Positions 1 to 64,000 of a DNA stretch of 64,000 bases are shown here, in pieces. A model generated the notes under the pieces. It was not told the DNA's origin, made no database searches, and worked only from the letters and a program-made list of their open reading frames with translations. Within the stretch, counting starts at the first letter, position 1, and every line of letters starts with the position of its first letter. The DNA comes from Verrucomicrobiota bacterium JB022 (GTDB lineage: Bacteria > Verrucomicrobiota > Verrucomicrobiia > Opitutales > Oceanipulchritudinaceae). A program made the translations under genes and the position numbers. The DNA is taken from assembly GCA_030673845.1 (NCBI GenBank), contig JAUTCQ010000017.1, positions 434,001-498,000 of the forward strand. The letters run 5' to 3'.

Positions 1-1
1 C

Positions 2-187
2 GTGCCTGCCAGCCGCTTCGAGCTCGATATCACCTCACAAACCAGCACCGACATGGTCAACTGGTCAGCCGGGCCTGTCCCCACCAAGGGCGAGACCTCC
101 GGTGGCTACACCTACTACACCGTGCCGGTGGCCAACCCGAGCCAACCCACCTACTTCCGCTTCTACTTCGCCTACCCCGAGGAATAG
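2..187 (+). CDS. C-terminal fragment of an unknown protein, cut by left edge
   Basis: This is the 3' end of a gene that enters from the left of the window; only about 61 codons remain before the TAG at 185-187. The visible residues (a stretch like SQTSTDMVNWSAG, then PVANPSQPTYFRFYF) resemble the ends of secreted Verrucomicrobiota proteins that close with an 'STD.VNW' beta-strand segment. That resemblance is from memory and is weak. No signal peptide or catalytic motif can be judged because the N-terminus is missing. The gene converges on the next one with a gap of only 5 bases. Confidence 0.5.
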   Translation: MPASRFELDITSQTSTDMVNWSAGPVPTKGETSGGYTYYTVPVANPSQPTYFRFYFAYPEE

Positions 188-192
188 CCCTA

Positions 193-1173
193 TTACGCCA
201 ACGGTAGGTCACTCAAGGCCTGACAACGGGCGTCGTGCAGGTCCATCGCCTGGAGGGCCAGCGGATGGGCCTCGCGCGAGCCGTAGCTGCCAAGGTAGCG
301 GCAGGCGGCGAACTCGCGGGTGCGGGCATCGTATTGGGCGCACCAAGCTTTCCGCCGCTCCCATGCCTTGCCGGTTACAGGCCAGGCGCGGCTCGGCAGC
401 CTGCCTTTGACATCCATGCGCCACGGCTTGCCCGTGAGGCGGGCGCGGAAGCACTGCTGCAGTGCGCAGAGGAAGACGAAGCGCAGATCGGCCTGCAGCT
501 CCTTCAAGGCGGCTTGCGTCTCTGGCGCCCCGGGCGCGAAGAGGCGGTGCAGGGCCATCAGCCGGTAGCCGTTGGGCGTGCGATAGACCCGGAGGTGCCA
601 GTCGGGGTGCTTTTGGCTGAAGGCCTCAATGCGGGCCAGCGTGCGCTTTTCTTCCTGCTCCCGCTGCTGCTCGGCGGCCCGGCGGTTGGCTTTGTGCGAG
701 ACGAAACCCCGCACAGCCGAGGCGACCAGCAGGCCGATCCCGGCGTAGAGGATGCCCGCGTTTCCTGTGGCAAAGCCGGTTGCCACGAGCGCGATCCCGG
801 TGGTCAGCAGCACGCCGACGCCCGAAGGCTTGGGCCGGGGCAGCACGAAATCGACGTCGGCAAAAAGCACGTCGGGCACGTTGAGGCAGTGGGCGCCGTA
901 GGAGTTACGGGTGATGACACAGCGGCCCACTTCCTCCAGGATCTCTTCCCGGATGGGCGCGCCCTGTTCGGTGCCATACTCATCGAGACGCTCGCGGCGC
1001 TTCAGGTCTTCGCCGGCAAGCACCCGCTGTAGGGCCTCCTGCGCACGGGCTTCGGCCAGTTGCTGGGCGTCGGCCTCGCTCGTTTGCGACCATCCGAAGC
1101 GGCGGATTGTGACCTGCCTTTGACTGTCGCGGTGCTGCACCCGCGCCTCTGCCCAATACCTTGGAACCAGCAT
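193..1173 (-). CDS. Hypothetical protein with a central membrane hairpin
   Basis: A 326-residue protein of unknown function. I start it at the ATG at 1173 (MLVPRYWAEARVQ); an upstream in-frame start at 1209 adds 12 residues of poor quality. The first ~110 residues are charged and soluble. Around residues 118-160 there are two adjacent hydrophobic segments (GVGVLLTTGIALVATGFA and NAGILYAGIGLLVASAV) that probably form a membrane hairpin. A basic, glutamate-rich, coiled-coil-like stretch follows (residues ~165-190), then a soluble C-terminal domain rich in Arg, Trp and Cys. The topology suggests a cytoplasmic protein anchored by a hairpin. It is transcribed divergently from sufS, with about 100 bases between the starts. 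Confidence 0.6.
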   Translation of the reverse strand: MLVPRYWAEARVQHRDSQRQVTIRRFGWSQTSEADAQQLAEARAQEALQRVLAGEDLKRRERLDEYGTEQGAPIREEILEEVGRCVITRNSYGAHCLNVPDVLFADVDFVLPRPKPSGVGVLLTTGIALVATGFATGNAGILYAGIGLLVASAVRGFVSHKANRRAAEQQREQEEKRTLARIEAFSQKHPDWHLRVYRTPNGYRLMALHRLFAPGAPETQAALKELQADLRFVFLCALQQCFRARLTGKPWRMDVKGRLPSRAWPVTGKAWERRKAWCAQYDARTREFAACRYLGSYGSREAHPLALQAMDLHDARCQALSDLPLA

Positions 1174-1273
1174 ACGGTCGTATATGGCAAACGGCCCTGC
1201 GCGGGGCAAGCCCGTCGTCTCCGGCCCGCCTTCACGCTTGCTATGCTCTGTTTTCTACGGCTTAGTTTAAACC

Positions 1274-2518
1274 ATGGGAATCGAGACTGCGTCGCAATAT
1301 GAGCAAGTCCAGCAATGGCGGGCCGACTTTCCGCTGCTCAACCAGTTGGTCAACGGCCAACCGCTGGTCTACCTCGACAATGCCGCTACGACCCAAAAGC
1401 CCCAGGTCGTGATCGACCGCCTGCAGCGTTACTACGCGCTGGAAAACGCCAACATCCACCGGGGTGTGCATGCGCTCAGCCAGCGGGCGACGGAAGATTA
1501 TGAAGAGGCGCGCGAAGTCGTGGCCCGCTTCCTTGGGGGGGTAGAGTCGCGCTGCTGCGCCTTCGTGCGCGGCGCGACGGAGGGCATCAACCTCGTGGCC
1601 CACAGCTACTTGCGCCCACGCCTGCAAAAGGGCGACGTGATCTTGCTGACCGGCATGGAACACCACGCCAACATCGTGCCGTGGCAGCTCGTGGCGGAGG
1701 AAAAGGGTGCGCGCATCGAAGTCGTGCCGGTAACGCCCGAGGGCGAACTGGATCTCGACGCGCTGCGCCAGCTGTTACGCGCCCATCCGGTGAAGCTGCT
1801 GGCGTTTGTGCACACTTCCAACTCGCTCGGCACGATCAATCCGGCGCGCGAGATCATCGCCGCCGCGCGCGAGGCCGGGGTGCCCGTGTTGCTCGATGCT
1901 GCCCAGGCGACCCCGCACCAGCCGCTGGATGTGCCCGCGCTCGACCCGGACTTCCTTGTCTTCAGCGGTCACAAGACCTTTGGGCCCACCGGCATCGGCG
2001 TGCTCTACGGCAAGTGGCAGCACCTCAAGGAGATGCCGCCTTACCAAGGCGGGGGCGACATGATCCTCAAGGTGTCGTTCGAGAAAACGACCTTCAAGGA
2101 GCCGCCGGAGCGCTTCGAGGCAGGCACACCGCACATCGCGGGGGTGATCGGCCTCGCCACCGCGCTCGAATACTTCCTCGGGCTCGACCACGCGGCCCTG
2201 CTCGCCCACGAACAGGCGCTGCGCCTGCGGGCGGAAGAGGGCCTGCGCGAGATCGACGGCCTCCGCCTCATCGGCCAGGCCCGCCACAAGACCAGCGTCG
2301 TATCCTTTGTGGTCGACGACGTGCACCCGCACGACATCGGGACCTTCCTCGACCAGGAGGGCATCGCCATCCGCGCCGGCCACCACTGCACCCAGCCGCT
2401 GATGAAGCACCTTGGCCTGCCCGGCACCGCTCGCGCCAGCTTCTGCTTTTACAACACGCTGGAAGAGGCCGATGCGCTCGTGCGGGGCGTTCGTCGAATC
2501 GTCAAATTTTTCCGCTAG
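1274..2518 (+). CDS. sufS: Cysteine desulfurase, SufS type
   Basis: A class V PLP-dependent enzyme that removes sulfur from cysteine as a persulfide for Fe-S cluster assembly in the cytoplasm. The 414-residue length fits the SufS/CsdA group. The PLP lysine is K234 in [10 protein letters not shown]. The persulfide cysteine is C372 in [11 protein letters not shown], the group II form of the active-site loop. The N-terminal [11 protein letters not shown] motif and the [11 protein letters not shown]-like motif (here [10 protein letters not shown]) are present. The ATG at 1274 gives a typical N-terminus. The sufU-like scaffold gene begins 5 bases after the stop, so the two are almost certainly one transcript. 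No sufBCD genes are adjacent. Confidence 0.95.
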
Positions 2519-2523
2519 CAGCC

Positions 2524-2973
2524 ATGTACGAACTCGAAGAGCTTTACCAGGAGATCATCCTCGAGCACAACAAGCGCCCCCGCAATTTCCGGGTGCTGGA
2601 CGATCATACGGCCCACGCCGAGGGCAACAACCCGATGTGCGGCGACGAGATCGAAGTGTTCCTCAAGACCGAAGGCGACCACATCGCCGCGCTCACCTTC
2701 CAGGGTGAGGGCTGCGCCATCTCCAAGGCGTCCGCCTCGCTCATGACGGAGGCATTGACCGGCCGCAGCGTGCAGGAGGCCTACGCCGAGATCGACCGCG
2801 TGATGCAGCTGCTCAAGGAAAAGGGTATCGAGCCCGACCTTGCCCGCGATGGCGACATCGCCGCGCTCACGGGCGTGCGCAAGTTCCCCGCCCGCATCAA
2901 GTGCGCTACCCTCGCCTGGCACGCGCTCCGTGCCGCTCTCGAAGGCCAAGGCGCCACCAGCACGGAGGAGTAG
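2524..2973 (+). CDS. sufU: SufU-type Fe-S scaffold / sulfur acceptor
   Basis: A 149-residue NifU-N/IscU-fold protein that accepts sulfur from SufS. The three cysteines expected of SufU are visible: C39 in NPMCGDE, C64 in GEGCAISKAS and C127 in ARIKCATLAW; the aspartate two residues after C39 is also present. The insertion between C64 and C127 (residues ~75-115) is the feature that separates SufU from IscU, so a zinc-dependent sulfurtransferase role like that in Firmicutes is likely. The start is the ATG at 2524, directly after sufS. The same reading frame is open far upstream inside sufS, but that part is an out-of-frame shadow. Confidence 0.93.
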   Translation: MYELEELYQEIILEHNKRPRNFRVLDDHTAHAEGNNPMCGDEIEVFLKTEGDHIAALTFQGEGCAISKASASLMTEALTGRSVQEAYAEIDRVMQLLKEKGIEPDLARDGDIAALTGVRKFPARIKCATLAWHALRAALEGQGATSTEE

Positions 2974-3017
2974 GGTAAGAGGAGACGAGCGCCTGACAGT
3001 GAGGCGTATCGTTTTAC

Positions 3018-3050
3018 AAAAAAGGCCGGCCGCATTCTGTGCTCCCGGCC
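3018..3050 (-). terminator. Intrinsic terminator of the GH105/TRAP operon
   Basis: Read on the minus strand, the stem GGCCGG (3045-3050) pairs with CCGGCC (3024-3029) and is followed by six T residues (A run at 3018-3023 on the plus strand). It lies 29 bases past the stop of the TRAP receptor gene. The plus-strand side has only two T residues, so it should act mainly on the minus-strand operon. Confidence 0.75.
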
Positions 3051-3078
3051 TTGGTCGTAAATGAGTCTCGCGCGTCGC

Positions 3079-4095
3079 TTATTCGACTTCGGAGATGCGG
3101 CGCATGTATTCGCCCAGGCGGCCCTGCTTCAGGCGCTCGTGGTAGGGCTGCACGGCCTCGGCAAAGGCCGATTGGTCGGGGCGGTAGATCTTTACGCCCA
3201 GCGATTCCAGCTCTTCCAGGTTGGCCTCGGTCTGCTCGGCCCATAGCTCGCGCTGAAACTCCAGCGATTCCATGGCGGCATCGTGCAGCCACTTGCGCTC
3301 CTGCTCGCTGAGGTGCGTCCAGATGCTTTCGCTGACGAGCAGCAAGTCGGGGATGCGCATGTGCTCGTCGAGCGAGAAGTGCGGGGCCACCTCGTAGTGG
3401 CGGCTGGTGAAGTAGCTGGGCACGTTGTTTTCGGCCCCGTCGACCATGCCTTGCTGGAGCGCAGTGTAGAGGTCGCCCCACGGCACGGGGGTGGGGGATG
3501 CGCCGAGCGCGTTGAGGGCGGCGATGGCCCCGTCGCTCTGCATCACGCGCACCTTCAGGCCCCGGAGATCGGCGGGGGTTTCGACTGGGCGCTTGCTGGT
3601 GTAAAAGCTGCGCGCGCCCGAGTCGTAGTAAGTGAGGCCGCGCAAGCCTTGCCCGGCACCCATCTGCAGGAATTCTTCCCCGATTTCTCCGTAAAGCACA
3701 TTCCAGTAATGCTCCTCGGTGCGGAAGAGGTAGGGCACGGTGAAGACGGCCATCTCCGGCACAAAGCCTTCCATCGTGGCGGCGGAGGTCTTGACCATCG
3801 CGATCGCGCCCCGCTGGACCTGCGCGATGCACTCCGGCTCGGTGCCAAGCTGCCCGTTGGGGAACACCTGCACCTGGAGCGCGCCGTGCGACTTTTCGGC
3901 CACCTTCTCGGCCATGAACTCCATCGCGACGTGCACGGGGTGAGCCTGGTCGAGCGTGTGGGCGAGCTTCAGCACCTTGGGGTTGGCGGCAGAGGCCTCC
4001 TGGCCAAAGCCTGCCATGTTGTAGAGCGCGCCGCCTGCGGCCACGAAGCCGGCGATCACACCCACCAGCAGAAATAAACCGGATTTGCTATCCAT
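3079..4095 (-). CDS. TRAP transporter solute-binding receptor (DctP family), orphan
   Basis: A 338-residue periplasmic receptor of a TRAP carboxylate transporter. An N-terminal hydrophobic segment (residues ~6-24, LFLLVGVIAGFVAAGGALY) is an uncleaved anchor or signal peptide. The family signature is clear: KLAHTLDQAHPVH near the start, FPNGQLG, the ligand-binding arginine in DLRGLKVRVM, and VDGAENN. It starts 39 bases after the stop of the GH105 gene on the same strand, so the two are probably co-transcribed. That points to an acidic sugar, for example a uronate or its lyase product, as ligand; this is inference. No DctQ/DctM membrane subunits are in the window, and the operon ends here at a terminator. 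Confidence 0.9.
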   Translation of the reverse strand: MDSKSGLFLLVGVIAGFVAAGGALYNMAGFGQEASAANPKVLKLAHTLDQAHPVHVAMEFMAEKVAEKSHGALQVQVFPNGQLGTEPECIAQVQRGAIAMVKTSAATMEGFVPEMAVFTVPYLFRTEEHYWNVLYGEIGEEFLQMGAGQGLRGLTYYDSGARSFYTSKRPVETPADLRGLKVRVMQSDGAIAALNALGASPTPVPWGDLYTALQQGMVDGAENNVPSYFTSRHYEVAPHFSLDEHMRIPDLLLVSESIWTHLSEQERKWLHDAAMESLEFQRELWAEQTEANLEELESLGVKIYRPDQSAFAEAVQPYHERLKQGRLGEYMRRISEVE

Positions 4096-4134
4096 GTAAC
4101 GGGGAAGGGGGAAGAAAGAATCTAACGGGGGCGA

Positions 4135-6540
4135 TTACTGTTGGCCTTCGAGGTATTTGGCCACTTCGATGCCAGCGAGGATGAACGGGCCGGTGCCCTT
4201 CGGGTCGTTGTCGATCACCTGCTCGGTCATGTAGTAGGCATAGTCTTCCATGCGGCCATAGCCGGCGACCTGGCAGTTGTTCGTCAAGGTGACGGTGCCG
4301 TTGGCGTCGAGGCGGATGAACTCATCGACAATGCCCTTGTAGCCCTGCCGGATGGCCTCGTCGTATTCCGCAGCGTCGATGTAGCCCATGCGCGCCGCCT
4401 TGGCCAGCGTGTAGACAAACATGGAGCTGGCGGTCGCTTCGCGGTAGTTGCCGGTGGCGTCGGGCTTGTCGAGGATCTGGTACCATACGCCGGTATCCGG
4501 GTCTTGCACGCGCACGAGGGCCGGGGCGAGGTTGCGCAGGATGCGCAGGATGTCTTCGCGGCCCGCGTGGTTTTCCGGCAGGTAGTCGAGCGTGTCGACT
4601 AGGGCCATCGAGAACCAGCCGAGGCCGCGACCCCAGAACTCGGGGGAGAGGCCGGTCTGCTTGTTCGCCCAACGCTGCTGGCGCTTCTCGTCCCACGCGT
4701 GGTAATAGAGGCCCGTCTTCGGATCCTTGAGGTGCTTTTCGACCACCACAAATTCATGGATCGCTTCGTCGAGGTCGGCCGTGTTGCCGCTCTCGACCAT
4801 GTGGCGCACGTAAAAGGGTGTAGCCATGTAGACGCCGTCGAGCCACACCTGCCAGGGGTAGACTTTCTTGTGCCAGAACGCGCCTTCGCTGGTGCGGGGG
4901 TGGTTTTCCAGCTGCTTGAAGAGCAGGTCGGCGGCCTTCTGGTAACGCTCTTCGCCCGTCTTCTCCGCGAGGCGCAGGATCAGCTTGCCGGAGTTCACCT
5001 GATCGACGTTGTAGTCCTCGATGTCGTAGGTGTGGATGTCGCCCTCCGGGGTGATGAAAGAGGAGATGGTGTCGGTAGCCCAGCCCATGTAGCGCGGGTC
5101 GTTGACCGCTTCGCCAAACTGGTAGATCGAGTCGGAAAGCAGGCCCGTGGTGTAGCCCCAGCCGCCGTTGGGGTAGGCGAGGCGTCGGCCCAGGCGCTTG
5201 ATCTCGGAATCGGCGAGGCGCTTGCTCCAGTGCAGGGCCTTCTCAGGGGTCAGCTCGCCAGCCTTGGCGGCTTGGCCGGCGGAAGTCTTGACGCTCGTGC
5301 GCAGTGGGCGCTCCAGCGATTCTACCGTCTGGTCGAGCCATTCGACAAACTGCGCCTCGGTGGTGATGCCGTTGGGCTCATGCTGCCAGGCCGAGCCAAA
5401 GTAGTATTCGTAGCCGTCGGCCTTGCGGAAGATCACGGCGTGGTTCAGCGGGCCGTCCTTGACTTCCTTGACGTCGCGGATGCGGAAGAAGATCGCGAGG
5501 CCGAGGGTGTCGTCGCCATGCAGGCTTTGTTGGCCCCAGGTGGCGAAGTAGGCCCAGGCGCGGCCGGTGCGGTCGGTCGAGCTCTTGAGGACCTTGGCGC
5601 CGGGCATCTTGATGATACCGGTGGCGAAGCCGTCGAGCTTGCCCTCGTCGTCGGCCTGCATGTGCACGAGGCGGCTGCCGGCTTCCATCGAGGAGACGGT
5701 GGAGAGGTCGACGCGCTGGTTGTCGACGTTCCAGCCCTGGTAGTGCGTGTTGATCGCGGAATAGATCGGGCCGTTTTCGACGATGCGGGTGGCGAGGCCT
5801 TCGGTGTCGCTCACGCGGATGATTTTCTCGCCGTCCCAGTAGGCCGGGCCGCCGATGCCGAGCGCGTCGCCCACCTTCATGATGTCCATGCCCCACTCTG
5901 GGGTGAACTCGTGGTAAGAGTCGAAGCCGTCGAGGCCCACCTGCTGGAGCACCATCGTCTCGGTTGTCTTGCCGAAGATGTCGAAGCCGTTGCGCCAGTC
6001 GAGGTAGAAGCGGTAGCCCACCTTGTCGGACTCGAGGCCGGGGCCTTCGTAGCGGATGTAGAAGGAGTGGTCGGTATGTTGCGGCGGGGCAACCAGCTCG
6101 GCCACGTTCTGGAACTTGCCGCCCACGTATTTGCGGCCTTGCCACTCGCCGCCCACCTTGATCGAGAGATCGGCCTGCGTGCGCTTGGGGAAGGGCTGGG
6201 CGCGCGCCAAGTCGGCATCGGCCACGACGGTAAAGGTGGCGCTTTCGCCCGGCTCAAAGCTGGTGTTGGCGATCAGCGTGTCGAGCTTGCCGTCGGCATC
6301 CTTGTCGATGACTTGGGAAGGGATGGCCAGGCCGTCGCGGTAGACGTAAAGCCAGGACGCACGCTCTTCGGTCGGCGAGATGCCGAGGCCCTCGATCGAG
6401 TAGGTGACGAGGGCGTCCGGGCGGGCGAAGTCGGAAGGGTTCGACACTTCCAGCGTCGCGACAGGCACATCCAGGGCGGCAAAGCACGAGGTGGCCAACG
6501 CGAGCGGAAGCGCTGCGAGGTAGGAGGGCGTGATCTTCAT
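4135..6540 (-). CDS. Secreted DUF4861 - GH105 unsaturated uronyl hydrolase
   Basis: About 801 residues. The ATG at 6540 gives a signal peptide (MKITPSYLAALPLALATSCFA); an upstream in-frame start at 6585 would only add a proline-rich tail before it. Residues ~25-400 match a DUF4861-type domain (YEGPGLESDKVGYRFYLDWRNGFDIFGK). The C-terminal ~370 residues are an alpha/alpha-barrel like YteR/RhiN (GH105). They carry the likely acid residue D568 in VWLDGVYMATPF, with GRGLGWFSMALVD and TASSMFVYTLAKAARMGYI following. GH105 enzymes hydrate the unsaturated uronic acid at the end of lyase products. Both domains in one exported chain suggest two steps of pectin- or ulvan-type oligosaccharide breakdown. 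The TRAP receptor gene follows. Confidence 0.9.
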   Translation of the reverse strand: MKITPSYLAALPLALATSCFAALDVPVATLEVSNPSDFARPDALVTYSIEGLGISPTEERASWLYVYRDGLAIPSQVIDKDADGKLDTLIANTSFEPGESATFTVVADADLARAQPFPKRTQADLSIKVGGEWQGRKYVGGKFQNVAELVAPPQHTDHSFYIRYEGPGLESDKVGYRFYLDWRNGFDIFGKTTETMVLQQVGLDGFDSYHEFTPEWGMDIMKVGDALGIGGPAYWDGEKIIRVSDTEGLATRIVENGPIYSAINTHYQGWNVDNQRVDLSTVSSMEAGSRLVHMQADDEGKLDGFATGIIKMPGAKVLKSSTDRTGRAWAYFATWGQQSLHGDDTLGLAIFFRIRDVKEVKDGPLNHAVIFRKADGYEYYFGSAWQHEPNGITTEAQFVEWLDQTVESLERPLRTSVKTSAGQAAKAGELTPEKALHWSKRLADSEIKRLGRRLAYPNGGWGYTTGLLSDSIYQFGEAVNDPRYMGWATDTISSFITPEGDIHTYDIEDYNVDQVNSGKLILRLAEKTGEERYQKAADLLFKQLENHPRTSEGAFWHKKVYPWQVWLDGVYMATPFYVRHMVESGNTADLDEAIHEFVVVEKHLKDPKTGLYYHAWDEKRQQRWANKQTGLSPEFWGRGLGWFSMALVDTLDYLPENHAGREDILRILRNLAPALVRVQDPDTGVWYQILDKPDATGNYREATASSMFVYTLAKAARMGYIDAAEYDEAIRQGYKGIVDEFIRLDANGTVTLTNNCQVAGYGRMEDYAYYMTEQVIDNDPKGTGPFILAGIEVAKYLEGQQ

Positions 6541-6830
6541 GGCGGGGGTCAAAGGGGTGGGGGGCTCAGATTGCGGAGGGCACACTGCCGTAGGGGCCGC
6601 AAGGCACAGGGTTGTGGTGTCAATTTTGGCGGCGTGGAGCCGACTGGCGACCCGACAAATGATGCATAGATTGAACTTTTGATGCAGCCAAGCAAAACCG
6701 GGTCGCGCTACTGCCTGCGGTGGGCGTTCCAGACTGGGTAAAAGCCCTGGGGTGCGCTTCCGGCCGCTCGCCTTACTACCCTTGCAACCTCACAAAGCGT
6801 GCTTTTGTTGCGCCGAGGGAGGTTTTCACT
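6541..6830. promoter_or_regulatory. Upstream region of the GH105/TRAP operon
   Basis: About 330 bases separate the GH105 start from the recJ stop, and this part should contain the operon promoter. The heptamer TGATGCA occurs twice, 15 bases apart, in the ~30 bases around 6660-6685 (AATGATGCATAGATTG and TTTTGATGCAGCC). This would suit a regulator site, but I cannot name the regulator. No open frame here looks coding. Confidence 0.3.
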
Positions 6831-6870
6831 TTAGCCGCAGATGAAACGCGGATTTTCGCGGATCAAGAAA
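6831..6870 (+). repeat. Dispersed 'GCGGAT' repeat, copy abutting recJ
   Basis: A 40-base segment of the form TTAGCCGCAGAT, then ACGCGGATTTTCGCGGAT, then CAAGAAA. It matches, at about 34 of 39 positions by eye, the reverse complement of a copy near 48.86-48.89 kb. It ends exactly at the base before the recJ stop codon (TAG, 6873-6871 on the minus strand). Such degenerate CGGAT-rich repeats are scattered in many bacterial genomes; a function is not established. Confidence 0.6.
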
Positions 6871-8586
6871 CTATCCTGCCCGCTTCCAGTCGACGAGCGT
6901 CAGGCGGGGGGACTGACGGCCTTGCCAGCGGTTCCAGTTGAAGCGGGCGGCGAGGTCGAGCGTGCTGCCGACGGGCGGAGGGTTGTCGGCGCTGTTCCAG
7001 AAAACGCCGCGGAGGGGATTCCCGGCGTAGCGTTCGAGCGTAAAGCTGAGGTGGTTACGGCCAAATTGGCGCAAGTCCTTGAGGCGCACCTGGCGGATGG
7101 CAAAGATCGGCTCCGGGTTGCCCTGGCCGAAAGGCCCGAGGCGGTCCAGCTCGTCGAGTAGCAACTCGTTGAGGTCCTGCGGTGTCAATTCGCAGGCGAT
7201 CTCCAGCTCCGGCTCCGGCAGTTGTCCCTTGGTCTGCTCCATGATGCTGCGGTGAAAGGCTTCGCGCAGCTCCGGGACTTGGTCCGGTTCGAGGGTCAGG
7301 CCGACCGCCATCGGGTGGCCGCCCCAGCGCTCCAGCAAGTCGGCGCAGGGCAGGAGAGCCTGCACGAGGTCGACGCCCTGCACACTGCGGCCCGAGCCGG
7401 AAGCCTTTTCGCCATCGCTGCCGAGCACGAGCACCGGGCGGTGGAAGCGCTGCACGAGGCGGCTGGCGACGATGCCCACGACGCCTTTGTGCCACTCGGG
7501 GTGAAAGGCGACGAGCCCGGCGGCTTCGGAGCCGAGATCGAGCAGCTGGGCTTCGGCTTCGGCGGAAATGGCGCGCTCGATCTCCTGGCGCTGGCGGTTG
7601 AACTCGTCGAGCGAGCGGGCGGTGTCGCGGCAACGGTGGTAGTCGTTACTCAGCAGCAGCTCGATGGGGTCGCGCGCGTCGGCCAGGCGGCCGCTGGCGT
7701 TGATGCGCGGCCCGAGGCGGAAGGATACGTCGAAGGGCGTCACTTCTTCGCCGAGGGCCATGCCGCCGACTTCCATCAGCGCCGCGAGGCCCACCCGGCG
7801 GGTGCCGCGGATGAGGTTGAGCCCGTGGTGCGCAAGGATGCGGTTTTCGCCCACCAGCGGCACGAGGTCGGCCAAGGTGCCGAGCGCCACAAGGTCGAGC
7901 TGTTCGCGCAGGTCGATCTCGTAGGCCAGCGGGTCTTTCTCCTCGCGCAGCAGCTTGAGCAGCCCGTGCACGAGCTTGAAGACGAGGCCGACGGTGCAGA
8001 GCTGGCACCACGGTTCGCCCGGGTCGTCGTGCACATGCGGGTTTACCAGCAGGCAATCTTCGGGCAGGTCTTCCTTGCTCTGGTGGTGGTCGACGATGAT
8101 CACCTCGATGTCCTGCTCGCGCAGCCAGCGCACCTCGTGGCGGCTGCTGGTGCCGCAGTCGAGCGCGACCACGAGGTCGGGCTTGTCGTGGCACTCCTCC
8201 ATCGCGCGCTGGAGAGCTTCGATACTCAGGCCGTAGCCCTCCTCCAGTCGGCGCGGCACCACGAAGCAGGGCTTCAGCCCAAAGCGCTGGAGGATCGAAA
8301 CCAGCAGGGTGGTGGAGGTGACGCCGTCGACGTCGTAATCGCCAAAGATCAGCACCGTCTCGGCCCGCTGGATTGCCTGGCGGATCCGGGCGACGGCGGC
8401 GGGCAGGTTGGTGAGGCGGAAGGGGTCGTCGAGCCGCTTGAGCTTCGGGTCGAGGAAATAGCGGGCCGAATCGGCATGAACAAGGCCGCGCTGCCAAAGC
8501 AGGGCGGCCGTGGGCATGGACACCCCAAGGGACTGGCTCAGACCGCGCAGGGCGGCTGGGTCGTGCCGAGGTGTAGTCCAACGCAT
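6871..8586 (-). CDS. recJ: Single-strand-specific 5'-3' exonuclease RecJ
   Basis: A 571-residue DHH-family nuclease for recombination and mismatch or base-excision repair. The start is the ATG at 8586 (MRWTTPRHDP), 10 bases after the secDF stop; the frame is open further upstream but only as overlap with secDF. The phosphoesterase motifs are present: GDYDVDGVTST, DCGTSS, VDHHQ and LGTLADLVPL. The DHHA1 part has HPEWHKGVVGIVASRL, GSGRSVQGVDL and GGHPMAVGL. A C-terminal OB-like domain ends the chain. Length and motif order are normal. It lies last in a likely yajC-secDF-recJ transcript. Confidence 0.95.
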   Translation of the reverse strand: MRWTTPRHDPAALRGLSQSLGVSMPTAALLWQRGLVHADSARYFLDPKLKRLDDPFRLTNLPAAVARIRQAIQRAETVLIFGDYDVDGVTSTTLLVSILQRFGLKPCFVVPRRLEEGYGLSIEALQRAMEECHDKPDLVVALDCGTSSRHEVRWLREQDIEVIIVDHHQSKEDLPEDCLLVNPHVHDDPGEPWCQLCTVGLVFKLVHGLLKLLREEKDPLAYEIDLREQLDLVALGTLADLVPLVGENRILAHHGLNLIRGTRRVGLAALMEVGGMALGEEVTPFDVSFRLGPRINASGRLADARDPIELLLSNDYHRCRDTARSLDEFNRQRQEIERAISAEAEAQLLDLGSEAAGLVAFHPEWHKGVVGIVASRLVQRFHRPVLVLGSDGEKASGSGRSVQGVDLVQALLPCADLLERWGGHPMAVGLTLEPDQVPELREAFHRSIMEQTKGQLPEPELEIACELTPQDLNELLLDELDRLGPFGQGNPEPIFAIRQVRLKDLRQFGRNHLSFTLERYAGNPLRGVFWNSADNPPPVGSTLDLAARFNWNRWQGRQSPRLTLVDWKRAG

Positions 8587-8596
8587 GCGGTAAATC

Positions 8597-11254
8597 TTAC
8601 GACTTGGAAGGTTGCTCTTCGGTGGTTTCTTCCGGACGCGCGCCATCTTCCTGCCACGCGTAGTTGGGGACGAAGTTGCTCTCTTCCACGTGCTTGCGGC
8701 TGCCCTTGTGGTAGGCATAGAAGACCGGGGTCGCCACGAACATCGAGGAGAACGTACCGGTCAGCACCCCAAGCAGGAAGATGAGGGAGAAGTCTTGCAC
8801 CACCCCGGCGCCGAAGATGAAGAGCATGAACGCGGCGAAGAAGGTCGTGACCGACGTCCACACCGTGCGGTTCAACACGCGGTTGATCGAGATCGTGACG
8901 ACCTGGCGCAGCGTGAGGCCGGGGTTGAGGTCCAGCTCTTCGCGGATACGGTCGAACACGACGATGGTGTCGTTGATCGAGTAACCGATGGTCATGAGGA
9001 TGGCCGCGATCATTGGTGCGCTGAACTGGCCGCTGCCGAGGCCCAGGAATTCGCCGAGGAACACGTAGATGCCGATCGTCAGCAAGATGTCGTGCAGCGA
9101 GGCCACCACGGCACCCAGCGCGTAGCCGAACTCAAAGCGGATCGCGATGTAGAGCAGCATGGCCAGCAGGGAGCCCGTCATGGCGATGATCGCACCCTTG
9201 ATCACGGTGTTGCCCACCGAGCCGGCGATCTGCGTGAGGCCGACCAGCTCGAGGTCCACCTCCGGGTGGGCGGCATCCAGGGCGTCGAACAGGGCGCGGC
9301 CTTGGTCGGGGGCCGTCTGCACCGCCATTTGCTGCACTTCGGCACCCACCGGGTTGATCGCGAAGGCGTTGGCTTGCTCGAAGCCGGCCTCGTGAGCCCA
9401 GTCTTCGATCATACCGGCGGTCAGGTCGCCCTGATAACCGATGCTGACCTGGTCACCCCCGGTAAAGTCGATGCCCCACATCGATTCGCGGTGCATCACC
9501 AGCGAGACGGCACCGATGGCCAACACCACGGCGGTCGCCATGGCGGCACGCTTGGTGTAGTTGAGGAACTGGAAATTGAGGTTGGAGAAAAACTGCAGGC
9601 GGAAGGGCTTTTGCACGATCTTGGTGCTTACCAGCAGGTCGAGCACCCAACGGCTCACGACGAGCGAGCAGAAGACCGTGAAGACGATACCGGTGGCGAG
9701 CGTCACACCGAAGCCCTTGACCGGGCCTTCGCCCAGCTGGAAGAGGATCAGCGCGGTGATCAACGTGGTGACGTTGGCGTCCAGAATCGTCGAGACCGAC
9801 TTGGAGAAGCCTTCCTGGAAGGCGAGCGCGACGCTCTTGCCCACGTTGAGTTCTTCGCGGATACGCTCGAAAATCAGGATGTTGGCGTCGACCGCCATAC
9901 CGATGGTCAGCACCAGCGCGGCCACGCCCGGGAGGGTGATGGTGGCACCGAACGCGGCGAGGGCGGCGGCCACAAACAGGAGGTTGAGGCACACCGTAAC
10001 CATCGCGACGATGCCGGGGATGCCGTAGTAGGCGATCATGAAGACCACCACCAGCGCACCACCGATGGCGCCCGCACGCAGCGAGGCTACCTTGGCGTCT
10101 TCGGCCAGCGAGGCACCGATTTCGTAGACTTGCTCCTGGCGGAGTTCGGTCGAAAGGGGATTGCTGAGGCTGTTGGAAAGGTCGAAGGCCTCGGCTTGGG
10201 GGAAGCCACCGGCACCACGCTCGATCACGGCCGAAGGGCTGTCGATACGAGCCCGGGCGCTGACGGTCGAGACGATCTCGTTGTCGAGCACGATCGCCAT
10301 CAGGCGCTGCTCCTGCGCCATGCGCTGGGTGGTGTTGGCAAATTGCTCCTGGCCGGCATCCGTGAACTGGAGCTGCACGAGGTAAGAGCCACTTTCGTTG
10401 AGCGAGGGGCGGGCGGCGCTCACGGCGTCGCCCTTCATCACGGGGATGCGCTCCACGAGGATGGGCTCTTCGATCAGCTCACCCGTGCGGGGGTCTTCCT
10501 GCTCGTAGGGCAACACCTTGTAGCCCAGCGGGATTTCCATGCCCGGCTGGTAGTTGCGGATCGTGGGGTGCACGAGGAAGAACTCCAGCTTGGCCGTCTT
10601 GCTGATGTTGCTGGCCGAAGAGGTGTCGAGGCCCGGCATCTGGACTTCGATCAGGTTGTCGCCCTTGACGCGCACCACCGGCTCGGCCACGCCGAGGCTG
10701 TCGACGCGTTCGGCGATGATGTTGCGCACGTTGGCCATCTGCTCGGCGCGGACGGTTGAGTTGTCCTGATCAAGCTCGTTCGGATCGACCGAGTAGGTGA
10801 GCGAAACGCCGCCCGCGAGGTCGAGGCCCAGGTCGAGCGCGCCCTGCGAGGCGTTGATCATCTCGCGCACGATCGCGTCGTTGCGGCGCTCGGTGTTCTT
10901 GCTCGTCAGGCGCGGGGCCAGATCGGCGTAAAACTGGGCGAGGTCGATCCCCTCATCGTCGGCAATCCGGCGGATGGCGGCGGAGAACGACGGGTAGGGG
11001 TTCGGGTTGTCGACGGTGTAGGTGCCGCCCTGGTATTCCTCGACGCGTTGCTTGGCGCGCTCGATGAGGTCGGCCAGCTCCTGGCGGTTTTCCTCTTTGC
11101 TCTGCACCTGCTGGCCGGAGGTGTCGACTTCAGCCGTCACCCGCTGCAGCATGTATTGGTCGAGCGGCGTGTCCTGCATCGGGGTCAGCTCGAGGCCGGC
11201 CCAGACGAGCACGATGAGGGTCAGGATCAGGCGGAAGACGTTGGCTCCGTTCAT
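8597..11254 (-). CDS. secDF: Protein translocase subunit SecDF, fused
   Basis: An 885-residue fusion of SecD and SecF, the proton-driven helper of Sec export in the inner membrane. SecD has a TM1 (ANVFRLILTLIVLVWAGLEL), a large periplasmic P1 domain that includes GLDLAGGVSLTYSV and VRVKGDNLIEVQMPG, and the TM block with GMAVDANILIFERIREEL. SecF starts near residue 590 with a new TM and WGIDFTGGDQVSIGY, and ends with NDTIVVFDRIREEL. The ATG at 11254 gives TM1 directly; an in-frame start at 11302 would add a proline-rich stretch. yajC lies 54 bases upstream and recJ 10 bases downstream. Confidence 0.96.
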   Translation of the reverse strand: MNGANVFRLILTLIVLVWAGLELTPMQDTPLDQYMLQRVTAEVDTSGQQVQSKEENRQELADLIERAKQRVEEYQGGTYTVDNPNPYPSFSAAIRRIADDEGIDLAQFYADLAPRLTSKNTERRNDAIVREMINASQGALDLGLDLAGGVSLTYSVDPNELDQDNSTVRAEQMANVRNIIAERVDSLGVAEPVVRVKGDNLIEVQMPGLDTSSASNISKTAKLEFFLVHPTIRNYQPGMEIPLGYKVLPYEQEDPRTGELIEEPILVERIPVMKGDAVSAARPSLNESGSYLVQLQFTDAGQEQFANTTQRMAQEQRLMAIVLDNEIVSTVSARARIDSPSAVIERGAGGFPQAEAFDLSNSLSNPLSTELRQEQVYEIGASLAEDAKVASLRAGAIGGALVVVFMIAYYGIPGIVAMVTVCLNLLFVAAALAAFGATITLPGVAALVLTIGMAVDANILIFERIREELNVGKSVALAFQEGFSKSVSTILDANVTTLITALILFQLGEGPVKGFGVTLATGIVFTVFCSLVVSRWVLDLLVSTKIVQKPFRLQFFSNLNFQFLNYTKRAAMATAVVLAIGAVSLVMHRESMWGIDFTGGDQVSIGYQGDLTAGMIEDWAHEAGFEQANAFAINPVGAEVQQMAVQTAPDQGRALFDALDAAHPEVDLELVGLTQIAGSVGNTVIKGAIIAMTGSLLAMLLYIAIRFEFGYALGAVVASLHDILLTIGIYVFLGEFLGLGSGQFSAPMIAAILMTIGYSINDTIVVFDRIREELDLNPGLTLRQVVTISINRVLNRTVWTSVTTFFAAFMLFIFGAGVVQDFSLIFLLGVLTGTFSSMFVATPVFYAYHKGSRKHVEESNFVPNYAWQEDGARPEETTEEQPSKS

Positions 11255-11308
11255 GATGGCGAGAAGAAAGGGTCGGGAATGCTGGGGCGGGGGCGAGGCC
11301 AAAGCGGC

Positions 11309-11677
11309 CTACTTCTTGGCTTCGGCCTTCTTGGCGTCCGCCTTCTTGTCCTCGGGCTTCTTTTCGGGCTCGTCGAGGCCTTGGATGGAGGTGCGCAGCA
11401 CGTCGATGAAGGTGGCGCCGCTGGTCTTGATCTGCACGCGGTCTTTGCGCACGTTGGTCACGACGCCGCAGATGCCGCCGGTGGTGATTACTTTGTCACC
11501 CGCCTTCAGGTCTTGCTGCATTTGCTGCATCTGCTTCTGGCGCTTGCGCTGGGGCCCGCCGATGAGGAGATTCATCGCGAGGAAGAGGAAGATGAACCCA
11601 AGGATCATGATCATTGGGCTCGGCGCATTTGCGCCTTCGGGAGCCGTTTCTTGGGCCAGCCAAATCAGGTGCGTCAT
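11309..11677 (-). CDS. yajC: Sec translocon accessory protein YajC
   Basis: A 122-residue single-span membrane protein that associates with SecDF. It has one TM (PMIMILGFIFLFLAMNLLIGG), then the conserved basic and Gln-rich stretch ending in MQQDLKAGDKVITTGGICGVV, which is the YajC hallmark. The tail is a Lys/Glu/Ala-rich low-complexity segment of ~20 residues, longer than in Proteobacteria. It is the first gene of the yajC-secDF-recJ run, so the promoter should lie in 11678-11807. Confidence 0.95.
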   Translation of the reverse strand: MTHLIWLAQETAPEGANAPSPMIMILGFIFLFLAMNLLIGGPQRKRQKQMQQMQQDLKAGDKVITTGGICGVVTNVRKDRVQIKTSGATFIDVLRTSIQGLDEPEKKPEDKKADAKKAEAKK

Positions 11678-11807
11678 AAAAAGAGAACGAGGTTAACGTG
11701 GGCTTGGGATGCGAAAACTGCTCACTCTGGAGCACAGCGCCGGAAACGCAAGCCTTTCCCGGCTATCCCTCAGGCCCCCCACGCGAGGGCTTCCGGGCAG
11801 ATGGCAC

Positions 11808-11835
11808 AAAAAAGGCACCCCATGCCGGAGTGCCT
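11808..11835 (-). terminator. Intrinsic terminator after gcvH
   Basis: On the minus strand a 9-pair stem (AGGCACTCC with GGGGTGCCT, one G-T pair, loop GGCAT) is followed by six T residues. It lies 22 bases past the gcvH stop and upstream of yajC, so it ends the gcvT-gcvH transcript and separates it from the sec genes on the same strand. Confidence 0.85.
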
Positions 11836-11857
11836 CAGAAAGAGCGGTTGAGGGGCG

Positions 11858-12241
11858 TTACCCTGCGATTTCGCCGTAAGCGCCTGCGTCGAGCAAGTCT
11901 TCGACCTCGTTCGGGTCTTCGAGCTTCACCTGAATGATCCAGCCGTCTTCGTAGGGCGTGTCGTTGAGGCGCTCCGGCGCGTCGGCCAGATCTTCGTTCA
12001 CGGCCACGATTTCGCCCGCGATGGGCATGTAGAGGTCGGAAGCGGCCTTGACGGACTCCACCACGCCGAAGGTTTCGCCCTTGGCAAAAGTGTCGCCCAC
12101 GTTGGGCAGTTCGACGAAAGTCACGTCGCCCAGGCTTTGCTGGGCATAATCGGTGATGCCGATGCGGGCGGTACCGTCATCGAGCAGCTGGAGCCACTCG
12201 TGTTCCTTGGTGTATTTCAGCTCGGCGGGGATATCGCTCAT
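11858..12241 (-). CDS. gcvH: Glycine cleavage system H protein
   Basis: A 127-residue lipoyl carrier that shuttles the aminomethyl group between the P, T and L proteins. The lipoyl lysine is K65 in [15 protein letters not shown]. The N-terminal Y(T)KEHEWL and the C-terminal [16 protein letters not shown] motifs are standard. The ATG at 12241 is chosen because the residues upstream of it (from 12277) are not family-like. gcvT lies 54 bases upstream on the same strand. No gcvP is adjacent; a lipoate-protein-ligase-like gene sits at the other end of the window (63.85 kb). Confidence 0.96.
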
Positions 12242-12295
12242 ACGCTGGCAAAGTAAGAAGAGAAAGCCTGGGGGCAACGGGAAATTGCGGAATTC

Positions 12296-13393
12296 CTACG
12301 CTTTCACGTGCAGCGGCGGGTTGACGACCTCCAGCGGCTCACGGTTGCCCCGCAAGTCGACCTCCAGTTTCACGCCTTGGCCGACGGTGGCCGGGTAATC
12401 TTCGATCAGGGCGGAGCCGATCGGCTGGTTCAGGATGGGGCTCATGGTGCCCGAGAGCACGCGACCCACTTGCGTCTCGCCGGCGAGGATCGGGGTGTCG
12501 TGCCGGGCGATGCGCGGGCCGTCGAGGCGGAAGTAGACGACGCGGCGCGTGGGGGCCGGGTGGTGCAGTTCCAGCGCATCCTGGCCGACGAACTTGCCCG
12601 GCTTGTTCCACTTCACCGTCCAGCCCAGCCCGGCCTCGATCGGGTTGATCGACTCCATCAGCTCAAAGCCGTAGAGCGGGTAGCCGGCCTCCAGGCGCAG
12701 GCTGTCGCGGCAACCGAGGCCCGCCAGCAGCAGCCCGTGCGGCTGGCCAGCCGTCATGATCGCATCCACCACCTTGTTGGCCGCGGCGGGGCTCACAAAG
12801 ATCTCGAAGCCGTCTTCGCCGGTGTAGCCGGTGCGCGCGATGATGGCCGTCTCGTGCACAATCTGGCTCACCTCAAAGCGGAAGCGCTTGAACTGAGAGA
12901 GCTGAGCGGGCGTCACGGCCTGCAGGATCTCCTGCGCTTTGGGGCCTTGCAGGGCCAGCAGCACGTAATCGTCGGACACGTCGGTCACCTCGACCTCGTA
13001 GCCCTCGGCCTGCTCCTGCATCCACTTGACGTCGCGCTCCCGGTTGCTGGCGTTGACGACCACAAAATAATCCTGCTCGCTGCGGCAGTAGACGATCAAG
13101 TCGTCGATCGCGCCACCGTCGGGCTGGCACATGATGGCGTAGACGGCCCGGCCCGGCTCGGTGGGCATCCGGTTGGTCACGAGGTGATCGAGGTATTCGC
13201 GGGCCTGGCTGCCGCGCACGATCACCTCGCCCATGTGGCTGACGTCAAACAACCCGGCGGCTTCGCGCACGGCCTTGTGCTCGGCCTTGATCCCCGTGTA
13301 TTGCACCGGCATTTCCCAACCGGCGAAGGGCACCAGGCGGGCGCCGTGGGCGACGTGAAACTCTCGAAGTGGCAGGGTACGCAAATCGGCCAT
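12296..13393 (-). CDS. gcvT: Glycine cleavage system T protein (aminomethyltransferase)
   Basis: A 365-residue tetrahydrofolate-dependent aminomethyltransferase. The start is the ATG at 13393 ([26 protein letters not shown]), which matches the family N-terminus; earlier in-frame starts lie in the divergent promoter region. Recognisable segments are [16 protein letters not shown], the folate-site aspartate region [55 protein letters not shown] and the C-terminal RVLSGTMSP. It forms a two-gene operon with gcvH and is divergent from a sulfotransferase gene across 136 bases. I saw no convincing glycine riboswitch there. Confidence 0.96.
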
Positions 13394-13529
13394 GCCCGGT
13401 AATAGAGGCGACGAGGGGCGCAGATCAACCCCGCAAATGGGATTCTTACCGGATTTTAGCCGCCTTCGGGCTTGTCGAGCGGCAGGCGGCGGCGTTTGCT
13501 GAAGTCGTCTGGCTCTTACACCTCGTCTC

Positions 13530-14435
13530 ATGTCGCTACCCAAGATCGACTTTCTCGTCATCGGCACCCAAAAGGGGGGCACGACCACGCTCGACAGCAT
13601 GCTCGAACAGCACCCGGCGCTCTTTCTCGCGCAAGTGAAGGAGTTGAACTACTTCGCCCTTGGCGGCAAGGCCCCCAATTGGCAGGGGCCGGGCGACGAC
13701 CGGGCCGCCAATGCCCTCAGCGCCTACCGCGACGACCAGTATGCCGCCCACTTCCGAGGGGCGCAAGCGGGGCAGAAGCTGGGAGAATCGTCGGTGCTGT
13801 ATCTTTACAGCGAGCACGCGCCCGCCGCCATCCATGCGCACAACCCCGGCATGAAGCTGATCGCCGTCTTGCGCGACCCGGTGAAGCGCGCCTACTCGGC
13901 CTACAGCCACCTGCGCCGCGACGCTCGCGAGCCGGAGGCGGATTTCCGCACCGCGCTCGCCCAGGAAACGGCCCGAACGGGAGCCAACTGGGAGCAACTG
14001 TGGCGTTACCGCGAGACGGGCCACTATGGCGACCAGATCGAGCGCTTCCTCCAATACTTCCCGCGCGAGCAACTGCTGCTCTTCACGACCGAGATGCTGA
14101 AGGACCTGCCGGCAGTGGTGCGCCAGTGTTACGAATTCCTCGGCGTCGATCCCGCCTTCCAGCCCGACTACGACATCACGATGAACGTCTCCGGGCTGGC
14201 CAAAAATCAGGGGCTGAATGACTTTCTCGGCGCGCCGCACCCGTTGAAGGACGCGCTGAAGAAGGTCTTGCCGCTCAGCCTCGGTCGAAAGATCAAAGGC
14301 TGGATCAGCCAGCGCAACCTGACTCCCATGCCGCCTTGCCCCAGCGACGTTGCCGCCGAGCTGCGCGCCTACTACCGCCCGCAAGTCGACAAAACCGAAC
14401 GCCTCACCGGCCTCGACCTGAGCGCCTGGAAGTAG
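13530..14435 (+). CDS. PAPS-dependent sulfotransferase
   Basis: A 301-residue member of the sulfotransferase superfamily, which moves sulfate from PAPS to an acceptor. The 5'-phosphosulfate-binding loop is near the N-terminus (DFLVIGTQKGGTTTLDSML, residues ~7-25). The 3'-phosphate motif is RDPVKRAYSAYSH in the middle. The layout most resembles heparan N-deacetylase/sulfotransferase-type and bacterial carbohydrate sulfotransferases. There is no signal peptide, so it acts in the cytoplasm. The acceptor is unknown; a surface glycan or lipid is plausible. The gene stands alone and is followed by a hairpin-rich repeat element. Confidence 0.88.
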   Translation: MSLPKIDFLVIGTQKGGTTTLDSMLEQHPALFLAQVKELNYFALGGKAPNWQGPGDDRAANALSAYRDDQYAAHFRGAQAGQKLGESSVLYLYSEHAPAAIHAHNPGMKLIAVLRDPVKRAYSAYSHLRRDAREPEADFRTALAQETARTGANWEQLWRYRETGHYGDQIERFLQYFPREQLLLFTTEMLKDLPAVVRQCYEFLGVDPAFQPDYDITMNVSGLAKNQGLNDFLGAPHPLKDALKKVLPLSLGRKIKGWISQRNLTPMPPCPSDVAAELRAYYRPQVDKTERLTGLDLSAWK

Positions 14436-14450
14436 GGGGTGGCGCTTGTC

Positions 14451-14729
14451 TGGCACCTCAAGGGTGCATTCACATTATTGGAATTGTCACCGGAAGTCGC
14501 CTGCGGCGACATCACGGCTAATCGCTTGCATCCTGCGGATGCCAATCCGCCCAAATAATCCGGTAGGGCGTTGTCCATTGCCTCGGCTCTGTTGCGCTGT
14601 GACCCTGTGTTATTCAGGTGAGCCACACTTGAGTTGCACCCGCAGGGTGCAAGCGGCTAGCCGGATGTCGGAGCGCCAGCGAACGACTTCCGGTTGCGGC
14701 CGTATTTTTAGTGCACCCTTTGGGTGCCA
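14451..14729. repeat. Hairpin-ended intergenic element, copy 1 (279 bp)
   Basis: The left end (TGGCACCTCAAGGGTGCA, 14451-14468) is an inverted repeat of the right end (TGCACCCTTTGGGTGCCA, 14712-14729), with 2 mismatches in 18. Inside, CCGGAAGTC (14490-14498) is mirrored by GACTTCCGG (14685-14693). A third hairpin of the same type (GCACCC GCA GGGTGC) lies near 14636. GTCGCC TGC GGCGAC is another small palindrome. The same ends and inner inverted repeat recur at 17281-17434. No coding frame fits. It fills the ~300 bases between the sulfotransferase and glutaredoxin genes. Confidence 0.8.
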
Positions 14730-14737
14730 GCCATTAT

Positions 14738-15004
14738 TCAGTCCCTCAGCCCGAGCTGCTCCTTCACCTCGGGGGCATCGTCGAGCGCGGCGAGCAGCTC
14801 ATCGACCGCGAAGTCGGCACAGACGAAGTCGCCGTATTCGAGGGTCGGCGTCTTGTTCTTGCCGCTGATCTTGAGCAGGCGCTCCATCGCCTCGCGGTCG
14901 GCCAGCACGTTGCGGGTTTCGACTTCCAGCCCGTTGCGCTTGAAGTAGTTAAGAGCGTCCACGCACCACGGGCAACCGGGTTTGATGTATACGATGGGCT
15001 TCAT
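14738..15004 (-). CDS. Glutaredoxin family protein
   Basis: An 88-residue thioredoxin-fold protein. The redox motif is CPWC at residues 11-14 (IKPGCPWCVDAL), followed by the cis-proline region TPTLEYGD and a C-terminal helix. The sequence CPWCVDALNYF plus KTPTLEYGDFVCADF places it with small bacterial glutaredoxins of the 'UXX-star' style rather than classical CPYC glutaredoxin. It should reduce disulfides or mixed disulfides in the cytoplasm. It is monocistronic, with its start divergent from the LptF/LptG-like gene across 233 bases. Confidence 0.88.
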   Translation of the reverse strand: MKPIVYIKPGCPWCVDALNYFKRNGLEVETRNVLADREAMERLLKISGKNKTPTLEYGDFVCADFAVDELLAALDDAPEVKEQLGLRD

Positions 15005-15237
15005 ACCGCAACTTGCGCCGAAGCCGGGAGCATGTCGAGCGGGTCGGGTAGAAATTTGAACCGGAGTGAAAAGGCGTTAAAAGAATATCGGCGGCGCACA
15101 CCGCCCCCAAGAAACGGCGTTTGCATCGTCTGCTCCCTGCGGCAATCTTGAGGCCGGTGATTATCAGGATCGACCTCATTCTCTGAAAAACTCCTTTTCA
15201 CTCCTTTTAACTCCTGTTCCAATCATTCCCACCAAGC

Positions 15238-16389
15238 ATGGGACTGCTCCAACGCTACATTTTCAAATCGGTCGGTGCGGCCTGCCTCGGCGGGGTGGGG
15301 CTCTTCGTCTTCGTGCTGATGACGAGCAACGCCGTGCGCGACATCACCTCCAAGGTGCCGCTGGAGCAGCTTTCGCCCGGTCTCGTGGGGCAGCTCTTTG
15401 CTTTGCTCGTGCCCTTTGCCGCCAGCCTTTCGCTCCCGTTGGGGATGCTGATCGGCATCCTGCTGGTCATGGGCCGCCTCTCCGCCAACCGGGAGCTTAC
15501 GGCCATGCGCGCCGCCGGGCTCTCGCTCTGGCACATTTCTGCGCCGCTGATGGTCATTGCGCTGCTCGGCGTCGGCCTCGGCATCTACGTCAACGGCTGG
15601 CAGGCCCCGACTACGCGTGCCGTCTACAAAGACCTTTTGCGCAACGTCTTGCGCGAAGACCCCGAACGCGTGATCGTGCCCCGCAAGTTCATCCACGATT
15701 TCCAGGACCTCGTCATCTACATCGGCGACAAGGACGGCGCGCGGCTTCAGCAGCTCTGGGTGTGGCAGCTCGACGACCAGCGCCGGGTGGTGCGCCTGCT
15801 CCGGGCCGATACGGCCGAAGTCTACTACGAGGCCGAGCGCGACTCGCTGATCCTCGACATCGTGGGCGGCTACGTGGAGCTGCGCGATCAGGACGACCCG
15901 GACAACCTGCGCCGCCTGCAGCCCGTCGTGAGCATTGCCTCGACCAGCTTCCGCTTGCCCATGTCGCAGGCCTTCGACGAGCCGGAAGGGCAGGTGGGCC
16001 TATCGCAAATGTCGATCCCCCAACTGTTGGAGCGGCGTCGTGAGCTACAGGAGGTCGCCGCCACGGCAGACGACCCCACGGTGGCCGAAGAGGCCCGCAT
16101 CCAGGCCGGGACGGCCATTTACCTCGCCAACCGCTCGGTCGCGATGGCCTTCAGCATCCTTTCGCTGGCCTTGATCGGCATCCCGCTGGGCATTAAGGCC
16201 GCGCGCCGCGAGACGCACGCCAATATCGCCCTCGCGCTCGCTCTGGCGATGGCCTATTACCTGGGGATGTTGATCGTGGACTGGGCCGACAAGAGCCCGC
16301 ACCTGCACCCGGAATGGCTCGTCTGGCTCCCCAATTTCGTCTGCCAGGCGGTAGGCGTCTGGCTCCTGCGCCGCGCCGGGCGCTGGTAG
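15238..16389 (+). CDS. LPS export permease, LptF/LptG (YjgP/YjgQ) family
   Basis: A 383-residue inner-membrane permease of the ABC complex that extracts lipopolysaccharide for transport to the outer membrane. Family features are the N-terminal LLQRYIFKSVGAACLGGV with RY, three TM helices by residue ~120 (LGMLIGILLVMGRLSANRELTAMRAAGLSLW), a periplasmic beta-jellyroll domain (residues ~130-300), and three C-terminal TMs (SVAMAFSILSLALIGIPLGIKA). LptF and LptG cannot be told apart here. The partner permease and LptB are not adjacent. It ends 3 bases before the convergent SIMPL gene. Confidence 0.92.
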   Translation: MGLLQRYIFKSVGAACLGGVGLFVFVLMTSNAVRDITSKVPLEQLSPGLVGQLFALLVPFAASLSLPLGMLIGILLVMGRLSANRELTAMRAAGLSLWHISAPLMVIALLGVGLGIYVNGWQAPTTRAVYKDLLRNVLREDPERVIVPRKFIHDFQDLVIYIGDKDGARLQQLWVWQLDDQRRVVRLLRADTAEVYYEAERDSLILDIVGGYVELRDQDDPDNLRRLQPVVSIASTSFRLPMSQAFDEPEGQVGLSQMSIPQLLERRRELQEVAATADDPTVAEEARIQAGTAIYLANRSVAMAFSILSLALIGIPLGIKAARRETHANIALALALAMAYYLGMLIVDWADKSPHLHPEWLVWLPNFVCQAVGVWLLRRAGRW

Positions 16390-16392
16390 CCC

Positions 16393-17169
16393 TTAATTCC
16401 CCGCCGGCACCAGCCGGTAGCGGCCTGTCACCTCCACCTTCAGCTCGGTATCGCCGGTAGAGAGGCCGGGTAGGGACTTAACGTTGCGGGAGAGGTAGTT
16501 AACCTCAGTTTCAAATACCTCGGCTACTGCGTCCGTCACGCGTGCATCGGTGTAGCGTTGAAGCGAAAAGGAGACCAGCTCCAGCTTCATGCCGCTCATG
16601 TTGCCATAGCTGGCGGCGCGGGCTTTCAGCTCGGCAAAGGCCTGGGTTTCCAGATCGGCCCAGAGGGTCTGGTCAAATTCACGCTGCGGCTGGATGCCGT
16701 CGAAGGTGACCCGATTGGAGCCGTCGACGAGGCTGGCGAGAGCGATGAACTCCGCGTTGTTGCGGATCGTGACGCTCACGCGGCTGTTGAGCTGGTAGCT
16801 CTTCACCTTGTCCGAAAACCAGCCTTGGTTGGCGTTGCTGGTGAAGCTCTGGGTGTGGATCGCGTCGTCGGCAAAACCCTTGGCCTTGAGGGCCTGGCGG
16901 ATGCGATTCTCTTCCCGCTGCAGGGCGCTGAGCGCGTCGTTGAGCGTGCGTTCCTCGACTTCCAGCTTCAGTTGCACCTCTGCCTGTTGGGCTTCGAGCA
17001 GCTTGGTGGCGGTCGAGCTGAAGCTGATCTCGGGGTGCTGCTGGTCGGCGAGCAGGATGTTGCGCAGCTCTTCCGGCGTGCCGGTGTAGGTCACCTCCGC
17101 GCGGGCGGCGGCGGGCAGGGCGAGGCAGAGCAGGGCGCAAGTGGTCAGCGGGCGAAGAAATGAAATCAT
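16393..17169 (-). CDS. SIMPL (DUF541) domain periplasmic protein
   Basis: A 258-residue exported protein. The N-terminus (FLRPLTTCALLCLALPAAARA) is a signal peptide. The remainder fits the SIMPL/DUF541 family: EVEERTLNDALSALQREENRIRQALKAKGF, then DAIHTQSFTSN, SRVSVTIRN and a C-terminal LKVEVTGRYRL strand. Family members are periplasmic or outer-membrane oligomers, often linked to oxidative-stress tolerance; their biochemical role is unclear. The gene converges with the permease gene and its 5' side faces a 590-base region that contains a repeat and the ilvB leader. Confidence 0.85.
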   Translation of the reverse strand: MISFLRPLTTCALLCLALPAAARAEVTYTGTPEELRNILLADQQHPEISFSSTATKLLEAQQAEVQLKLEVEERTLNDALSALQREENRIRQALKAKGFADDAIHTQSFTSNANQGWFSDKVKSYQLNSRVSVTIRNNAEFIALASLVDGSNRVTFDGIQPQREFDQTLWADLETQAFAELKARAASYGNMSGMKLELVSFSLQRYTDARVTDAVAEVFETEVNYLSRNVKSLPGLSTGDTELKVEVTGRYRLVPAGN

Positions 17170-17280
17170 GTCGATGGGATTAAGAGGTTTGGCCGGCCGA
17201 TGTCGCCGGTCTTCAAAGGGTAAACGCGGCAGGGGTGGGGAATCTTAATGAGAAATTTTAGATAACGAAGGGGAATTGTC

Positions 17281-17434
17281 TGGCACCCAAAGGGTGCAGC
17301 TCGTCGTTAACCGGAAGCCGGAAGTCTTCGCTACGCTCGAAATCCGGCTAGTTGCTGGCAAGCCAAGGCTTGCGGATGATGCAGCAGGCGACTTCCGGTG
17401 GGGAAGCCCTGAAACAAGCACCCTTTGGGTGCCA
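17281..17434. repeat. Hairpin-ended intergenic element, copy 2 (154 bp)
   Basis: The 17-base left end TGGCACCCAAAGGGTGC (17281-17297) is a perfect inverted repeat of GCACCCTTTGGGTGCCA (17418-17434). Each end is itself a hairpin (GCACCC / GGGTGC). Inside are CCGGAAG and GACTTCCGG in inverted order, as in copy 1 at 14451-14729. Both copies are preceded by TTGTC. It is non-coding and lies 70 bases upstream of the ilvB leader peptide. It looks like a REP/BIME- or MITE-like element; no transposase gene is in the window. Confidence 0.82.
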
Positions 17435-17503
17435 ACAGAGACGCGAAACGCATTTTCCGCGCTTGACACTTCCGGCCGAAGCCGCCACTGCTGAGCCTCG
17501 AAC

Positions 17504-17596
17504 ATGATTTCCTTCGCCCATCGCGCTGTAGTAGCGCTCGTAACCGTAGTCCTGGTACTTGTAGTAGGTATCAGCCCGGTCGAGCGTGCGCGGTAA
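17504..17596 (+). CDS. ilvB leader peptide (IvbL-like), 30 residues
   Basis: A short frame, ATG 17504 to TAA 17594-17596, upstream of ilvB. Its middle reads VVALVTVVLVLVVGI (residues 9-23). In all 30 residues there are 9 Val, 3 Leu and 2 Ile, the three branched-chain amino acids made by the pathway. Seven of the nine valines use GTA (17528, 17531, 17540, 17546, 17555, 17561, 17564); reading ilvB codon by codon I found no in-frame GTA. An intrinsic terminator follows 30 bases after the stop and ilvB starts 162 bases after it. This is the standard design of an attenuator leader, as in enterobacterial ivbL. No clear ribosome-binding site precedes the ATG, which is the weak point. Confidence 0.8.
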   Translation: MISFAHRAVVALVTVVLVLVVGISPVERAR

Positions 17597-17657
17597 AAGA
17601 GGAAGCCAAAGAAAATTTCCTGAAAGCCCCCGCCGGATCGACCCAGCGGGGGTTTTT
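17578..17657 (+). promoter_or_regulatory. Attenuator: alternative antiterminator and terminator stems
   Basis: The terminator stem is CCCCCGC (17627-17633) with GCGGGGG (17646-17652), extended by A-T pairs and followed by TTTTT (17653-17657). A competing pairing is visible: GGTCGA (17578-17583) with TCGACC (17638-17643) and GCGG (17590-17593) with CCGC (17630-17633). That pairing would take the 5' arm and loop of the terminator. The left half lies in the last codons of the leader peptide, just after the Val-rich block. A ribosome that reaches the stop would cover it and let the terminator form; one stalled on GTA codons would leave it free. The stems are read from sequence; the switching is inferred. 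Confidence 0.7.
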
Positions 17658-17758
17658 GTTGGCGGCCGAAAGTGCCTGAACGAGATCCCCGCGAGCCGGA
17701 AGCCCCGGAGCCCAAAAAACGAATTTCTCGCCCAACATCTCAAACGACACTTTCCACC

Positions 17759-19468
17759 ATGAAACTGAATGGAGCCGACCTCATTATTCGCCTGCTCGAG
17801 CGGCAGGGCACACGCCTGATCGCCGGGATCCCCGGTGGCGCCAACCTGCCGATGTATGACGCCCTCGCGCGTCGCCCCGTCATCCGCCACATCCTCGCCC
17901 GCCACGAGCAGGGTGGGGGCTTCATCGCGCAGGGCCTCGCCCGTGTTTCCGGTCAGCCCGCCGTGTGCTTTGGCACCAGCGGCCCCGGCGCGACCAACCT
18001 CCTCACCGCGATTGCGGATGCCAAGCTCGACTCCATCCCGGTGGTCTGCATTACCGGTCAAGTGCCGCAGACGCTGATCGGTACCGACGCGTTTCAGGAG
18101 GTCGACGTTTTTGGCCTGAGCCTGCCCATCACCAAGCACAATTACCTGGTGAAGGACGTGAAGGAGCTGCTGACGATCATCCCCGAAGCTTTCCGCCTCG
18201 CGCAGAGCGGCCGCCCCGGCCCCGTGTGGATCGACGTGCCCAAGGATGTCCAGCTGGCGCAGATCGAGATCGACGAATGGCCGGAGCCGGGCACTGCCGA
18301 CGCCCCGCACGAGCCGGAGGCCGAAGCGATTGCCCAGGCGGTCGACATGATCGTCAAGGCGCAGCGCCCGGTGCTCTACCTCGGCGGCGGCATCATCCAT
18401 GCCGAGGCCAGCGCCATCGCCCTCAAGCTGGCCGAGCGTGCGCAGTTGCCGACCGTTTCGACTTTGATGGCCCTCGGTGCGATGCCGCGCGGGCACGATC
18501 TCGACCTCGGGATGCTGGGCATGCACGCCGCGCCCTTCACCAACCTCGCGTTGGAAGAGAGCGACTTGCTGATCGCCTGCGGTGCCCGCTTCGACGACCG
18601 CGCCACGGGTAAGGTCGCGCAGTTCTGCCCGAACGCCAAGATCATCCATATCGACATCGACCCGAGCGAGCTGGGCAAGATCAAGCAGCCGACCCTCGCC
18701 ATTCAAGCCGACGTCCGCCGCTCGCTGGAAGAGATTTACCAGCATGTGCCGACGCTCGAGCGCCCGACCTGGAAGGCCCATGTCGACGAGCTGCGCCGCG
18801 AGCACCCGCTCGACCTCCCCGGCTGGGAAGACCCGCGCACCCACTACGGCCTGCTCAATGCGGTCGCCACTGCCATTCCGGACGCGATCGTCACGACCGA
18901 CGTGGGCCAGCACCAGATGTGGACGGCGCAAGTCTACCCCTTCCAGCGCCCGCGCCAGTGGCTGACCAGCGGCGGCCTGGGCACGATGGGCTTTGGCCTG
19001 CCTGCCGCCATCGGTGCCGCCCTGGCGGAGCCGGAGGCGACGGTCGTCTGCATCACGGGCGACGGCAGCTTCCTCATGAACAATCAGGAAATGGCCGTCG
19101 TGGCGGAAGAAAACCTGAACGTGAAGATCGTGCTGATGAACAACCAGACCCTCGGCCTGGTGCACCAGCAGCAGACGCTCTTCTACGGTCAGCGCCTGAT
19201 GGCCTCCCGCTTCCAGTGCGCGCCCGACTTTGTGATGATGGCGGCTGCGTTTGGCATCAAGGGCTACGACCTGGCGGACGATCCCGACCCGGCGCAGACG
19301 CTGCAGCATGTGCTGAAGCGCCCGGGCCCGGCCCTGATCAACGCCCCGATCGACCGTATGCAGCACGTTTTCCCGATGGTGCCCCCTGGCGGCGCCAACT
19401 CGCAGATGATCCGCTCCGTGCCCATAGGGGAGCCGACGGCACACGCCGGGGCCGAAAACGCGGTGTAG
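17759..19468 (+). CDS. ilvB: Acetolactate synthase, catalytic subunit (IlvB type)
   Basis: A 569-residue ThDP- and FAD-dependent enzyme that condenses two pyruvates, or pyruvate and 2-ketobutyrate, in the first common step of branched-chain amino acid synthesis. The ThDP-activating glutamate is E50 in [12 protein letters not shown]. The ThDP/Mg motif is GDGSF (~434-438) with the closing [25 protein letters not shown] and [10 protein letters not shown] are also standard. The block after the motif ([16 protein letters not shown]) is closest to the ilvB isozyme, the one that in enterobacteria lies behind an IvbL attenuator. It is followed by a strong terminator and no ilvN small subunit, so the regulatory subunit must be elsewhere or absent. 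Confidence 0.94.
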
Positions 19469-19485
19469 TCTACGATCCACCTTCC

Positions 19486-19512
19486 GCTCCCGGTTACCGC
19501 CGGGAGCTTTTT
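19486..19512 (+). terminator. Intrinsic terminator after ilvB
   Basis: A perfect 8-pair stem, GCTCCCGG (19486-19493) with CCGGGAGC (19500-19507), loop TTACCG, followed by TTTTT (19508-19512). It lies 17 bases past the ilvB stop and makes ilvB a single-gene transcript. Confidence 0.9.
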
Positions 19513-19616
19513 GTGGTCGCAAGGGGTTTGCCTTATGCGGCTCGACCTAAATACTTAATGGATGGGGTGTGTCCTGCGCTTGCCAAGAGAGCTTGCGCCT
19601 GCATGCTCTGGTGGTC

Positions 19617-20471
19617 ATGGGCTGGTTCGACCGCATCTTCGGGCAAGGCGACCGTCAAAAAAAGACGGAGGTTCTCCCTTTGGCGCGAGTCGAAGAGCTG
19701 GAGGGCTGGCTGCGTGAGCTGGCTGAGCCTACGTATTTCCTCGGCGCAGGGCCCCGCGATTCGCGGACCTACCTCGGCGGGATGCCGATGGGCGGCGAGT
19801 CGTTTGAATGGCCCCGTTCGGCCCGGGGGCCGCTGCCCTTCGTGCTTCAGGTAGACCTGACGCAGCTGCAGGCGCAGCATGGCCCGGTGGAAGCGCTGCC
19901 AGACAAGGGGCTGCTGCAGTTCTATTACGACCTCGGCAGCAGCGTGTGGGGTGGCCAACCGACCGACGGCGCAGCGCGGGCCTGGTTTGTGCAGCTTGTC
20001 GAAGCCGATCTGGTCTTGCCCATCGAAGAGCCGGACGACCTCAACCCGGAATATATTTACCCCCGCAAGCATCTCGCCGCGCGTGCCGGGGTCACCTATC
20101 CCGCTGCGCCGCCCGCCCTCCATGGCTCGCCGGAGAACGCCTTTCTGGCGATCCGGGAAGCGGCTTACGGCGGCGAACCTCAGCACCAGCTACTGGGCTG
20201 CCCGCTGGAAATTCAGGACGGGCAACAAGCGCTGCACTGCGTCAAGATGGCCTGGGGCCTCAGTCACGAAGACTGGCAGCGCCGAGGGGCCGAGCTTCAG
20301 CCGCAGCTCGCGGAAGAGCTCGACAAGTGGATCCTGCTCGCGCAGATCGACTCCGACGACGCCACCCAGATGATGTGGGGCGACGTGGGCAAGCTCTTCT
20401 TCTGGATCCGCAAGGACGATCTCGCCCGCCGCCGCTTCGAGCGCTGCTGGATGATCTTCGAGTGCTATTGA
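19617..20471 (+). CDS. DUF1963 (YwqG-like) protein
   Basis: A 284-residue cytoplasmic protein. I start it at the ATG at 19617 (MGWFDRIFGQ); an upstream start at 19569 adds 16 residues without family character. Features typical of DUF1963/YwqG are YLGGMPMGGESFEWP near residue 50-65, LPFVLQVDL, LLQFYYDL, a central LLGCPLEIQ segment, and the C-terminal WILLAQIDSDDATQMMWGDVGKLFFWIRKDDL. The family is widespread, folds as a beta-rich domain, and has no settled function. It stands between two terminated or convergent units, with its stop 25 bases from the convergent aminotransferase stop. Confidence 0.85.
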   Translation: MGWFDRIFGQGDRQKKTEVLPLARVEELEGWLRELAEPTYFLGAGPRDSRTYLGGMPMGGESFEWPRSARGPLPFVLQVDLTQLQAQHGPVEALPDKGLLQFYYDLGSSVWGGQPTDGAARAWFVQLVEADLVLPIEEPDDLNPEYIYPRKHLAARAGVTYPAAPPALHGSPENAFLAIREAAYGGEPQHQLLGCPLEIQDGQQALHCVKMAWGLSHEDWQRRGAELQPQLAEELDKWILLAQIDSDDATQMMWGDVGKLFFWIRKDDLARRRFERCWMIFECY

Positions 20472-20496
20472 AGCAGGGCGCAACTCCCCACCGCCC

Positions 20497-21633
20497 CTAC
20501 AACACGTAATCCAGCGCCTTGATGAGCTGTTCCATTTGGTCGGGCCGGCCCATGCTGATGCGGATGAAGTGCTGATCGTAGTAGAAGCGGGGGCTGATCT
20601 GGACGTTGAAGGCGCCGAGGATCGCGTCCGAGAGCTGCTTGGCGTCGCGGTCGACCGGGATGAAGACAAAGCTGGCGGACGATGAGGCGTAGCGCAGGCC
20701 TTTCTGGTCCAGATAGGCGCAGAGGGCGGCGCGGGCGCTGGTGTTTTGCTCGCGGATAAAGTCGATGTATTTGCGGTCCTGATACGCGGCCAGGGCGGCT
20801 TCGATCGAGAGATAACTGCAGCCGAGGCCGATCCCGGTCATGTAAAAGTCGCTGATCGTCTTCAGTCGCTCTGCCGGGCCCACGGCGTAGCCGACGCGCA
20901 TCCCCGCCAGCCCGTAAGCCTTGGAAAAGGTCCGCAGCACGACCACGTCGAGCCCGTCGCGCACGCACGAAGTCATGCCCAGCTCGTCCGCGTTGCCTGC
21001 AAAGTCGAGATACGCCTCGTCGATCAGCACCATACAGCGTTTGGAGACCCGCTTACAGAAATCGCGCAGCCTGGCCGGATCGAGGGCCACGGCGGTCGGG
21101 TTCTCGGGATTGCAGATGTAGACGACCTTCGTCTGGGGCGTGATGGCGGCTTCGAGACCTGCGAGGTCGACGCCATAGTCCTTTGTCCACGGCACCTGGA
21201 TGTGTTCCAGACCGAACTTGCGTGTCATCCCGGTCAGGATGGCAAAGGTAGGCTCCGAGCTGACGATATTGTCCCCTTTTTCCTGCCATAGGCTGTTGGC
21301 GAGGCCGCAGAGCAAATCGGCCGAGCCGGCGCCAAGGATCACCTGCTCGGGCGCGACACGCTCGCGGCGGGCAATCACTTCCTGCAGGCGCTTCTGCCCC
21401 TCCACGGGGTATTCGGCCGCGTAGGGCTGGGCGTCCATCATGGCCTGCTTGGCCTTGGGCGACGGGCCAAACTGGTTTTCGTTCCAGCCCAGATTGATAA
21501 AGCCGTGCGAGCTCTGGGGATAGTCCGGCTTCGACGGCGTCCCCTGCGCGAGCAGCGGACGAGAAACATACGCGGCGGCCCCCGCGACGGTGGCCATTTT
21601 GATCCAGTTACGACGATTCATGGAGGGGGACAT
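20497..21633 (-). CDS. Tat-exported PLP aminotransferase, HisC-like
   Basis: A 378-residue fold-type I aminotransferase similar to histidinol-phosphate aminotransferases. Catalytic parts are CNPENPTAVAL, DEAYLDF and the PLP lysine K238 in RTFSKAYGLAGMRVGY, with RISMGRP near the end. The N-terminus is unusual: MNRRNWIKMATVAGAAAYVSRPLLAQ has a twin-arginine pair (R7-R8), a hydrophobic stretch and an alanine-rich cleavage region, i.e. a Tat signal. Tat export would suit a protein folded around PLP. True HisC is cytoplasmic, so the substrate is probably different and outside the cytoplasm. It stands alone. Confidence 0.88.
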   Translation of the reverse strand: MSPSMNRRNWIKMATVAGAAAYVSRPLLAQGTPSKPDYPQSSHGFINLGWNENQFGPSPKAKQAMMDAQPYAAEYPVEGQKRLQEVIARRERVAPEQVILGAGSADLLCGLANSLWQEKGDNIVSSEPTFAILTGMTRKFGLEHIQVPWTKDYGVDLAGLEAAITPQTKVVYICNPENPTAVALDPARLRDFCKRVSKRCMVLIDEAYLDFAGNADELGMTSCVRDGLDVVVLRTFSKAYGLAGMRVGYAVGPAERLKTISDFYMTGIGLGCSYLSIEAALAAYQDRKYIDFIREQNTSARAALCAYLDQKGLRYASSSASFVFIPVDRDAKQLSDAILGAFNVQISPRFYYDQHFIRISMGRPDQMEQLIKALDYVL

Positions 21634-21737
21634 CTACTGTTGAGTGAGCAGAACCCACCCCAGCAGCTTTTGCACCCCGCCCTGCAACTGGCCGACTTTG
21701 CGCAAATTGGGCCAGCGGCGGAGAAAATGGCAGCCGT

Positions 21738-22610
21738 CTATTCCACTAATGTGCGCACCATCTCTTTGATGACGCTTCTGGTGAGATCGACATGGGAAAT
21801 GTCTGCCATCCGAGGGTGTCTGGAATGCGGGAAGCTCATCTCCAGGCAGATCAACGATTTCAGGTTCTGAGTCTCGATCCACTCCCAACTGCGCAAGGGC
21901 GGTGTCTTGACGAGCGTGACCTTTTCCAGCCCTCGGCAGGCGTGTAACGTCTGGTTCAGGTCACTGATAGATCGGGCTGTGTCGATTACGATTTCTTTCA
22001 GCGCGGCAATCTGGGCCAATGCAGCGATGCGCTTGAGCTTCTTGAGAGAGCCAAGTTCGATGGAGGAGAGGCGGGTGAGGTTCGCAATTTCAGCAATATC
22101 TGCTACGGGGCTGTCAAAAATGGCCAGTTGCTGCAGGCCGGGAGCAGACAACGCCAGCTGCTTGAGGTGCTTTGCGCGTGGCTGATAAAGCTGGGCGTTT
22201 TTGAGGTTTGGCAGCTCTCCCAAATCAAGGCCGTCGCTGAGGCCAACACTCATATCCTTTATCAAAGGGAGCGAAAGGGTACACCTGCCTGAAAAATCGC
22301 CCAGCATCAGCTGCTCAATGCCTTCGACATGGGCCAGGCTTTCCAGGCGAAAGCCCATGCGGTCCGCATATGCGATCCGAACGATCTTCGCCTTAAGGCC
22401 AGCGGAAAGGAAAGCGTTAATGTCTCCTTTCCAACCTTCGTTCACAGTTTGGAAATCTGGCCCATATGGGCTGAACGCGATTCCGTCGTAGGCCCCTGCA
22501 GCCAATTCCTCACGCACTTGCTCAACCGATTCGTTTCGCAAGCGCTTGAAGACATGCCCATCGAGAGTCTTCTGAAGATATGGATCCGGCAGCACCCTTC
22601 GGTCGATCAT
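21738..22610 (-). CDS. Leucine-rich-repeat-like protein of unknown function
   Basis: About 290 residues from the ATG at 22610 (MIDRRVLPDPYLQK). The reading frame is open further upstream, but that part overlaps the beta-helix gene out of frame and is proline/arginine noise. The middle and C-terminus show irregular leucine-rich repeats of ~22 residues: LGELPNLKNAQLYQPRAKHL, LALSAPGLQQLAIFDSPV, IANLTRLSSIELGSLKKL, LAQIAALKEIVIDTARSI and HACRGLEKVTLVKTPPL. There is no signal peptide. LRR proteins of this kind usually bind other proteins, and several bacterial immunity-like proteins have the same form. The partner is unknown. Its codons are less GC-biased than those of its neighbours. Confidence 0.65.
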   Translation of the reverse strand: MIDRRVLPDPYLQKTLDGHVFKRLRNESVEQVREELAAGAYDGIAFSPYGPDFQTVNEGWKGDINAFLSAGLKAKIVRIAYADRMGFRLESLAHVEGIEQLMLGDFSGRCTLSLPLIKDMSVGLSDGLDLGELPNLKNAQLYQPRAKHLKQLALSAPGLQQLAIFDSPVADIAEIANLTRLSSIELGSLKKLKRIAALAQIAALKEIVIDTARSISDLNQTLHACRGLEKVTLVKTPPLRSWEWIETQNLKSLICLEMSFPHSRHPRMADISHVDLTRSVIKEMVRTLVE

Positions 22611-22663
22611 TCGGGCAGTATGATCTTTTGCCGGTTTGTTGAAAAGCCTGAACGCGCTATCTC

Positions 22664-24454
22664 TCACTCCACCGGGGCGAACGCACCCGGCACGCCGGCA
22701 TGGTCCTGCGTCCATGGGAGCCATGCCGCGACCTGCTCGGGCAGCGGGTCGGCCACGTTGAGGCCCGGGAACTCCGCCAGCGGAGCGAGGCGGTGAAGGC
22801 GGGCACTTTGGAAGAGCGGGCCGAAGTAGTCGACATATGCGGCGCTGCCCTGGCCGAGGCTGCGGGCCTGCAGGCGGTCGAGTGTCGGCAGGTCGAGCGT
22901 GCATTCATCGCCCTCCGCCGGGCTCAGGCGCACGAGCGGCTGCGTGTGGCCCTGTTGCACATAGGCGTTGTGGGCAAGCGTCTGGAGCTGCGGGGCCGTC
23001 AGTTGACCACACAGCGAAGCTTCCTGCAGCACCTGCACGAGCGGGTTACCGAATGCTGCGGTGCCCACCATCAGATTGTTTTTCACAATGTGGCCGTCGC
23101 GCTCCGGCACGTCGGGCCCGGTGGCGGGGTGCCAGCCAAAGTGGTCGTTGAGGGCGCTGCGGGAGGTGCGTTCGATCTTGATCGAGCTGTCGAGCAGCGT
23201 GTTCTGGTAGATCTCCACATCGGCGCTGTTGAGCACGTAGATGCCGGTGCCGCAGTCGATAAAGACGTTGCCCGCACAGATCGCGCCCTGCGAAATCTCG
23301 AAGAAAAAGCCGTTGTCGGTGCCCTCGACCCAATTGTTGTAAAACTGGCCTTCGCGGTTGCCCACGTCGTACCACACGCCGCTGCTGTGCGGGTTGTCGA
23401 TGATGAGATTGTCGCGGACGATCACGCGGTGCGTCTGGTTGAAGATCTTGATCGCAGTCGGGAATACGCCCAGGAACTCCTCGACGTTGGTCCTGGTGAC
23501 GATGTTGCCCTCCAGCAGCGCATCGGCCGAGCTGATGATGTAGAGGCCCTCGAAGCCCGTGTCGGTGATCAGGCAGTTGCGGATCACGAGGTCGTCGCCG
23601 CGAAAATACCCCGCCACGCGCGAGCAGTGGCTGATGGTGACGTTTTCGAGGACGGTGCCGACGACGTCCTTGCCCATCTCGGCCTCCGGCGTCACGCCCT
23701 CGCCTTCGCTGCCCTCGATCTCCAACGCGCGGTAGGCGTATTGGGTGAAGGTGAGGCCGTGGATCTTTGGCCCGATCTTGTCCGACCGCTTGCCGTGGGC
23801 CTCGCCCATGGTGCGGACGAGCGCGCTGTCGTGGGCGGTGATCTCGATGGTGTGCTGGGCCGGGTCGACGCCGATGTAGACGTGGCCGGTCTCGTAGTCG
23901 ATGCTGTAGGTGCCCGTTTCGACTTCGCCTTCCCAGCCCACGACCTTCAGCGGCTGGCCGTCGACGAAGACCATGTCGTAATTGAAGAGGTAGGGCGGGA
24001 TGGTTTGCCCGTGGCGGTGTCGACGCCACCAGTCGGGGGCCTTTTCGGGGAAGAGGCGATCCCACGAGGTGCGCCAGAGGCCGTTGTCCTGCTTCGTCCA
24101 TTCGGTGGCGATCTGTGTGCCCTTCAGAATCGGGCGTTCGTTTTGGTAAGGCTGGAGCGTGATGCCCTGGTTGAGCACGAGCCCACCGGTGCGGTAAGTG
24201 CCGCCGCGCAAGACGATAGCGTCACCTGTTTTCACTCGTGCGATGACGGCCTCCAGCGTGGACGGCTTTTCCAGCGAGCGGCCATCGGCTTTCGCCTGCC
24301 CGTCGGGCGCGACGTAGTAGATGGTGCCTTTGACCTGAGGCAGTTCGTAGTTTTGGGCGGTGGGGCCGTAATGGCCCATCGAGGGTTGGGCATGGAGCGG
24401 TAACGCTACTGCGAAGGCAAAAGTCAGAAGGGGTAGGGCACGAAGGAGACGCAT
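22664..24454 (-). CDS. Secreted right-handed beta-helix protein
   Basis: About 596 residues from the start at 24454 (MRLLRALPLLTFAFAVALPLHAQ, a signal peptide). After it comes IYYVAPDGQAKADGRSLEKPSTLEAVIARVKTG, the usual opening of parallel beta-helix proteins of the pectate-lyase/DUF1565 type, with VLRGGTYRTGGLVLNQGITLQPY. From about residue 250 there are repeated short strands (VLENVTISHC, DDLVIRNCLITDTG, ADALLEGNIVTRT, HRVIVRDNLIIDNP, QFYNNWVEGTDNG). The fold is clear; whether it is a lyase, hydrolase or binding protein is not, since no catalytic site is obvious. A carbohydrate target is likely given the GH105 and GH3 genes nearby. Confidence 0.82.
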   Translation of the reverse strand: MRLLRALPLLTFAFAVALPLHAQPSMGHYGPTAQNYELPQVKGTIYYVAPDGQAKADGRSLEKPSTLEAVIARVKTGDAIVLRGGTYRTGGLVLNQGITLQPYQNERPILKGTQIATEWTKQDNGLWRTSWDRLFPEKAPDWWRRHRHGQTIPPYLFNYDMVFVDGQPLKVVGWEGEVETGTYSIDYETGHVYIGVDPAQHTIEITAHDSALVRTMGEAHGKRSDKIGPKIHGLTFTQYAYRALEIEGSEGEGVTPEAEMGKDVVGTVLENVTISHCSRVAGYFRGDDLVIRNCLITDTGFEGLYIISSADALLEGNIVTRTNVEEFLGVFPTAIKIFNQTHRVIVRDNLIIDNPHSSGVWYDVGNREGQFYNNWVEGTDNGFFFEISQGAICAGNVFIDCGTGIYVLNSADVEIYQNTLLDSSIKIERTSRSALNDHFGWHPATGPDVPERDGHIVKNNLMVGTAAFGNPLVQVLQEASLCGQLTAPQLQTLAHNAYVQQGHTQPLVRLSPAEGDECTLDLPTLDRLQARSLGQGSAAYVDYFGPLFQSARLHRLAPLAEFPGLNVADPLPEQVAAWLPWTQDHAGVPGAFAPVE

Positions 24455-24506
24455 CCTACCGAGATGCCGCAAAGCAGCGCAGTTCGCAATTTACCACCCG
24501 TTCACA

Positions 24507-25787
24507 CTATAGAACGGGAGCGCCGAGCACGATGCTGACGTTGCTGCCGCCAAAGCCGCAGTTGTTTTTCAGGATCACGCGGCTTTCGGCCTCTTCCGGT
24601 TCGCGGGGCAGGTTCAGCGCTGCGCAATCGGGGTCGACCTCGTTGAGGTGGGCGTTGCCCGGGCGCAGGCGGTGCCGCATCGTCAACGCGCACATCCCCA
24701 CCTCAAACGCGCCCGCCATGGAGAGCCCGTGCCCCGTCAGGCCCTTGGTGCTGACGACAGGCGGGCAGGGTGGGCCATCCGCCAGCAGGCGCTCGATGGC
24801 CTTAGCCTCGGCGATGTCGCCCGTGGGGGTGGAGGTGGCGTGGGCATGGATCCAGGAGACGTCGGCCAAGCTCGTCTTCGCGTCGTCGAGGGCCAGTTGC
24901 ATGGCGCGGGCGAGGTGCAGCCCGTCCGGGGCCGGGGCAGCCAGGCTGTAGCCGTCCGCCGTTTGGCCCCAGCCCAGCAGCTCGGCATAAGGTTTGGCCC
25001 CACGGGCTTGGGCCTCGTCTGCCGCTTCGATGATTACAACCGCTGCGCCGCCGGTGCCGACAAAGCCGTCGCGCGACTTGTCCCATGGGCGGGAGGCCGT
25101 CGAATCGAGCTTTTGCGAGAGTGCGCGCATGGCGGCAAAGGGTAGGATCGAGTCCGCCGTGCAGTCTTCCGCGCCGACTACCACGACGCGTTTGGAGCGC
25201 CCCATGCGGATGGCGTCGATCGCATAACCGATGGCGTGGGTCGACGAGGTGCAGGCAGAGACGAAGCCGAGGTTGGACCCCCGGAACCCGAAGTAGGCCC
25301 CGAGGTTGAAATTGAGCGTGCCGGAAACGGAGCTGACGACGCCGAGCGGGTTGCCTCGGCGGCCTTTGGTCTGGTACATCAGGTTCAGGTTCTGATGCAT
25401 CAGGAAGGGAGAGCCGGCGGAGGCGGCAAAGAGCGCCGTCTGGTCATCCGCCAGGTCTTCCGGCTGCAGGCCGGCATCCGCGAGGGCTTCGTTGAGCGCG
25501 CAGACGGCATAGACCCCGTGGGGCGGCAGGCTGCGCAGGAACTCGCGCCGCACGGCAAAACGCTCCGGCACCTTCCAGAGCGTCCAGGTATCGCTGTAGA
25601 GGTCGAACTCCTTGACCGTGCCCACGACCTTGACCGGTGCGGTGTCTTCGGGCAGGAACTGGAAGCGCTCGACCCCGCTACGTTGCGTGCGCAAGGCCTC
25701 CAGCACCGTGGGTGCGTCGTTGCCAATACTACTGATGAACCCGAGCCCCGTGATGACGGGACGGTGCGGCCACTGAAAGGATGTCAC
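24507..25787 (-). CDS. Beta-ketoacyl-ACP synthase (FabF-like), pigment locus
   Basis: A 426-residue condensing enzyme. The Cys-His-His triad is intact: C179 in VSACTSSTHA, H316 in HAHATSTPTGD (Ala in place of the usual Gly after His), and H353 with K348 in STKGLTGHGLSMAGA. NCGFGGSNVS near the end is also standard. Its start overlaps the upstream ACP gene by 4 bases (ATGA), so the pair is translationally coupled. The N-terminal ~85 residues (SGVERFQFL to VRREFLRSLPP) are unlike housekeeping FabF. In the pigment-type context it is likely the chain-extending or priming ketosynthase of a type II polyene system; a fatty-acid role is possible. Confidence 0.88.
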   Translation of the reverse strand: MTSFQWPHRPVITGLGFISSIGNDAPTVLEALRTQRSGVERFQFLPEDTAPVKVVGTVKEFDLYSDTWTLWKVPERFAVRREFLRSLPPHGVYAVCALNEALADAGLQPEDLADDQTALFAASAGSPFLMHQNLNLMYQTKGRRGNPLGVVSSVSGTLNFNLGAYFGFRGSNLGFVSACTSSTHAIGYAIDAIRMGRSKRVVVVGAEDCTADSILPFAAMRALSQKLDSTASRPWDKSRDGFVGTGGAAVVIIEAADEAQARGAKPYAELLGWGQTADGYSLAAPAPDGLHLARAMQLALDDAKTSLADVSWIHAHATSTPTGDIAEAKAIERLLADGPPCPPVVSTKGLTGHGLSMAGAFEVGMCALTMRHRLRPGNAHLNEVDPDCAALNLPREPEEAESRVILKNNCGFGGSNVSIVLGAPVL

Positions 25788-26143
25788 TGCGAGGAGGCTG
25801 CTTTGATTTTCTGCCGGATAAAGCGCCGGAGGTCGGCTACCGTCTCAAGGCCCACGAGTTCTTCGTTCTGGATGGTGAGGTCGAAAAGGTCTTCCAGCAT
25901 GAAGACGAGCTCGGCAATGGTGATCGAGTCCACGCCCAGATCTTCGCGCAGCCGGGTGGAGTCGGGCAGCTCCATCGGGCCTTGGGCGGGCTGCTCTGGC
26001 AGCAGAAACACGAGCAGGCGCAGCACCAGCTCGTCGAGGTGGCTGGGGTCGTGCGAGGCCTGGTAGGCGCGGTAAGCCGCCAACGTCTCGGGGGGATGTC
26101 CGCGCAGGCGGTCGGCAGCTTTATCGGCGGGCGAAGAACTCAT
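25784..26143 (-). CDS. Acyl carrier protein with N-terminal extension
   Basis: A 119-residue protein. The C-terminal ~80 residues are an acyl carrier domain with the phosphopantetheine serine S73 in REDLGVDSITIAELVFMLED. The first ~30 residues (SPADKAADRLRGHPPETLAAYRAY) are an extension not found in AcpP. It overlaps the ketosynthase gene by 4 bases. It is divergent from the lipoprotein-chorismatase pair across 157 bases, suggesting a shared regulatory region. It would carry the growing chain for the coupled ketosynthase. Confidence 0.88.
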   Translation of the reverse strand: MSSSPADKAADRLRGHPPETLAAYRAYQASHDPSHLDELVLRLLVFLLPEQPAQGPMELPDSTRLREDLGVDSITIAELVFMLEDLFDLTIQNEELVGLETVADLRRFIRQKIKAASSQ

Positions 26144-26300
26144 GGCGCAAGTCTGTCTTAGTTGTCCCCTCGTTATTCTGTGTCAACGGTTTTCCGGGAA
26201 CTCGAGACACCATAGCGGTTCCTGCCGCCGGGGCCAGCCTTCTTTCCACTTCGGGTTTTCCACTTGCCTAATCCTGCTTACCGCTTAGCTCAGAAAGGCG
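26144..26300. promoter_or_regulatory. Divergent promoter region, ACP-KS and lipoprotein-chorismatase
   Basis: 157 bases between two outward-facing gene pairs; both promoters must lie here or close by. It is less GC-rich than the flanking genes (for example TCTTAGTTGTCCCCTCG and TTATTCTGTGTCAACGG). I could not fix -35/-10 boxes with confidence. Confidence 0.35.
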
Positions 26301-26756
26301 ATGAACCTTCGCGTCACGTCTCTTCCTCTCGTCCTGTTGATCGCTGCGCTTTCTCTCGCCGGCTGCAGCACGGCATCGTCGTCCGAATCTGCCAGTGCGT
26401 CCCCTGCAACGGTCGCCGATAGTTTTAGCGCCGAGCCAACGCTTGTCTCCACGGTCTCCATCCCGAGCGGCGTCCAGTCGGATGAGGTCAAGAAGGTGGT
26501 GATCGAGTCGCTGGTGAAGCGCGGATGGGCCATTTTGGAGCAGTCCAACAACTCGGTGAAGGCCCACCTCAACCACCGGCGCTACGATTCTACGCTCACG
26601 ATCTCCTGGAATGGCAGCGCGATCGAGATCCTGTCCGATTCTTACCGCGTGAACAAGTCGGGCGAAAAGCTGGGCCGTCAACAGCCCACCGGCTGGATCG
26701 AAAACCTCGAGAAGGACTTTAGCGTCCGCCTCCAGAGCGCCGTGTATCTGGATTAA
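26301..26756 (+). CDS. Small lipoprotein, unknown function
   Basis: A 151-residue lipoprotein. The N-terminus (LPLVLLIAALSLAGC) is a lipoprotein signal with lipobox LAGC, followed by a Ser/Ala linker. The folded part (residues ~50-151) has the pattern VVIESLVKRGWAILEQSNNSVKAHL and LTISWNGSAIEILSDSYRV, ending in WIENLEKDFSVRLQS. Small lipoproteins with this RGW-type core occur in many Gram-negative bacteria without a known role. Its TAA overlaps the chorismatase ATG by one base (TAATG), so the two are coupled. That suggests a part in export or anchoring of the pigment, which is inference. Confidence 0.8.
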   Translation: MNLRVTSLPLVLLIAALSLAGCSTASSSESASASPATVADSFSAEPTLVSTVSIPSGVQSDEVKKVVIESLVKRGWAILEQSNNSVKAHLNHRRYDSTLTISWNGSAIEILSDSYRVNKSGEKLGRQQPTGWIENLEKDFSVRLQSAVYLD

Positions 26757-27748
26757 TGGCGCCGCCCGCCTCCAATTTCGGATTTTCGGCAGACCCCGGC
26801 TCCACGGGGTCTGTCTGCTTTTTCCCGGGCACCACGCCCGAAACCGCCGGGTTGACCTTCCGTTGGGGGCAGGAGCGCGCTGCCGTCCACGCCCAAGGCC
26901 AGAGCCTGATGATCGACCTGCCTTCGACGCACCTCGCAGGGGAGGCGGTCGAAGCCTGGGGCTTGCCGCCCGAGCGGCAACTGCACCGCGTGGCCGGCTA
27001 TACCCTGTTGCAAGGCGAGGGCTGGACGCTGGGGGCGGCCACGCTGCCGGTGACCGCTGCCGATCTGGAGGCGCGCACGCAGCAAGCCTACGCGGCCATC
27101 TTTGGCCTGCTGCAAGGGCAGAGCCTTTATCGTTGCTGGAACTGGGTGCCGCGCATCAACGAAGTCCCTGCCGGGAGTATCGAGTGCTACCGGCTCTTTT
27201 CCCGGGGGCGCTCGGAGGCGTTTCTGGCGGCCTTTGCGGAAGAAGCCGAAGCGCGCATGCCCGCCGCGTCCGCCGTCGGCGTGCCGGGCGATCAACTGGT
27301 CGTCGTCTTCCTCGCGGGGCAATGGCCTTGCCGCTACTGGGAGAACCCGGAGCAGACGCCCGCCTTCCACTACCCCGAGCAATACGGCCCCCGCGCGCCC
27401 AGTTTTTCTCGCGCCACTTCGGTCCAAACGCCCTTTGGTCGCCGCCTCTTTATCTCCGGCACGGCCAGCATCCGGGGCAGCGAATCCCTTTTCCTCGACG
27501 ATCTCGAGCGTCAGGCCTGGATCACGGCGCAAAATCTGGAGCTGGTCGCCCATACGGCCGGCTTTGGGCGCGAAATCGTCGACCCCGACGGCCTGCGTGC
27601 GTTCCGCTGCTATCTGCGCTCGCCCGAAGGCACCGCCGCCTGGGGCCGCCGCTGGCCGCAAATCTGGCCCGTGCGCAGCGTCACTCAGGCCGAAGTCTGC
27701 CGCGCCGAACTCCTGATCGAGATCGAAGGCGTGCTGGCGGGGGTTTAG
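26756..27748 (+). CDS. Chorismatase, XanB2/FkbO/Hyg5 family
   Basis: A 330-residue protein. The family core is clear: LYRCWNWVPRINE, then ECYRLFSRGRSEAFLAAF, MPAASAVGVPGDQLVVVFLAG, ENPEQTPAFHYPEQYGPRAPSFSRA and LFISGTASIRGSESLFLDDL. Chorismatases split chorismate to pyruvate plus either a dihydroxy-cyclohexadiene carboxylate or hydroxybenzoate. XanB2 makes 3- and 4-hydroxybenzoate for xanthomonadin and ubiquinone. Context (ketosynthases, ACPs, ligase, exporter) favours a hydroxybenzoate-forming role that supplies an aryl starter. I could not assign the residue that separates product subtypes. No signal peptide, so cytoplasmic. It is coupled to the lipoprotein gene. Confidence 0.87.
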   Translation: MAPPASNFGFSADPGSTGSVCFFPGTTPETAGLTFRWGQERAAVHAQGQSLMIDLPSTHLAGEAVEAWGLPPERQLHRVAGYTLLQGEGWTLGAATLPVTAADLEARTQQAYAAIFGLLQGQSLYRCWNWVPRINEVPAGSIECYRLFSRGRSEAFLAAFAEEAEARMPAASAVGVPGDQLVVVFLAGQWPCRYWENPEQTPAFHYPEQYGPRAPSFSRATSVQTPFGRRLFISGTASIRGSESLFLDDLERQAWITAQNLELVAHTAGFGREIVDPDGLRAFRCYLRSPEGTAAWGRRWPQIWPVRSVTQAEVCRAELLIEIEGVLAGV

Positions 27749-27806
27749 GTGGTGGGGAATGGCGGCTACATTTCAATAATTTGACGATCGCCGGCAAAGA
27801 GGTGGC

Positions 27807-28313
27807 CTATTGGGCACTGGGCTGATCCGGGGAATGTGGAAGGGTTGGGCCGACGCTGAAGATAAATTCCTCCTGCACATTGTCTGCGGATACGAGGAGC
27901 GTCCATGTAACCTGGGTCGAGGGTCTGGCTACCTCTACGGTGTTATTGTCCACCCCTGTCAGGAGAATATGGTCATGGTGGTCGCGCAGTTGAAAAGTCA
28001 GGCTCATCGGCCCCTCGATCAGGGGGCCGTGCTCCGTATGAGGTGCGGGAAACGTCGTGATCTGTTCGCCCTGCTTCACTGTAATCGATACTTTTACTTT
28101 GTGAGGGTCGCTGACAGGCTGAAACGTAACGTCGAAATTCGTATACCACATCAGTTTTCCTGAGACTGAGTGTCCTTGCAGGTCTTCGGTGGTGGTGGAT
28201 CGTGTTCCCATGATCGCATAAGCGGACAGATTAAGTGTCGCCATGAAGAGGATGGCGTAGCTTAGGGAGTCACGCAGGATGCAGACCAAAGGCTGGCGGG
28301 GTCGGCCGAACAT
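27807..28313 (-). CDS. Hypothetical membrane-anchored protein
   Basis: A 168-residue protein of unknown function. One hydrophobic segment near the N-terminus (SLSYAILFMATLNLSAYAIMG, residues ~16-35) would anchor it. The remainder reads as beta-strands (KVKVSITVKQGEQITTF, PMSLTFQLRDHHDHILLTGV, TQVTWTLLVSADNV), suggesting an extracytoplasmic Ig-like domain. It is the downstream member of a minus-strand pair with the next gene, 29 bases between them. It lies between the two parts of the pigment locus and may have nothing to do with it. Confidence 0.6.
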   Translation of the reverse strand: MFGRPRQPLVCILRDSLSYAILFMATLNLSAYAIMGTRSTTTEDLQGHSVSGKLMWYTNFDVTFQPVSDPHKVKVSITVKQGEQITTFPAPHTEHGPLIEGPMSLTFQLRDHHDHILLTGVDNNTVEVARPSTQVTWTLLVSADNVQEEFIFSVGPTLPHSPDQPSAQ

Positions 28314-28342
28314 GGCAGGCTAAGGATGGATCGTTAATGCGT

Positions 28343-28636
28343 TCAGCGGAAGAAATCGGCAGGCGGTACGGGCGGAAGGTCGCCTACATACACGTGCAAT
28401 TGCTCTCGCGTATATTCCGCTGAACAAGCGCGCCAGCACGGCGTGAAAGCCAGTTGTTGAAGGGTAGGGGGACTCAGGGAGAGCTGCCAACCTGAGCCTG
28501 CATAGATGATTTCGGTGTCTCTCGAAAGCACCTCCAGATGGGCCCATGTCGCTACAAACTGCACCCCTGTGCCGTCGTAGAACCAGACAAGGCCAAAGCG
28601 CTCCAGTTGATGTGTCAGCGCCAACAAGAGCGTCAT
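28343..28636 (-). CDS. Small hypothetical protein
   Basis: About 97 residues from the ATG at 28636 (MTLLLALTHQLERFGLVWFYDG); an in-frame start at 28663 adds nine residues. It has no signal peptide, no membrane span and no motif that I recognise; the composition is ordinary (Trp, Tyr and Cys present, ending in PPVPPADFF). It probably shares a transcript with the membrane-anchored protein downstream. Base composition is lower in GC than the pigment genes on either side, like the AT-rich stretch just upstream. Confidence 0.5.
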   Translation of the reverse strand: MTLLLALTHQLERFGLVWFYDGTGVQFVATWAHLEVLSRDTEIIYAGSGWQLSLSPPTLQQLAFTPCWRACSAEYTREQLHVYVGDLPPVPPADFFR

Positions 28637-28689
28637 CGCGGACCTTTTCCCTTCAGGGGCCATTTTTGCTGGTGAAGCGTTCGCCTGGT

Positions 28690-28860
28690 GGCGCGTTTGC
28701 TCATTTGAATTACGTGTTTCATGTTATGTAATTGGCTTGTTAGCCAAATCATCACCTTGTGTTTATATCGGTTATAAACTGCGTGTAATTATGTCAAGTT
28801 TACATTTATAACAGTTATAAATATATGATAATCTGGTTTTTAACCGTTGTTAACCGCCCG
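28690..28860. promoter_or_regulatory. AT-rich region with repeated GTTATAAA sites
   Basis: About 170 bases that are strikingly AT-rich for this window. GTTATAAA occurs at 28771-28778 and 28814-28821, 43 bases apart. AACCGTTGTTAACCG (28842-28856) is a partial inverted repeat with a related half-site. TTGGCT-TGTT-AGCCAA (28732-28747) is a 6-pair palindrome. This lies directly upstream of a small putative DNA-binding protein and is a good candidate for its operator and promoter. It also separates that gene from the minus-strand pair of small genes. Confidence 0.5.
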
Positions 28861-28882
28861 GTATTTTTTGAGCGTGCGAGAG

Positions 28883-29113
28883 ATGCCACGCAAAAACCTG
28901 CCCAAGGCAGTGTCTATGGACCCTGAGCTAGCCGCAGCGGCCTACAAAAGAGCCGCTGACCTGGATATGTCTTTTTCGGCCTATATGTGTGCATTGGTCC
29001 GCGAAGACCTGCTCAAGGGAGGCGATCTGACCATCACTACGAAGGCTGCTTCATCAAGCAAGCCCCAGCGAGCTGGCGAAATGCGATCGTCGCCGCCGAA
29101 AAAAAGTCGATAG
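28883..29113 (+). CDS. Small ribbon-helix-helix-like protein
   Basis: A 76-residue basic protein from the ATG at 28883 (MPRKNLPKAVSMDPELA). Residues ~9-47 (AVSMDPELAAAAYKRAADLDM, then SFSAYMCALVREDLL) fit the strand-helix-helix pattern of Arc/MetJ-type DNA-binding proteins: a short N-terminal strand, helix A, a small turn with Ser-Phe-Ser, and helix B. The tail is Ser/Lys-rich and unstructured. If right, it is a dimeric repressor, perhaps of itself via the GTTATAAA sites upstream. The gene converges on the ligase gene. A role in pigment regulation is possible but unproven. Confidence 0.55.
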   Translation: MPRKNLPKAVSMDPELAAAAYKRAADLDMSFSAYMCALVREDLLKGGDLTITTKAASSSKPQRAGEMRSSPPKKSR

Positions 29114-29179
29114 GGTAGTGCTGATCTGTTGGCAGTAGCCCCTCATCATAGCGCGAAGGAGCAGGCCTTTACAGCACCT

Positions 29180-30547
29180 CTACGCCTCCAGCAGCTCCTC
29201 CAGTGCCTGCCGGTCGACCTTGCCTCGCGCGTTGACGGGGAACTGGGCGAGCTGGTGGAGCCGGCGGGGGCGTTGCCAACGGGGCAAGTGAGCTTCCAAC
29301 CAGGGGCGCAAGTCTTCCGGGCTTGCGCCTCCTTCGTAGACGAGGATCAACTCCAGCTCGGCGCGGCGCCCTTCGCGCACGAGGCAGACGGCTTCCGTCA
29401 CCCCCGGGTGGTCGCGCACGATGCGGGCCACGGCAACGGTGCTCACGCGACGTCCACCGATCTTGACCCAGTCGGCCTCACGGCCCAGCAGCCGCAAATG
29501 GCCCTCGTCATCCCATTGGCCGAGGTCGGGCAAGGTATAGGCGCGGGTGGTGTCGTCGACCTGCCGGGAGCCGGTGAAGCAGCCCACGGCGGGGCTGGTT
29601 ACGCGCACGCGCCCTTGCCGGTTGAGCCCGACTTTTACGCCCGGCAGCGGCTGACCCAGGTGCGTGCCGGTGCGGGTACCTTCGCCCTCCGCATCGTAGG
29701 TGATGCCGCCCGTCTCGCTGGAGCCGTAAAAGGTGTGGGGCCAGAGCCCGCTGACGGCGTGAAAGGCGTCGGCATCGGCAGGGGCAAGGGGCGCACCGGC
29801 AGTGATGATCAGGCGCAGGCTGGCAAAATCGGCTCGTTCGCCCTCCGTCTGGCCCAGCGCGCGCAACATGGTGGGCACGGCCGGGAACACCGTGGGCTCG
29901 AAGCGGCGGAAGTCTTCGCGCATTGCCTGCGGGAAGATCTGGCTGGCGAGCACCAACGTCGCCCCATCGACGAGCAGGGGCAGCACGAGATTACCCAGCG
30001 CGTAGGAGTGGCCCAGCGGCAAGGCCGCGTAGTGGCGGTCCTGCGGTGTGAGGCCCATCGCAGCCTTGATGTGGCGGTAATCAGCCACCATTTGGGCGGA
30101 GGAAAAGGCGAGCGGCTTGGGCTGGCCGGTGCTGCCGCTGGTCAGCTTCATCAGCGCGTAAGGCTGGCGCAGGCGGGGGCTATCGTCCCGTGCCTCTACG
30201 CCCTCCTTGGTGATGACGGCGGCCACCTTCAAGTCGTCGGCCAGTTGGGTGATGCGTGCGGGAGGCGTTTCGGCATCCACCAGCACGGCACAGGCGCCCA
30301 GGGCCTGCAGGGCGAGGAAAGCGCTCAGCCAGTCGACGCTGCTGGGCAAGGCCAGCAAAACCCGGCGGTAGAGCAGGGTGCGGCTGGGCGGCAGCTGGCG
30401 GAGCCATTTCGAGCTAAGGCTCTCCAGCTCGCGCATCGTCACGGTCCGGCCGGTGGCGGCTTCGATCACCGCCACCTTGTCTGCCTCGTGGGCCAGGCGG
30501 ATATTCCAGGCGTCGTGGAGCGTAGTGGGCGCGTCAATGTCCTTCAT
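29180..30547 (-). CDS. ANL-family acyl/aryl-ACP ligase, pigment operon
   Basis: A 455-residue adenylate-forming enzyme, short for its family. The start is the ATG at 30547 (MKDIDAPTTLHDAW), overlapping the exporter gene by 14 bases. Motifs are the P-loop LTSGSTGQPK, FYGSSETGG, the DLGQWDDEGHLRLLGREADW hinge region (A8) and the catalytic lysine in VNARGKVDRQAL near the C-terminus. In aryl polyene and xanthomonadin clusters the matching enzyme loads hydroxybenzoate onto an ACP, and the chorismatase nearby would supply it. Specificity cannot be read reliably here. It is the last gene of the overlapping minus-strand operon. Confidence 0.85.
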   Translation of the reverse strand: MKDIDAPTTLHDAWNIRLAHEADKVAVIEAATGRTVTMRELESLSSKWLRQLPPSRTLLYRRVLLALPSSVDWLSAFLALQALGACAVLVDAETPPARITQLADDLKVAAVITKEGVEARDDSPRLRQPYALMKLTSGSTGQPKPLAFSSAQMVADYRHIKAAMGLTPQDRHYAALPLGHSYALGNLVLPLLVDGATLVLASQIFPQAMREDFRRFEPTVFPAVPTMLRALGQTEGERADFASLRLIITAGAPLAPADADAFHAVSGLWPHTFYGSSETGGITYDAEGEGTRTGTHLGQPLPGVKVGLNRQGRVRVTSPAVGCFTGSRQVDDTTRAYTLPDLGQWDDEGHLRLLGREADWVKIGGRRVSTVAVARIVRDHPGVTEAVCLVREGRRAELELILVYEGGASPEDLRPWLEAHLPRWQRPRRLHQLAQFPVNARGKVDRQALEELLEA

Positions 30548-32819
30548 CGGTCGTCGGCAGCGTTTGAGGCTGAGGATGCAATAGAAGCACAACCAGCAGG
30601 CCGGCAAAAACCAAAAATGCAACCACGCTGCCCAAAGCCTGTGCCGCTGGGATACGGCTGAAGCTGAGCACCGCAAACGAATACCCCGTCGTCGCCGCGG
30701 ACATCAGGATCGAGGGCGGCAGCGGCTGTTGACGCCGTTGAGCCGCAATGCTGAAGAGCCCGTAGTCGAGCAGGATGCCCACCCCGAGGAACACCGCGAG
30801 CAGGTGGAAGAGGTTGAGCGAGCCGCCTCCCCAGGCCAGCATGCCCAGGCCGAGCCCGATCGCCAGCGACAGCCGCAGGAGCAGATGGCCCGTGCGCCGG
30901 GGCCCCTGCAAGGCCAGCAGCACCACTGCGATCATGCCTAGCATGATGTAGCCGTAGCGGCCCAGGTGCGTGGTGTAGTGCGCCAGCAGCCCGTTGAGGT
31001 GCTCGATCTGGCTCACCGGCAGCAGTTCGGTGCCCTCTGGAGCATTTTCGGGCCAGGTGCCGTTGAGCGTCAGCCACACGCGGCCATCGCGGCTCTGGAA
31101 ATGCGTCAAAAGTGAAAGCGGGCCCTGCATCTGCTCTTCCAGCGCGATCAGGCGGCGGTTGTAAGCCTCCAGGGGCAGCTCATCCAGCCGGTATGCTTCC
31201 CAAGCCGAGAAAAACGGCTCGAAGGCCTCCACCTCGTAGCCCGCCTCTTCCAGCTCTTGCCGCAGCGTCTCGGCAAAAGTCGCGCCCCAGCCGCCGGCGG
31301 CCAAGGCTTGCGCCTCGCGTGCGTCCTGTGCGGTGGGCAGGCTGAGGAACCAGTGGTCGGTCGTGGCGGGCTCGGCGCCTTCGGCGGCCATCGCGTGTAC
31401 GGCCTCGATCAGCGCATTCGGGGAGCTGCCGATCAGGAGTTGCTGCGAGCCCATGCCCGGCCCGGCGGCTTCGAGGATCTCGGTTTGTTCCGCCTCCAGT
31501 TGGGGCAGCGGATACTGGAGGTCTCGCAAGTCGTGGGCCCAATGCAGGTTGCGCATCGCAGGGACCAGCAGCAGCACGAGCAGCACCAGCACGGCCCAGC
31601 GCCAGGCCCCGCCCATAATATGCAGGGTAGGCAGGCGAGTCTGCCGGATCGGGCGCGCCACCAGGCGATACAGCGCCACCAGGGCCACCGCCGAGATGAG
31701 CCCCCCGAGCATGAACCAACCAAGCTGGCGCAGCATCGGCAGCTCCGACCAGAGGAGCAGGGCGAACGCAGCCAAAGTGCTGGCCGCGCCCATCAGCAGT
31801 GGACGCCAAAGCAGCTCACGCTCTTGCTCGGGCCCATAATGGTAGAGCCGCACATGCAGGGTGTAGTCGATCGCCAACCCCGCCAGGATCGAGCCGGTGA
31901 CGAGCGTCAGCGCGTGGACCTGGCCCATCAGGAGGATGGTGAAGGCGAGGGCGCTGGCCAGCGTGAGGCCGAGCAGCAGGCTCACCTCCAGCACCAGTTG
32001 CAGCCGGCGGGTAAAAACCCAGGCGATCAGCACTACGCCTCCGAGGCTCGCGAGGTTGAGCCAGTTGATCTCGCGGCGGATGCGGCGCTCGTTCTCGGCG
32101 GAAAACTTGGGGAAGCCCGTGTCGAGGACTCGCCAGTCGGCGGCGACTCCGGGCAACGTGGCGGCGGCCTCCTCCAGCGCGGCCTGTCGGGCCTGTTCGG
32201 CGGCGACGCCCAAGGGGTTGTCGCCCGCGTTTTCGAGCCAGATCAGCGTGGTGCCTTGGCGAGGGGCGGGCATGGCCGTCTGTAGACCCTCCTGCCACTG
32301 ATACATCAGCAGCAGCGGGTCTTGGGGCACGATGCGCTCCAGCGCAAAGGAATCGGGGGAGGCCAGCATCGCGTCCAGCTCGCGCACGGCAGCCTCGGCG
32401 GCAGAGCGCGGGTCGTCGCCATGATCGGCCTGCCATTGCGGCCACAAAAAGGGCAGGCGCTGGGCAAACATCTCCGCCGCAAAGGGCCGCACGAAATTTC
32501 CGTCGCTCAAGAGGTAGGCCGCATCGAAAAGCTCCGAAGCGCGGAGCCGGTCCACGAAAGCCTGCGCCACCTCGGTGCGCACCGGGGCCTGGTCGATACG
32601 CTCCAGCAAGACGAGGGTCGTGCGCGCCTGCTGGTCGGTCGCCCAGTCGCGGGCCACGTTCAGCGCCGGGTCTGGCCCCCCCTCATCGCCGGGCAAGAGG
32701 TCGAGCAGGCGGGTCGAAATGGTTTCCTGCCAGTCGCGCGTGCCGAGAAACACCCCCACCAGCGCGCACCAGGCAAGGAGGGCGAACAGGGCGGGGAGAC
32801 GGGCGGGCGGCTTACTCAC
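30534..32819 (-). CDS. MMPL/RND-family exporter, pigment operon
   Basis: A 761-residue inner-membrane protein. It has the two-fold RND layout: TM1 (ALFALLAWCALVGVFLGT), a large periplasmic loop (residues ~25-240), TMs 2-6 (including ILAGLAIDYTLHVRLYHYG), TM7 near residue 405, a second periplasmic loop, and TMs 8-12 (including LGVGILLDYGLFSIA). The paired 'G(L/I)..DY' segments in TM4 and TM10 are the proton-relay positions. MMPL proteins of this size beside a LolA-like protein are standard in aryl polyene clusters and are thought to deliver the lipid-linked pigment to the outer membrane. It overlaps its neighbours on both sides. Confidence 0.88.
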   Translation of the reverse strand: MSKPPARLPALFALLAWCALVGVFLGTRDWQETISTRLLDLLPGDEGGPDPALNVARDWATDQQARTTLVLLERIDQAPVRTEVAQAFVDRLRASELFDAAYLLSDGNFVRPFAAEMFAQRLPFLWPQWQADHGDDPRSAAEAAVRELDAMLASPDSFALERIVPQDPLLLMYQWQEGLQTAMPAPRQGTTLIWLENAGDNPLGVAAEQARQAALEEAAATLPGVAADWRVLDTGFPKFSAENERRIRREINWLNLASLGGVVLIAWVFTRRLQLVLEVSLLLGLTLASALAFTILLMGQVHALTLVTGSILAGLAIDYTLHVRLYHYGPEQERELLWRPLLMGAASTLAAFALLLWSELPMLRQLGWFMLGGLISAVALVALYRLVARPIRQTRLPTLHIMGGAWRWAVLVLLVLLLVPAMRNLHWAHDLRDLQYPLPQLEAEQTEILEAAGPGMGSQQLLIGSSPNALIEAVHAMAAEGAEPATTDHWFLSLPTAQDAREAQALAAGGWGATFAETLRQELEEAGYEVEAFEPFFSAWEAYRLDELPLEAYNRRLIALEEQMQGPLSLLTHFQSRDGRVWLTLNGTWPENAPEGTELLPVSQIEHLNGLLAHYTTHLGRYGYIMLGMIAVVLLALQGPRRTGHLLLRLSLAIGLGLGMLAWGGGSLNLFHLLAVFLGVGILLDYGLFSIAAQRRQQPLPPSILMSAATTGYSFAVLSFSRIPAAQALGSVVAFLVFAGLLVVLLLHPQPQTLPTTDEGH

Positions 32820-33456
32820 AGGGCGTAAAGGTGATCACGACACGTTCCCGGTTGGAGCGCTCCAGCTCCAGCCGCGTCAATTCCCGCGCATTGCCGGCAA
32901 GCTTCACCGTGCGATAGCCAAGGGCCTCGCTCTCGGCCTCGGAGCGCGGGGAGAGGGCCAGTTGCCAGTCGCCGTCGCCCAGTTGGCCGTCGGCGGTGTA
33001 TTGCTCGGCCAAGGCGGCCCAGTCGAAGGCGAGCGCCTGCCGCATTACGGCGGCGAGGGCCTGCACCTCCGCCTGCTGGAACTCCCGTCGGTCGCCATCG
33101 GCATTGATCCGGGTGAGCCCTTCGGCGTGCAAGCGGTAGGTGACGTCGACCGGCTGGGTATAGTGCAGCGTCAGCCCCAGCTCGGGGGCAAAGTGTGCCT
33201 CGCCGGCGAAGTTCGACGGCAGCCGCTTGAAGGGGCGGTAGCGCGCCTCCTCGAAAGCTGCGCATTCGCCGCTCTGCTCGCGCAGGCCGGTCAGTAGCCG
33301 CTGCCAGTCTCCCGGCAAGTCGGCGAGGTCGAGCGAAGCCGCCGGCAGCGGCAAGGCGCCGCCGAGGCATACCGCGCAAGTCAACGCGAAGGTGCGGCCG
33401 AACCGCGCCAGCGCAGCCGATGAGGAAGATAGAACCACAGTCGAAAAAGTAGCCAT
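32812..33456 (-). CDS. LolA-like periplasmic carrier
   Basis: A 214-residue exported protein. The hydrophobic part RTFALTCAVCLGGALPLPAAS looks like a signal peptide; the residues before it (from 33456) overlap the glycosyltransferase gene, so the true start may be a GTG at 33438. The mature part is LolA-like: FEEARYRPFKRLPSNFAGEAHFAPELGLTLHY, then LALSPRSEAESEALGYRTVKLAGN. That pattern (an 'EARY...LP..F.G.' strand) is the form found in aryl polyene clusters as a lipid carrier. Its partner should be the MMPL exporter, whose start overlaps this gene by 8 bases. Sequence similarity to true LolA is low. Confidence 0.78.
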   Translation of the reverse strand: MATFSTVVLSSSSAALARFGRTFALTCAVCLGGALPLPAASLDLADLPGDWQRLLTGLREQSGECAAFEEARYRPFKRLPSNFAGEAHFAPELGLTLHYTQPVDVTYRLHAEGLTRINADGDRREFQQAEVQALAAVMRQALAFDWAALAEQYTADGQLGDGDWQLALSPRSEAESEALGYRTVKLAGNARELTRLELERSNRERVVITFTPCE

Positions 33457-34166
33457 TCCGGGATCAGCCGGAAGTGTAAAATCGTCAGCCGCACATTATC
33501 ACGCAGGTAGTGAAAATGCGAGACGCCGCCTTCTTCTTCCGTGAAGTAGCGGACGGGCACCCGTTGTTGGCGGGGGCGGCAGCCCATCCACGCAAGGCGT
33601 ACGGCCAGCTCCGGGTCGAAATCGTAGCCTTTTCCGCCCGTGGCCTGCTCGAAGCCCTTGAGCAAAGGCTTGGCGGGGTAGACGCGCATGCCGAAGAGGG
33701 TGTCGCCCAGCCCGGCGAAAAGCGTTTCCAGGCTCGTCCAGAAGATCGTCAACTGGCGGCCCAGCAGGCGGGCCAGCGGCACATCCTTGCCAAAGACAGG
33801 CTTGCCCATGATCAAGTCGGCAGGGTGGGCCTGCGAAAGCTGCATCATTTCGGGGATCAGAATGGCAGGGTGCTGGCCGTCGGCATCCATCGTCAGCACG
33901 TGAGTAAAGCCGGCCTCCACGGCCCGCCGCGTCCCTTCACGCACGGCTGCGCCCTTGCCACCGTTGATGGGGCGCACGATCACGTGCAGGCGCTCGCCGT
34001 ATCGCTCCTGCAACGGCTGGAGCAGCTCCGGGCTGCCGTCGGTGCTGCCGTCGATCACGACCCACACGGGGTTCCAATGCTGCAGCGCCGCCTCCACCGT
34101 CTGGGGCAAGCGCCGCCCGGTGTTATAGCTGGGGATGAGGACCAGATGCGTGCGCGAAGGCTTCAC
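33381..34166 (-). CDS. Family 2 glycosyltransferase
   Basis: About 261 residues if translation starts at the GTG at 34166; an ATG at 34238 gives 285 residues but overlaps the acyltransferase gene by 116 bases. The GT-A fold is clear: LVLIPSYNTGRRLPQTVEAAL, VVIDGSTDGSPELL, NGGKGAAVREGTRRA and the metal-binding DxD in LTMDADGQHP. LIMGKPVFGKD and the C-terminal SHFHYLRDNVRL are typical of dolichol-phosphate-mannose-synthase-like GT2 enzymes. Aryl polyene clusters carry such a gene, which may attach sugar to the lipid or aryl head group. The sugar and acceptor are unknown. Confidence 0.85.
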   Translation of the reverse strand: MKPSRTHLVLIPSYNTGRRLPQTVEAALQHWNPVWVVIDGSTDGSPELLQPLQERYGERLHVIVRPINGGKGAAVREGTRRAVEAGFTHVLTMDADGQHPAILIPEMMQLSQAHPADLIMGKPVFGKDVPLARLLGRQLTIFWTSLETLFAGLGDTLFGMRVYPAKPLLKGFEQATGGKGYDFDPELAVRLAWMGCRPRQQRVPVRYFTEEEGGVSHFHYLRDNVRLTILHFRLIPEWLLFRLWFYLPHRLRWRGSAAPSR

Positions 34167-34962
34167 CGGCGGGATTACGGGCGGTAAGCTCAGGGCTCGC
34201 AAGGTCTTTCTGCAGTTGGGCGCGCAGATATACCTCAATGCGGCGCGTGAAATTGCGGATCGTTTCGCCCTCCTGCGGGTAGAAACACTCGCCCACCTGC
34301 AGCTCGATCCGGGCGGGCAGCTCCGGCAGTTGGGGGAAGCGACAGCGCTTGCTCAGCACGTTGGAGTCGCTGTGCACGAGGACCGTCTGCACGGGAGTGG
34401 CCGCGCGTTGGGCGATAAAGGCAAAGCCGGGCTGCAACGGGTTCAGCGGTGCATTCTCGGTGCGGGTGCCTTCGGGGAAGACGAGCAGCCACGCGCCCTC
34501 CTGCAGCTGGGCGGCGGCATGGCGGATGGCATCGACTCCCCCCTCGTTGCTCAGGTATCCGGCCAGCTCGGCGGCGGCGGGCCGGAGCAGGCTCTGGTTG
34601 AGTGCCGCCTTGTAGAGGCAGACGATGTGTGGGTAGCGGGCGAGGAAGAGCGTGGCGTCGAGGATGCTCGGGTGGTTGGCGGCGAGGATCAGCCCCCGCT
34701 CCGGTGAAAGGCGCTCAAAGCCCTGATACGTCACCTGCGCGATGCCGGTCAGCTCCAGCAGGCCCACATAGCTGCGCATCAAGAGGTGGATCCAGGTGCG
34801 CACGGTGGTCGGGCGGGGGCGCCACGGCAGCTGCCTCAACAGCCCGCACCAGAGGTTGAACAGGCTGGAGGTGAGCCCGAACAGCACGAGAAAAAGGTAG
34901 TAGCACGCTGCCCACCACGCTTGCAGCAGCTTCGGCGCTCTGGGTTGAGCGGCGGCACTCAT
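34123..34962 (-). CDS. 1-acyl-glycerol-phosphate acyltransferase (PlsC-like)
   Basis: A 279-residue membrane-bound acyltransferase from the ATG at 34962, which overlaps the stop of the next upstream gene by 4 bases. It has an N-terminal hydrophobic segment (WWAACYYLFLVLFGLTSSLF), the HX4D motif in NHPSILDATL, the FPEGTRTE motif and PVQTVLVHSDSN. The frame is open further upstream only as an out-of-frame shadow of the LpxL-like gene. In aryl polyene clusters, PlsC-like enzymes help assemble the lipid to which the pigment is attached. Substrates are inferred from context only. Confidence 0.88.
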   Translation of the reverse strand: MSAAAQPRAPKLLQAWWAACYYLFLVLFGLTSSLFNLWCGLLRQLPWRPRPTTVRTWIHLLMRSYVGLLELTGIAQVTYQGFERLSPERGLILAANHPSILDATLFLARYPHIVCLYKAALNQSLLRPAAAELAGYLSNEGGVDAIRHAAAQLQEGAWLLVFPEGTRTENAPLNPLQPGFAFIAQRAATPVQTVLVHSDSNVLSKRCRFPQLPELPARIELQVGECFYPQEGETIRNFTRRIEVYLRAQLQKDLASPELTARNPAGEAFAHASGPHPQL

Positions 34963-35885
34963 GTGGCGATGGCGGGGAGTGGCGCGGTGGCCACGGCCTG
35001 CTCGTTGAGCGGCAGGAAGTTGAACCAGATGTAGGGGTGACCACGCAGGATAGACTCCAGCAGGCGCAACACGCTTTGAAAATGCTCGCGACCGGCTTCC
35101 AGGGCTGCGGCGCGGCTCGCCTGCGGTTCCAGCACGGCAGACGGCACCACCTGCACGCGGTCGGGCCCGAGGGGCACGGCGAAGGCGAAGGCTACCGGGC
35201 GCTGGTAGAGGTGAGCGAGGTAGTAGAGCGTAAACGGGAACCACCGGCGCGCGCCGAGGAAGTCGAACGCGGCACGCTTGGAGCCGAATTCGAGGCGATC
35301 TGCCTGCAGGGCCACGGTGTGCCCGGCCTCCATCGTCTGCTTCAGCTCCCACAAATATTGGCTCGGCTCGTTGACCCAGATAAAGCGGACGTCCTGGCCG
35401 AAGTGGCGCTCGATCAAGTCCGTATCCAGCGAGTTGCCCACCCGCAGGCGCAGCATATGGATCTGGCGGCCGAATTCGCTCAATGACGCGCCCATGAGGT
35501 CGCAATGGCCCACGTGCATCGTGCCGAAGAGGGCAGGGCGGTCGGTCCGGCACAGGCGCAGGAAACCTTCCTTTTCGGGCACATCGGCCACCGCGAAGTG
35601 CGGACGCAGGCCCCGGCCGAGGCGCAGCTTGGCCATCAGGCTGTCGACAAAGGCGCGGAAGTGGGCGTCGATCTCGTCGCGCGTGGCAGGGCGGCCCCAT
35701 AATGCGGCGAGGTATTCGGCGGAGGCGTTGCGTTGGGCGGCCATGAAGCGCACCGCCGTCTGCGCCCCCAGATCGAGGCAGGCTTCCAGGGCCGGGCGCG
35801 GCAGCAGGCGCTCGGCTTGGGTGAGGAAGGCGTAGCCCCAGGACGGCCCGGGGTTGCGCCGGGTGTGGGCTACCGCGTGTGCCAT
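34959..35885 (-). CDS. LpxL/HtrB-like acyltransferase
   Basis: A 308-residue protein of the lysophospholipid acyltransferase superfamily, HtrB/LpxL branch. Signatures are the HX4D-type motif in FGTMHVGHCDLMG, then LQADRLEFGSKRAAFDFLG, FPFTLYYLAHL and the C-terminal HPYIWFNFLP. The N-terminal WGYAFLTQAERLLPRPALEA is also branch-typical. Unlike LpxL, there is no clear N-terminal TM anchor. It overlaps the ketosynthase N-domain gene by 16 bases upstream and the PlsC-like gene by 4 bases downstream, firmly inside the operon. It may acylate the pigment carrier lipid. Confidence 0.86.
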   Translation of the reverse strand: MAHAVAHTRRNPGPSWGYAFLTQAERLLPRPALEACLDLGAQTAVRFMAAQRNASAEYLAALWGRPATRDEIDAHFRAFVDSLMAKLRLGRGLRPHFAVADVPEKEGFLRLCRTDRPALFGTMHVGHCDLMGASLSEFGRQIHMLRLRVGNSLDTDLIERHFGQDVRFIWVNEPSQYLWELKQTMEAGHTVALQADRLEFGSKRAAFDFLGARRWFPFTLYYLAHLYQRPVAFAFAVPLGPDRVQVVPSAVLEPQASRAAALEAGREHFQSVLRLLESILRGHPYIWFNFLPLNEQAVATAPLPAIAT

Positions 35886-36538
35886 TGCAGATGCAGGGTG
35901 CCTCCTTCGGGCAGGTTCCAGACGCCCGATTCCCGCGCGGCGAGCGCTTGGAACCAGGCCGGGTGAAGCAGCAGTTGCGTGTCGGTCGTTTCCGATTCGC
36001 GCTCCCAGCGGATCTCGCCCAGCGCGCCCTCCGGCTTGTCGCTCAAGGCAAGGGCGTAGGCAAAAGAGTGGTCGCTTGCCAGCTCCAGCTCGGTCAGCCA
36101 GGTCGCACGTTCCTCGCCTCCCAGCCAGAGCACGGGCACGCCGTCGGGCAAAAGCGCGTGGTCGAGCGCGGAGGCGATCAAGCCCTCCTGCCCGGCAAGG
36201 GGGATAAAGTCGCGCACGGCCTGCTGCCGCTGGATCAGCACCTGCTCGACGCCGCCCGGGTGGATCGACGACTGGAACATCATCGGGCTGGGCTGAGGAA
36301 AACTCTCCAGAAAGCGCTCGATGAAGCGGCTCTCGGTGTAAGTCGTCGTGTAGATCACGCGGGGGTGCTGGCCGATGTCGATTCCCTCCATCACGCGGTG
36401 CAGCAACATACCCAGCCCGCTCATGCGGCGCGCCTCCCGCTTGCCCACCTCCAGGCGCAACGCAGCCAGCCCGGCGTCTTCCTGGGCCGGGTCGAGGGCG
36501 CGGGTCGCAACCTGCGTGATGTAGCGGCTATACTGCAT
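35870..36538 (-). CDS. Stand-alone ketosynthase N-domain-like protein
   Basis: A 222-residue protein from the ATG at 36538 (MQYSRYITQVATRAL), overlapping the full ketosynthase gene by 11 bases. It resembles the 'ketoacyl-synt_2' type domain: VIYTTTYTESRFIERFLESF, SPMMFQSSIHPGGVEQVLIQRQQ, then LIASALDHALLPDGVPVLWLGGEE. No catalytic cysteine sits at the nucleophile position (FQSSIHPG), so it is not a condensing enzyme. Proteins of this form accompany ketosynthases in aryl polyene clusters with no settled role; a structural or chain-length function is a guess. Confidence 0.72.
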   Translation of the reverse strand: MQYSRYITQVATRALDPAQEDAGLAALRLEVGKREARRMSGLGMLLHRVMEGIDIGQHPRVIYTTTYTESRFIERFLESFPQPSPMMFQSSIHPGGVEQVLIQRQQAVRDFIPLAGQEGLIASALDHALLPDGVPVLWLGGEERATWLTELELASDHSFAYALALSDKPEGALGEIRWERESETTDTQLLLHPAWFQALAARESGVWNLPEGGTLHLQWHTR

Positions 36539-37640
36539 ATTCGAGCAGATGGGCGGCGTGTGCGCCGCCGAACGCGTTGCTGAGCAACAAGGCCTGACGG
36601 TATCTATCGGCTGCAAAAGGCTCAAGCTGAACCCGTGGGCCCATCGTTTGCCCGTGGCTGCCCACCGTGCCGGGGATCTGCCCGGCCTCGATGGCGGCCA
36701 AGGCCACTGCCAGCTCGACCGCGCCGCAGCTCCCCAAGGTGTGCCCAAGGCTGCCCTTCCAGCCCACCAGCGGGGCTTGCGGCAGCGCGGTCGCCAAGGC
36801 GGATACTTCGAGCTGCGCGGCGTGGCGGGTTCCCGTGCCGTGGCCCTTTACCCAGACGCGTGCCGGGTCGATCTGCGGCAGCAGGGGCTCCAATACCTGG
36901 CGAAAGCCGTCGCCGTCTTCGCGGTTGGCGGTAAAGTGATGCATCTCGTTGTGTAGGCTGGCACCGCTCAGCTTCCAGCGGCTTTCCTCGCGCCGCAGCT
37001 CGATCGCCGCCACGCCGTCGCCTAGGCCGATGGAGCCCTCTTCGCGCTCTACGTAGGGTTGCGGCAGTTGGCCGTTGAGGATCTTCAGCGCATGGAAGCC
37101 GCCCGCCACAAATGCGCTCAGGTAGTCGAAGGAAAATACGAGCACGCTGTCGGCGAGGCCATGCTGGAGCCAGCGCATCCCTTGGGCGAGGCCGAGCTGG
37201 GCGGTCACGCAGGCGTGGGAGAGGATGCTGACGCGGGGGCCCCAGCCGAGGGCCTTGCGCAGGCTGCGGGCAATGCGGTGGGGCAATACGTCCTGCCACT
37301 GGCCGGTTTCGGCCGTCTCCCGCACCTTGCTCAGCCCGTAAAGCTGGTCGACGCTGTAGTTGCTGCTGGTCAGGATCACGGGGCGGCGCGGCGTGCCCCA
37401 GCCTTGGCCGGCAAAAGGCTGGCCAAACACGAGCAGATCGCTCCACCAGCGCGGGGGCAGGGTGGCGTCGAGCGTCTTGCCCCGTAGGGCCAAAGGCACG
37501 AGATCCCCCCCGTCGCTGCCATGCACGGGCTCCAGCTGCAGGGCCACCTTGCCCGCGAGCAACTGCCGCACGGTAGCCGAGGCGTCGCCAAACGCGGTCA
37601 ACGCGGCGTGCCGGTGGACGTATACGGGTGGGAGGGCCAT
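36528..37640 (-). CDS. Beta-ketoacyl synthase, pigment operon
   Basis: A 370-residue condensing enzyme, about 40 residues shorter than FabF. The triad is intact: C144 in LSHACVTAQLG, H267 in VKGHGTGTRHA and H300 with K295 in GWKGSLGHTLGSCGA. SNAFGGAHAA near the C-terminus is standard. The cysteine context (SHACVTA) departs from the usual SACT/SG, which is a mark of the divergent ketosynthases of aryl polyene systems. The ACP gene starts 7 bases upstream of it in the operon. With the FabF-like enzyme at 24.5 kb, the locus has two active condensing enzymes and one inactive partner. Confidence 0.87.
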   Translation of the reverse strand: MALPPVYVHRHAALTAFGDASATVRQLLAGKVALQLEPVHGSDGGDLVPLALRGKTLDATLPPRWWSDLLVFGQPFAGQGWGTPRRPVILTSSNYSVDQLYGLSKVRETAETGQWQDVLPHRIARSLRKALGWGPRVSILSHACVTAQLGLAQGMRWLQHGLADSVLVFSFDYLSAFVAGGFHALKILNGQLPQPYVEREEGSIGLGDGVAAIELRREESRWKLSGASLHNEMHHFTANREDGDGFRQVLEPLLPQIDPARVWVKGHGTGTRHAAQLEVSALATALPQAPLVGWKGSLGHTLGSCGAVELAVALAAIEAGQIPGTVGSHGQTMGPRVQLEPFAADRYRQALLLSNAFGGAHAAHLLEYAV

Positions 37641-37646
37641 GCGGCC

Positions 37647-37910
37647 TTAGGCTTGGGGCGAATGGGTGCGGATGTAGTCCGCGAGCACGTTGATCGAGCT
37701 GAGTGCCTTCATCGATTCCTCGCTGCTGCCGAGCTTGATGCCATAGGTCTTTTCGAGCTGCACGACCAGCTCCAGGGCGTCGATGGAGTCGAGATCGAGC
37801 CCGCCGCCGAACAGCTTTTCGTCGTCGGGGATATCGGCGGGTTGCACATCCTCGAGGTGGAGGGAGTTCACCACGAGTTCCTTCAGCTCCTGCTTCAATG
37901 GATCAGACAT
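37647..37910 (-). CDS. Acyl carrier protein, pigment operon
   Basis: An 87-residue carrier protein, normal length. The phosphopantetheine serine is S42 in GGGLDLDSIDALELVVQLEKTYG. It is the first gene of the overlapping operon that runs to 29.18 kb, so the promoter should be in the 152 bases upstream (37911-38062). It is the second ACP of the locus; the other, at 25.8 kb, is longer. Aryl polyene systems usually have two ACPs. Confidence 0.92.
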   Translation of the reverse strand: MSDPLKQELKELVVNSLHLEDVQPADIPDDEKLFGGGLDLDSIDALELVVQLEKTYGIKLGSSEESMKALSSINVLADYIRTHSPQA

Positions 37911-38062
37911 CTTCTACAGCGAATGAATTTCTACGGGCGGGGCAATCCTGTTGAGACGAGCAGGATTTTCCACGGAGTAAAGGGTTGATTACGCCCGCCC
38001 ACGGTGCTGCCGCAAGGCTAAAACCGCCCGTGGGGCACGGCATTAGCTCAGCTTGTCCACCG

Positions 38063-38722
38063 TCAGGACGCAGCTCCGGCAGGCTTGGGCTTGGTCAAAA
38101 AACGTTTGGCCAGCGGCAGTAGCAGGAGCAGCGCGATCACGACCACCATCGTCACCGGCCCGGCAGCCTCGCGCCCGAAATGGCCCAGCCAGCACATCCC
38201 GGCAGCCAGCACGCTCTGGGTCGACCACGAGATCAGCCAGTAGTGGAAAAACGGCAGGTCCGTCAGCGCGAGCAGGAAATTTTGCGCCCAGAAGGGGATA
38301 CCCGGTACCGTGCGCAGCAAAAAGGCGAGGCGGAATCGGTTGGTGGTGGAGATGTCGGGCAGGCGGTAGCCGGTATGCTGCATCAGCGCGGTGATCGGCC
38401 GCCGCAAGACCAGCCGCCCGAGCAGCCAGCTGAGCGATAGGTTGATCGCCAGCGACAGACTGCAGAGCAGCCAACCCATCCACCACGGGAACGTCGCACC
38501 CGCCGCCAGGTAGACGAGCGAAATCGGGAAACCCACGATGGGCAGGAGGCTCGCCAGCACGACAAACCAGACCGGGTCGGGCCGCTGGAACCACGTCTCG
38601 ACCAACGCCAGCACCGGCTCGCGCACCAGATACAGCACCACCCCGCACAGCACGAGCAGCAACAGCCAGATCGCCGCCCACCAGACGGGGGACGGGAGCT
38701 TTCTGAATGGGCCGGGCTCCAT
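38063..38722 (-). CDS. VTT/TVP38 (DedA-like) membrane protein
   Basis: A 219-residue polytopic protein from the ATG at 38722, whose first base is shared with the upstream TGA (TGATG coupling). It has about five TM segments. The VTT core is visible as LLPIVGFPISLVYLAAGATF, MGWLLCSLSLAINLSLSWLLGR and FLLRTVPGIPFWAQNFLLAL, the last being the re-entrant 'R..P..P....' loop. VTT proteins act in lipid transport or scrambling. Coupled to a halogenase-like gene, it may help move the pigment lipid; this is inference. Confidence 0.85.
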   Translation of the reverse strand: MEPGPFRKLPSPVWWAAIWLLLLVLCGVVLYLVREPVLALVETWFQRPDPVWFVVLASLLPIVGFPISLVYLAAGATFPWWMGWLLCSLSLAINLSLSWLLGRLVLRRPITALMQHTGYRLPDISTTNRFRLAFLLRTVPGIPFWAQNFLLALTDLPFFHYWLISWSTQSVLAAGMCWLGHFGREAAGPVTMVVVIALLLLLPLAKRFLTKPKPAGAAS

Positions 38723-40272
38723 CAGGCGGGGGCGAGGCCCGGCACCATACCGGCGGGTTCGGGCTCCTGGCGAGCGCGCCAGCCTTCCTTCAGCTCCAGC
38801 GCACCCCACCACAGCAGGTTCCAGCCGATGCGCTGCAGCAGTGTGTGGTCAAATTCATAGCTGCGGAAGGCGTCGTTGTGCCCCTTGTTGGCCTGACCAA
38901 AGCTGCCGTTGGCGCGGCGCTGGCAGCCGATCGCGACCATTCGGCGGTTGAAGCGGCGCAAGGTCGCGTATGGCACCTCGGTATGCGGCCCGGTGAGCGG
39001 AGGGTTTTCGAAGCCTTTGATGCTGCCATACTTGAAGGGCTGCGAAGCCACGCCGAAATAGTAGGTCGAAAGGTCCATGCGGAAGCCCAGCCGCAGCAGT
39101 TCGAAATCGCCCATGTAATAGTAGCGGTCTTGATAGATCGCCTTGAACCAGCGCCAGTAGGAGAGTCGTAGCGCGCGGTTACGCTCTGCCGCCAGTTCGG
39201 CGACGTCCATACCCTGCCGCTCGTGGCCGATCAGCTTGAGCGCGTTCATGGTGGTGAAGGCGATCCAGTCGAGGCCGGGGCTGTAAAAGGGGTCGATGAA
39301 GCCCGCCGCGTCGCCCACCAGGCAAAAGCCGTCGCCGCACACCTCGCGGGAGAGCCACGGCAAGTGCTTGCGGTAGTGCACGTCGTCGAGGTCGGGCTCG
39401 GCGTTTTTCAGGAGCTCTCGGCCCACCGGGTGTTGCTCCAGGTGGCGACGCAGGCGCTCGGCCACGTTGGCACCTTCCGGCGGCTGGCTCAGGCGCTCGT
39501 CGTAGACGATGCCGATGCTGGTTTCGCCGCCCTGCAGGGGGATCCACCAGGCCCACCAGCCGTCGCCAAGGAGGTGGTTGGTGGCGGTCTGCCGCGTGCC
39601 TTTGCAACGCTTGGCGTAGCAGGGGTGGGCGTCGAGCAGGTCGAGGTCTTCCCAATGGGTCACGTTTTTCCACCGTGCCCACATGGAGGAAATGGGGTGG
39701 GCCTCGTTGCGCTCTACCCAGCTGTTCTTGCGGGCGAGCAGACGGGCAAAGCCGGTCGCGTCCACGACCCAGCGGGCGCTGACCGTCTGGCGCTCGTTGC
39801 CGCGCTGCACCGTTACCTGCTGCAGGCCGCCGGGGCTCAGTTGCACGTCCTTGACTTCAGCCGGTCGCCACAGCTCACAACCCGCCTCGACCGCTCGCTC
39901 CAGTTGGAAGGTATCGAGGATGGCGCGGTCGATCTGGAAGCCCGGTAGGCGCACGTGGTAGCCCGGCCCGATTTCGCTGCAATCGTCGAAGCTCTGGCAC
40001 TGGTCGTTGCTGAACCAGAAGCGCAGTCCCTGCTTGACCAGATGATGCTGCAGGAGGTGAGGCGTCAGGCCGAGGACTTTGCCTAGGTAATAGCTGCTCA
40101 GCTCGACCGTGCTCTCGCCTACCTTGCGGTCGAAGGCCTCCGCGCGCTCCACGATGAGCACCCGCAGGCCCGGGTGGTGGCGGCGCAAAAGGAAGCCGGT
40201 GGCAGCCCCGGAGAGGGCACCTCCGAAGATGATGACGTCGTAGTCACCGGCCATAGGCGAAGTTGAAGTCAT
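38722..40272 (-). CDS. FAD-dependent halogenase-like oxidoreductase 1
   Basis: A 516-residue flavoprotein. The FAD-binding N-terminus is DVIIFGGALSGAATGFLLRR, followed by the KVGES motif (K50) and FCLVGDAAGFIDPFYSPGLDW. Two motifs of flavin-dependent halogenases are present: WxWxIP at W240-P245 (WAWWIP) and FxxPxxSxG (FIDPFYSPG). The C-terminal ~150 residues (YYMGDFELLRLGFRMDLSTYYF onwards) are an extra, aromatic-rich domain. A halogenase needs a separate flavin reductase; none is here. Related enzymes in aryl polyene and flexirubin clusters may instead hydroxylate, so the reaction is not settled. The VTT gene is coupled downstream. Confidence 0.84.
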   Translation of the reverse strand: MTSTSPMAGDYDVIIFGGALSGAATGFLLRRHHPGLRVLIVERAEAFDRKVGESTVELSSYYLGKVLGLTPHLLQHHLVKQGLRFWFSNDQCQSFDDCSEIGPGYHVRLPGFQIDRAILDTFQLERAVEAGCELWRPAEVKDVQLSPGGLQQVTVQRGNERQTVSARWVVDATGFARLLARKNSWVERNEAHPISSMWARWKNVTHWEDLDLLDAHPCYAKRCKGTRQTATNHLLGDGWWAWWIPLQGGETSIGIVYDERLSQPPEGANVAERLRRHLEQHPVGRELLKNAEPDLDDVHYRKHLPWLSREVCGDGFCLVGDAAGFIDPFYSPGLDWIAFTTMNALKLIGHERQGMDVAELAAERNRALRLSYWRWFKAIYQDRYYYMGDFELLRLGFRMDLSTYYFGVASQPFKYGSIKGFENPPLTGPHTEVPYATLRRFNRRMVAIGCQRRANGSFGQANKGHNDAFRSYEFDHTLLQRIGWNLLWWGALELKEGWRARQEPEPAGMVPGLAPA

Positions 40273-40346
40273 AGATAGCGAGATTTTCGACCGTTCTTAC
40301 GAAATCACCCTCGCCGTGGCCAAGGTTTTCTTTTTCTTGGTCGAGG

Positions 40347-41177
40347 ATGCACGGTCAACGGTCGCGAAGCCGCCGCATCCTGAGTCGCCTCGCCAGTCAC
40401 TGCCGGTGGAATGTCGGTTGGGTGCTCAGCCTTGCCTTTGTGCCGCTGACGGGCTGCCGCCTGCTCTTGCGCGAGCCCAAGGTGCCCATGCCGCACCACG
40501 AATACCCCTTCGCCGCCCACGAGCGCCAATCGACCCTGCTCGTTTTCCTGCCCGGGCGCGGTGATCGCCCGGAGCAATTTGCCGATGAGGGCCTGCTGGA
40601 GGAGTTGCGTGCCGCCAATGCCCCGGTCGACGTCTGGGCCGTCGATGCCCACCTCAATTACTACTACCGCCGCACGATTGGCGACCGCCTGCGCGAAGAC
40701 GTGCTGGCCCCCGCTCGCGAGCTGGGCTACGAGCGCATCTATGTGGTGGGCATCTCGCTCGGCGGCCTTGGCGCACTGATGTACGAGGTGGACCACGGGC
40801 GCACGTGGGACGGCATCATCCTGCTCGCGCCCTACCTGGGCGAAGACCCCCGCCTGTTTGCCCAGATCGAAGCCGCCGGGGGGCCGGAGCAATGGACTCC
40901 GCCCGAGGAGACGTCGTGGGATCAGTTCCAGTTTCGCCTTTGGGGCTGGCTGGGCAGCTACCGTCGCGAAGCCGACCAGCGCCCGCCCGTATGGCTGGGA
41001 GTGGGGGCCGACGACCGCTTCCGCCGCCCGATCGACCTTTTTGCCGAATCGCTGCCGCCCGAGCGGGTCTACCGCGCCCCTGGTGCCCACCGTTGGCCGG
41101 TGTGGCGCGAATTGTGGCGCGAGATCCTGCCCGAGACCCCTCTGGTGGAGCCCAAGCCAGTTGAGAAGACACCATGA
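40347..41177 (+). CDS. Alpha/beta-hydrolase lipoprotein
   Basis: A 276-residue protein. A basic N-terminus and hydrophobic stretch (NVGWVLSLAFVPLTGC) form a lipoprotein signal with lipobox LTGC. The alpha/beta-hydrolase core has the nucleophile elbow GISLGGLGALM (Ser), the acid in GVGADDRF and the histidine in PGAHRWPVW; LLVFLPGRGDRPEQF gives the oxyanion region. So an esterase or lipase-type hydrolase facing the periplasm is likely. The stop overlaps the ATG of the second halogenase-like gene by 4 bases (ATGA), so both are made together. The substrate is unknown. Confidence 0.83.
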   Translation: MHGQRSRSRRILSRLASHCRWNVGWVLSLAFVPLTGCRLLLREPKVPMPHHEYPFAAHERQSTLLVFLPGRGDRPEQFADEGLLEELRAANAPVDVWAVDAHLNYYYRRTIGDRLREDVLAPARELGYERIYVVGISLGGLGALMYEVDHGRTWDGIILLAPYLGEDPRLFAQIEAAGGPEQWTPPEETSWDQFQFRLWGWLGSYRREADQRPPVWLGVGADDRFRRPIDLFAESLPPERVYRAPGAHRWPVWRELWREILPETPLVEPKPVEKTP

Positions 41178-42451
41178 ACGCATCTACCGATGTGGCCATC
41201 ATCGGCGGGGGGCCGGCCGGCAGTGTAGCCGCCGCCGCCCTCGCCCAACGCGGGCACCGCGTCACCCTGCTCGAAGCCAGCGCCTTTCCGCGCTTCAAGA
41301 TCGGCGAGAGCCTGCTGCCCAACGGAAATGCCGTCTGGCGCGCCATCGGCGTGTGGGACAAGATCGAGCGCGCCGGCTTCGTCAAGAAAGAGGGGGCGGA
41401 GTTCCTCAGTGCAAACGGCTCGTGCGCGGTCCATAACGTCTTTGCTCGCGGGTTGATGCCCGGGCGCGATTACACTTATCAGGTCGAGCGTTCCCGCTTC
41501 GACCACCTCCTGCTGGAGCATGCGCGCGAGCAGGGCGTGGAGATCCGCCAGCCTGCGAAGGTTGCCGCGCTCGCCCAAAGCGCCGATGGCTGGACGCTCA
41601 ACACCGATACGGGCGAGACTCTGCGCGCCGCCTTTGTGCTCGATGCCTCGGGCCGCACCGCCGTGCTGGGCCATCACCTGAAGCTGGCGCGCGACACGCT
41701 ACCTTACCCCAAGCGGCTCGCGCTCTACCTCCACGCACGCCACGTGCGGCGCGACGAGGGCGCCCGTGGCGGCAACATCATCATCACGCGCCTGCCCGAC
41801 GGCTGGTCGTGGTTCATCCCGGTCGACGGCGACCGTGTGTCGCTCGGGGTTGTGACCACGCCCGAGCGCCTGAAGGCCAGTGGGCAGGACCGCCTCGACT
41901 TCTTCTGGCAGGCCCTCCGGCAGTCTCCCCAGTTGGCCGAACGTCTGGCGCAGGCCGAAGCTACGAGCGAACTCCATGTGACGGCCGATTACTCTTACAG
42001 CCACACGGATTTTGGCGGACCGCGCCACCTGCTGGTGGGCGATGCCGCCTGTTTTATCGATCCGATTTTCTCCTCCGGGGTCTACCTGGCCAGCGAATCG
42101 GCCTACGCTGCCGCTCAGTTGGTCGACCGCGCGCTGCAAGCCAAGCGCCCGCTGCGGGCCGCTGAGACGACTCGCTACACCCACCAGATCAAGGCCCGGG
42201 TGCAGGTGATGCGGCAGTTGATCGAAAACTTTTACGACGACGACGGAGCCGCCGTTTTCATGCACCCGTCCAACGTCCTGAAGCTGTTCGATGCGGTCAA
42301 CTCCGTGGTGGCGGGCTGCACGCGGCTCCCGTGGCGGCTGCGCTGGCGCTATGCGATCTTCAACGGCATTTGCGCCGCCAACCGCCGCTGGCACTTCATC
42401 CCACGGGTGGACGAGGCCAGCCAGCCTGAGCTTGGAGGCAGAGTCGCCTAG
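41174..42451 (+). CDS. FAD-dependent halogenase-like oxidoreductase 2
   Basis: A 425-residue flavoprotein. It has the Rossmann motif IIGGGPAGSVAAAALAQRG, FKIGESLLP (K42), VLDASGRTAVLGHHL and LVGDAACFIDPIFSSGVYLAS. The halogenase motifs WxWxIP (W211-P216, WSWFIP) and FxxPxxSxG (FIDPIFSSG) are both intact. It differs a lot from the other halogenase-like protein at 38.7 kb (different length and C-terminus), so the pair is not a recent duplication. Chlorination or bromination of an aromatic ring fits the pigment setting, but a hydroxylase role cannot be excluded. Its TAG overlaps the convergent GH3 stop in the palindrome CTAG. Confidence 0.84.
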   Translation: MNASTDVAIIGGGPAGSVAAAALAQRGHRVTLLEASAFPRFKIGESLLPNGNAVWRAIGVWDKIERAGFVKKEGAEFLSANGSCAVHNVFARGLMPGRDYTYQVERSRFDHLLLEHAREQGVEIRQPAKVAALAQSADGWTLNTDTGETLRAAFVLDASGRTAVLGHHLKLARDTLPYPKRLALYLHARHVRRDEGARGGNIIITRLPDGWSWFIPVDGDRVSLGVVTTPERLKASGQDRLDFFWQALRQSPQLAERLAQAEATSELHVTADYSYSHTDFGGPRHLLVGDAACFIDPIFSSGVYLASESAYAAAQLVDRALQAKRPLRAAETTRYTHQIKARVQVMRQLIENFYDDDGAAVFMHPSNVLKLFDAVNSVVAGCTRLPWRLRWRYAIFNGICAANRRWHFIPRVDEASQPELGGRVA

Positions 42452-45102
42452 CGGCTTTGGGCGACTTTCAGCTTCACCTGCTGGCGGATGTCGGCGGAGG
42501 AGCGGCCGACGCCCAAGGTGTAGCTGCCGGGGGCGACTTCGTAGGCGTCGGTATCCGGATTCCACAGGCGCAGGTGGTGCAGCGGGATCTCCAGCTCCAC
42601 CGTGCGCTTTTCACCGGCCTTGAGGGGCACGCGGGCAAAGGCGATCAGGCGGCGGAGAGGGGCCGTTGCCGACGGCGTCTCCAGCGCATAGATCTGGACG
42701 ACTTCGTCGCCATCGCGTTTGCCTTCGTTGCGGACTTCGACCTTGAGGCGTACGGTGCCGTCCGGCCGGGCGGAAGCAGGGATGAGCCGTGGCTTGCCGT
42801 AGGCAAAAGTCGTGTAGCTGAGGCCGTGGCCAAAGGCAAAGAGCGGCTCACCCTCGAAGTAACGATAAGTGCGCCCGGCCATGGCGTAGTCCTCGAAGGG
42901 CGGCAAGTCGTCGGTGGAGCGGTTGAACGTCACCGGGAGTCGCCCCGAGGGGTTATAGCGCCCAAAGAGCACATCGGCGACTGCGGTGCCGCCCGCCTGC
43001 CCCGGATACCAGGCCTGCAGGATCGCACCGAGGTGTTCGGCCTCCCACGGCAGGGCGATGGCGCTGCCGCTGCAGTTGACGAATACGACTGGCTTGCCCG
43101 TGGCATGGAGGGCGTGCAGCAGCTCCGTCTGGCTCTCGGGCAGCTCGATGGAGGTGCGGTCGCCGCCGCGGAAGCCTGGCAGATCGACGCGCATTTCCTC
43201 GCCCTCCAGTTGGGGGCTGATGCCACCGACGTAGATCACGACGTCGGCCCGGGAAGCCATCTGCACCGCTTCAGCGCGCTGTGCGGTCAATTGCTCGTCG
43301 GCGTCTTCGGCTCCAGCCACGAGGGGAGCTCCGGTGGCGTGCAGCACCTCCACGTCGTCGCCTACTGCGTCGCGGATCCCTTGCAGGATCGTTACGGGGG
43401 CGGAGGGCGTGCCGTTGTAGTTGCCGAGCAGCATGGGCACGGAGTCGGCGTTGGCCCCGATCACGGCGATCGTTTGGAGCCGATCGAGGTCGAGCGGCAA
43501 GGTGTTGTGGTTGCTCAGCAGCACGAGGGACTCGCGGGCCACGTCGAGTGCCTGTTGCGCGTGTTCCGGCGAGTCCACCACGTCAAAGGGGATGCTTGCG
43601 TAGGGCACGTCTTCCGGCGGGTCGAACATGCCGAGCTGGAAGCGGGCGAGCAACACCCGGTGGAGCGCGCGGTCGACCTCGGCTTCGCTCAGCAGGCCGG
43701 TCTGCACGGCCTGCGGGATGGAGAAATACTGGCTGCCACAATTCAGGTCGCAACCGGCCTGGATCGAGCGGGCGACGGCGGCTGCCGGGGTGTCGACGAT
43801 CTTGTGGCGCGCCCAGATGTCGAAAACGGCGCCGCAGTCGGAGACGACATGGCCGTCGAAGCCCCACTGGTCGCGCAGGATCTCCGTGAGCAGGAAATGG
43901 CTGGAGGTGGCCGATTCGCCATCCACGCGATTGTAGGCGCTCATGACCGAGCCGACGCTCCCCTCCTTTACCGCCATCTCGAAATGCGGCAGGTAGGTAT
44001 CGTAAAAATCCGTCTCCGGCGCGGTGGCGTCAAACCAGTGGCGCTCCGGCTCCGGCCCGCTGTGCACGGCAAAGTGTTTGGCGCAGGCCATCACCTTGAG
44101 GTAGTTCGGGTCGTCGCCCTGCAGGCCGCGGATAAAGGAGACGCCAAGCACGCCCGTCAGGTAAGGATCTTCGCCGTAGGTTTCCTGGCCCCGGCCCCAG
44201 CGCGGATCGCGGAAGATATTGATGTTGGGCGTCCAGAAGGTGAGCCCGTGGTAGCGGCCCCGTTCGCCGTTGCGGGCCGATTCGTGGTGCTTCGCTCGCG
44301 CTTCGGTCGCGATGATGTCCGCCGTCTCCTGGAGCAGGGCGGGGTCCCAGGTCGCCGCCATGCCGATGGCCTGCGGGAAGACAGTCGCGACGCCCGCGCG
44401 GGCCACCCCGTGCAGGCACTCGTTCCAGTAATCGTATTCGGGCACGCCGAGGCGTTCGACCGCGTTGGCGCCGTTGACGAGCTGGGCGGCTTTTTCGCTC
44501 AAGGTCATGCGGCGGATGAGGTCGTCGACGCGGGCATCCCTCGGCTGCGATGGGTCGCGGAAAAGCACGGGCCCCTTGATCTCCGGCGGGGTGTCGGCGG
44601 TGGCGACCATGGCGCTGAGGTCTTCTGCCGTAAGGCGTGCGGCCAGTTCGCCCTGATCGTTGAAGACGCGGATCTCGGCAAAGACAGCCTCGCCCTTGCG
44701 GCCGGTAAAGCGGACCTCCAGCGGCCCCCGTTGGGCGTCACCCAAGTGATCGACTTCGCCCTGCACGGTGACGATCTGGCCAAAGCCGGCTTCGGCGAAC
44801 GGGTCGAGATGCTCGGCCACCTTCTGACGGGCGATCTCGACCTGGATCTGGCGTTGGCCGGGTTCGCGAAATTCGGTTTCGGCCAGATCTACCTCCACGA
44901 GGTAAGGGCCCGGCTCGAGGTTGGAGACGGAGGCGATGAAGCGCTGGCCTTGCATCTGCGCAGGCAGGCCATCGGGCTTTACGTAGTGGGCGCTGCCGTG
45001 GACATGCACGACGGGCGCGCAGCAGGGCTCGGCGGCGTGGGCGGGCGAAAGGGGTAACGCGGCCAGCAGGCCCAGGAGGGAGAGGGATCGCAAGGGCATC
45101 AT
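42448..45102 (-). CDS. Secreted GH3 glycosidase with extra N-terminal domain
   Basis: An 884-residue exported enzyme. The signal peptide is SLSLLGLLAALPLSPAHA. Residues ~30-160 form a beta-rich, malectin-like domain. The GH3 catalytic domain runs from ~180 and carries the nucleophile D422 in HVVSDCGAVFD; KHFAVHSGPEPERHWFDA and WGRGQETYGEDPYLTG are typical of the xylosidase/arabinofuranosidase branch. The GH3-C domain (NYNGTPSAPVTILQGI, NCSGSAIALPWE) and a fibronectin-III-like tail follow. It should release xylose, arabinose or glucose from oligosaccharides in the periplasm. It separates the pigment locus from the lipid-modification operon and stands alone. Confidence 0.93.
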   Translation of the reverse strand: MMPLRSLSLLGLLAALPLSPAHAAEPCCAPVVHVHGSAHYVKPDGLPAQMQGQRFIASVSNLEPGPYLVEVDLAETEFREPGQRQIQVEIARQKVAEHLDPFAEAGFGQIVTVQGEVDHLGDAQRGPLEVRFTGRKGEAVFAEIRVFNDQGELAARLTAEDLSAMVATADTPPEIKGPVLFRDPSQPRDARVDDLIRRMTLSEKAAQLVNGANAVERLGVPEYDYWNECLHGVARAGVATVFPQAIGMAATWDPALLQETADIIATEARAKHHESARNGERGRYHGLTFWTPNINIFRDPRWGRGQETYGEDPYLTGVLGVSFIRGLQGDDPNYLKVMACAKHFAVHSGPEPERHWFDATAPETDFYDTYLPHFEMAVKEGSVGSVMSAYNRVDGESATSSHFLLTEILRDQWGFDGHVVSDCGAVFDIWARHKIVDTPAAAVARSIQAGCDLNCGSQYFSIPQAVQTGLLSEAEVDRALHRVLLARFQLGMFDPPEDVPYASIPFDVVDSPEHAQQALDVARESLVLLSNHNTLPLDLDRLQTIAVIGANADSVPMLLGNYNGTPSAPVTILQGIRDAVGDDVEVLHATGAPLVAGAEDADEQLTAQRAEAVQMASRADVVIYVGGISPQLEGEEMRVDLPGFRGGDRTSIELPESQTELLHALHATGKPVVFVNCSGSAIALPWEAEHLGAILQAWYPGQAGGTAVADVLFGRYNPSGRLPVTFNRSTDDLPPFEDYAMAGRTYRYFEGEPLFAFGHGLSYTTFAYGKPRLIPASARPDGTVRLKVEVRNEGKRDGDEVVQIYALETPSATAPLRRLIAFARVPLKAGEKRTVELEIPLHHLRLWNPDTDAYEVAPGSYTLGVGRSSADIRQQVKLKVAQSR

Positions 45103-45190
45103 AATGGGGGTGGGGTGCCCGCAGCATCCTAACCTTCGGGGGCTTCGTCGACCCAGCCCGCGTGCGCATTGTTGACCTGCGCGGCCTGCT

Positions 45191-46504
45191 CTAGCAACCC
45201 TCGGGGTGGTGCGTCACCAGCGGCAGCTCCGGCACAGCGTGCAGCCCGTCCAACTCCTCAGGCGTGAAGTAATAGGGGTTGTTGGGCCGCGTGTAGACCA
45301 TCTGGCCGACGTTGATGCTGCGCATGGCAAAGGCGGCCTCGCAGTAGCACAGGTAGTAGCGCCACTTGCGGATAAAGGGCTGGTCGAAGCCCAACTCCTT
45401 CACATCGTGCAGGCGATGCTCAAACTGGTCGCGCCAGCAGCGCAGGGTGCGGGCATAGTGCTGCCCAAACGTCTCCAAATGCTGCAAAAACAGCTCGCCG
45501 GAAGAGAGCATGGCCTGCTGCATCGCAGTGAGGCTCGGCAACTGCCCGCCGGGGAAGACATGTTTCTTGATAAAGTCGGCCTGTTTGCGACCTTCTTCGT
45601 AGCGGCTGTCGGGCGCGAGGATCACCTGTAGGCCCAGCACGCCATGCGGGGCTAGCAAGCGGTGGCATTGCGTGAAAAACGTCTTCAGGTATTCGTGTCC
45701 GACCGCTTCGAGCATTTCGATCGAGACGATCGCGTCGAACTGCCCCTGCACGTCGCGGTAGTCGATCAAGTCGAGGTGGATGCGGTCGTTGAGGCCCGCT
45801 TCGTTGACCCGCTTGACGGCGACTTCGAACTGCGCCTCGGAGATGGTGATGCCCTTAACATGGCAGCCGAATTCGCGCGCCGCCGTAAGGGCAAAGCCGC
45901 CCCAGCCGCAGCCGATCTCCAACACCTTCATCCCAGGCTTGAGCTGCAGCTTGCGGCACAGGCGGCGGTATTTCTCACGCTGGGCCTCGGCGAGGTCCAT
46001 CTCCGGGTGAGGGAAATAGGCGCTGGAGTAAGACCACGTCTCGTCGAGCCAAAGGTGGTAAAATTCGTTGCTGAGGTCGTAATGCTCCTCGATGTTGCGC
46101 TTGCTGTTTTCCCTGGAGTTGCGGCGGCCGAGGTGCTTCAGCCAGTTGGCCCCCTTGGCGAGGTTGAACAGCATCGGCTTGCGCCCGGCGTCTCCGAAGC
46201 CAGGTACGGTGTCGATATTGGCGAGGAAGAAGCGCAGCAGGTGAGTGACGTCGGGGCTGTCCCACAAGCCGGCCATGTAGGCCTCGCCAAAGCCGATCTC
46301 GCCGCCCCACACGATGTAGCGGAAAAAGCGGTCGTCGCGGATCTGCAACTCCGCGACCGGCGATTTGGGATCGTCGTAAGGGGCGCATTCTTGCGGCGGC
46401 TGGCCGAAGTGACGCTCCTTGCCATCCGGGAGCACGACTTTGAGGTGCCCGTGCCGGAATTGCTTCAGGATGGACCAGAAGGGTGCTGCCAGTAAACGAC
46501 TCAT
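45191..46504 (-). CDS. cfa: Cyclopropane-fatty-acyl-phospholipid synthase family methyltransferase
   Basis: A 437-residue SAM-dependent methyltransferase that modifies unsaturated acyl chains of membrane lipids. The ATG at 46504 is preferred; a start at 46528 adds eight residues. The N-terminal ~100 residues are the Cfa lipid-binding domain (GEIGFGEAYMAGLWDSPDV). SAM motif I is VLEIGCGWGGFALTAA. NIEEHYDLSNEFYHLWLD and SSAYFPHP are Cfa signatures, and YTRPNNPYYF closes the chain. It lies downstream of DUF1365 and FAD genes in a three-gene operon. In that setting the product may be a cyclopropane or a methylated/furan-type acyl chain. Confidence 0.92.
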   Translation of the reverse strand: MSRLLAAPFWSILKQFRHGHLKVVLPDGKERHFGQPPQECAPYDDPKSPVAELQIRDDRFFRYIVWGGEIGFGEAYMAGLWDSPDVTHLLRFFLANIDTVPGFGDAGRKPMLFNLAKGANWLKHLGRRNSRENSKRNIEEHYDLSNEFYHLWLDETWSYSSAYFPHPEMDLAEAQREKYRRLCRKLQLKPGMKVLEIGCGWGGFALTAAREFGCHVKGITISEAQFEVAVKRVNEAGLNDRIHLDLIDYRDVQGQFDAIVSIEMLEAVGHEYLKTFFTQCHRLLAPHGVLGLQVILAPDSRYEEGRKQADFIKKHVFPGGQLPSLTAMQQAMLSSGELFLQHLETFGQHYARTLRCWRDQFEHRLHDVKELGFDQPFIRKWRYYLCYCEAAFAMRSINVGQMVYTRPNNPYYFTPEELDGLHAVPELPLVTHHPEGC

Positions 46505-46547
46505 ACCAAGGTCAAATTGTAGGCTCAATCAGGCTTCTCGACAAGCT

Positions 46548-47408
46548 TTACGAAGATTTCACCGTCGGCGCATCCTTCTGCCCCAATTTTGGGTAGATGC
46601 CCTGTTGCAGCTCCGGCTCCTTTTCCTTCATCCGGAAGGGCACGCCCTTCAGCCACAGCTTGAGCGCATGCCAATGGATCAGCCCCATGACCCGCGCGGT
46701 GACGAGGGGGAACTGGGCGCTGAAGGCCAGTAAGCGCTGTGTCGTCAGCGGCTGGCGCGCCCCGGTGAGCGTGGCGTGGAAAAAGGGTTGAGACCGGCCT
46801 TCGTAGCGCCCACCCACCGCCAGGGCGAGACGTTGACCGGGCACGTGCAGCTTTAGCGACAGGTGGTGGTCGAGGTCGCTGAACGGGGAGATGTAGAAGT
46901 GCTTCGGCACCTCATCCGTAAACACGTTGCGCTGCATCTGCTCGCGCGTGATCAGGTAGGGCTTCAGCTCGCCGAAGGTGTTGTGCACCTCCGCGATCAT
47001 CGCGAGCGGCGCGTCGCTTTCGTCGTAGCAGACAAAGACGCTGAGCGGGTTGAAGACGTAGCCGAACACGCGCACGCTGGTCAGCAGCTCGATGCGCCAG
47101 ACCGTCTCCGTGACGCCGCGCTCCCGTAGAAACGCCCGCACGTTGTCCCGGAGGTCGCGATGCCCCATGAAGAGGTGGTCGCGGTCGTAAAACGAATAGA
47201 CGTTGGGGCGGTTGCGGCTGAAGATCGGGATGCGCCGGGAAAGCTCCGACAGCTCGTCCAGATCGAGATAAAACATGAAGAGGCGCGACTTGAAGCCGTA
47301 GCGCCGAGGCTCGTAGCGGTCGTGGGAGGCACGACAGGCGTACAGGGCCGAGCGGAGGGGAGATTCGCTAGCCATGTCCAATAGAGGTGGGGAGGAGTAG
47401 GGAGTCAC
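46548..47408 (-). CDS. DUF1365 protein
   Basis: A 286-residue protein. A GTG at 47408 overlaps the upstream stop by 4 bases (GTGA); an ATG at 47375 (MASESPLRSALYACRASHDR) would make it 11 residues shorter. Family marks are SALYACRASHDRYEPRRYGFKSRLFMFYLDLDEL, VFGYVFNPLSVFVCYD, AEVHNTFGE and HVPKHFYISPF-like EVPKHFYISPFSDLD. DUF1365 genes are nearly always found with a Cfa-type methyltransferase and an FAD-dependent oxidoreductase, as here. A part in unsaturated fatty-acid modification is accepted, but the reaction is not known to me. Confidence 0.9.
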   Translation of the reverse strand: MTPYSSPPLLDMASESPLRSALYACRASHDRYEPRRYGFKSRLFMFYLDLDELSELSRRIPIFSRNRPNVYSFYDRDHLFMGHRDLRDNVRAFLRERGVTETVWRIELLTSVRVFGYVFNPLSVFVCYDESDAPLAMIAEVHNTFGELKPYLITREQMQRNVFTDEVPKHFYISPFSDLDHHLSLKLHVPGQRLALAVGGRYEGRSQPFFHATLTGARQPLTTQRLLAFSAQFPLVTARVMGLIHWHALKLWLKGVPFRMKEKEPELQQGIYPKLGQKDAPTVKSS

Positions 47409-48679
47409 GCCACGATACTGGCTTTTTCCATCGCGTTCAACGCTTGGGCAACGTTTTCGCCGCTCATGAGGCCGTCTTCGTGGAAGCCATATCGGAAGTA
47501 GGCCCCAGCAAAGTAGATCGGGCCCGTTTCATTGAGCCGGGGCAGGTGTGCTTGCGCCTTCACCGCGGGCAAGTCGAAGCGCGGGTGCGTGTATTCCTTC
47601 TCCCAGAGCACCGTTTGAGGATCCACCACATGCTGTGCATCGAGGCTCACAAAATACTGCTGCCGGTCGGACACCCCTTGCAGCCGATTCATCCAATAGT
47701 GCGTCGAGGCAGTGACGGCGTCGTGCCCCACCGCTTCCACCCGGTAGTTCCAGGCGGCCCAGGCCGAGCGTGGCCCCGGCATCACGCGGGCATCGGTGTG
47801 GAGTTGCACGTGGCTGCGGTTGTAGGCAAACGCGCCCAACACCTGATGTTCGTCGCGGGTTGGGTTGGCCAGCAGCTGCAAAGCCTCATCGGCATGGGTG
47901 GCGATGATCACCGAATCAAAGGCCTGCTTTTCACCTTTCGCATCGACGACTACGGCCCCGCTAGCACGCCGCTGGACTTCCACCGCCGGCAGCGCCGTGT
48001 GGATCCGCTCGCGGAACGGCTCGATCAAGCGCTCGCGATAGACCCGGCTGCCACCCGTCACCGTGCGCCAGGTGTGGTGCGTTACGCGCCCGAGCAGGCC
48101 GTGGTTGTAGAGAAAGCGGGCGAGCGAGGGCAGGGGGAAGGCGCGGATGTGATCCTGCGGGGTCGACCAGATGGCGCCGCACATCGGCAGCAGGTAGAGG
48201 CGCGCAAACGGTTCGCTGAAGCAGTGCTGTTCCAGGAATTCACCCAAGGTCTGGTCGGGCAGGGCATCCAGTCGCGCCAGCCGGTTGATGATGCGGTTGA
48301 ACTTGTAGAAGTCGCGGATCATCAGCCAGAACTGCGGGCGCGCAACGTTGCGCTTTTGGGCGAAGATCCCCTGCAACTGGTGACTGCACCACGTCAACCG
48401 GGCAGGCAGGTGATTCATGCCAAACGACATGTCGGCCTCCTGGGTCGGCACCTGCAATTCCTCAAACAAGGCCGTCAGGCGAGGATACGTCACCTCGTTG
48501 TAGACCATGAATCCCGTGTCGATCGGCACCTCGCGGTCGATCTCGCGCACCGTCACCGTATTGGTGTGCCCGCCGACGTAATCCTCCCGCTCATAGAGCG
48601 TCAGCTCGCACTGTGGATGCAAGCGATGGGCACAGGCGAGGCCCGAGATCCCGGTTCCGACGATGGCGACTTTACGCAT
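47405..48679 (-). CDS. FAD-dependent amine-oxidase-like oxidoreductase
   Basis: A 424-residue flavoprotein, first gene of the lipid operon. The FAD-binding N-terminus is VAIVGTGISGLACAHRLHP with ...LTLYEREDYVGGHTNT, and the C-terminal FAD contact is YFAGAYFRYGFHEDGLMSG. VPIDTGFMVYNEVTYPRL and FPLPSLARFLYNHGLL are shared by the proteins paired with DUF1365 and Cfa. Such enzymes are thought to desaturate or oxidise a modified acyl chain. The start is the ATG at 48679. The promoter should be in 48680-48799, before a repeat. Confidence 0.9.
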   Translation of the reverse strand: MRKVAIVGTGISGLACAHRLHPQCELTLYEREDYVGGHTNTVTVREIDREVPIDTGFMVYNEVTYPRLTALFEELQVPTQEADMSFGMNHLPARLTWCSHQLQGIFAQKRNVARPQFWLMIRDFYKFNRIINRLARLDALPDQTLGEFLEQHCFSEPFARLYLLPMCGAIWSTPQDHIRAFPLPSLARFLYNHGLLGRVTHHTWRTVTGGSRVYRERLIEPFRERIHTALPAVEVQRRASGAVVVDAKGEKQAFDSVIIATHADEALQLLANPTRDEHQVLGAFAYNRSHVQLHTDARVMPGPRSAWAAWNYRVEAVGHDAVTASTHYWMNRLQGVSDRQQYFVSLDAQHVVDPQTVLWEKEYTHPRFDLPAVKAQAHLPRLNETGPIYFAGAYFRYGFHEDGLMSGENVAQALNAMEKASIVA

Positions 48680-48799
48680 ATTGCTAATTCATCGCGCTTT
48701 CCGCGACGAGGGCGAACCATTGCCCGTCTACGGCCTAGAGTCAAAGCCCAGTGGAAGATACTGGCGGCAAACGGAGTTGCGCCTAGGGGAGGGGGAAGG

Positions 48800-48893
48800 G
48801 CCACGGATGGACACGGATCAGCACAGATAAAGAGAATAAATACGTTGGTTTTTTTTCTTCATCCGCGTAAATCCGCGCTGATCTGCGGCTGAA
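48800..48893. repeat. Degenerate 'CGGAT' repeat pair
   Basis: The left part (CCACGGATGGACACGGATCA, 48801-48820) and the right part (48857-48893, with ATCCGCGTAAATCCGCG and TGATCTGCGGCTGA) contain CGGAT units in opposite orientation and flank a T-rich middle. The right part, read in reverse, is the same repeat as the copy that abuts recJ (6831-6870). It fills most of the ~230-base gap between the esterase and the FAD gene. No frame here looks coding. Confidence 0.6.
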
Positions 48894-48907
48894 CCGTCTT
48901 CTGCCCC

Positions 48908-49636
48908 CTACAAATAGAGCGGCACCATCTTGCGCCAGTAGTAGCCGCGGTGGGCGCGGTCGCCCCAGACGTGGAGGTGGTTGGCGATGCCCTTGCGCCA
49001 GAGCTCGTCGCTGAGGCGGCGATTGTTGTCGAGAAACGGGTCTTCGGCGCCAATCACAAAGTGAATGTCCATCGCGCGCAACGGGGCGAGGTAATTTTCG
49101 TCCGTCAGGTTGGGCAGGTAGTGGCTCGGCATGTGGTAATACACCGCGTTGTCGTAATAGCCATCGAGCAGGTCGGCGAAGTATTCCACCGGCTGGGTCA
49201 AGTCGTAGCGGCCACTGAGCGCGAGCAGCTTCTGGAACTTCCAGGGGTAGCGGAAGGCGAGGTTGCACGCGTGGTAGGCGCCAAAGCTGCAACCGTGCGA
49301 GATCGTGCAACGGTTGGCGTTCTTGCGGTCCATGAACGGCATCACCTCGTTTACGATGTAGTCCTCGTATTGCTGGTGACGCTCGATGCGGCCCCGAGGG
49401 TGCGCCCAGAAGCAGTAAAACGACTCCGCATCGATCGAATCGACGCAGTAGAGCTGGAAGATGCCCGCGTCGATCTTGTCCTTGAGCACATCGACCATGC
49501 GCAGGTGCTCATACTCGTAAAAGCGCCCCCCGCGGGTCGGGAAGATCAGCACTTTGGCCCCGGCATGGCCGAAGACGAGCAGTTCCATCTCCCGCTGCAA
49601 GTGCGGGCTGAACCAACGGTGGTATTCTCGATTCAC
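48908..49636 (-). CDS. Esterase, D/PF00756-type alpha/beta-hydrolase
   Basis: About 242 residues from a GTG at 49636 (NREYHRWFSPHLQREMELLVFGHAG follows). Another GTG at 49684 adds a proline-rich 16-residue tail that is not family-like. The catalytic triad is plausible: Ser in HGCSFGAYHA, Asp in IGAEDPFLD and His in GDRAHRGYYW. VLIFPTRGGRFYEYEHLRMVD is a common opening for the enterochelin-esterase/YbbA-like group of small esterases. There is no signal peptide, so it is likely cytoplasmic. The substrate is unknown. It is monocistronic. Confidence 0.82.
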   Translation of the reverse strand: MNREYHRWFSPHLQREMELLVFGHAGAKVLIFPTRGGRFYEYEHLRMVDVLKDKIDAGIFQLYCVDSIDAESFYCFWAHPRGRIERHQQYEDYIVNEVMPFMDRKNANRCTISHGCSFGAYHACNLAFRYPWKFQKLLALSGRYDLTQPVEYFADLLDGYYDNAVYYHMPSHYLPNLTDENYLAPLRAMDIHFVIGAEDPFLDNNRRLSDELWRKGIANHLHVWGDRAHRGYYWRKMVPLYL

Positions 49637-49861
49637 AGACTGAGGCGGGGGAGGGGAGACAACGGTAAACGTGAGGCTCCCCACTCAATACCCCCACCCA
49701 CACCTGCGGCGCAAGACCGCACACCGCACGCGGTGTAACAATCTGCGGGAGATGTCACGCGGGGGGCAAAAAAGGTAGGCTGGCACGCCACCCATATGCG
49801 AAATCACAGGGAAGCAGACAGAGGCAGCCTCCAATGGCCTTCATTTCCGCCAAACGCGTTA
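49637..49861. other. Non-coding region upstream of the esterase
   Basis: About 225 bases without a credible gene. A tight palindrome, ACACCGCACGCGGTGT (49721-49736), is the only structure that I can point to. The esterase promoter should be here; I could not place its boxes. The inverted-repeat element follows at 49862. Confidence 0.3.
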
Positions 49862-50012
49862 TGGAGTGCTGCGCTCCGCGCAGATCTGGATGATGTCTTA
49901 GAAACGGATACAGGAGGCCCCAGGGCTCAAGCACGGGTAAGTTGCTTGCGATGTCGCCCTTCGCTTTGGCCGCCTACTCCTAAACCAGATCTGCGCAAAG
50001 CGCAGCACTCCA
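49862..50012. repeat. Inverted-repeat element with 28-base ends (151 bp)
   Basis: The left end (49862-49889, starting TGGAGTGCTGCGCTCCGCGC) is an inverted repeat of the right end (49985-50012, starting CCAGATCTGCGCAAAGCGCA), with 26 of 28 positions matching. About 95 bases lie between, with no coding frame. It sits 56 bases from the tyrS stop. The structure fits a miniature transposable element or a REP-like pair; no related transposase is in the window. Confidence 0.8.
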
Positions 50013-50039
50013 GATTACGTTAGAGCGATTTACGACCGC

Positions 50040-50057
50040 GCACCCCAGTAGGGGTGC
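50040..50057. repeat. Palindromic hairpin after tyrS
   Basis: GCACCCC (50040-50046), loop AGTA, GGGGTGC (50051-50057): a perfect 7-pair stem 12 bases past the tyrS stop. It lacks a T run on the minus strand, so it is a poor intrinsic terminator. The stem resembles the GCACCC/GGGTGC hairpins of the elements at 14.5 and 17.3 kb. Confidence 0.6.
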
Positions 50058-50068
50058 CACTTCCTGCG

Positions 50069-51247
50069 TTACGCCAGCACCCGGAAGAACTTGCGCTTGC
50101 CGGCCTGGAGCACGATGGGGGCGCTGGGGCGGGCGATTTCGAGCATCGGCTGGTCCTGCTTCACGTCGTCGATCTTCACCGAGCCTTGCTCGATCAGGCG
50201 ACGCGCTTCCTTCTTGCTGTCGAAGAGGCCCGAGTTGGCGAGCAGGTTGACGAGGGTCTGCGATTCGCCCTCGGCCAGTTGGCTCCATTGGAACTCCGGC
50301 ATCTCGTCCGGACGCTGGTTTTGGGAAAACACCTTCTCGAACTGCTCCAGCTCGTGCTGGCCCTTGCCCTCGCCGTGGATCTTGTCGGTCAGGGTCTTGG
50401 CGAGCAGCTTCTTGGCCGCCATCGGGTGCCCGGCCTGCAGCTCCTTGATCTCCTCGGGTGTCTTCAGCAGCAACAGGCGGTAGTAGTCCCACATCACTTC
50501 GTCGCCGATGCTCATGATCTTGCCAAACATGTCCTTCGACGTGTCGTTGAAGGCGATGTAGTTATCCTGGCTCTTGGACATCTTCTTCACGCCGTCGGTG
50601 CCGACGAGCAGGGGCAGGGTCATCACGATCTGCTCCGGTTGACCGGCGTCGCGCTGCAGCGTGCGGCCCACGAGGTTGTTGAAAAGCTGGTCGGTGCCGC
50701 CCAGCTCCACGTCGGACTTCACCATCACGCTGTCGTAGCCCTGTACGAGCGGGTAGAGAAACTCGATGATGCTGATCGGCGTGTTGCTGTTAAAGCGCTT
50801 GTGGAAGTCGTCGCGCTCCAGCATGCGGGCCACCGTCATCTTGCGGGCGAGGCCGAGGCAGTCTTCGAAGCCCATCTTGCCAAACCACTCGCTGTTGAAG
50901 CGCACGGTGGTCTTGGCGGGGTCGAGGATCTGGTAAGCCTGATCGACGTAGGTCTTCGCGTTTTCGGTGATCTCCTCCTTCGTCAACACCGGGCGGGTGG
51001 ACGAACGGCCCGAGGGGTCGCCGATCAAGGTCGTGAAGTCGCCAATGATGAGCACGGCCTCGTGCCCGAGGTCCTGAAACTGGCGCAGCTTGTTGAACAC
51101 GACCATGTGGCCGAAGGTCAGGTCGGGGCGGGTCGGGTCGACGCCCAGCTTCACGCGCAGCGGGCGGCCTTCGGCCAGGCGCTTTTCCAGTTCCTCGCGG
51201 CTGTGGAGATCTGCCACGTTCTGACACAGAATATCAATCGGCTTCAT
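50069..51247 (-). CDS. tyrS: Tyrosyl-tRNA synthetase
   Basis: A 392-residue class I synthetase that charges tRNA-Tyr. The HIGH-type motif is in LTFGHMVVFNKL, and KMSKS is exact in GVKKMSKSQDNYIAF. The amino-acid pocket segment is IIEFLYPLVQGYDSVMVKSDVELGGTDQLFN. A C-terminal S4 RNA-binding domain (QTLVNLLANSGLFDSKKEARRLIEQGSVKID) ends the chain. The layout matches the shorter TyrRS form (TyrZ-like). The start at 51247 is divergent from the peroxiredoxin gene across 122 bases. I saw no T-box leader there. Confidence 0.96.
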   Translation of the reverse strand: MKPIDILCQNVADLHSREELEKRLAEGRPLRVKLGVDPTRPDLTFGHMVVFNKLRQFQDLGHEAVLIIGDFTTLIGDPSGRSSTRPVLTKEEITENAKTYVDQAYQILDPAKTTVRFNSEWFGKMGFEDCLGLARKMTVARMLERDDFHKRFNSNTPISIIEFLYPLVQGYDSVMVKSDVELGGTDQLFNNLVGRTLQRDAGQPEQIVMTLPLLVGTDGVKKMSKSQDNYIAFNDTSKDMFGKIMSIGDEVMWDYYRLLLLKTPEEIKELQAGHPMAAKKLLAKTLTDKIHGEGKGQHELEQFEKVFSQNQRPDEMPEFQWSQLAEGESQTLVNLLANSGLFDSKKEARRLIEQGSVKIDDVKQDQPMLEIARPSAPIVLQAGKRKFFRVLA

Positions 51248-51369
51248 GGAAGGCTACGACTTGAACAGGACTTCCCAGCAGTGGAAAGGAGTTTTTGCGG
51301 CCATGGGGTGGATTCGTGCAAAACTTCCGCCTTGCGACCTGCTGCCCCATCCTTGAAGCTGAAGGCCTT

Positions 51370-51855
51370 ATGGCTCTCTCTACTGGCACCAAAGCCCCCG
51401 ACTTCACGCTCAAGCACAAGACGGCCGACGGCATGCAAGCCGTGAAGCTCTCCGACAATTTCGGCAAGAAGCAGACCGTGCTGCTCTTCTTCCCCTTCGC
51501 TTTCACCAGCGTCTGCACCGACGAGCTCTGCACCGTTTCCGGCGGCCTCGACGAGTATGACCAGCTCGACGCCGCCGTCTACGGCATCAGCGTCGACAGC
51601 CCCTTCACTCAAGAAGTCTTTGCCCAACGCTCCGGCATTACCTTCCCGCTGCTGTCCGACTTCAACAAGGAAGTCAGCAAGGCTTACGACGTGATCTACG
51701 ACACCTTCGTCCCCGGCGTGCTCGACTTCCACGGCGTCTCCAAGCGCGCCGCCTTCGTCATCGGCAAAGACGGCGTAATCAAGTTCGCCTCCTCCAGCGA
51801 CGACCCCAAAGTCCTCCCGCCCTTCGACCAGATCAAGACCGCGCTCAAGGCGTAG
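51370..51855 (+). CDS. Peroxiredoxin, AhpE/Bcp-like
   Basis: A 161-residue thiol peroxidase from the ATG at 51370 (MALSTGTKAPDFTLKHKT). The peroxidatic cysteine is C49 in FTSVCTDELCTV, with a second cysteine five residues on (C54). FFPFAFTSVCTDELC and the GVSKRAAFVIGKDGVI strand are typical of AhpE-like enzymes. C54 could act as resolving cysteine; otherwise an external thiol such as the glutaredoxin at 14.7 kb would be needed. It is a single gene with its own strong terminator. Confidence 0.93.
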   Translation: MALSTGTKAPDFTLKHKTADGMQAVKLSDNFGKKQTVLLFFPFAFTSVCTDELCTVSGGLDEYDQLDAAVYGISVDSPFTQEVFAQRSGITFPLLSDFNKEVSKAYDVIYDTFVPGVLDFHGVSKRAAFVIGKDGVIKFASSSDDPKVLPPFDQIKTALKA

Positions 51856-51880
51856 GGTTTTTGGTCGATCTATTTTCATG

Positions 51881-51915
51881 AAAGCCCGGGTTGCCCTGTG
51901 CGCCCGGGCTTTTTT
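51881..51915 (+). terminator. Intrinsic terminator after the peroxiredoxin gene
   Basis: A perfect stem, GCCCGGG (51884-51890) with CCCGGGC (51903-51909), extended by AAA/TTT pairs, is followed by six T residues (51910-51915). It lies 26 bases past the stop. Confidence 0.92.
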
Positions 51916-52054
51916 GCAAGCCAATGCCAATTACTGGCTTAGGCCGGTCATTTTTGAACATTTTTACGCTAAACGATATTTAGTTCAGGATTTTTGGATC
52001 CGATGGTAGGTCGGGCTTGATTTACCCCCGGCCCCACTCATAGTTGAATGGTTT

Positions 52055-54886
<2,832 letters not shown>

Positions 54887-54921
54887 GCCGCCTGTTCGCC
54901 ACCCCTGCGTCTATCCCGAGT

Positions 54922-55428
54922 ATGCCCAGCGAAGCCCCCGTCTTTTTGGTCAACGCCCACCACGAGCCCGTGGTGGTGCGCATCGCTGGACGGGCTACGC
55001 TGCACAACTCGGCCCCGCTGAAGCGCTTCTTTCAGCGGATGATCGACCAGGGGCGCCGCCGCTACCTGCTGGATTTTCAGGACTGCACCGGCGTGGACTC
55101 GACCTTCCTCGGGATCCTCGCCGGCACCTCTATCCAGCTGTTGCAGGCCAAGCCGCAAGGCACGATCACCCTCGCCCGCATGAGCGATCGGGTGGGGGAA
55201 CTCGTCCGCAATCTCGGCCTTCACAAGCTCCCGACCATCAAGGTGGTGGAGCTCGACGGCTCCGGTTCGGGCGATGCCAAGAGCGAGGCCCTGCCAGCCG
55301 AAAAGCTCTCCGAACGCGAGGGCGCGCGAATGATCTTGCAGGCTCATGAGAATCTGGTTGAGATCGACGCATCCAACCGGGCCAAGTTCCAGGACGTGAT
55401 CGCTTTTCTGAAAAGTCAGACAGAGTGA
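54922..55428 (+). CDS. STAS-domain anti-sigma-factor antagonist-like protein
   Basis: A 168-residue protein with an N-terminal STAS domain (residues ~8-105). The site phosphorylated in SpoIIAA/RsbV-type antagonists corresponds to S60 in DCTGVDSTFLGILAG. AGRATLHNSAPLKRFFQRMI and RMSDRVGELVRNLGLHKL are further STAS strands and helices. The C-terminal ~60 residues are charged and probably helical. It is followed 41 bases later by a SpoIIE-type phosphatase gene, which would dephosphorylate it. No RsbW-like kinase or sigma factor is nearby, so the target is unknown. Confidence 0.88.
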   Translation: MPSEAPVFLVNAHHEPVVVRIAGRATLHNSAPLKRFFQRMIDQGRRRYLLDFQDCTGVDSTFLGILAGTSIQLLQAKPQGTITLARMSDRVGELVRNLGLHKLPTIKVVELDGSGSGDAKSEALPAEKLSEREGARMILQAHENLVEIDASNRAKFQDVIAFLKSQTE

Positions 55429-55469
55429 CGTTCGGCGGAAGGCGGTCCGACGAAAGCTGATTTGTTGGG

Positions 55470-56912
55470 ATGTGGAACTGGTGGTATTTCTTCCTCGGAC
55501 TCGTTTCCGGTGGCTCGGTCGGAGCCTATTTCTGGTGGCGCGCCCGTCGGGAAATCACCCGCCTCGATGAGGACAAACAGTTCCTCAGCCAGGAAAAGCT
55601 GATCGTGCTCGACTTCATGCACAACATGGTTGAACCCATCGGCCATGGCGTGACGCGGCAAGAGCTGCTCAAGCGCATGATGCACGCCAGCATCCTATCG
55701 ACTGGCGCCCTCTGTGCCGTCGTCTACGAGCGGCGCGACGAAGAGCTGCACGGCGTGGCCGTGGAAGGCCTCTTCCCACCCCAGCGCCCCGGTGCCAGCC
55801 TCAGCCGCGAAAAATCCGGCAGCCGCACCAAGCAGATCGAGAAGGTGATGCGCTCCGAAGTGTTTCGCGTGGGCGAAGGCCTCATCGGCCAGGTCGCGCG
55901 CACCGGCAGCGGCGTCTTCATCTCCGACGCCCGGCAAGATCCGCGCGTGATCCAGTACGAAGACCCCTCGCTACAGATCTACTCGATCATCGTCGTGCCC
56001 GTCTGCTTCCGCGACAATACCCTCGCGATCCTCGCCCTCGCCAACCCGGCCGACGGCAGCACCTTTACCGAGACGGACTTTTCGCTCGCCCGCTCATTGG
56101 CCGACCAGGCCGGCCTCGCGGTCCATAACCTCGACCTGATGGAAATGCAGATCGAGAAAAGCCGCATGGATATGGACCTCGGCCTCGCCAAGGAAATCCA
56201 GGACAAGCTGCTGCCCCGCCGTTACCCCGAGACGGCCCTGCTCGACATCGCAGCCGTCTACCGCCCCGCCCAAACCGTCGGCGGCGACCTCTACGACGTC
56301 TTCCAGCTCGACGACCATCGCTACGGTGTGGCCATTGCCGACGTTTCCGGCAAAGGCATCCCCGCCTCGCTCGTCATGGCCGTCTGCCAGAGCAACCTCC
56401 GCCACCTCGCCCGCCAATATGCTTCACCCGCACGCGTGCTGACGGAGCTGAATGCGGTGATGAACGAGGAAATGCGGGCCGATATGTTTGTCACCATCAT
56501 CTATGCGGTGATCGACACCGGCGACAGCAGCATCACGCTTTGCCGCGCCGGTCACGAGCTGCCCGTGCTGCTCCACCGCAGCGCTTCGGGTGAGATTTCG
56601 ACCGAGCTGCTCGACTCCGAAGGCATGGCCATCGGCATGGTGCCCAACGAGATATTTGCGCTCACCGTTTCCGACCGCAAGGTGCCGTTTGGCCAAGGCG
56701 ACATCTTCCTGCTCTATACCGATGGCGTGACGGAGATGGCCAACGATGCCGGCGCGGAATACTCCAACCACCGCCTCACCGAGACCATCCGCCGCTATTC
56801 GACCCAGAAGGCCGTGGAACTCAACGACGGTATCCTCGACAGCATGGTCCACTTCGCCGGGCCCGACCGCCAGTCCGACGACGTGACGATCATCACGGTC
56901 AAGCACTGCTAG
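55470..56912 (+). CDS. Membrane-anchored GAF-SpoIIE (PPM) phosphatase
   Basis: A 480-residue RsbU-like Ser/Thr phosphatase. The N-terminus has one TM (WWYFFLGLVSGGSVGAYFWW), then a coiled stretch. A GAF domain occupies ~55-215 (STGALCAVVYERRDEELH, GEGLIGQVARTGSGVFISDARQDPRV). The PPM catalytic domain occupies ~240-480, with metal-binding aspartates in GGDLYDVF, ADVSGKGIPASL, YTDGVTEMAN and SDDVTIITV. It would sense a small ligand or redox change through GAF and act on the STAS protein encoded just upstream. It is the second half of that pair, with 41 bases between. Confidence 0.92.
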   Translation: MWNWWYFFLGLVSGGSVGAYFWWRARREITRLDEDKQFLSQEKLIVLDFMHNMVEPIGHGVTRQELLKRMMHASILSTGALCAVVYERRDEELHGVAVEGLFPPQRPGASLSREKSGSRTKQIEKVMRSEVFRVGEGLIGQVARTGSGVFISDARQDPRVIQYEDPSLQIYSIIVVPVCFRDNTLAILALANPADGSTFTETDFSLARSLADQAGLAVHNLDLMEMQIEKSRMDMDLGLAKEIQDKLLPRRYPETALLDIAAVYRPAQTVGGDLYDVFQLDDHRYGVAIADVSGKGIPASLVMAVCQSNLRHLARQYASPARVLTELNAVMNEEMRADMFVTIIYAVIDTGDSSITLCRAGHELPVLLHRSASGEISTELLDSEGMAIGMVPNEIFALTVSDRKVPFGQGDIFLLYTDGVTEMANDAGAEYSNHRLTETIRRYSTQKAVELNDGILDSMVHFAGPDRQSDDVTIITVKHC

Positions 56913-56930
56913 ACCTGCCCCGATCCTTTC

Positions 56931-57311
56931 ATGAAGTTCGAACACTTTGCCCTCAACGTGCCCGACGCCAGTGCCTTTACCGACTGGTATGTCCAGCACC
57001 TCGGCCTCCAGGTGCTCCGTCGCAAGGACAGCCCGCCCTACGTCGCCTTTTTGGCCGACAGCACGGGCCGCTGCATCTGCGAAGTCTACAGCAACCCGGC
57101 AGCGCCTTACCCCGACTACGCTGCGCAGCACCACCTCATCTTCCACTTCGCCTTTGTCGCTGAAAACGCCCAGGCCGAGCGCGACCGCGTGCTGCAGGCC
57201 GGCGCCACCCTCGTGGTCGAAGACACCACCAGCGACGGCTCGACGGTCGTCACGATGCGCGACCCCTGGGGCGTGCCCTTCCAGTTCTGCCAGCGCACCA
57301 AACCGTTTTAA
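56931..57311 (+). CDS. VOC/glyoxalase-fold protein
   Basis: A 126-residue protein of the vicinal-oxygen-chelate fold. Two beta-alpha-beta-beta-beta modules are visible: FEHFALNVPDASAFTDWYVQHLGL and HHLIFHFAFVAENAQAERDRVLQAG, with MRDPWGVPFQFCQR closing the fold. Metal ligands of the glyoxalase I type are plausible: His5 (FEHFAL), Glu52 or so (CICEVY), His in HHLIFHFAF; but substrate is unknown. It starts 19 bases after the phosphatase stop, so it is probably co-transcribed; the functional link is unclear. Confidence 0.82.
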   Translation: MKFEHFALNVPDASAFTDWYVQHLGLQVLRRKDSPPYVAFLADSTGRCICEVYSNPAAPYPDYAAQHHLIFHFAFVAENAQAERDRVLQAGATLVVEDTTSDGSTVVTMRDPWGVPFQFCQRTKPF

Positions 57312-57389
57312 CGACCGGCCCACGTGCGGCGTAAAGCGTTGGCCGTTGCGGCTTGCTTTCGCTCCCCGGAAAGGCGATGTTTGTTTCCC

Positions 57390-58625
57390 ATGATTTCTGA
57401 ATCGGTGGCGCAGATTGATAAGACCGCAATGCCGGATGCTTCCGGCCACTTTGGGGTCTACGGCGGTAGATACGTGCCGGAAACGCTTTTCACCTGCCTG
57501 CAGGAGCTGGAGCAAGCTTACCTGGAGGCCAAGGCGGATCCCGAGTTCAACCGCGAACTGCAGTGGTACCTCAAGGAGTATGCGGGCCGCCCCACCACGC
57601 TCTATTACGCCGAGCAGCTGACCAAGCACCTCGGCGGGGCCAAGATCTACCTCAAGCGCGAAGACCTGCTCCATACCGGCGCGCACAAGATCAACAACGT
57701 GCTCGGGCAGGCGCTGCTCGCCCGCCGCCTTGGCAAGAAACGCATCATTGCGGAAACCGGAGCCGGTCAGCACGGCGTGGCTACGGCTACCGTTTGCGCC
57801 AAATTCGGCCTCGAATGCGTCATCTACATGGGCGCGGTCGACATGGCCCGCCAGGCCCTCAACGTCTTCCGCATGCGCCTCTGCGGCGCGGAAGTCCGAG
57901 GCGTGGAGACAGGCCAGCGCACGCTCAAGGACGCCGTCAATGAAGCCATGCGCGACTGGGTGGCCACCTCGCGCCATACGCACTACATCCTCGGATCGGC
58001 CCTCGGCGCACACCCTTTCCCCATGATGGTGCGCGACTTCCACAAGATCATCGGCGAAGAAACCCGCCGCCAGATCATGGAGCTGGAAGGCCGCTTGCCT
58101 GCGGAAGTCGTCGCTTGCGTCGGCGGCGGCTCCAACGCCATCGGCATGTTCTACGAATTTCTCGACCAGCCCGACGTGCGCCTCGTGGGCGTCGAAGCCG
58201 GTGGCCACGGCATCGAGCGCGGCAAGCACGCCGCCCGCTTCTCCGGTGGTCGCGTGGGCGTGCTTCAAGGCAGCAAGACTTTCCTCCTCTGCGACGACGA
58301 TGGCCAGATCGAGTTGACGCACAGCGTCTCCGCCGGCCTCGACTACGCGGCAGTGGGCCCCGAGCACGCCTATTACCGCGACCTCGGCCGCATCGACTTT
58401 GCCTACGCGACCGACGCCGAGGTGATGGAAGCCTTCCAACTGCTCTGCCGCTGCGAAGGCATCCTGCCCGCTCTCGAAAGCACCCACGCTGTCGCGTACG
58501 CCCTCAAGCGCGCCCCGCAGATGAGCCCCGACGAAATCCTCGTCATCAACCTCTCCGGCCGCGGCGACAAGGACGTGCAGCAAATCGCCCAAATCCTCGC
58601 CAAGCAGGCCGAGGTGAAGGGGTAG
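57390..58625 (+). CDS. trpB: Tryptophan synthase beta subunit
   Basis: A 411-residue PLP enzyme that joins indole and serine. The start is the ATG at 57390; an in-frame ATG at 57324 gives 22 residues unlike the family. The PLP lysine is K100 in [14 protein letters not shown]. The phosphate loop is [40 protein letters not shown] and [13 protein letters not shown] are standard TrpB1 features. No trpA or trpF is adjacent in the window, and a strong terminator follows, so trp genes are split here. Confidence 0.96.
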
Positions 58626-58651
58626 GGGCGTTTCCCATCCTTTACCGACAA

Positions 58652-58686
58652 AAAAAGCCACCTCTGCTCGGCAGGGGTGGCTTTTT
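58652..58686. terminator. Bidirectional terminator between trpB and the PEP-CTERM gene
   Basis: AAAAAGCCACCTCTGC pairs with GCAGGGGTGGCTTTTT (one T-G pair), with loop TCG. A runs on one side and T runs on the other give a U-tract in both directions. It sits between two convergent genes: 27 bases past trpB and 24 bases past the minus-strand gene. Confidence 0.92.
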
Positions 58687-58709
58687 ACTTTTGCAAAAGT
58701 GGCTTCCCC

Positions 58710-59375
58710 TTAGGCGCGGCGGCGGCGCCAGGCGATGAAACCGAGGGCACCGAGGCCGAACAAGGCCGCTGCGTGGGCGGGTTCAGGCACCGCAGGAGGC
58801 GTGTAGGGCGTGGCGTTCAATGTGGTGATGAGATTCCCCAGGGTATTGCTGAGCCCACCTGAGGTGGCGGTGAACTCGTTCACGAATAGCGTCACGCCTG
58901 CGATCGCTTCATCATCGATCGGGTCGCCGACGGATGGGCTATAGGTGTCGAAGGTAAAAGCATAACTACTGGTAAGGGTCAGGTCCGCACCTTCCGCCTC
59001 GAAGATCGGAAACCCGCCGTCCCGCCCGAGGCCAAGATAGAGAAAGCCACCACCAAGCAGATATCCCGTGGCCTTATCATCTACCTGACCCGTGGGGCGC
59101 GTCTGGATCAGATTGTAGGTGCCGTCGAGGGTGCTCGAATTGGCAATCGTCAACTGAACGGAGGCCAGCTCAAAGCCGACCCCGTTGCTATCGTTGATCG
59201 TTTCCCAGGTGTCGCCAACCGACACCATGGTGAAGGTAAAAGTGGAGCCATTCAGGCCGAGATTGTCGGTGTCTGAATTAGCGAGAAAGCTGTATTCAAA
59301 AGATACAGACGCGGACAGCGAAGCCAGCGGAAGGAGTGCAAGAAGCAGAGTCGATTTCAGCGAATGAAACATCAC
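58710..59375 (-). CDS. PEP-CTERM sorted surface protein
   Basis: A 221-residue secreted protein. It has an N-terminal signal (LKSTLLLALLPLASLSA) and a C-terminal sorting tail with VPEP, the hydrophobic AALFGLGALGFIAW and the basic RRRRA. That is the PEP-CTERM form handled by exosortase in bacteria that make exopolysaccharide. The middle is beta-rich and Ser/Thr/Asn-rich (NSDTDNLGLNGSTFTFTM), with no enzyme motif. No exosortase is in the window. Codon use is less GC-biased than in the housekeeping genes. Confidence 0.9.
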   Translation of the reverse strand: MMFHSLKSTLLLALLPLASLSASVSFEYSFLANSDTDNLGLNGSTFTFTMVSVGDTWETINDSNGVGFELASVQLTIANSSTLDGTYNLIQTRPTGQVDDKATGYLLGGGFLYLGLGRDGGFPIFEAEGADLTLTSSYAFTFDTYSPSVGDPIDDEAIAGVTLFVNEFTATSGGLSNTLGNLITTLNATPYTPPAVPEPAHAAALFGLGALGFIAWRRRRA

Positions 59376-59454
59376 AATTTCGTATAACCGACTCCCCTTT
59401 GGGCATCAATCTGTTTATTGCGATTTGCAAAATCCAGTCTATTGCCGGGCGGCT

Positions 59455-60720
59455 CTACTCTGGCGGCATCCCCACATTCTCCGGCGTCGCCATCGCTATT
59501 TCACCCTCGGGCGACACCACCACCGCACCGCCGAAGCAGTCGACGAATAGGCTGCCGTTGGCGAGGAGATGGGAGCTGCGCATCACGCCCGGTAGCGTCA
59601 GTAGATACTGGGCAGTGGGCGGCTTTCCGATCGGAAATTCGATTTTGTAGATCACGCTGTTCGGCGGCACCATCGCAGGCTGTTGGATAGCAACAACGCC
59701 GGTTGTCATTCGATGGATGCTACCGATGTTCAGGGGCAGTACTACCTGCGGATCCTTTTCTTGTCGAAAGCGGAAGTAGAGCAGCCCGCCGCCCCATTCT
59801 CCGCCATCGTACCCCAGAAGGTAGCCTTCGTCGAGTTGCAGGCCACATACGGGCAGTTCCTCTTCCCACCAAGTCTCCTCGCCTTCAGCTCCTGAGCCGA
59901 CACGCTCAAATTTGTAGGTGAACGTCTTGAGTTGGTCAGGACTGAGCTGACTAGGCTCTTCGGTATAGATCGTGATCGGAAGCGTGGACTGCTCGTCTTG
60001 TTCATGTGCCGACCTTAGCGACGCATGTTCATGTTTATTGAAGGCTACGATTAATTCCATCCTGCCGCCTATTTCCACCACGTCGTATTTAGCCTCTCCC
60101 TCGATTGCAGACACGGCATTTCGGGAGGCCTCTCGTACCGGAGGATACCAAAAGCATTTTGCTACCCTCTTCAGTTCGGGCAGGGCGGACCGTGCGTTCA
60201 AGCGTCCCAAGGCTTCCGCTGCTGCGAAGACGAGGCACCAGTTATGCTCCTCCGTGAGGCAGGCTTTTAGTTCTGGAACTGCCGAATCGTAGCCAATGAA
60301 TCCGATGGTCGCGGCAGCCGCGGCGCGGGCTCGGGGATCTTCGCTCTCCAGAAACGCGGCGACACTAGCCCCGAGCGGTTTCATCGAGGCACCTCTCTCC
60401 GCAATGTCACGTAACGTGAACCACGGTTCCCACAACGGGTCCGGGTCTAGGCTGAGCATAGCGTAGGCCGCGAAGATCTGCACCTGAGGGTCTTCGTGTG
60501 CGATGAGGTGGTGCGCGGCAACATGTGGATAACGATGAGTTTCGACCCGCTCCACCAGTGCCTTTTCCTCCGCGCTCAGCTCGTCATTCCCTTCGGCCTG
60601 AATGATCGCGATGATCGGGGCGAGGAACGCCTCCAGGTCCGCAGGTGTCGTTTCTTCGGCGTGCAAAGGAGCGCCCGAAACCATGAGCAAGCCAACCACC
60701 GCGACCAAGGATAACTTCAT
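59455..60720 (-). CDS. Exported HEAT-repeat-like protein
   Basis: A 421-residue exported protein (signal LVAVVGLLMVSGAPLHA). Residues ~60-205 look like HEAT/armadillo repeats: HEDPQVQIFAAYAMLSL, SEDPRARAAAAATIGFIGYDSAVPELKACL and CLVFAAAEALGRLNARSALPELKRV. The C-terminal half (~215-421) has no motif that I know, with Trp/Glu-rich parts (GEETWWEEELPVCGLQLDEGY). The layout suggests a periplasmic binding or scaffold protein. It starts 80 bases upstream of the PEP-CTERM gene on the same strand but they are probably separate units. Confidence 0.75.
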   Translation of the reverse strand: MKLSLVAVVGLLMVSGAPLHAEETTPADLEAFLAPIIAIIQAEGNDELSAEEKALVERVETHRYPHVAAHHLIAHEDPQVQIFAAYAMLSLDPDPLWEPWFTLRDIAERGASMKPLGASVAAFLESEDPRARAAAAATIGFIGYDSAVPELKACLTEEHNWCLVFAAAEALGRLNARSALPELKRVAKCFWYPPVREASRNAVSAIEGEAKYDVVEIGGRMELIVAFNKHEHASLRSAHEQDEQSTLPITIYTEEPSQLSPDQLKTFTYKFERVGSGAEGEETWWEEELPVCGLQLDEGYLLGYDGGEWGGGLLYFRFRQEKDPQVVLPLNIGSIHRMTTGVVAIQQPAMVPPNSVIYKIEFPIGKPPTAQYLLTLPGVMRSSHLLANGSLFVDCFGGAVVVSPEGEIAMATPENVGMPPE

Positions 60721-60825
60721 GAGCGTCAGCTTAACGTTCTGGCTGGCTGCGGCGAATCTTTATTGGAGCACGCTCCCCCACCTTTCCCGTTGCCAGCGGG
60801 GCCCAAAACCGCCTGCATTGCGCAC

Positions 60826-61707
60826 ATGCAATCGATGACCGGATTTGGGCGGGGCTCCGCCACCTGGGAGGGGCTTGTGATCAACATCGAACTCAGCTCC
60901 GTCAACCGGCGGAACCTGGAGACTTCGTTCAACCTGCCGAAGGAGTGGCAGGCGCTCGAGCGTCCGCTGGCCGCCGTGATCCGGGAGCGCATGCAGCGGG
61001 GCAAGATCCACACCGTGCTGACCGTCGATGCGGCGGAAGGACAGGGCGCGCTGGCCTGGGATGCCGACGCGGTTGAGGCCACGCTGCAAAAGCTGAACAA
61101 GCTCGCCTTCAAGGTCGGTTCCAAGTGGCCGCCGGATGTGGACACGCTTTTCCGCCTCGTGCAGCAGCACCGTGTCGATGCCGACCTGCCCAAGGCCGAC
61201 GAGGTGGAGCCCTGCGCCATGCAGGCCCTCGACCGCGCGCTGGAGGCGATCAACGCCATGCGTGCGACGGAGGGTGAGGCCCTGCAGCGAGATCTGGCCG
61301 AGCGGGTCGACCGCCTGCGTGCCTGCTGGAGCGAGATCCAGACCGTCTGCGCCGACACGCTGCCCAACTACCGCCAGGCCTTGCTCGACCGCCTGCGCCA
61401 GGCCGGGCTGGAGCTGGACCTGCAGGACGAGCGCGTGCTGAAGGAAGTAGCCATTTTTGCCGACCGCATCGACGTGACCGAAGAGCTGACCCGTCTGGAC
61501 TCCCACCTCGACCAGATCCGCGAGACGCTTTATTCCGCGGAAAAGGACGGCGTGATCGGCCGCAAGCTCGAGTTCATCGTCCAGGAGATCCACCGCGAGT
61601 TCAACACCATCGGCTCCAAGGCCAACAACCTCGCCGTGACCAAGCAGGTGATCGAGGCCAAGAACGAGATCGAGCGTATCCGGGAGCAGGTTCAGAACGT
61701 GGAGTAG
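60826..61707 (+). CDS. yicC: YicC-family endoribonuclease
   Basis: A 293-residue protein from the ATG at 60826 (MQSMTGFGRG, the invariant YicC opening); the longer frame from 60763 is not family-like. The C-terminal DUF1732 part holds ERVLKEVAIFADRIDVTEELTRLDSHLDQ and GRKLEFIVQEIHREFNTIGSKAN, with the conserved E..R motif region. YicC proteins are endoribonucleases that act on small RNAs or mRNA in some bacteria. The gmk gene that often follows yicC is not here; a terminator and a convergent gene come next. Confidence 0.94.
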   Translation: MQSMTGFGRGSATWEGLVINIELSSVNRRNLETSFNLPKEWQALERPLAAVIRERMQRGKIHTVLTVDAAEGQGALAWDADAVEATLQKLNKLAFKVGSKWPPDVDTLFRLVQQHRVDADLPKADEVEPCAMQALDRALEAINAMRATEGEALQRDLAERVDRLRACWSEIQTVCADTLPNYRQALLDRLRQAGLELDLQDERVLKEVAIFADRIDVTEELTRLDSHLDQIRETLYSAEKDGVIGRKLEFIVQEIHREFNTIGSKANNLAVTKQVIEAKNEIERIREQVQNVE

Positions 61708-61721
61708 CCTCAGTGACCTTG

Positions 61722-61752
61722 AAAAAAGCCCGCCGGATTATATTCGGCGGGC
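61722..61752 (-). terminator. Intrinsic terminator of the large secreted-protein gene
   Basis: On the minus strand, GCCCGCCG (61752-61745) pairs with CGGCGGGC (61735-61728) and is followed by six T residues (A run 61722-61727 on the plus strand). It is 10 bases past the minus-strand stop and 15 bases past the convergent yicC stop; on the plus strand no T run follows. Confidence 0.85.
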
Positions 61753-61762
61753 GGCGGTGCCA

Positions 61763-63469
61763 CTATCGGGCTGGCACATGATACCATTGCTCGCCGGCCA
61801 GGCGCTGGGGGTCGAAGTACCAGCGGCGGCCCTTGTCGTTGAAGATCCAGCGGCTTGTTTCGTCCTGCCAGATCCACGGGTAAAAAGTCTCGCCGGTGTA
61901 GATCCAGCCGAGGCCGGAGTCGAGGAACCAGTGGTTGGGGCCGCTGCCTCCACTCCACAGCCAGCCGTGCGGGGGTGCCCAGACCCAGGGGAAGCGGTCG
62001 GCAAAGAACCAGCCGAGCCACGGGCTTTTGTTCCAGCCATCGGCCTGCTGCGCTGGCAGGGTGGGGAAGGCCGCCAACACCTCCGTGCGCGCAGCGTGCA
62101 GCTTGAGGCGCCACGGCCATTGCGTGGTCAACACGTCGGCCACCAGATAGCGCTGGTCGGGCGTCAGATAGACTGAATCGGTATGCTCCTGGCGCGCTTC
62201 CGTCCAAGGCACGTTATAGCGCTCGAACAGGCTGGGGTAGAGGGTGCGCAGCTCTCCCGTGCCGGGGACGAGGTAGCGCAGGGTATCGGGAGACGGGTCG
62301 GAGGCTGGCTGACGGAGGCGGAGAAAGCCCCCCGGCTGGGGTTCGCCGCCGAGCAGCGCCATCAGCCCGAGGGCCGCTTCTTCGGAGTCGGCATACGGCA
62401 GATCGTGTGTGTTAGGCGTCGCGGCGTCAAAAGGTTGCCAGTGGATCCACCGGTCGGGCAGGCCGTTGGACTGCACCCAAAGCACAATCTGTTGCCCGTC
62501 GGTGCTGGGGTAGATCGCGGAGATCTGCGAGGCGGGAGGCAGGCTGGGCAGCGTCGCGAGCCCCTCGGCAAAGGAGTAGCAGAACGGCTTGGGACGATCG
62601 GTCCCGGCAAGATAGTAGTCGCCCACCAAGGTGGAGCCATCGGCGGAGACGATAAAATCCACCGATACGCCTTCCGCCGCCAAGCCGCCCCCCAAGCCTT
62701 CGGCGACCAAGACGCTGAGGTCGTAAAAGGTGGCGCTGGCGTCGCCTTCGGTCCACACGAGAAGCTGGTCGCGCAGGTTGTCGCCCTCGGTATCTTCCAG
62801 CGAGTAGGAGAAGAAGAGCGTGGTTTGGCCCTCGCGATGCGTCGCCCACAGCTCGCGGAAGTCGTGGTTTTCCGGCAGGAGGTCCGACACTTGCGTCACC
62901 GGGTCGAGATCAGTGAGTTGCCCATCGCGTGGCACGGGCGCGATATGCAGCTCCAGATCATCATCTGCATCGTCATCGTGCAGGACAAAGAGGCGGTCGC
63001 CGGCCGCGTTGAGGCGCACACGGCTGTTCCAGGTCCAGCTTTCCCCGGGAGGCAGGCGCAAGTCGTAACCTACCCCGGTGTCCACATCGGGCACGAGGAA
63101 AAAGCCGTCGTCATAGAGGTTGTCGCCCGTGTAGGCGTTGTAATCGTAAACCTTGTTGCCCATTACCGCCACCGACGCATTGGCGTTCAAGCTGTGCAGC
63201 TGGTGGTGGTCCGCGGGATCGTAAACCGTGGTGGCAAGTGGGTTGGAACTGAAGGTGATGGGCACCAGTTGGGGCGTGCCCGTCCCCGTGCTGCTGCCGA
63301 CGACGGCCTGGAAGCTGCGGACGGAGGAGCCGGCGCTGGCTGCGGCGGTATAAGTCGAGGAGCGGCTGAGGACAAAAGCGCTGCTACGCGATTTGACCAC
63401 CTCCGCGTGGGAGTAAGCAGGCCATAGTGGTAAGGCCAATACAGAGAGAAGGAAGAGGTGCTTTTGCAT
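61763..63469 (-). CDS. Large secreted protein with Trp-rich C-terminal domain
   Basis: A 568-residue exported protein (signal LFLLSVLALPLWPAYSHA). The main part (~30-470) reads as repeated beta-sheets typical of a propeller: RLNAAGDRLFVLHDDDADDD, DFIVSADGSTLVGDYYLAG, AIYPSTDGQQIVLWVQSNG and VYLTPDQRYLVADV, with acidic DDD loops. The C-terminal ~90 residues are a Trp/Tyr/Gly-rich repeat (SPWLGWFFADRFPWVWAPPH, LGWIYTGETFYPWIWQD). Similar tails occur on many secreted Opitutae proteins and may bind cell wall or polysaccharide; that is recalled, not tested. The enzymatic role, if any, is unknown. Confidence 0.75.
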   Translation of the reverse strand: MQKHLFLLSVLALPLWPAYSHAEVVKSRSSAFVLSRSSTYTAAASAGSSVRSFQAVVGSSTGTGTPQLVPITFSSNPLATTVYDPADHHQLHSLNANASVAVMGNKVYDYNAYTGDNLYDDGFFLVPDVDTGVGYDLRLPPGESWTWNSRVRLNAAGDRLFVLHDDDADDDLELHIAPVPRDGQLTDLDPVTQVSDLLPENHDFRELWATHREGQTTLFFSYSLEDTEGDNLRDQLLVWTEGDASATFYDLSVLVAEGLGGGLAAEGVSVDFIVSADGSTLVGDYYLAGTDRPKPFCYSFAEGLATLPSLPPASQISAIYPSTDGQQIVLWVQSNGLPDRWIHWQPFDAATPNTHDLPYADSEEAALGLMALLGGEPQPGGFLRLRQPASDPSPDTLRYLVPGTGELRTLYPSLFERYNVPWTEARQEHTDSVYLTPDQRYLVADVLTTQWPWRLKLHAARTEVLAAFPTLPAQQADGWNKSPWLGWFFADRFPWVWAPPHGWLWSGGSGPNHWFLDSGLGWIYTGETFYPWIWQDETSRWIFNDKGRRWYFDPQRLAGEQWYHVPAR

Positions 63470-63851
63470 GAGGCATGGGAGTCAGTTTGGCCAGCGTGGG
63501 GGCTACTTCTAGCCGATGCAAAGGAAAACCCAACCGTTTATACCTTACACTTTGTGCGTTTGATATGAGGGAGATCCGGCGTCGATGCAGGGGTTGGTGC
63601 GTAGCTCCCAGCCTGTGTTTCAACCTGAGATGCCGCCTCGATTGTGCCCCGGCATCTTGCCTGAAATAACCCACTTAAGTGCATGTTTATTGCTTATTGC
63701 ATGGCTGGATTGCCAAAAAGGAAGGCTAGCGTTCTGATTCATGCCAAACGCACGATCACGTAAGGGTATTTACAGATGATGGGGGCAGATTAAATCGCCT
63801 TTACCCTTGCGACAACGGGGATTGGAGGGATAGACCATATGGTATAGCAGG
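63470..63851. other. Intergenic region before the lipoate-ligase-like gene
   Basis: About 380 bases between two divergent genes. It contains AT-richer stretches (AAGTGCATGTTTATTGCTTA, near 63.68 kb) that could hold promoters for both sides. I saw no RNA gene, repeat from the families described here, or riboswitch that I can name. Confidence 0.3.
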
Positions 63852-64000
63852 ATGAACAGCGCATTTTACGTCAGTCCGTTCCGCCGGGTAGGCATCGTGG
63901 AAAACATGGCCTACGATGCCATTTTGCTCCACGACTACTCCCACCCGGTCCAGGCGCGTATCCGCTGTTATGGTTGGTCGGAGCCGGGGGCCACGTTTGG
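63852..64000 (+). CDS. Lipoate-protein ligase-like protein, cut by right edge
   Basis: The first ~49 codons of a gene that leaves the window; no stop occurs before the edge. The start is the ATG at 63852 (MNSAFYVSPFRRVGIVENMA). The opening, with YDAILLHDY and then RIRCYGWSEPGATFG, matches the N-terminal pattern of the biotin/lipoate ligase fold ('..W..P..TFG'), in which the tryptophan and glycine line the lipoyl-AMP pocket. A lipoate ligase would serve GcvH encoded at 11.9 kb. The catalytic lysine would lie beyond the edge, so the assignment is provisional. Confidence 0.6.
   Translation, partial: MNSAFYVSPFRRVGIVENMAYDAILLHDYSHPVQARIRCYGWSEPGATF

Follow-up and report, generated by a model that had tools for sequence, protein, structure and literature searches.

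Transcription attenuation is a textbook mechanism that has been studied mainly in enterobacteria. The closest described relative of the locus presented here is ivbL (b3672)-ilvBN of E. coli K-12. Common to the two are an enzyme of the IlvB (AHAS I) type, a Val-rich leader peptide 30-32 aa long, a 1:2 pairing, an antiterminator in which the final leader codons pair with the 5′ arm of the terminator, and a near-identical GC terminator about 24-29 nt past the leader stop. The present locus differs from E. coli in its host, a member of the Verrucomicrobiota, in its Val control codons (GTA, vs GTG/GTC in E. coli) and in the C-terminus of the leader peptide (PVERAR vs GNAP). Its lineage also lacks ilvN after ilvB, which E. 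coli has.

Leader-peptide attenuation of enterobacterial ilvB was described by Hauser and Hatfield (1984), as cited in PMC10272879, and is suspected for other ilvB motifs (PMC10272879). The Corynebacterium ilvB-II / ilvBNC leader also carries a BCAA-rich uORF and a terminator/antiterminator before ilvB (PMC10272879, PMC11857589); it represents a different lineage and a different RNA, and Corynebacterium glutamicum gave no PRK08155 match in our control search. BCAA-codon-rich uORFs likewise precede ilvB in the ilvB-OMG and Leptospira ilvB RNA motifs (PMC10272879), which were compared by description only; no Rfam leader family matched the present loci. A 2010 survey put the known range of leader-peptide systems at Proteobacteria and Actinobacteria alone and extended it to Firmicutes (PMC2965389). 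Such attenuators have been described for ilv genes in Actinobacteria (PMC1262725, PMC10272879) and for non-ilv genes in Firmicutes (PMC2965389). The original prediction, a classical attenuator in front of ilvB outside the Proteobacteria, is therefore right about the host but, with these precedents, not new as such. Nothing relevant on attenuation or leader peptides in Verrucomicrobia was found in the literature searched, a key 2010 survey lying outside that search. The mechanism is known; its occurrence in this phylum and its spread are apparently unreported in that literature.

Organization of the ilvB leader region

The window (the whole stretch of 64,000 nucleotides that was analysed) belongs to a Puniceicoccaceae/Opitutales genome. 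Features of the leader region are given in Table 1; the positions originally assigned to the leader, the terminator, the competing arms and ilvB were all exact. The ATG of ilvB lies 162 nt downstream of the leader stop. The 5′ neighbour of the leader-ilvB unit (16393-17169) is on the opposite strand, so the plus-strand terminator should affect only transcripts that start in or just before the leader.

Table 1. Features of the ilvB leader region of the window.
Feature	Position	Strand	Basis
Putative -35 element of leader promoter, TTGACA	17463-17468	+	6/6 match, about 40 nt 5′ of leader ATG
Leader ORF (ivbL-like), 30 codons, MISFAHRAVVALVTVVLVLVVGISPVERAR	17504 (ATG)-17596 (TAA)	+	Val-rich leaders in homologous loci; GTA bias
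Val control codons of leader	17528-17566	+	GTA is 7 of 9 leader Val codons
1:2 protector hairpin formed by regions 1 (17520-17562) and 2 (17563-17594)	17520-17594	+	predicted fold; own-pair advantage
Antiterminator 5′ strand (region 2), GGTCGAGCGTGCGCGG	17578-17593	+	within final leader codons
Small spacer hairpin AGGAAG/TTTCCT inside antiterminator loop	17600-17621	+	predicted folds
Antiterminator 3′ strand (region 3), CCGCCGGATCGACC	17630-17643	+	overlaps terminator 5′ arm and loop
Intrinsic terminator (3:4): CCCCCGC (17627-17633), 12 nt loop, GCGGGGG (17646-17652), TTTTT (17653-17657)	17627-17657	+	shuffles; same hairpin in relatives and E. coli
ilvB	17759-19468	+	acetolactate synthase large subunit, E. 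coli IlvB (AHAS I) type

Seven close relatives keep the putative -35 element, as do several others. Besides the window, loci L036-L040, L120, L121, L125, L126 and L128 have TTGACA as a 6/6 match, at a similar spacing from the leader ATG. The -10 box of the putative promoter and the ribosome binding site of the leader ORF are both weak. At L043 and L045, CTTTGACA lies only about 10-20 nt 5′ of the assumed leader ATG; this spacing is too short for the -35 box of a transcript that includes the assumed start, so the leader start or the promoter may differ there. Immediately 5′ of the leader promoter is a palindromic element (17275-17440, ends TGGCACCCAAAGGGTGC ... GCACCCTTTGGGTGCCA) with 46 full or partial matches across the genome; it looks like a dispersed REP/MITE-like repeat.

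Leader peptide and control codons

The 30 leader codons comprise 9 Val, 3 Leu and 2 Ile, and the core has Val/Leu/Ile at 9/10 positions. Both strands of the window were sampled in 846 stretches of 420 nt, and a short ORF with at least 8/10 Val/Leu/Ile was seen in five only. In our reading these five, which score 9/10, overlap and all contain the leader; provided that this is so, no other sample exceeds 7/10. The GTA share of the leader Val codons (Table 1) compares with 3.7% in neighbouring genes (P = 3e-9), and ilvB itself has no GTA among its 38 Val codons. The same bias was observed in the leaders of L036, L038, L120, L121, Sumerlaeota and Pseudodesulfovibrio, and was not found in those of Pelagicoccus, the tested Opitutaceae or E. 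coli. Among relatives the peptide is conserved in its Val/Leu richness only and has otherwise diverged in sequence; Pfam and NCBIfam searches with the leader peptides returned nothing credible. Thus, the Val-rich 30-codon leader proposed before ilvB is present in the sequence, and its Val codons are conserved among relatives.

Terminator, antiterminator and 1:2 hairpin

The predicted strong intrinsic terminator between leader and ilvB is also borne out. With its T tract the hairpin reaches -19.9 kcal/mol, and 200 shuffled versions of the leader-ilvB gap gave nothing as stable (best shuffle, -8.0). It was not reported by a standard terminator scan of the window, because the loop limit of the scan is 8 and the real loop is 12 nt.

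The competing stem pairs GGTCGA (17578-17583) with TCGACC (17638-17643), plus GCG(C)GG with CCGC; two positions in the middle of the antiterminator stay unpaired. In the window sequence alone this stem does not exceed chance expectation: stems as strong arose in 271 of 1000 shuffles. The claim that a competing stem overlaps the terminator was correct as to the arms, and its backing comes from other species. Pairing of the leader end with the terminator arm was -21.9 kcal/mol for a locus's own arms and -16.9 kcal/mol across species (n = 50 loci). This advantage of 5.0 kcal/mol compares with an own-minus-cross difference of only -0.04 +/- 0.24 kcal/mol for shuffled leader ends, and it was gone once the leader segment was slid at least 20 nt upstream. 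In a permutation test on 25 thinned loci, which does not fully remove shared ancestry, 0 of 50000 permutations reached the observed mean. Within the close clade of the window, 93% of antiterminator cells are paired, vs 19-54% in slid versions, and three antiterminator pairs have changed on both sides; five sequences were compared, and the shuffle control is therefore moderate. Covariation was uninformative in the close Opitutaceae group A4, where changes were one-sided only. Conserved Val codon runs and covarying stems, put forward at the outset as a conservation test, were found when the relatives were examined.

A 1:2 hairpin, absent from the original prediction, is predicted to mask the antiterminator strand, and in the predicted fold it completes the classical 1:2 / 2:3 / 3:4 layout. 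Its own-pair advantage is -3.4 kcal/mol (shuffles, -0.5 +/- 0.4), and support for this pairing is weaker than for 2:3. The AGGAA...TTTCCT of the spacer hairpin is likewise seen in L036. In predicted folds, nascent RNA ending at 17645 forms the antiterminator and full-length RNA forms the terminator. Since the terminator is predicted to be more stable than the antiterminator in the full-length RNA, switching must be kinetic.

Proposed mechanism

These features point to a ribosome-mediated transcription attenuator that sets ilvB expression according to charged tRNA-Val (Leu and Ile to a lesser extent), a homologue of E. coli ivbL-ilvBN inherited with ilvB. We give this reading a probability of about 0.9. 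In the mechanism that we infer, from the transcription start through leader translation and ribosome stalling to the switch, RNA polymerase would start slightly 5′ of 17504 and a ribosome would then translate the leader. With ample Val-tRNA, the ribosome would reach the stop codon and cover the leader end (17578-17596). The segment 17627-17652 would then be free to form the terminator, and transcription would stop near 17657. With scarce Val-tRNA, the ribosome would stall on the GTA-rich run and disrupt the 1:2 hairpin, releasing GGTCGAGCGTGCGCGG. The released strand would pair with CCGCCGGATCGACC while the 3′ arm of the terminator is still to be transcribed, and the polymerase would continue into ilvB. 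If the leader were not translated, the 1:2 hairpin would keep the antiterminator strand and termination would follow by default.

Enzyme type and ilvN

IlvB of the window matches NCBIfam PRK08155 with 934.6 bits (cut-off 870), and across 14 control genomes this model matches E. coli only. No ilvN was found downstream of ilvB in the window or its clade, and several other lineages also lack it there. A short IlvN directly follows ilvB in E. coli, most Gammaproteobacteria, Thermodesulfobacteriota, Sumerlaeota, Latescibacterota, the Planctomycetota locus and some Opitutales. The presence of ilvN after ilvB is a feature of the operon and not of the attenuator. The attenuator may have outlived its usual operon partner, or ilvB may now share the other subunit. 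The only IlvN/IlvH-like gene of the genome (C24:115768-116241) is on a separate contig from both ilvB copies. The second ilvB is of the canonical type (C15:22483-24213), is 43% identical and has no Val leader.

Distribution of the leader-ilvB unit

Loci with this IlvB type were collected from a genome scan, a phylum sample and E. coli K-12, giving 57 loci, three of which are duplicates. Those from the genome scan represent Opitutales, Gammaproteobacteria, Thermodesulfobacteriota, Sumerlaeota, Latescibacterota, Planctomycetota and one Bacillota. By rule-based detection, a Val-rich leader and a terminator are present in 53 of the 57, the terminator usually lying 14-34 nt past the leader stop. 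In the remaining four, the leader is weaker (L061 and L125), the locus is cut by the contig end (L068), or no leader precedes the IlvB-type gene (L076, Bacillota). In the Verrucomicrobiota sample this IlvB occurs in 13 of 388 genomes, all with the leader, one of them weak. Among named genomes, that of Puniceicoccaceae bacterium 5H is the closest (84% IlvB identity). An attenuator of the ivbL-ilvB type in Verrucomicrobiota, as predicted, is corroborated by relatives that keep the leader, Val codons, terminator, antiterminator and order.

Canonical (non-PRK08155) ilvB copies of the relatives had originally been picked as negative controls for the leader. In Opitutales, a Val-rich leader ORF was seen in 9 of 41 such loci, a few of them same-genome repeats (L017, L020, L027, L031, L032/L156, L035, L026/L140, L146). 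A GC-rich inverted repeat often lies directly 3′ of these leaders; a T tract is mostly missing, but present in L017. They possibly form a second, unrelated leader class with another mode of control.

Probable homology with E. coli ivbL

A covariance model (R1) trained exclusively on 16 Opitutales sequences recovers the E. coli ivbL region with 37.8 bits (E 1.2e-6), and it also matches the corresponding site in most other phyla. Non-IlvB control loci score at most 18.4 bits. The next-best match in the genome of the window reaches 30.4 bits on C15; as a second attenuator it was rejected, since it is an ordinary terminator that follows frr. The E. coli match thus exceeds it by a genuine but limited margin. 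Rfam searches of the window and its relatives, at gathering and relaxed thresholds, found no leader family, and the E. coli ivbL attenuator itself has no Rfam family match either. Weak His_leader matches at the relaxed threshold were terminator-like and far under the cut-off, and were discarded.

In the IlvB tree, monophyly of Verrucomicrobiota is rejected (AU p = 0.0005) and that of Gammaproteobacteria marginally only (p = 0.044). The position of E. coli in this tree is poorly supported and lies among Verrucomicrobiota, Thermodesulfobacteriota and Planctomycetota. Leaders are present on either side of the deep splits. The leader-ilvB unit occurs in six phyla, and the tree does not track phyla; where a phylum is represented by one or two loci, individual metagenome bins may be contaminated. 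From sequence comparison, the attenuator of the window appears to be homologous to that of E. coli ivbL-ilvB, beyond a shared design, and the simplest reading is that ilvB and attenuator were inherited and transferred as one unit.

Discussion

An independent origin of the attenuator in Verrucomicrobiota, with mere resemblance to ivbL, would agree with peptides that differ outside the Val run and match no leader family. We consider it improbable. The enzyme subfamily and gene order are the same and the spacing is similar; the terminators are near-identical (Pelagicoccus CCCCGCCGGCGCAACCCGGCGGGG vs E. coli CCCCGCCGGCGCAAACCGGGCGGGG); R1 matches E. coli; and the leader is found on either side of the tree's deepest splits.

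Two further explanations concern the function of the region. The hydrophobic Val/Leu core could cross a membrane, and the short ORF might encode a real small membrane protein with its own ordinary terminator, ilvB having a separate promoter. Such a protein would hardly account for a peptide conserved in nothing beyond Val/Leu richness, for GTA being strongly favoured in the leader and missing from ilvB, for final codons that co-vary with the terminator arm, or for a unit bound to one acetolactate synthase type across six phyla, and we regard it as very unlikely. The switch could also be real and respond to a general slowdown of translation or to an RNA-bound metabolite (riboswitch) instead of Val-tRNA charging, ppGpp riboswitches being known in the ilvB leaders of some bacteria (PMC10272879). 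This appears the least probable of the three: Rfam yields no match over the cut-off and none credible at the relaxed threshold, the Val codons are conserved, and the only strongly conserved RNA core is the terminator. Attenuation through Val-tRNA charging thus remains the preferred reading.

The distribution of this unit is wider and more mobile than we found described. We see roughly even odds that AHAS I-type ilvB with its attenuator is a self-contained cassette that has moved among six or more phyla, its switch preserved, the enterobacterial ivbL-ilvBN being a twig and not the source, while lineages re-tune the control codon (GTA vs GTG/GTC) and can lose ilvN. Attenuators require ribosomes, tRNA and RNA polymerase and no regulator protein, so they should function immediately in a new host. 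A gene that brought its attenuator along would be under control as soon as it arrived. The ivbL-ilvB attenuator, with stems supported by comparison, is now seen in Verrucomicrobiota and several little-studied phyla, and the collected loci make the idea of a gene that travels with its regulation testable. Since GTA use varies among related leaders, the same set of loci also allows the theory of control-codon choice to be tested.
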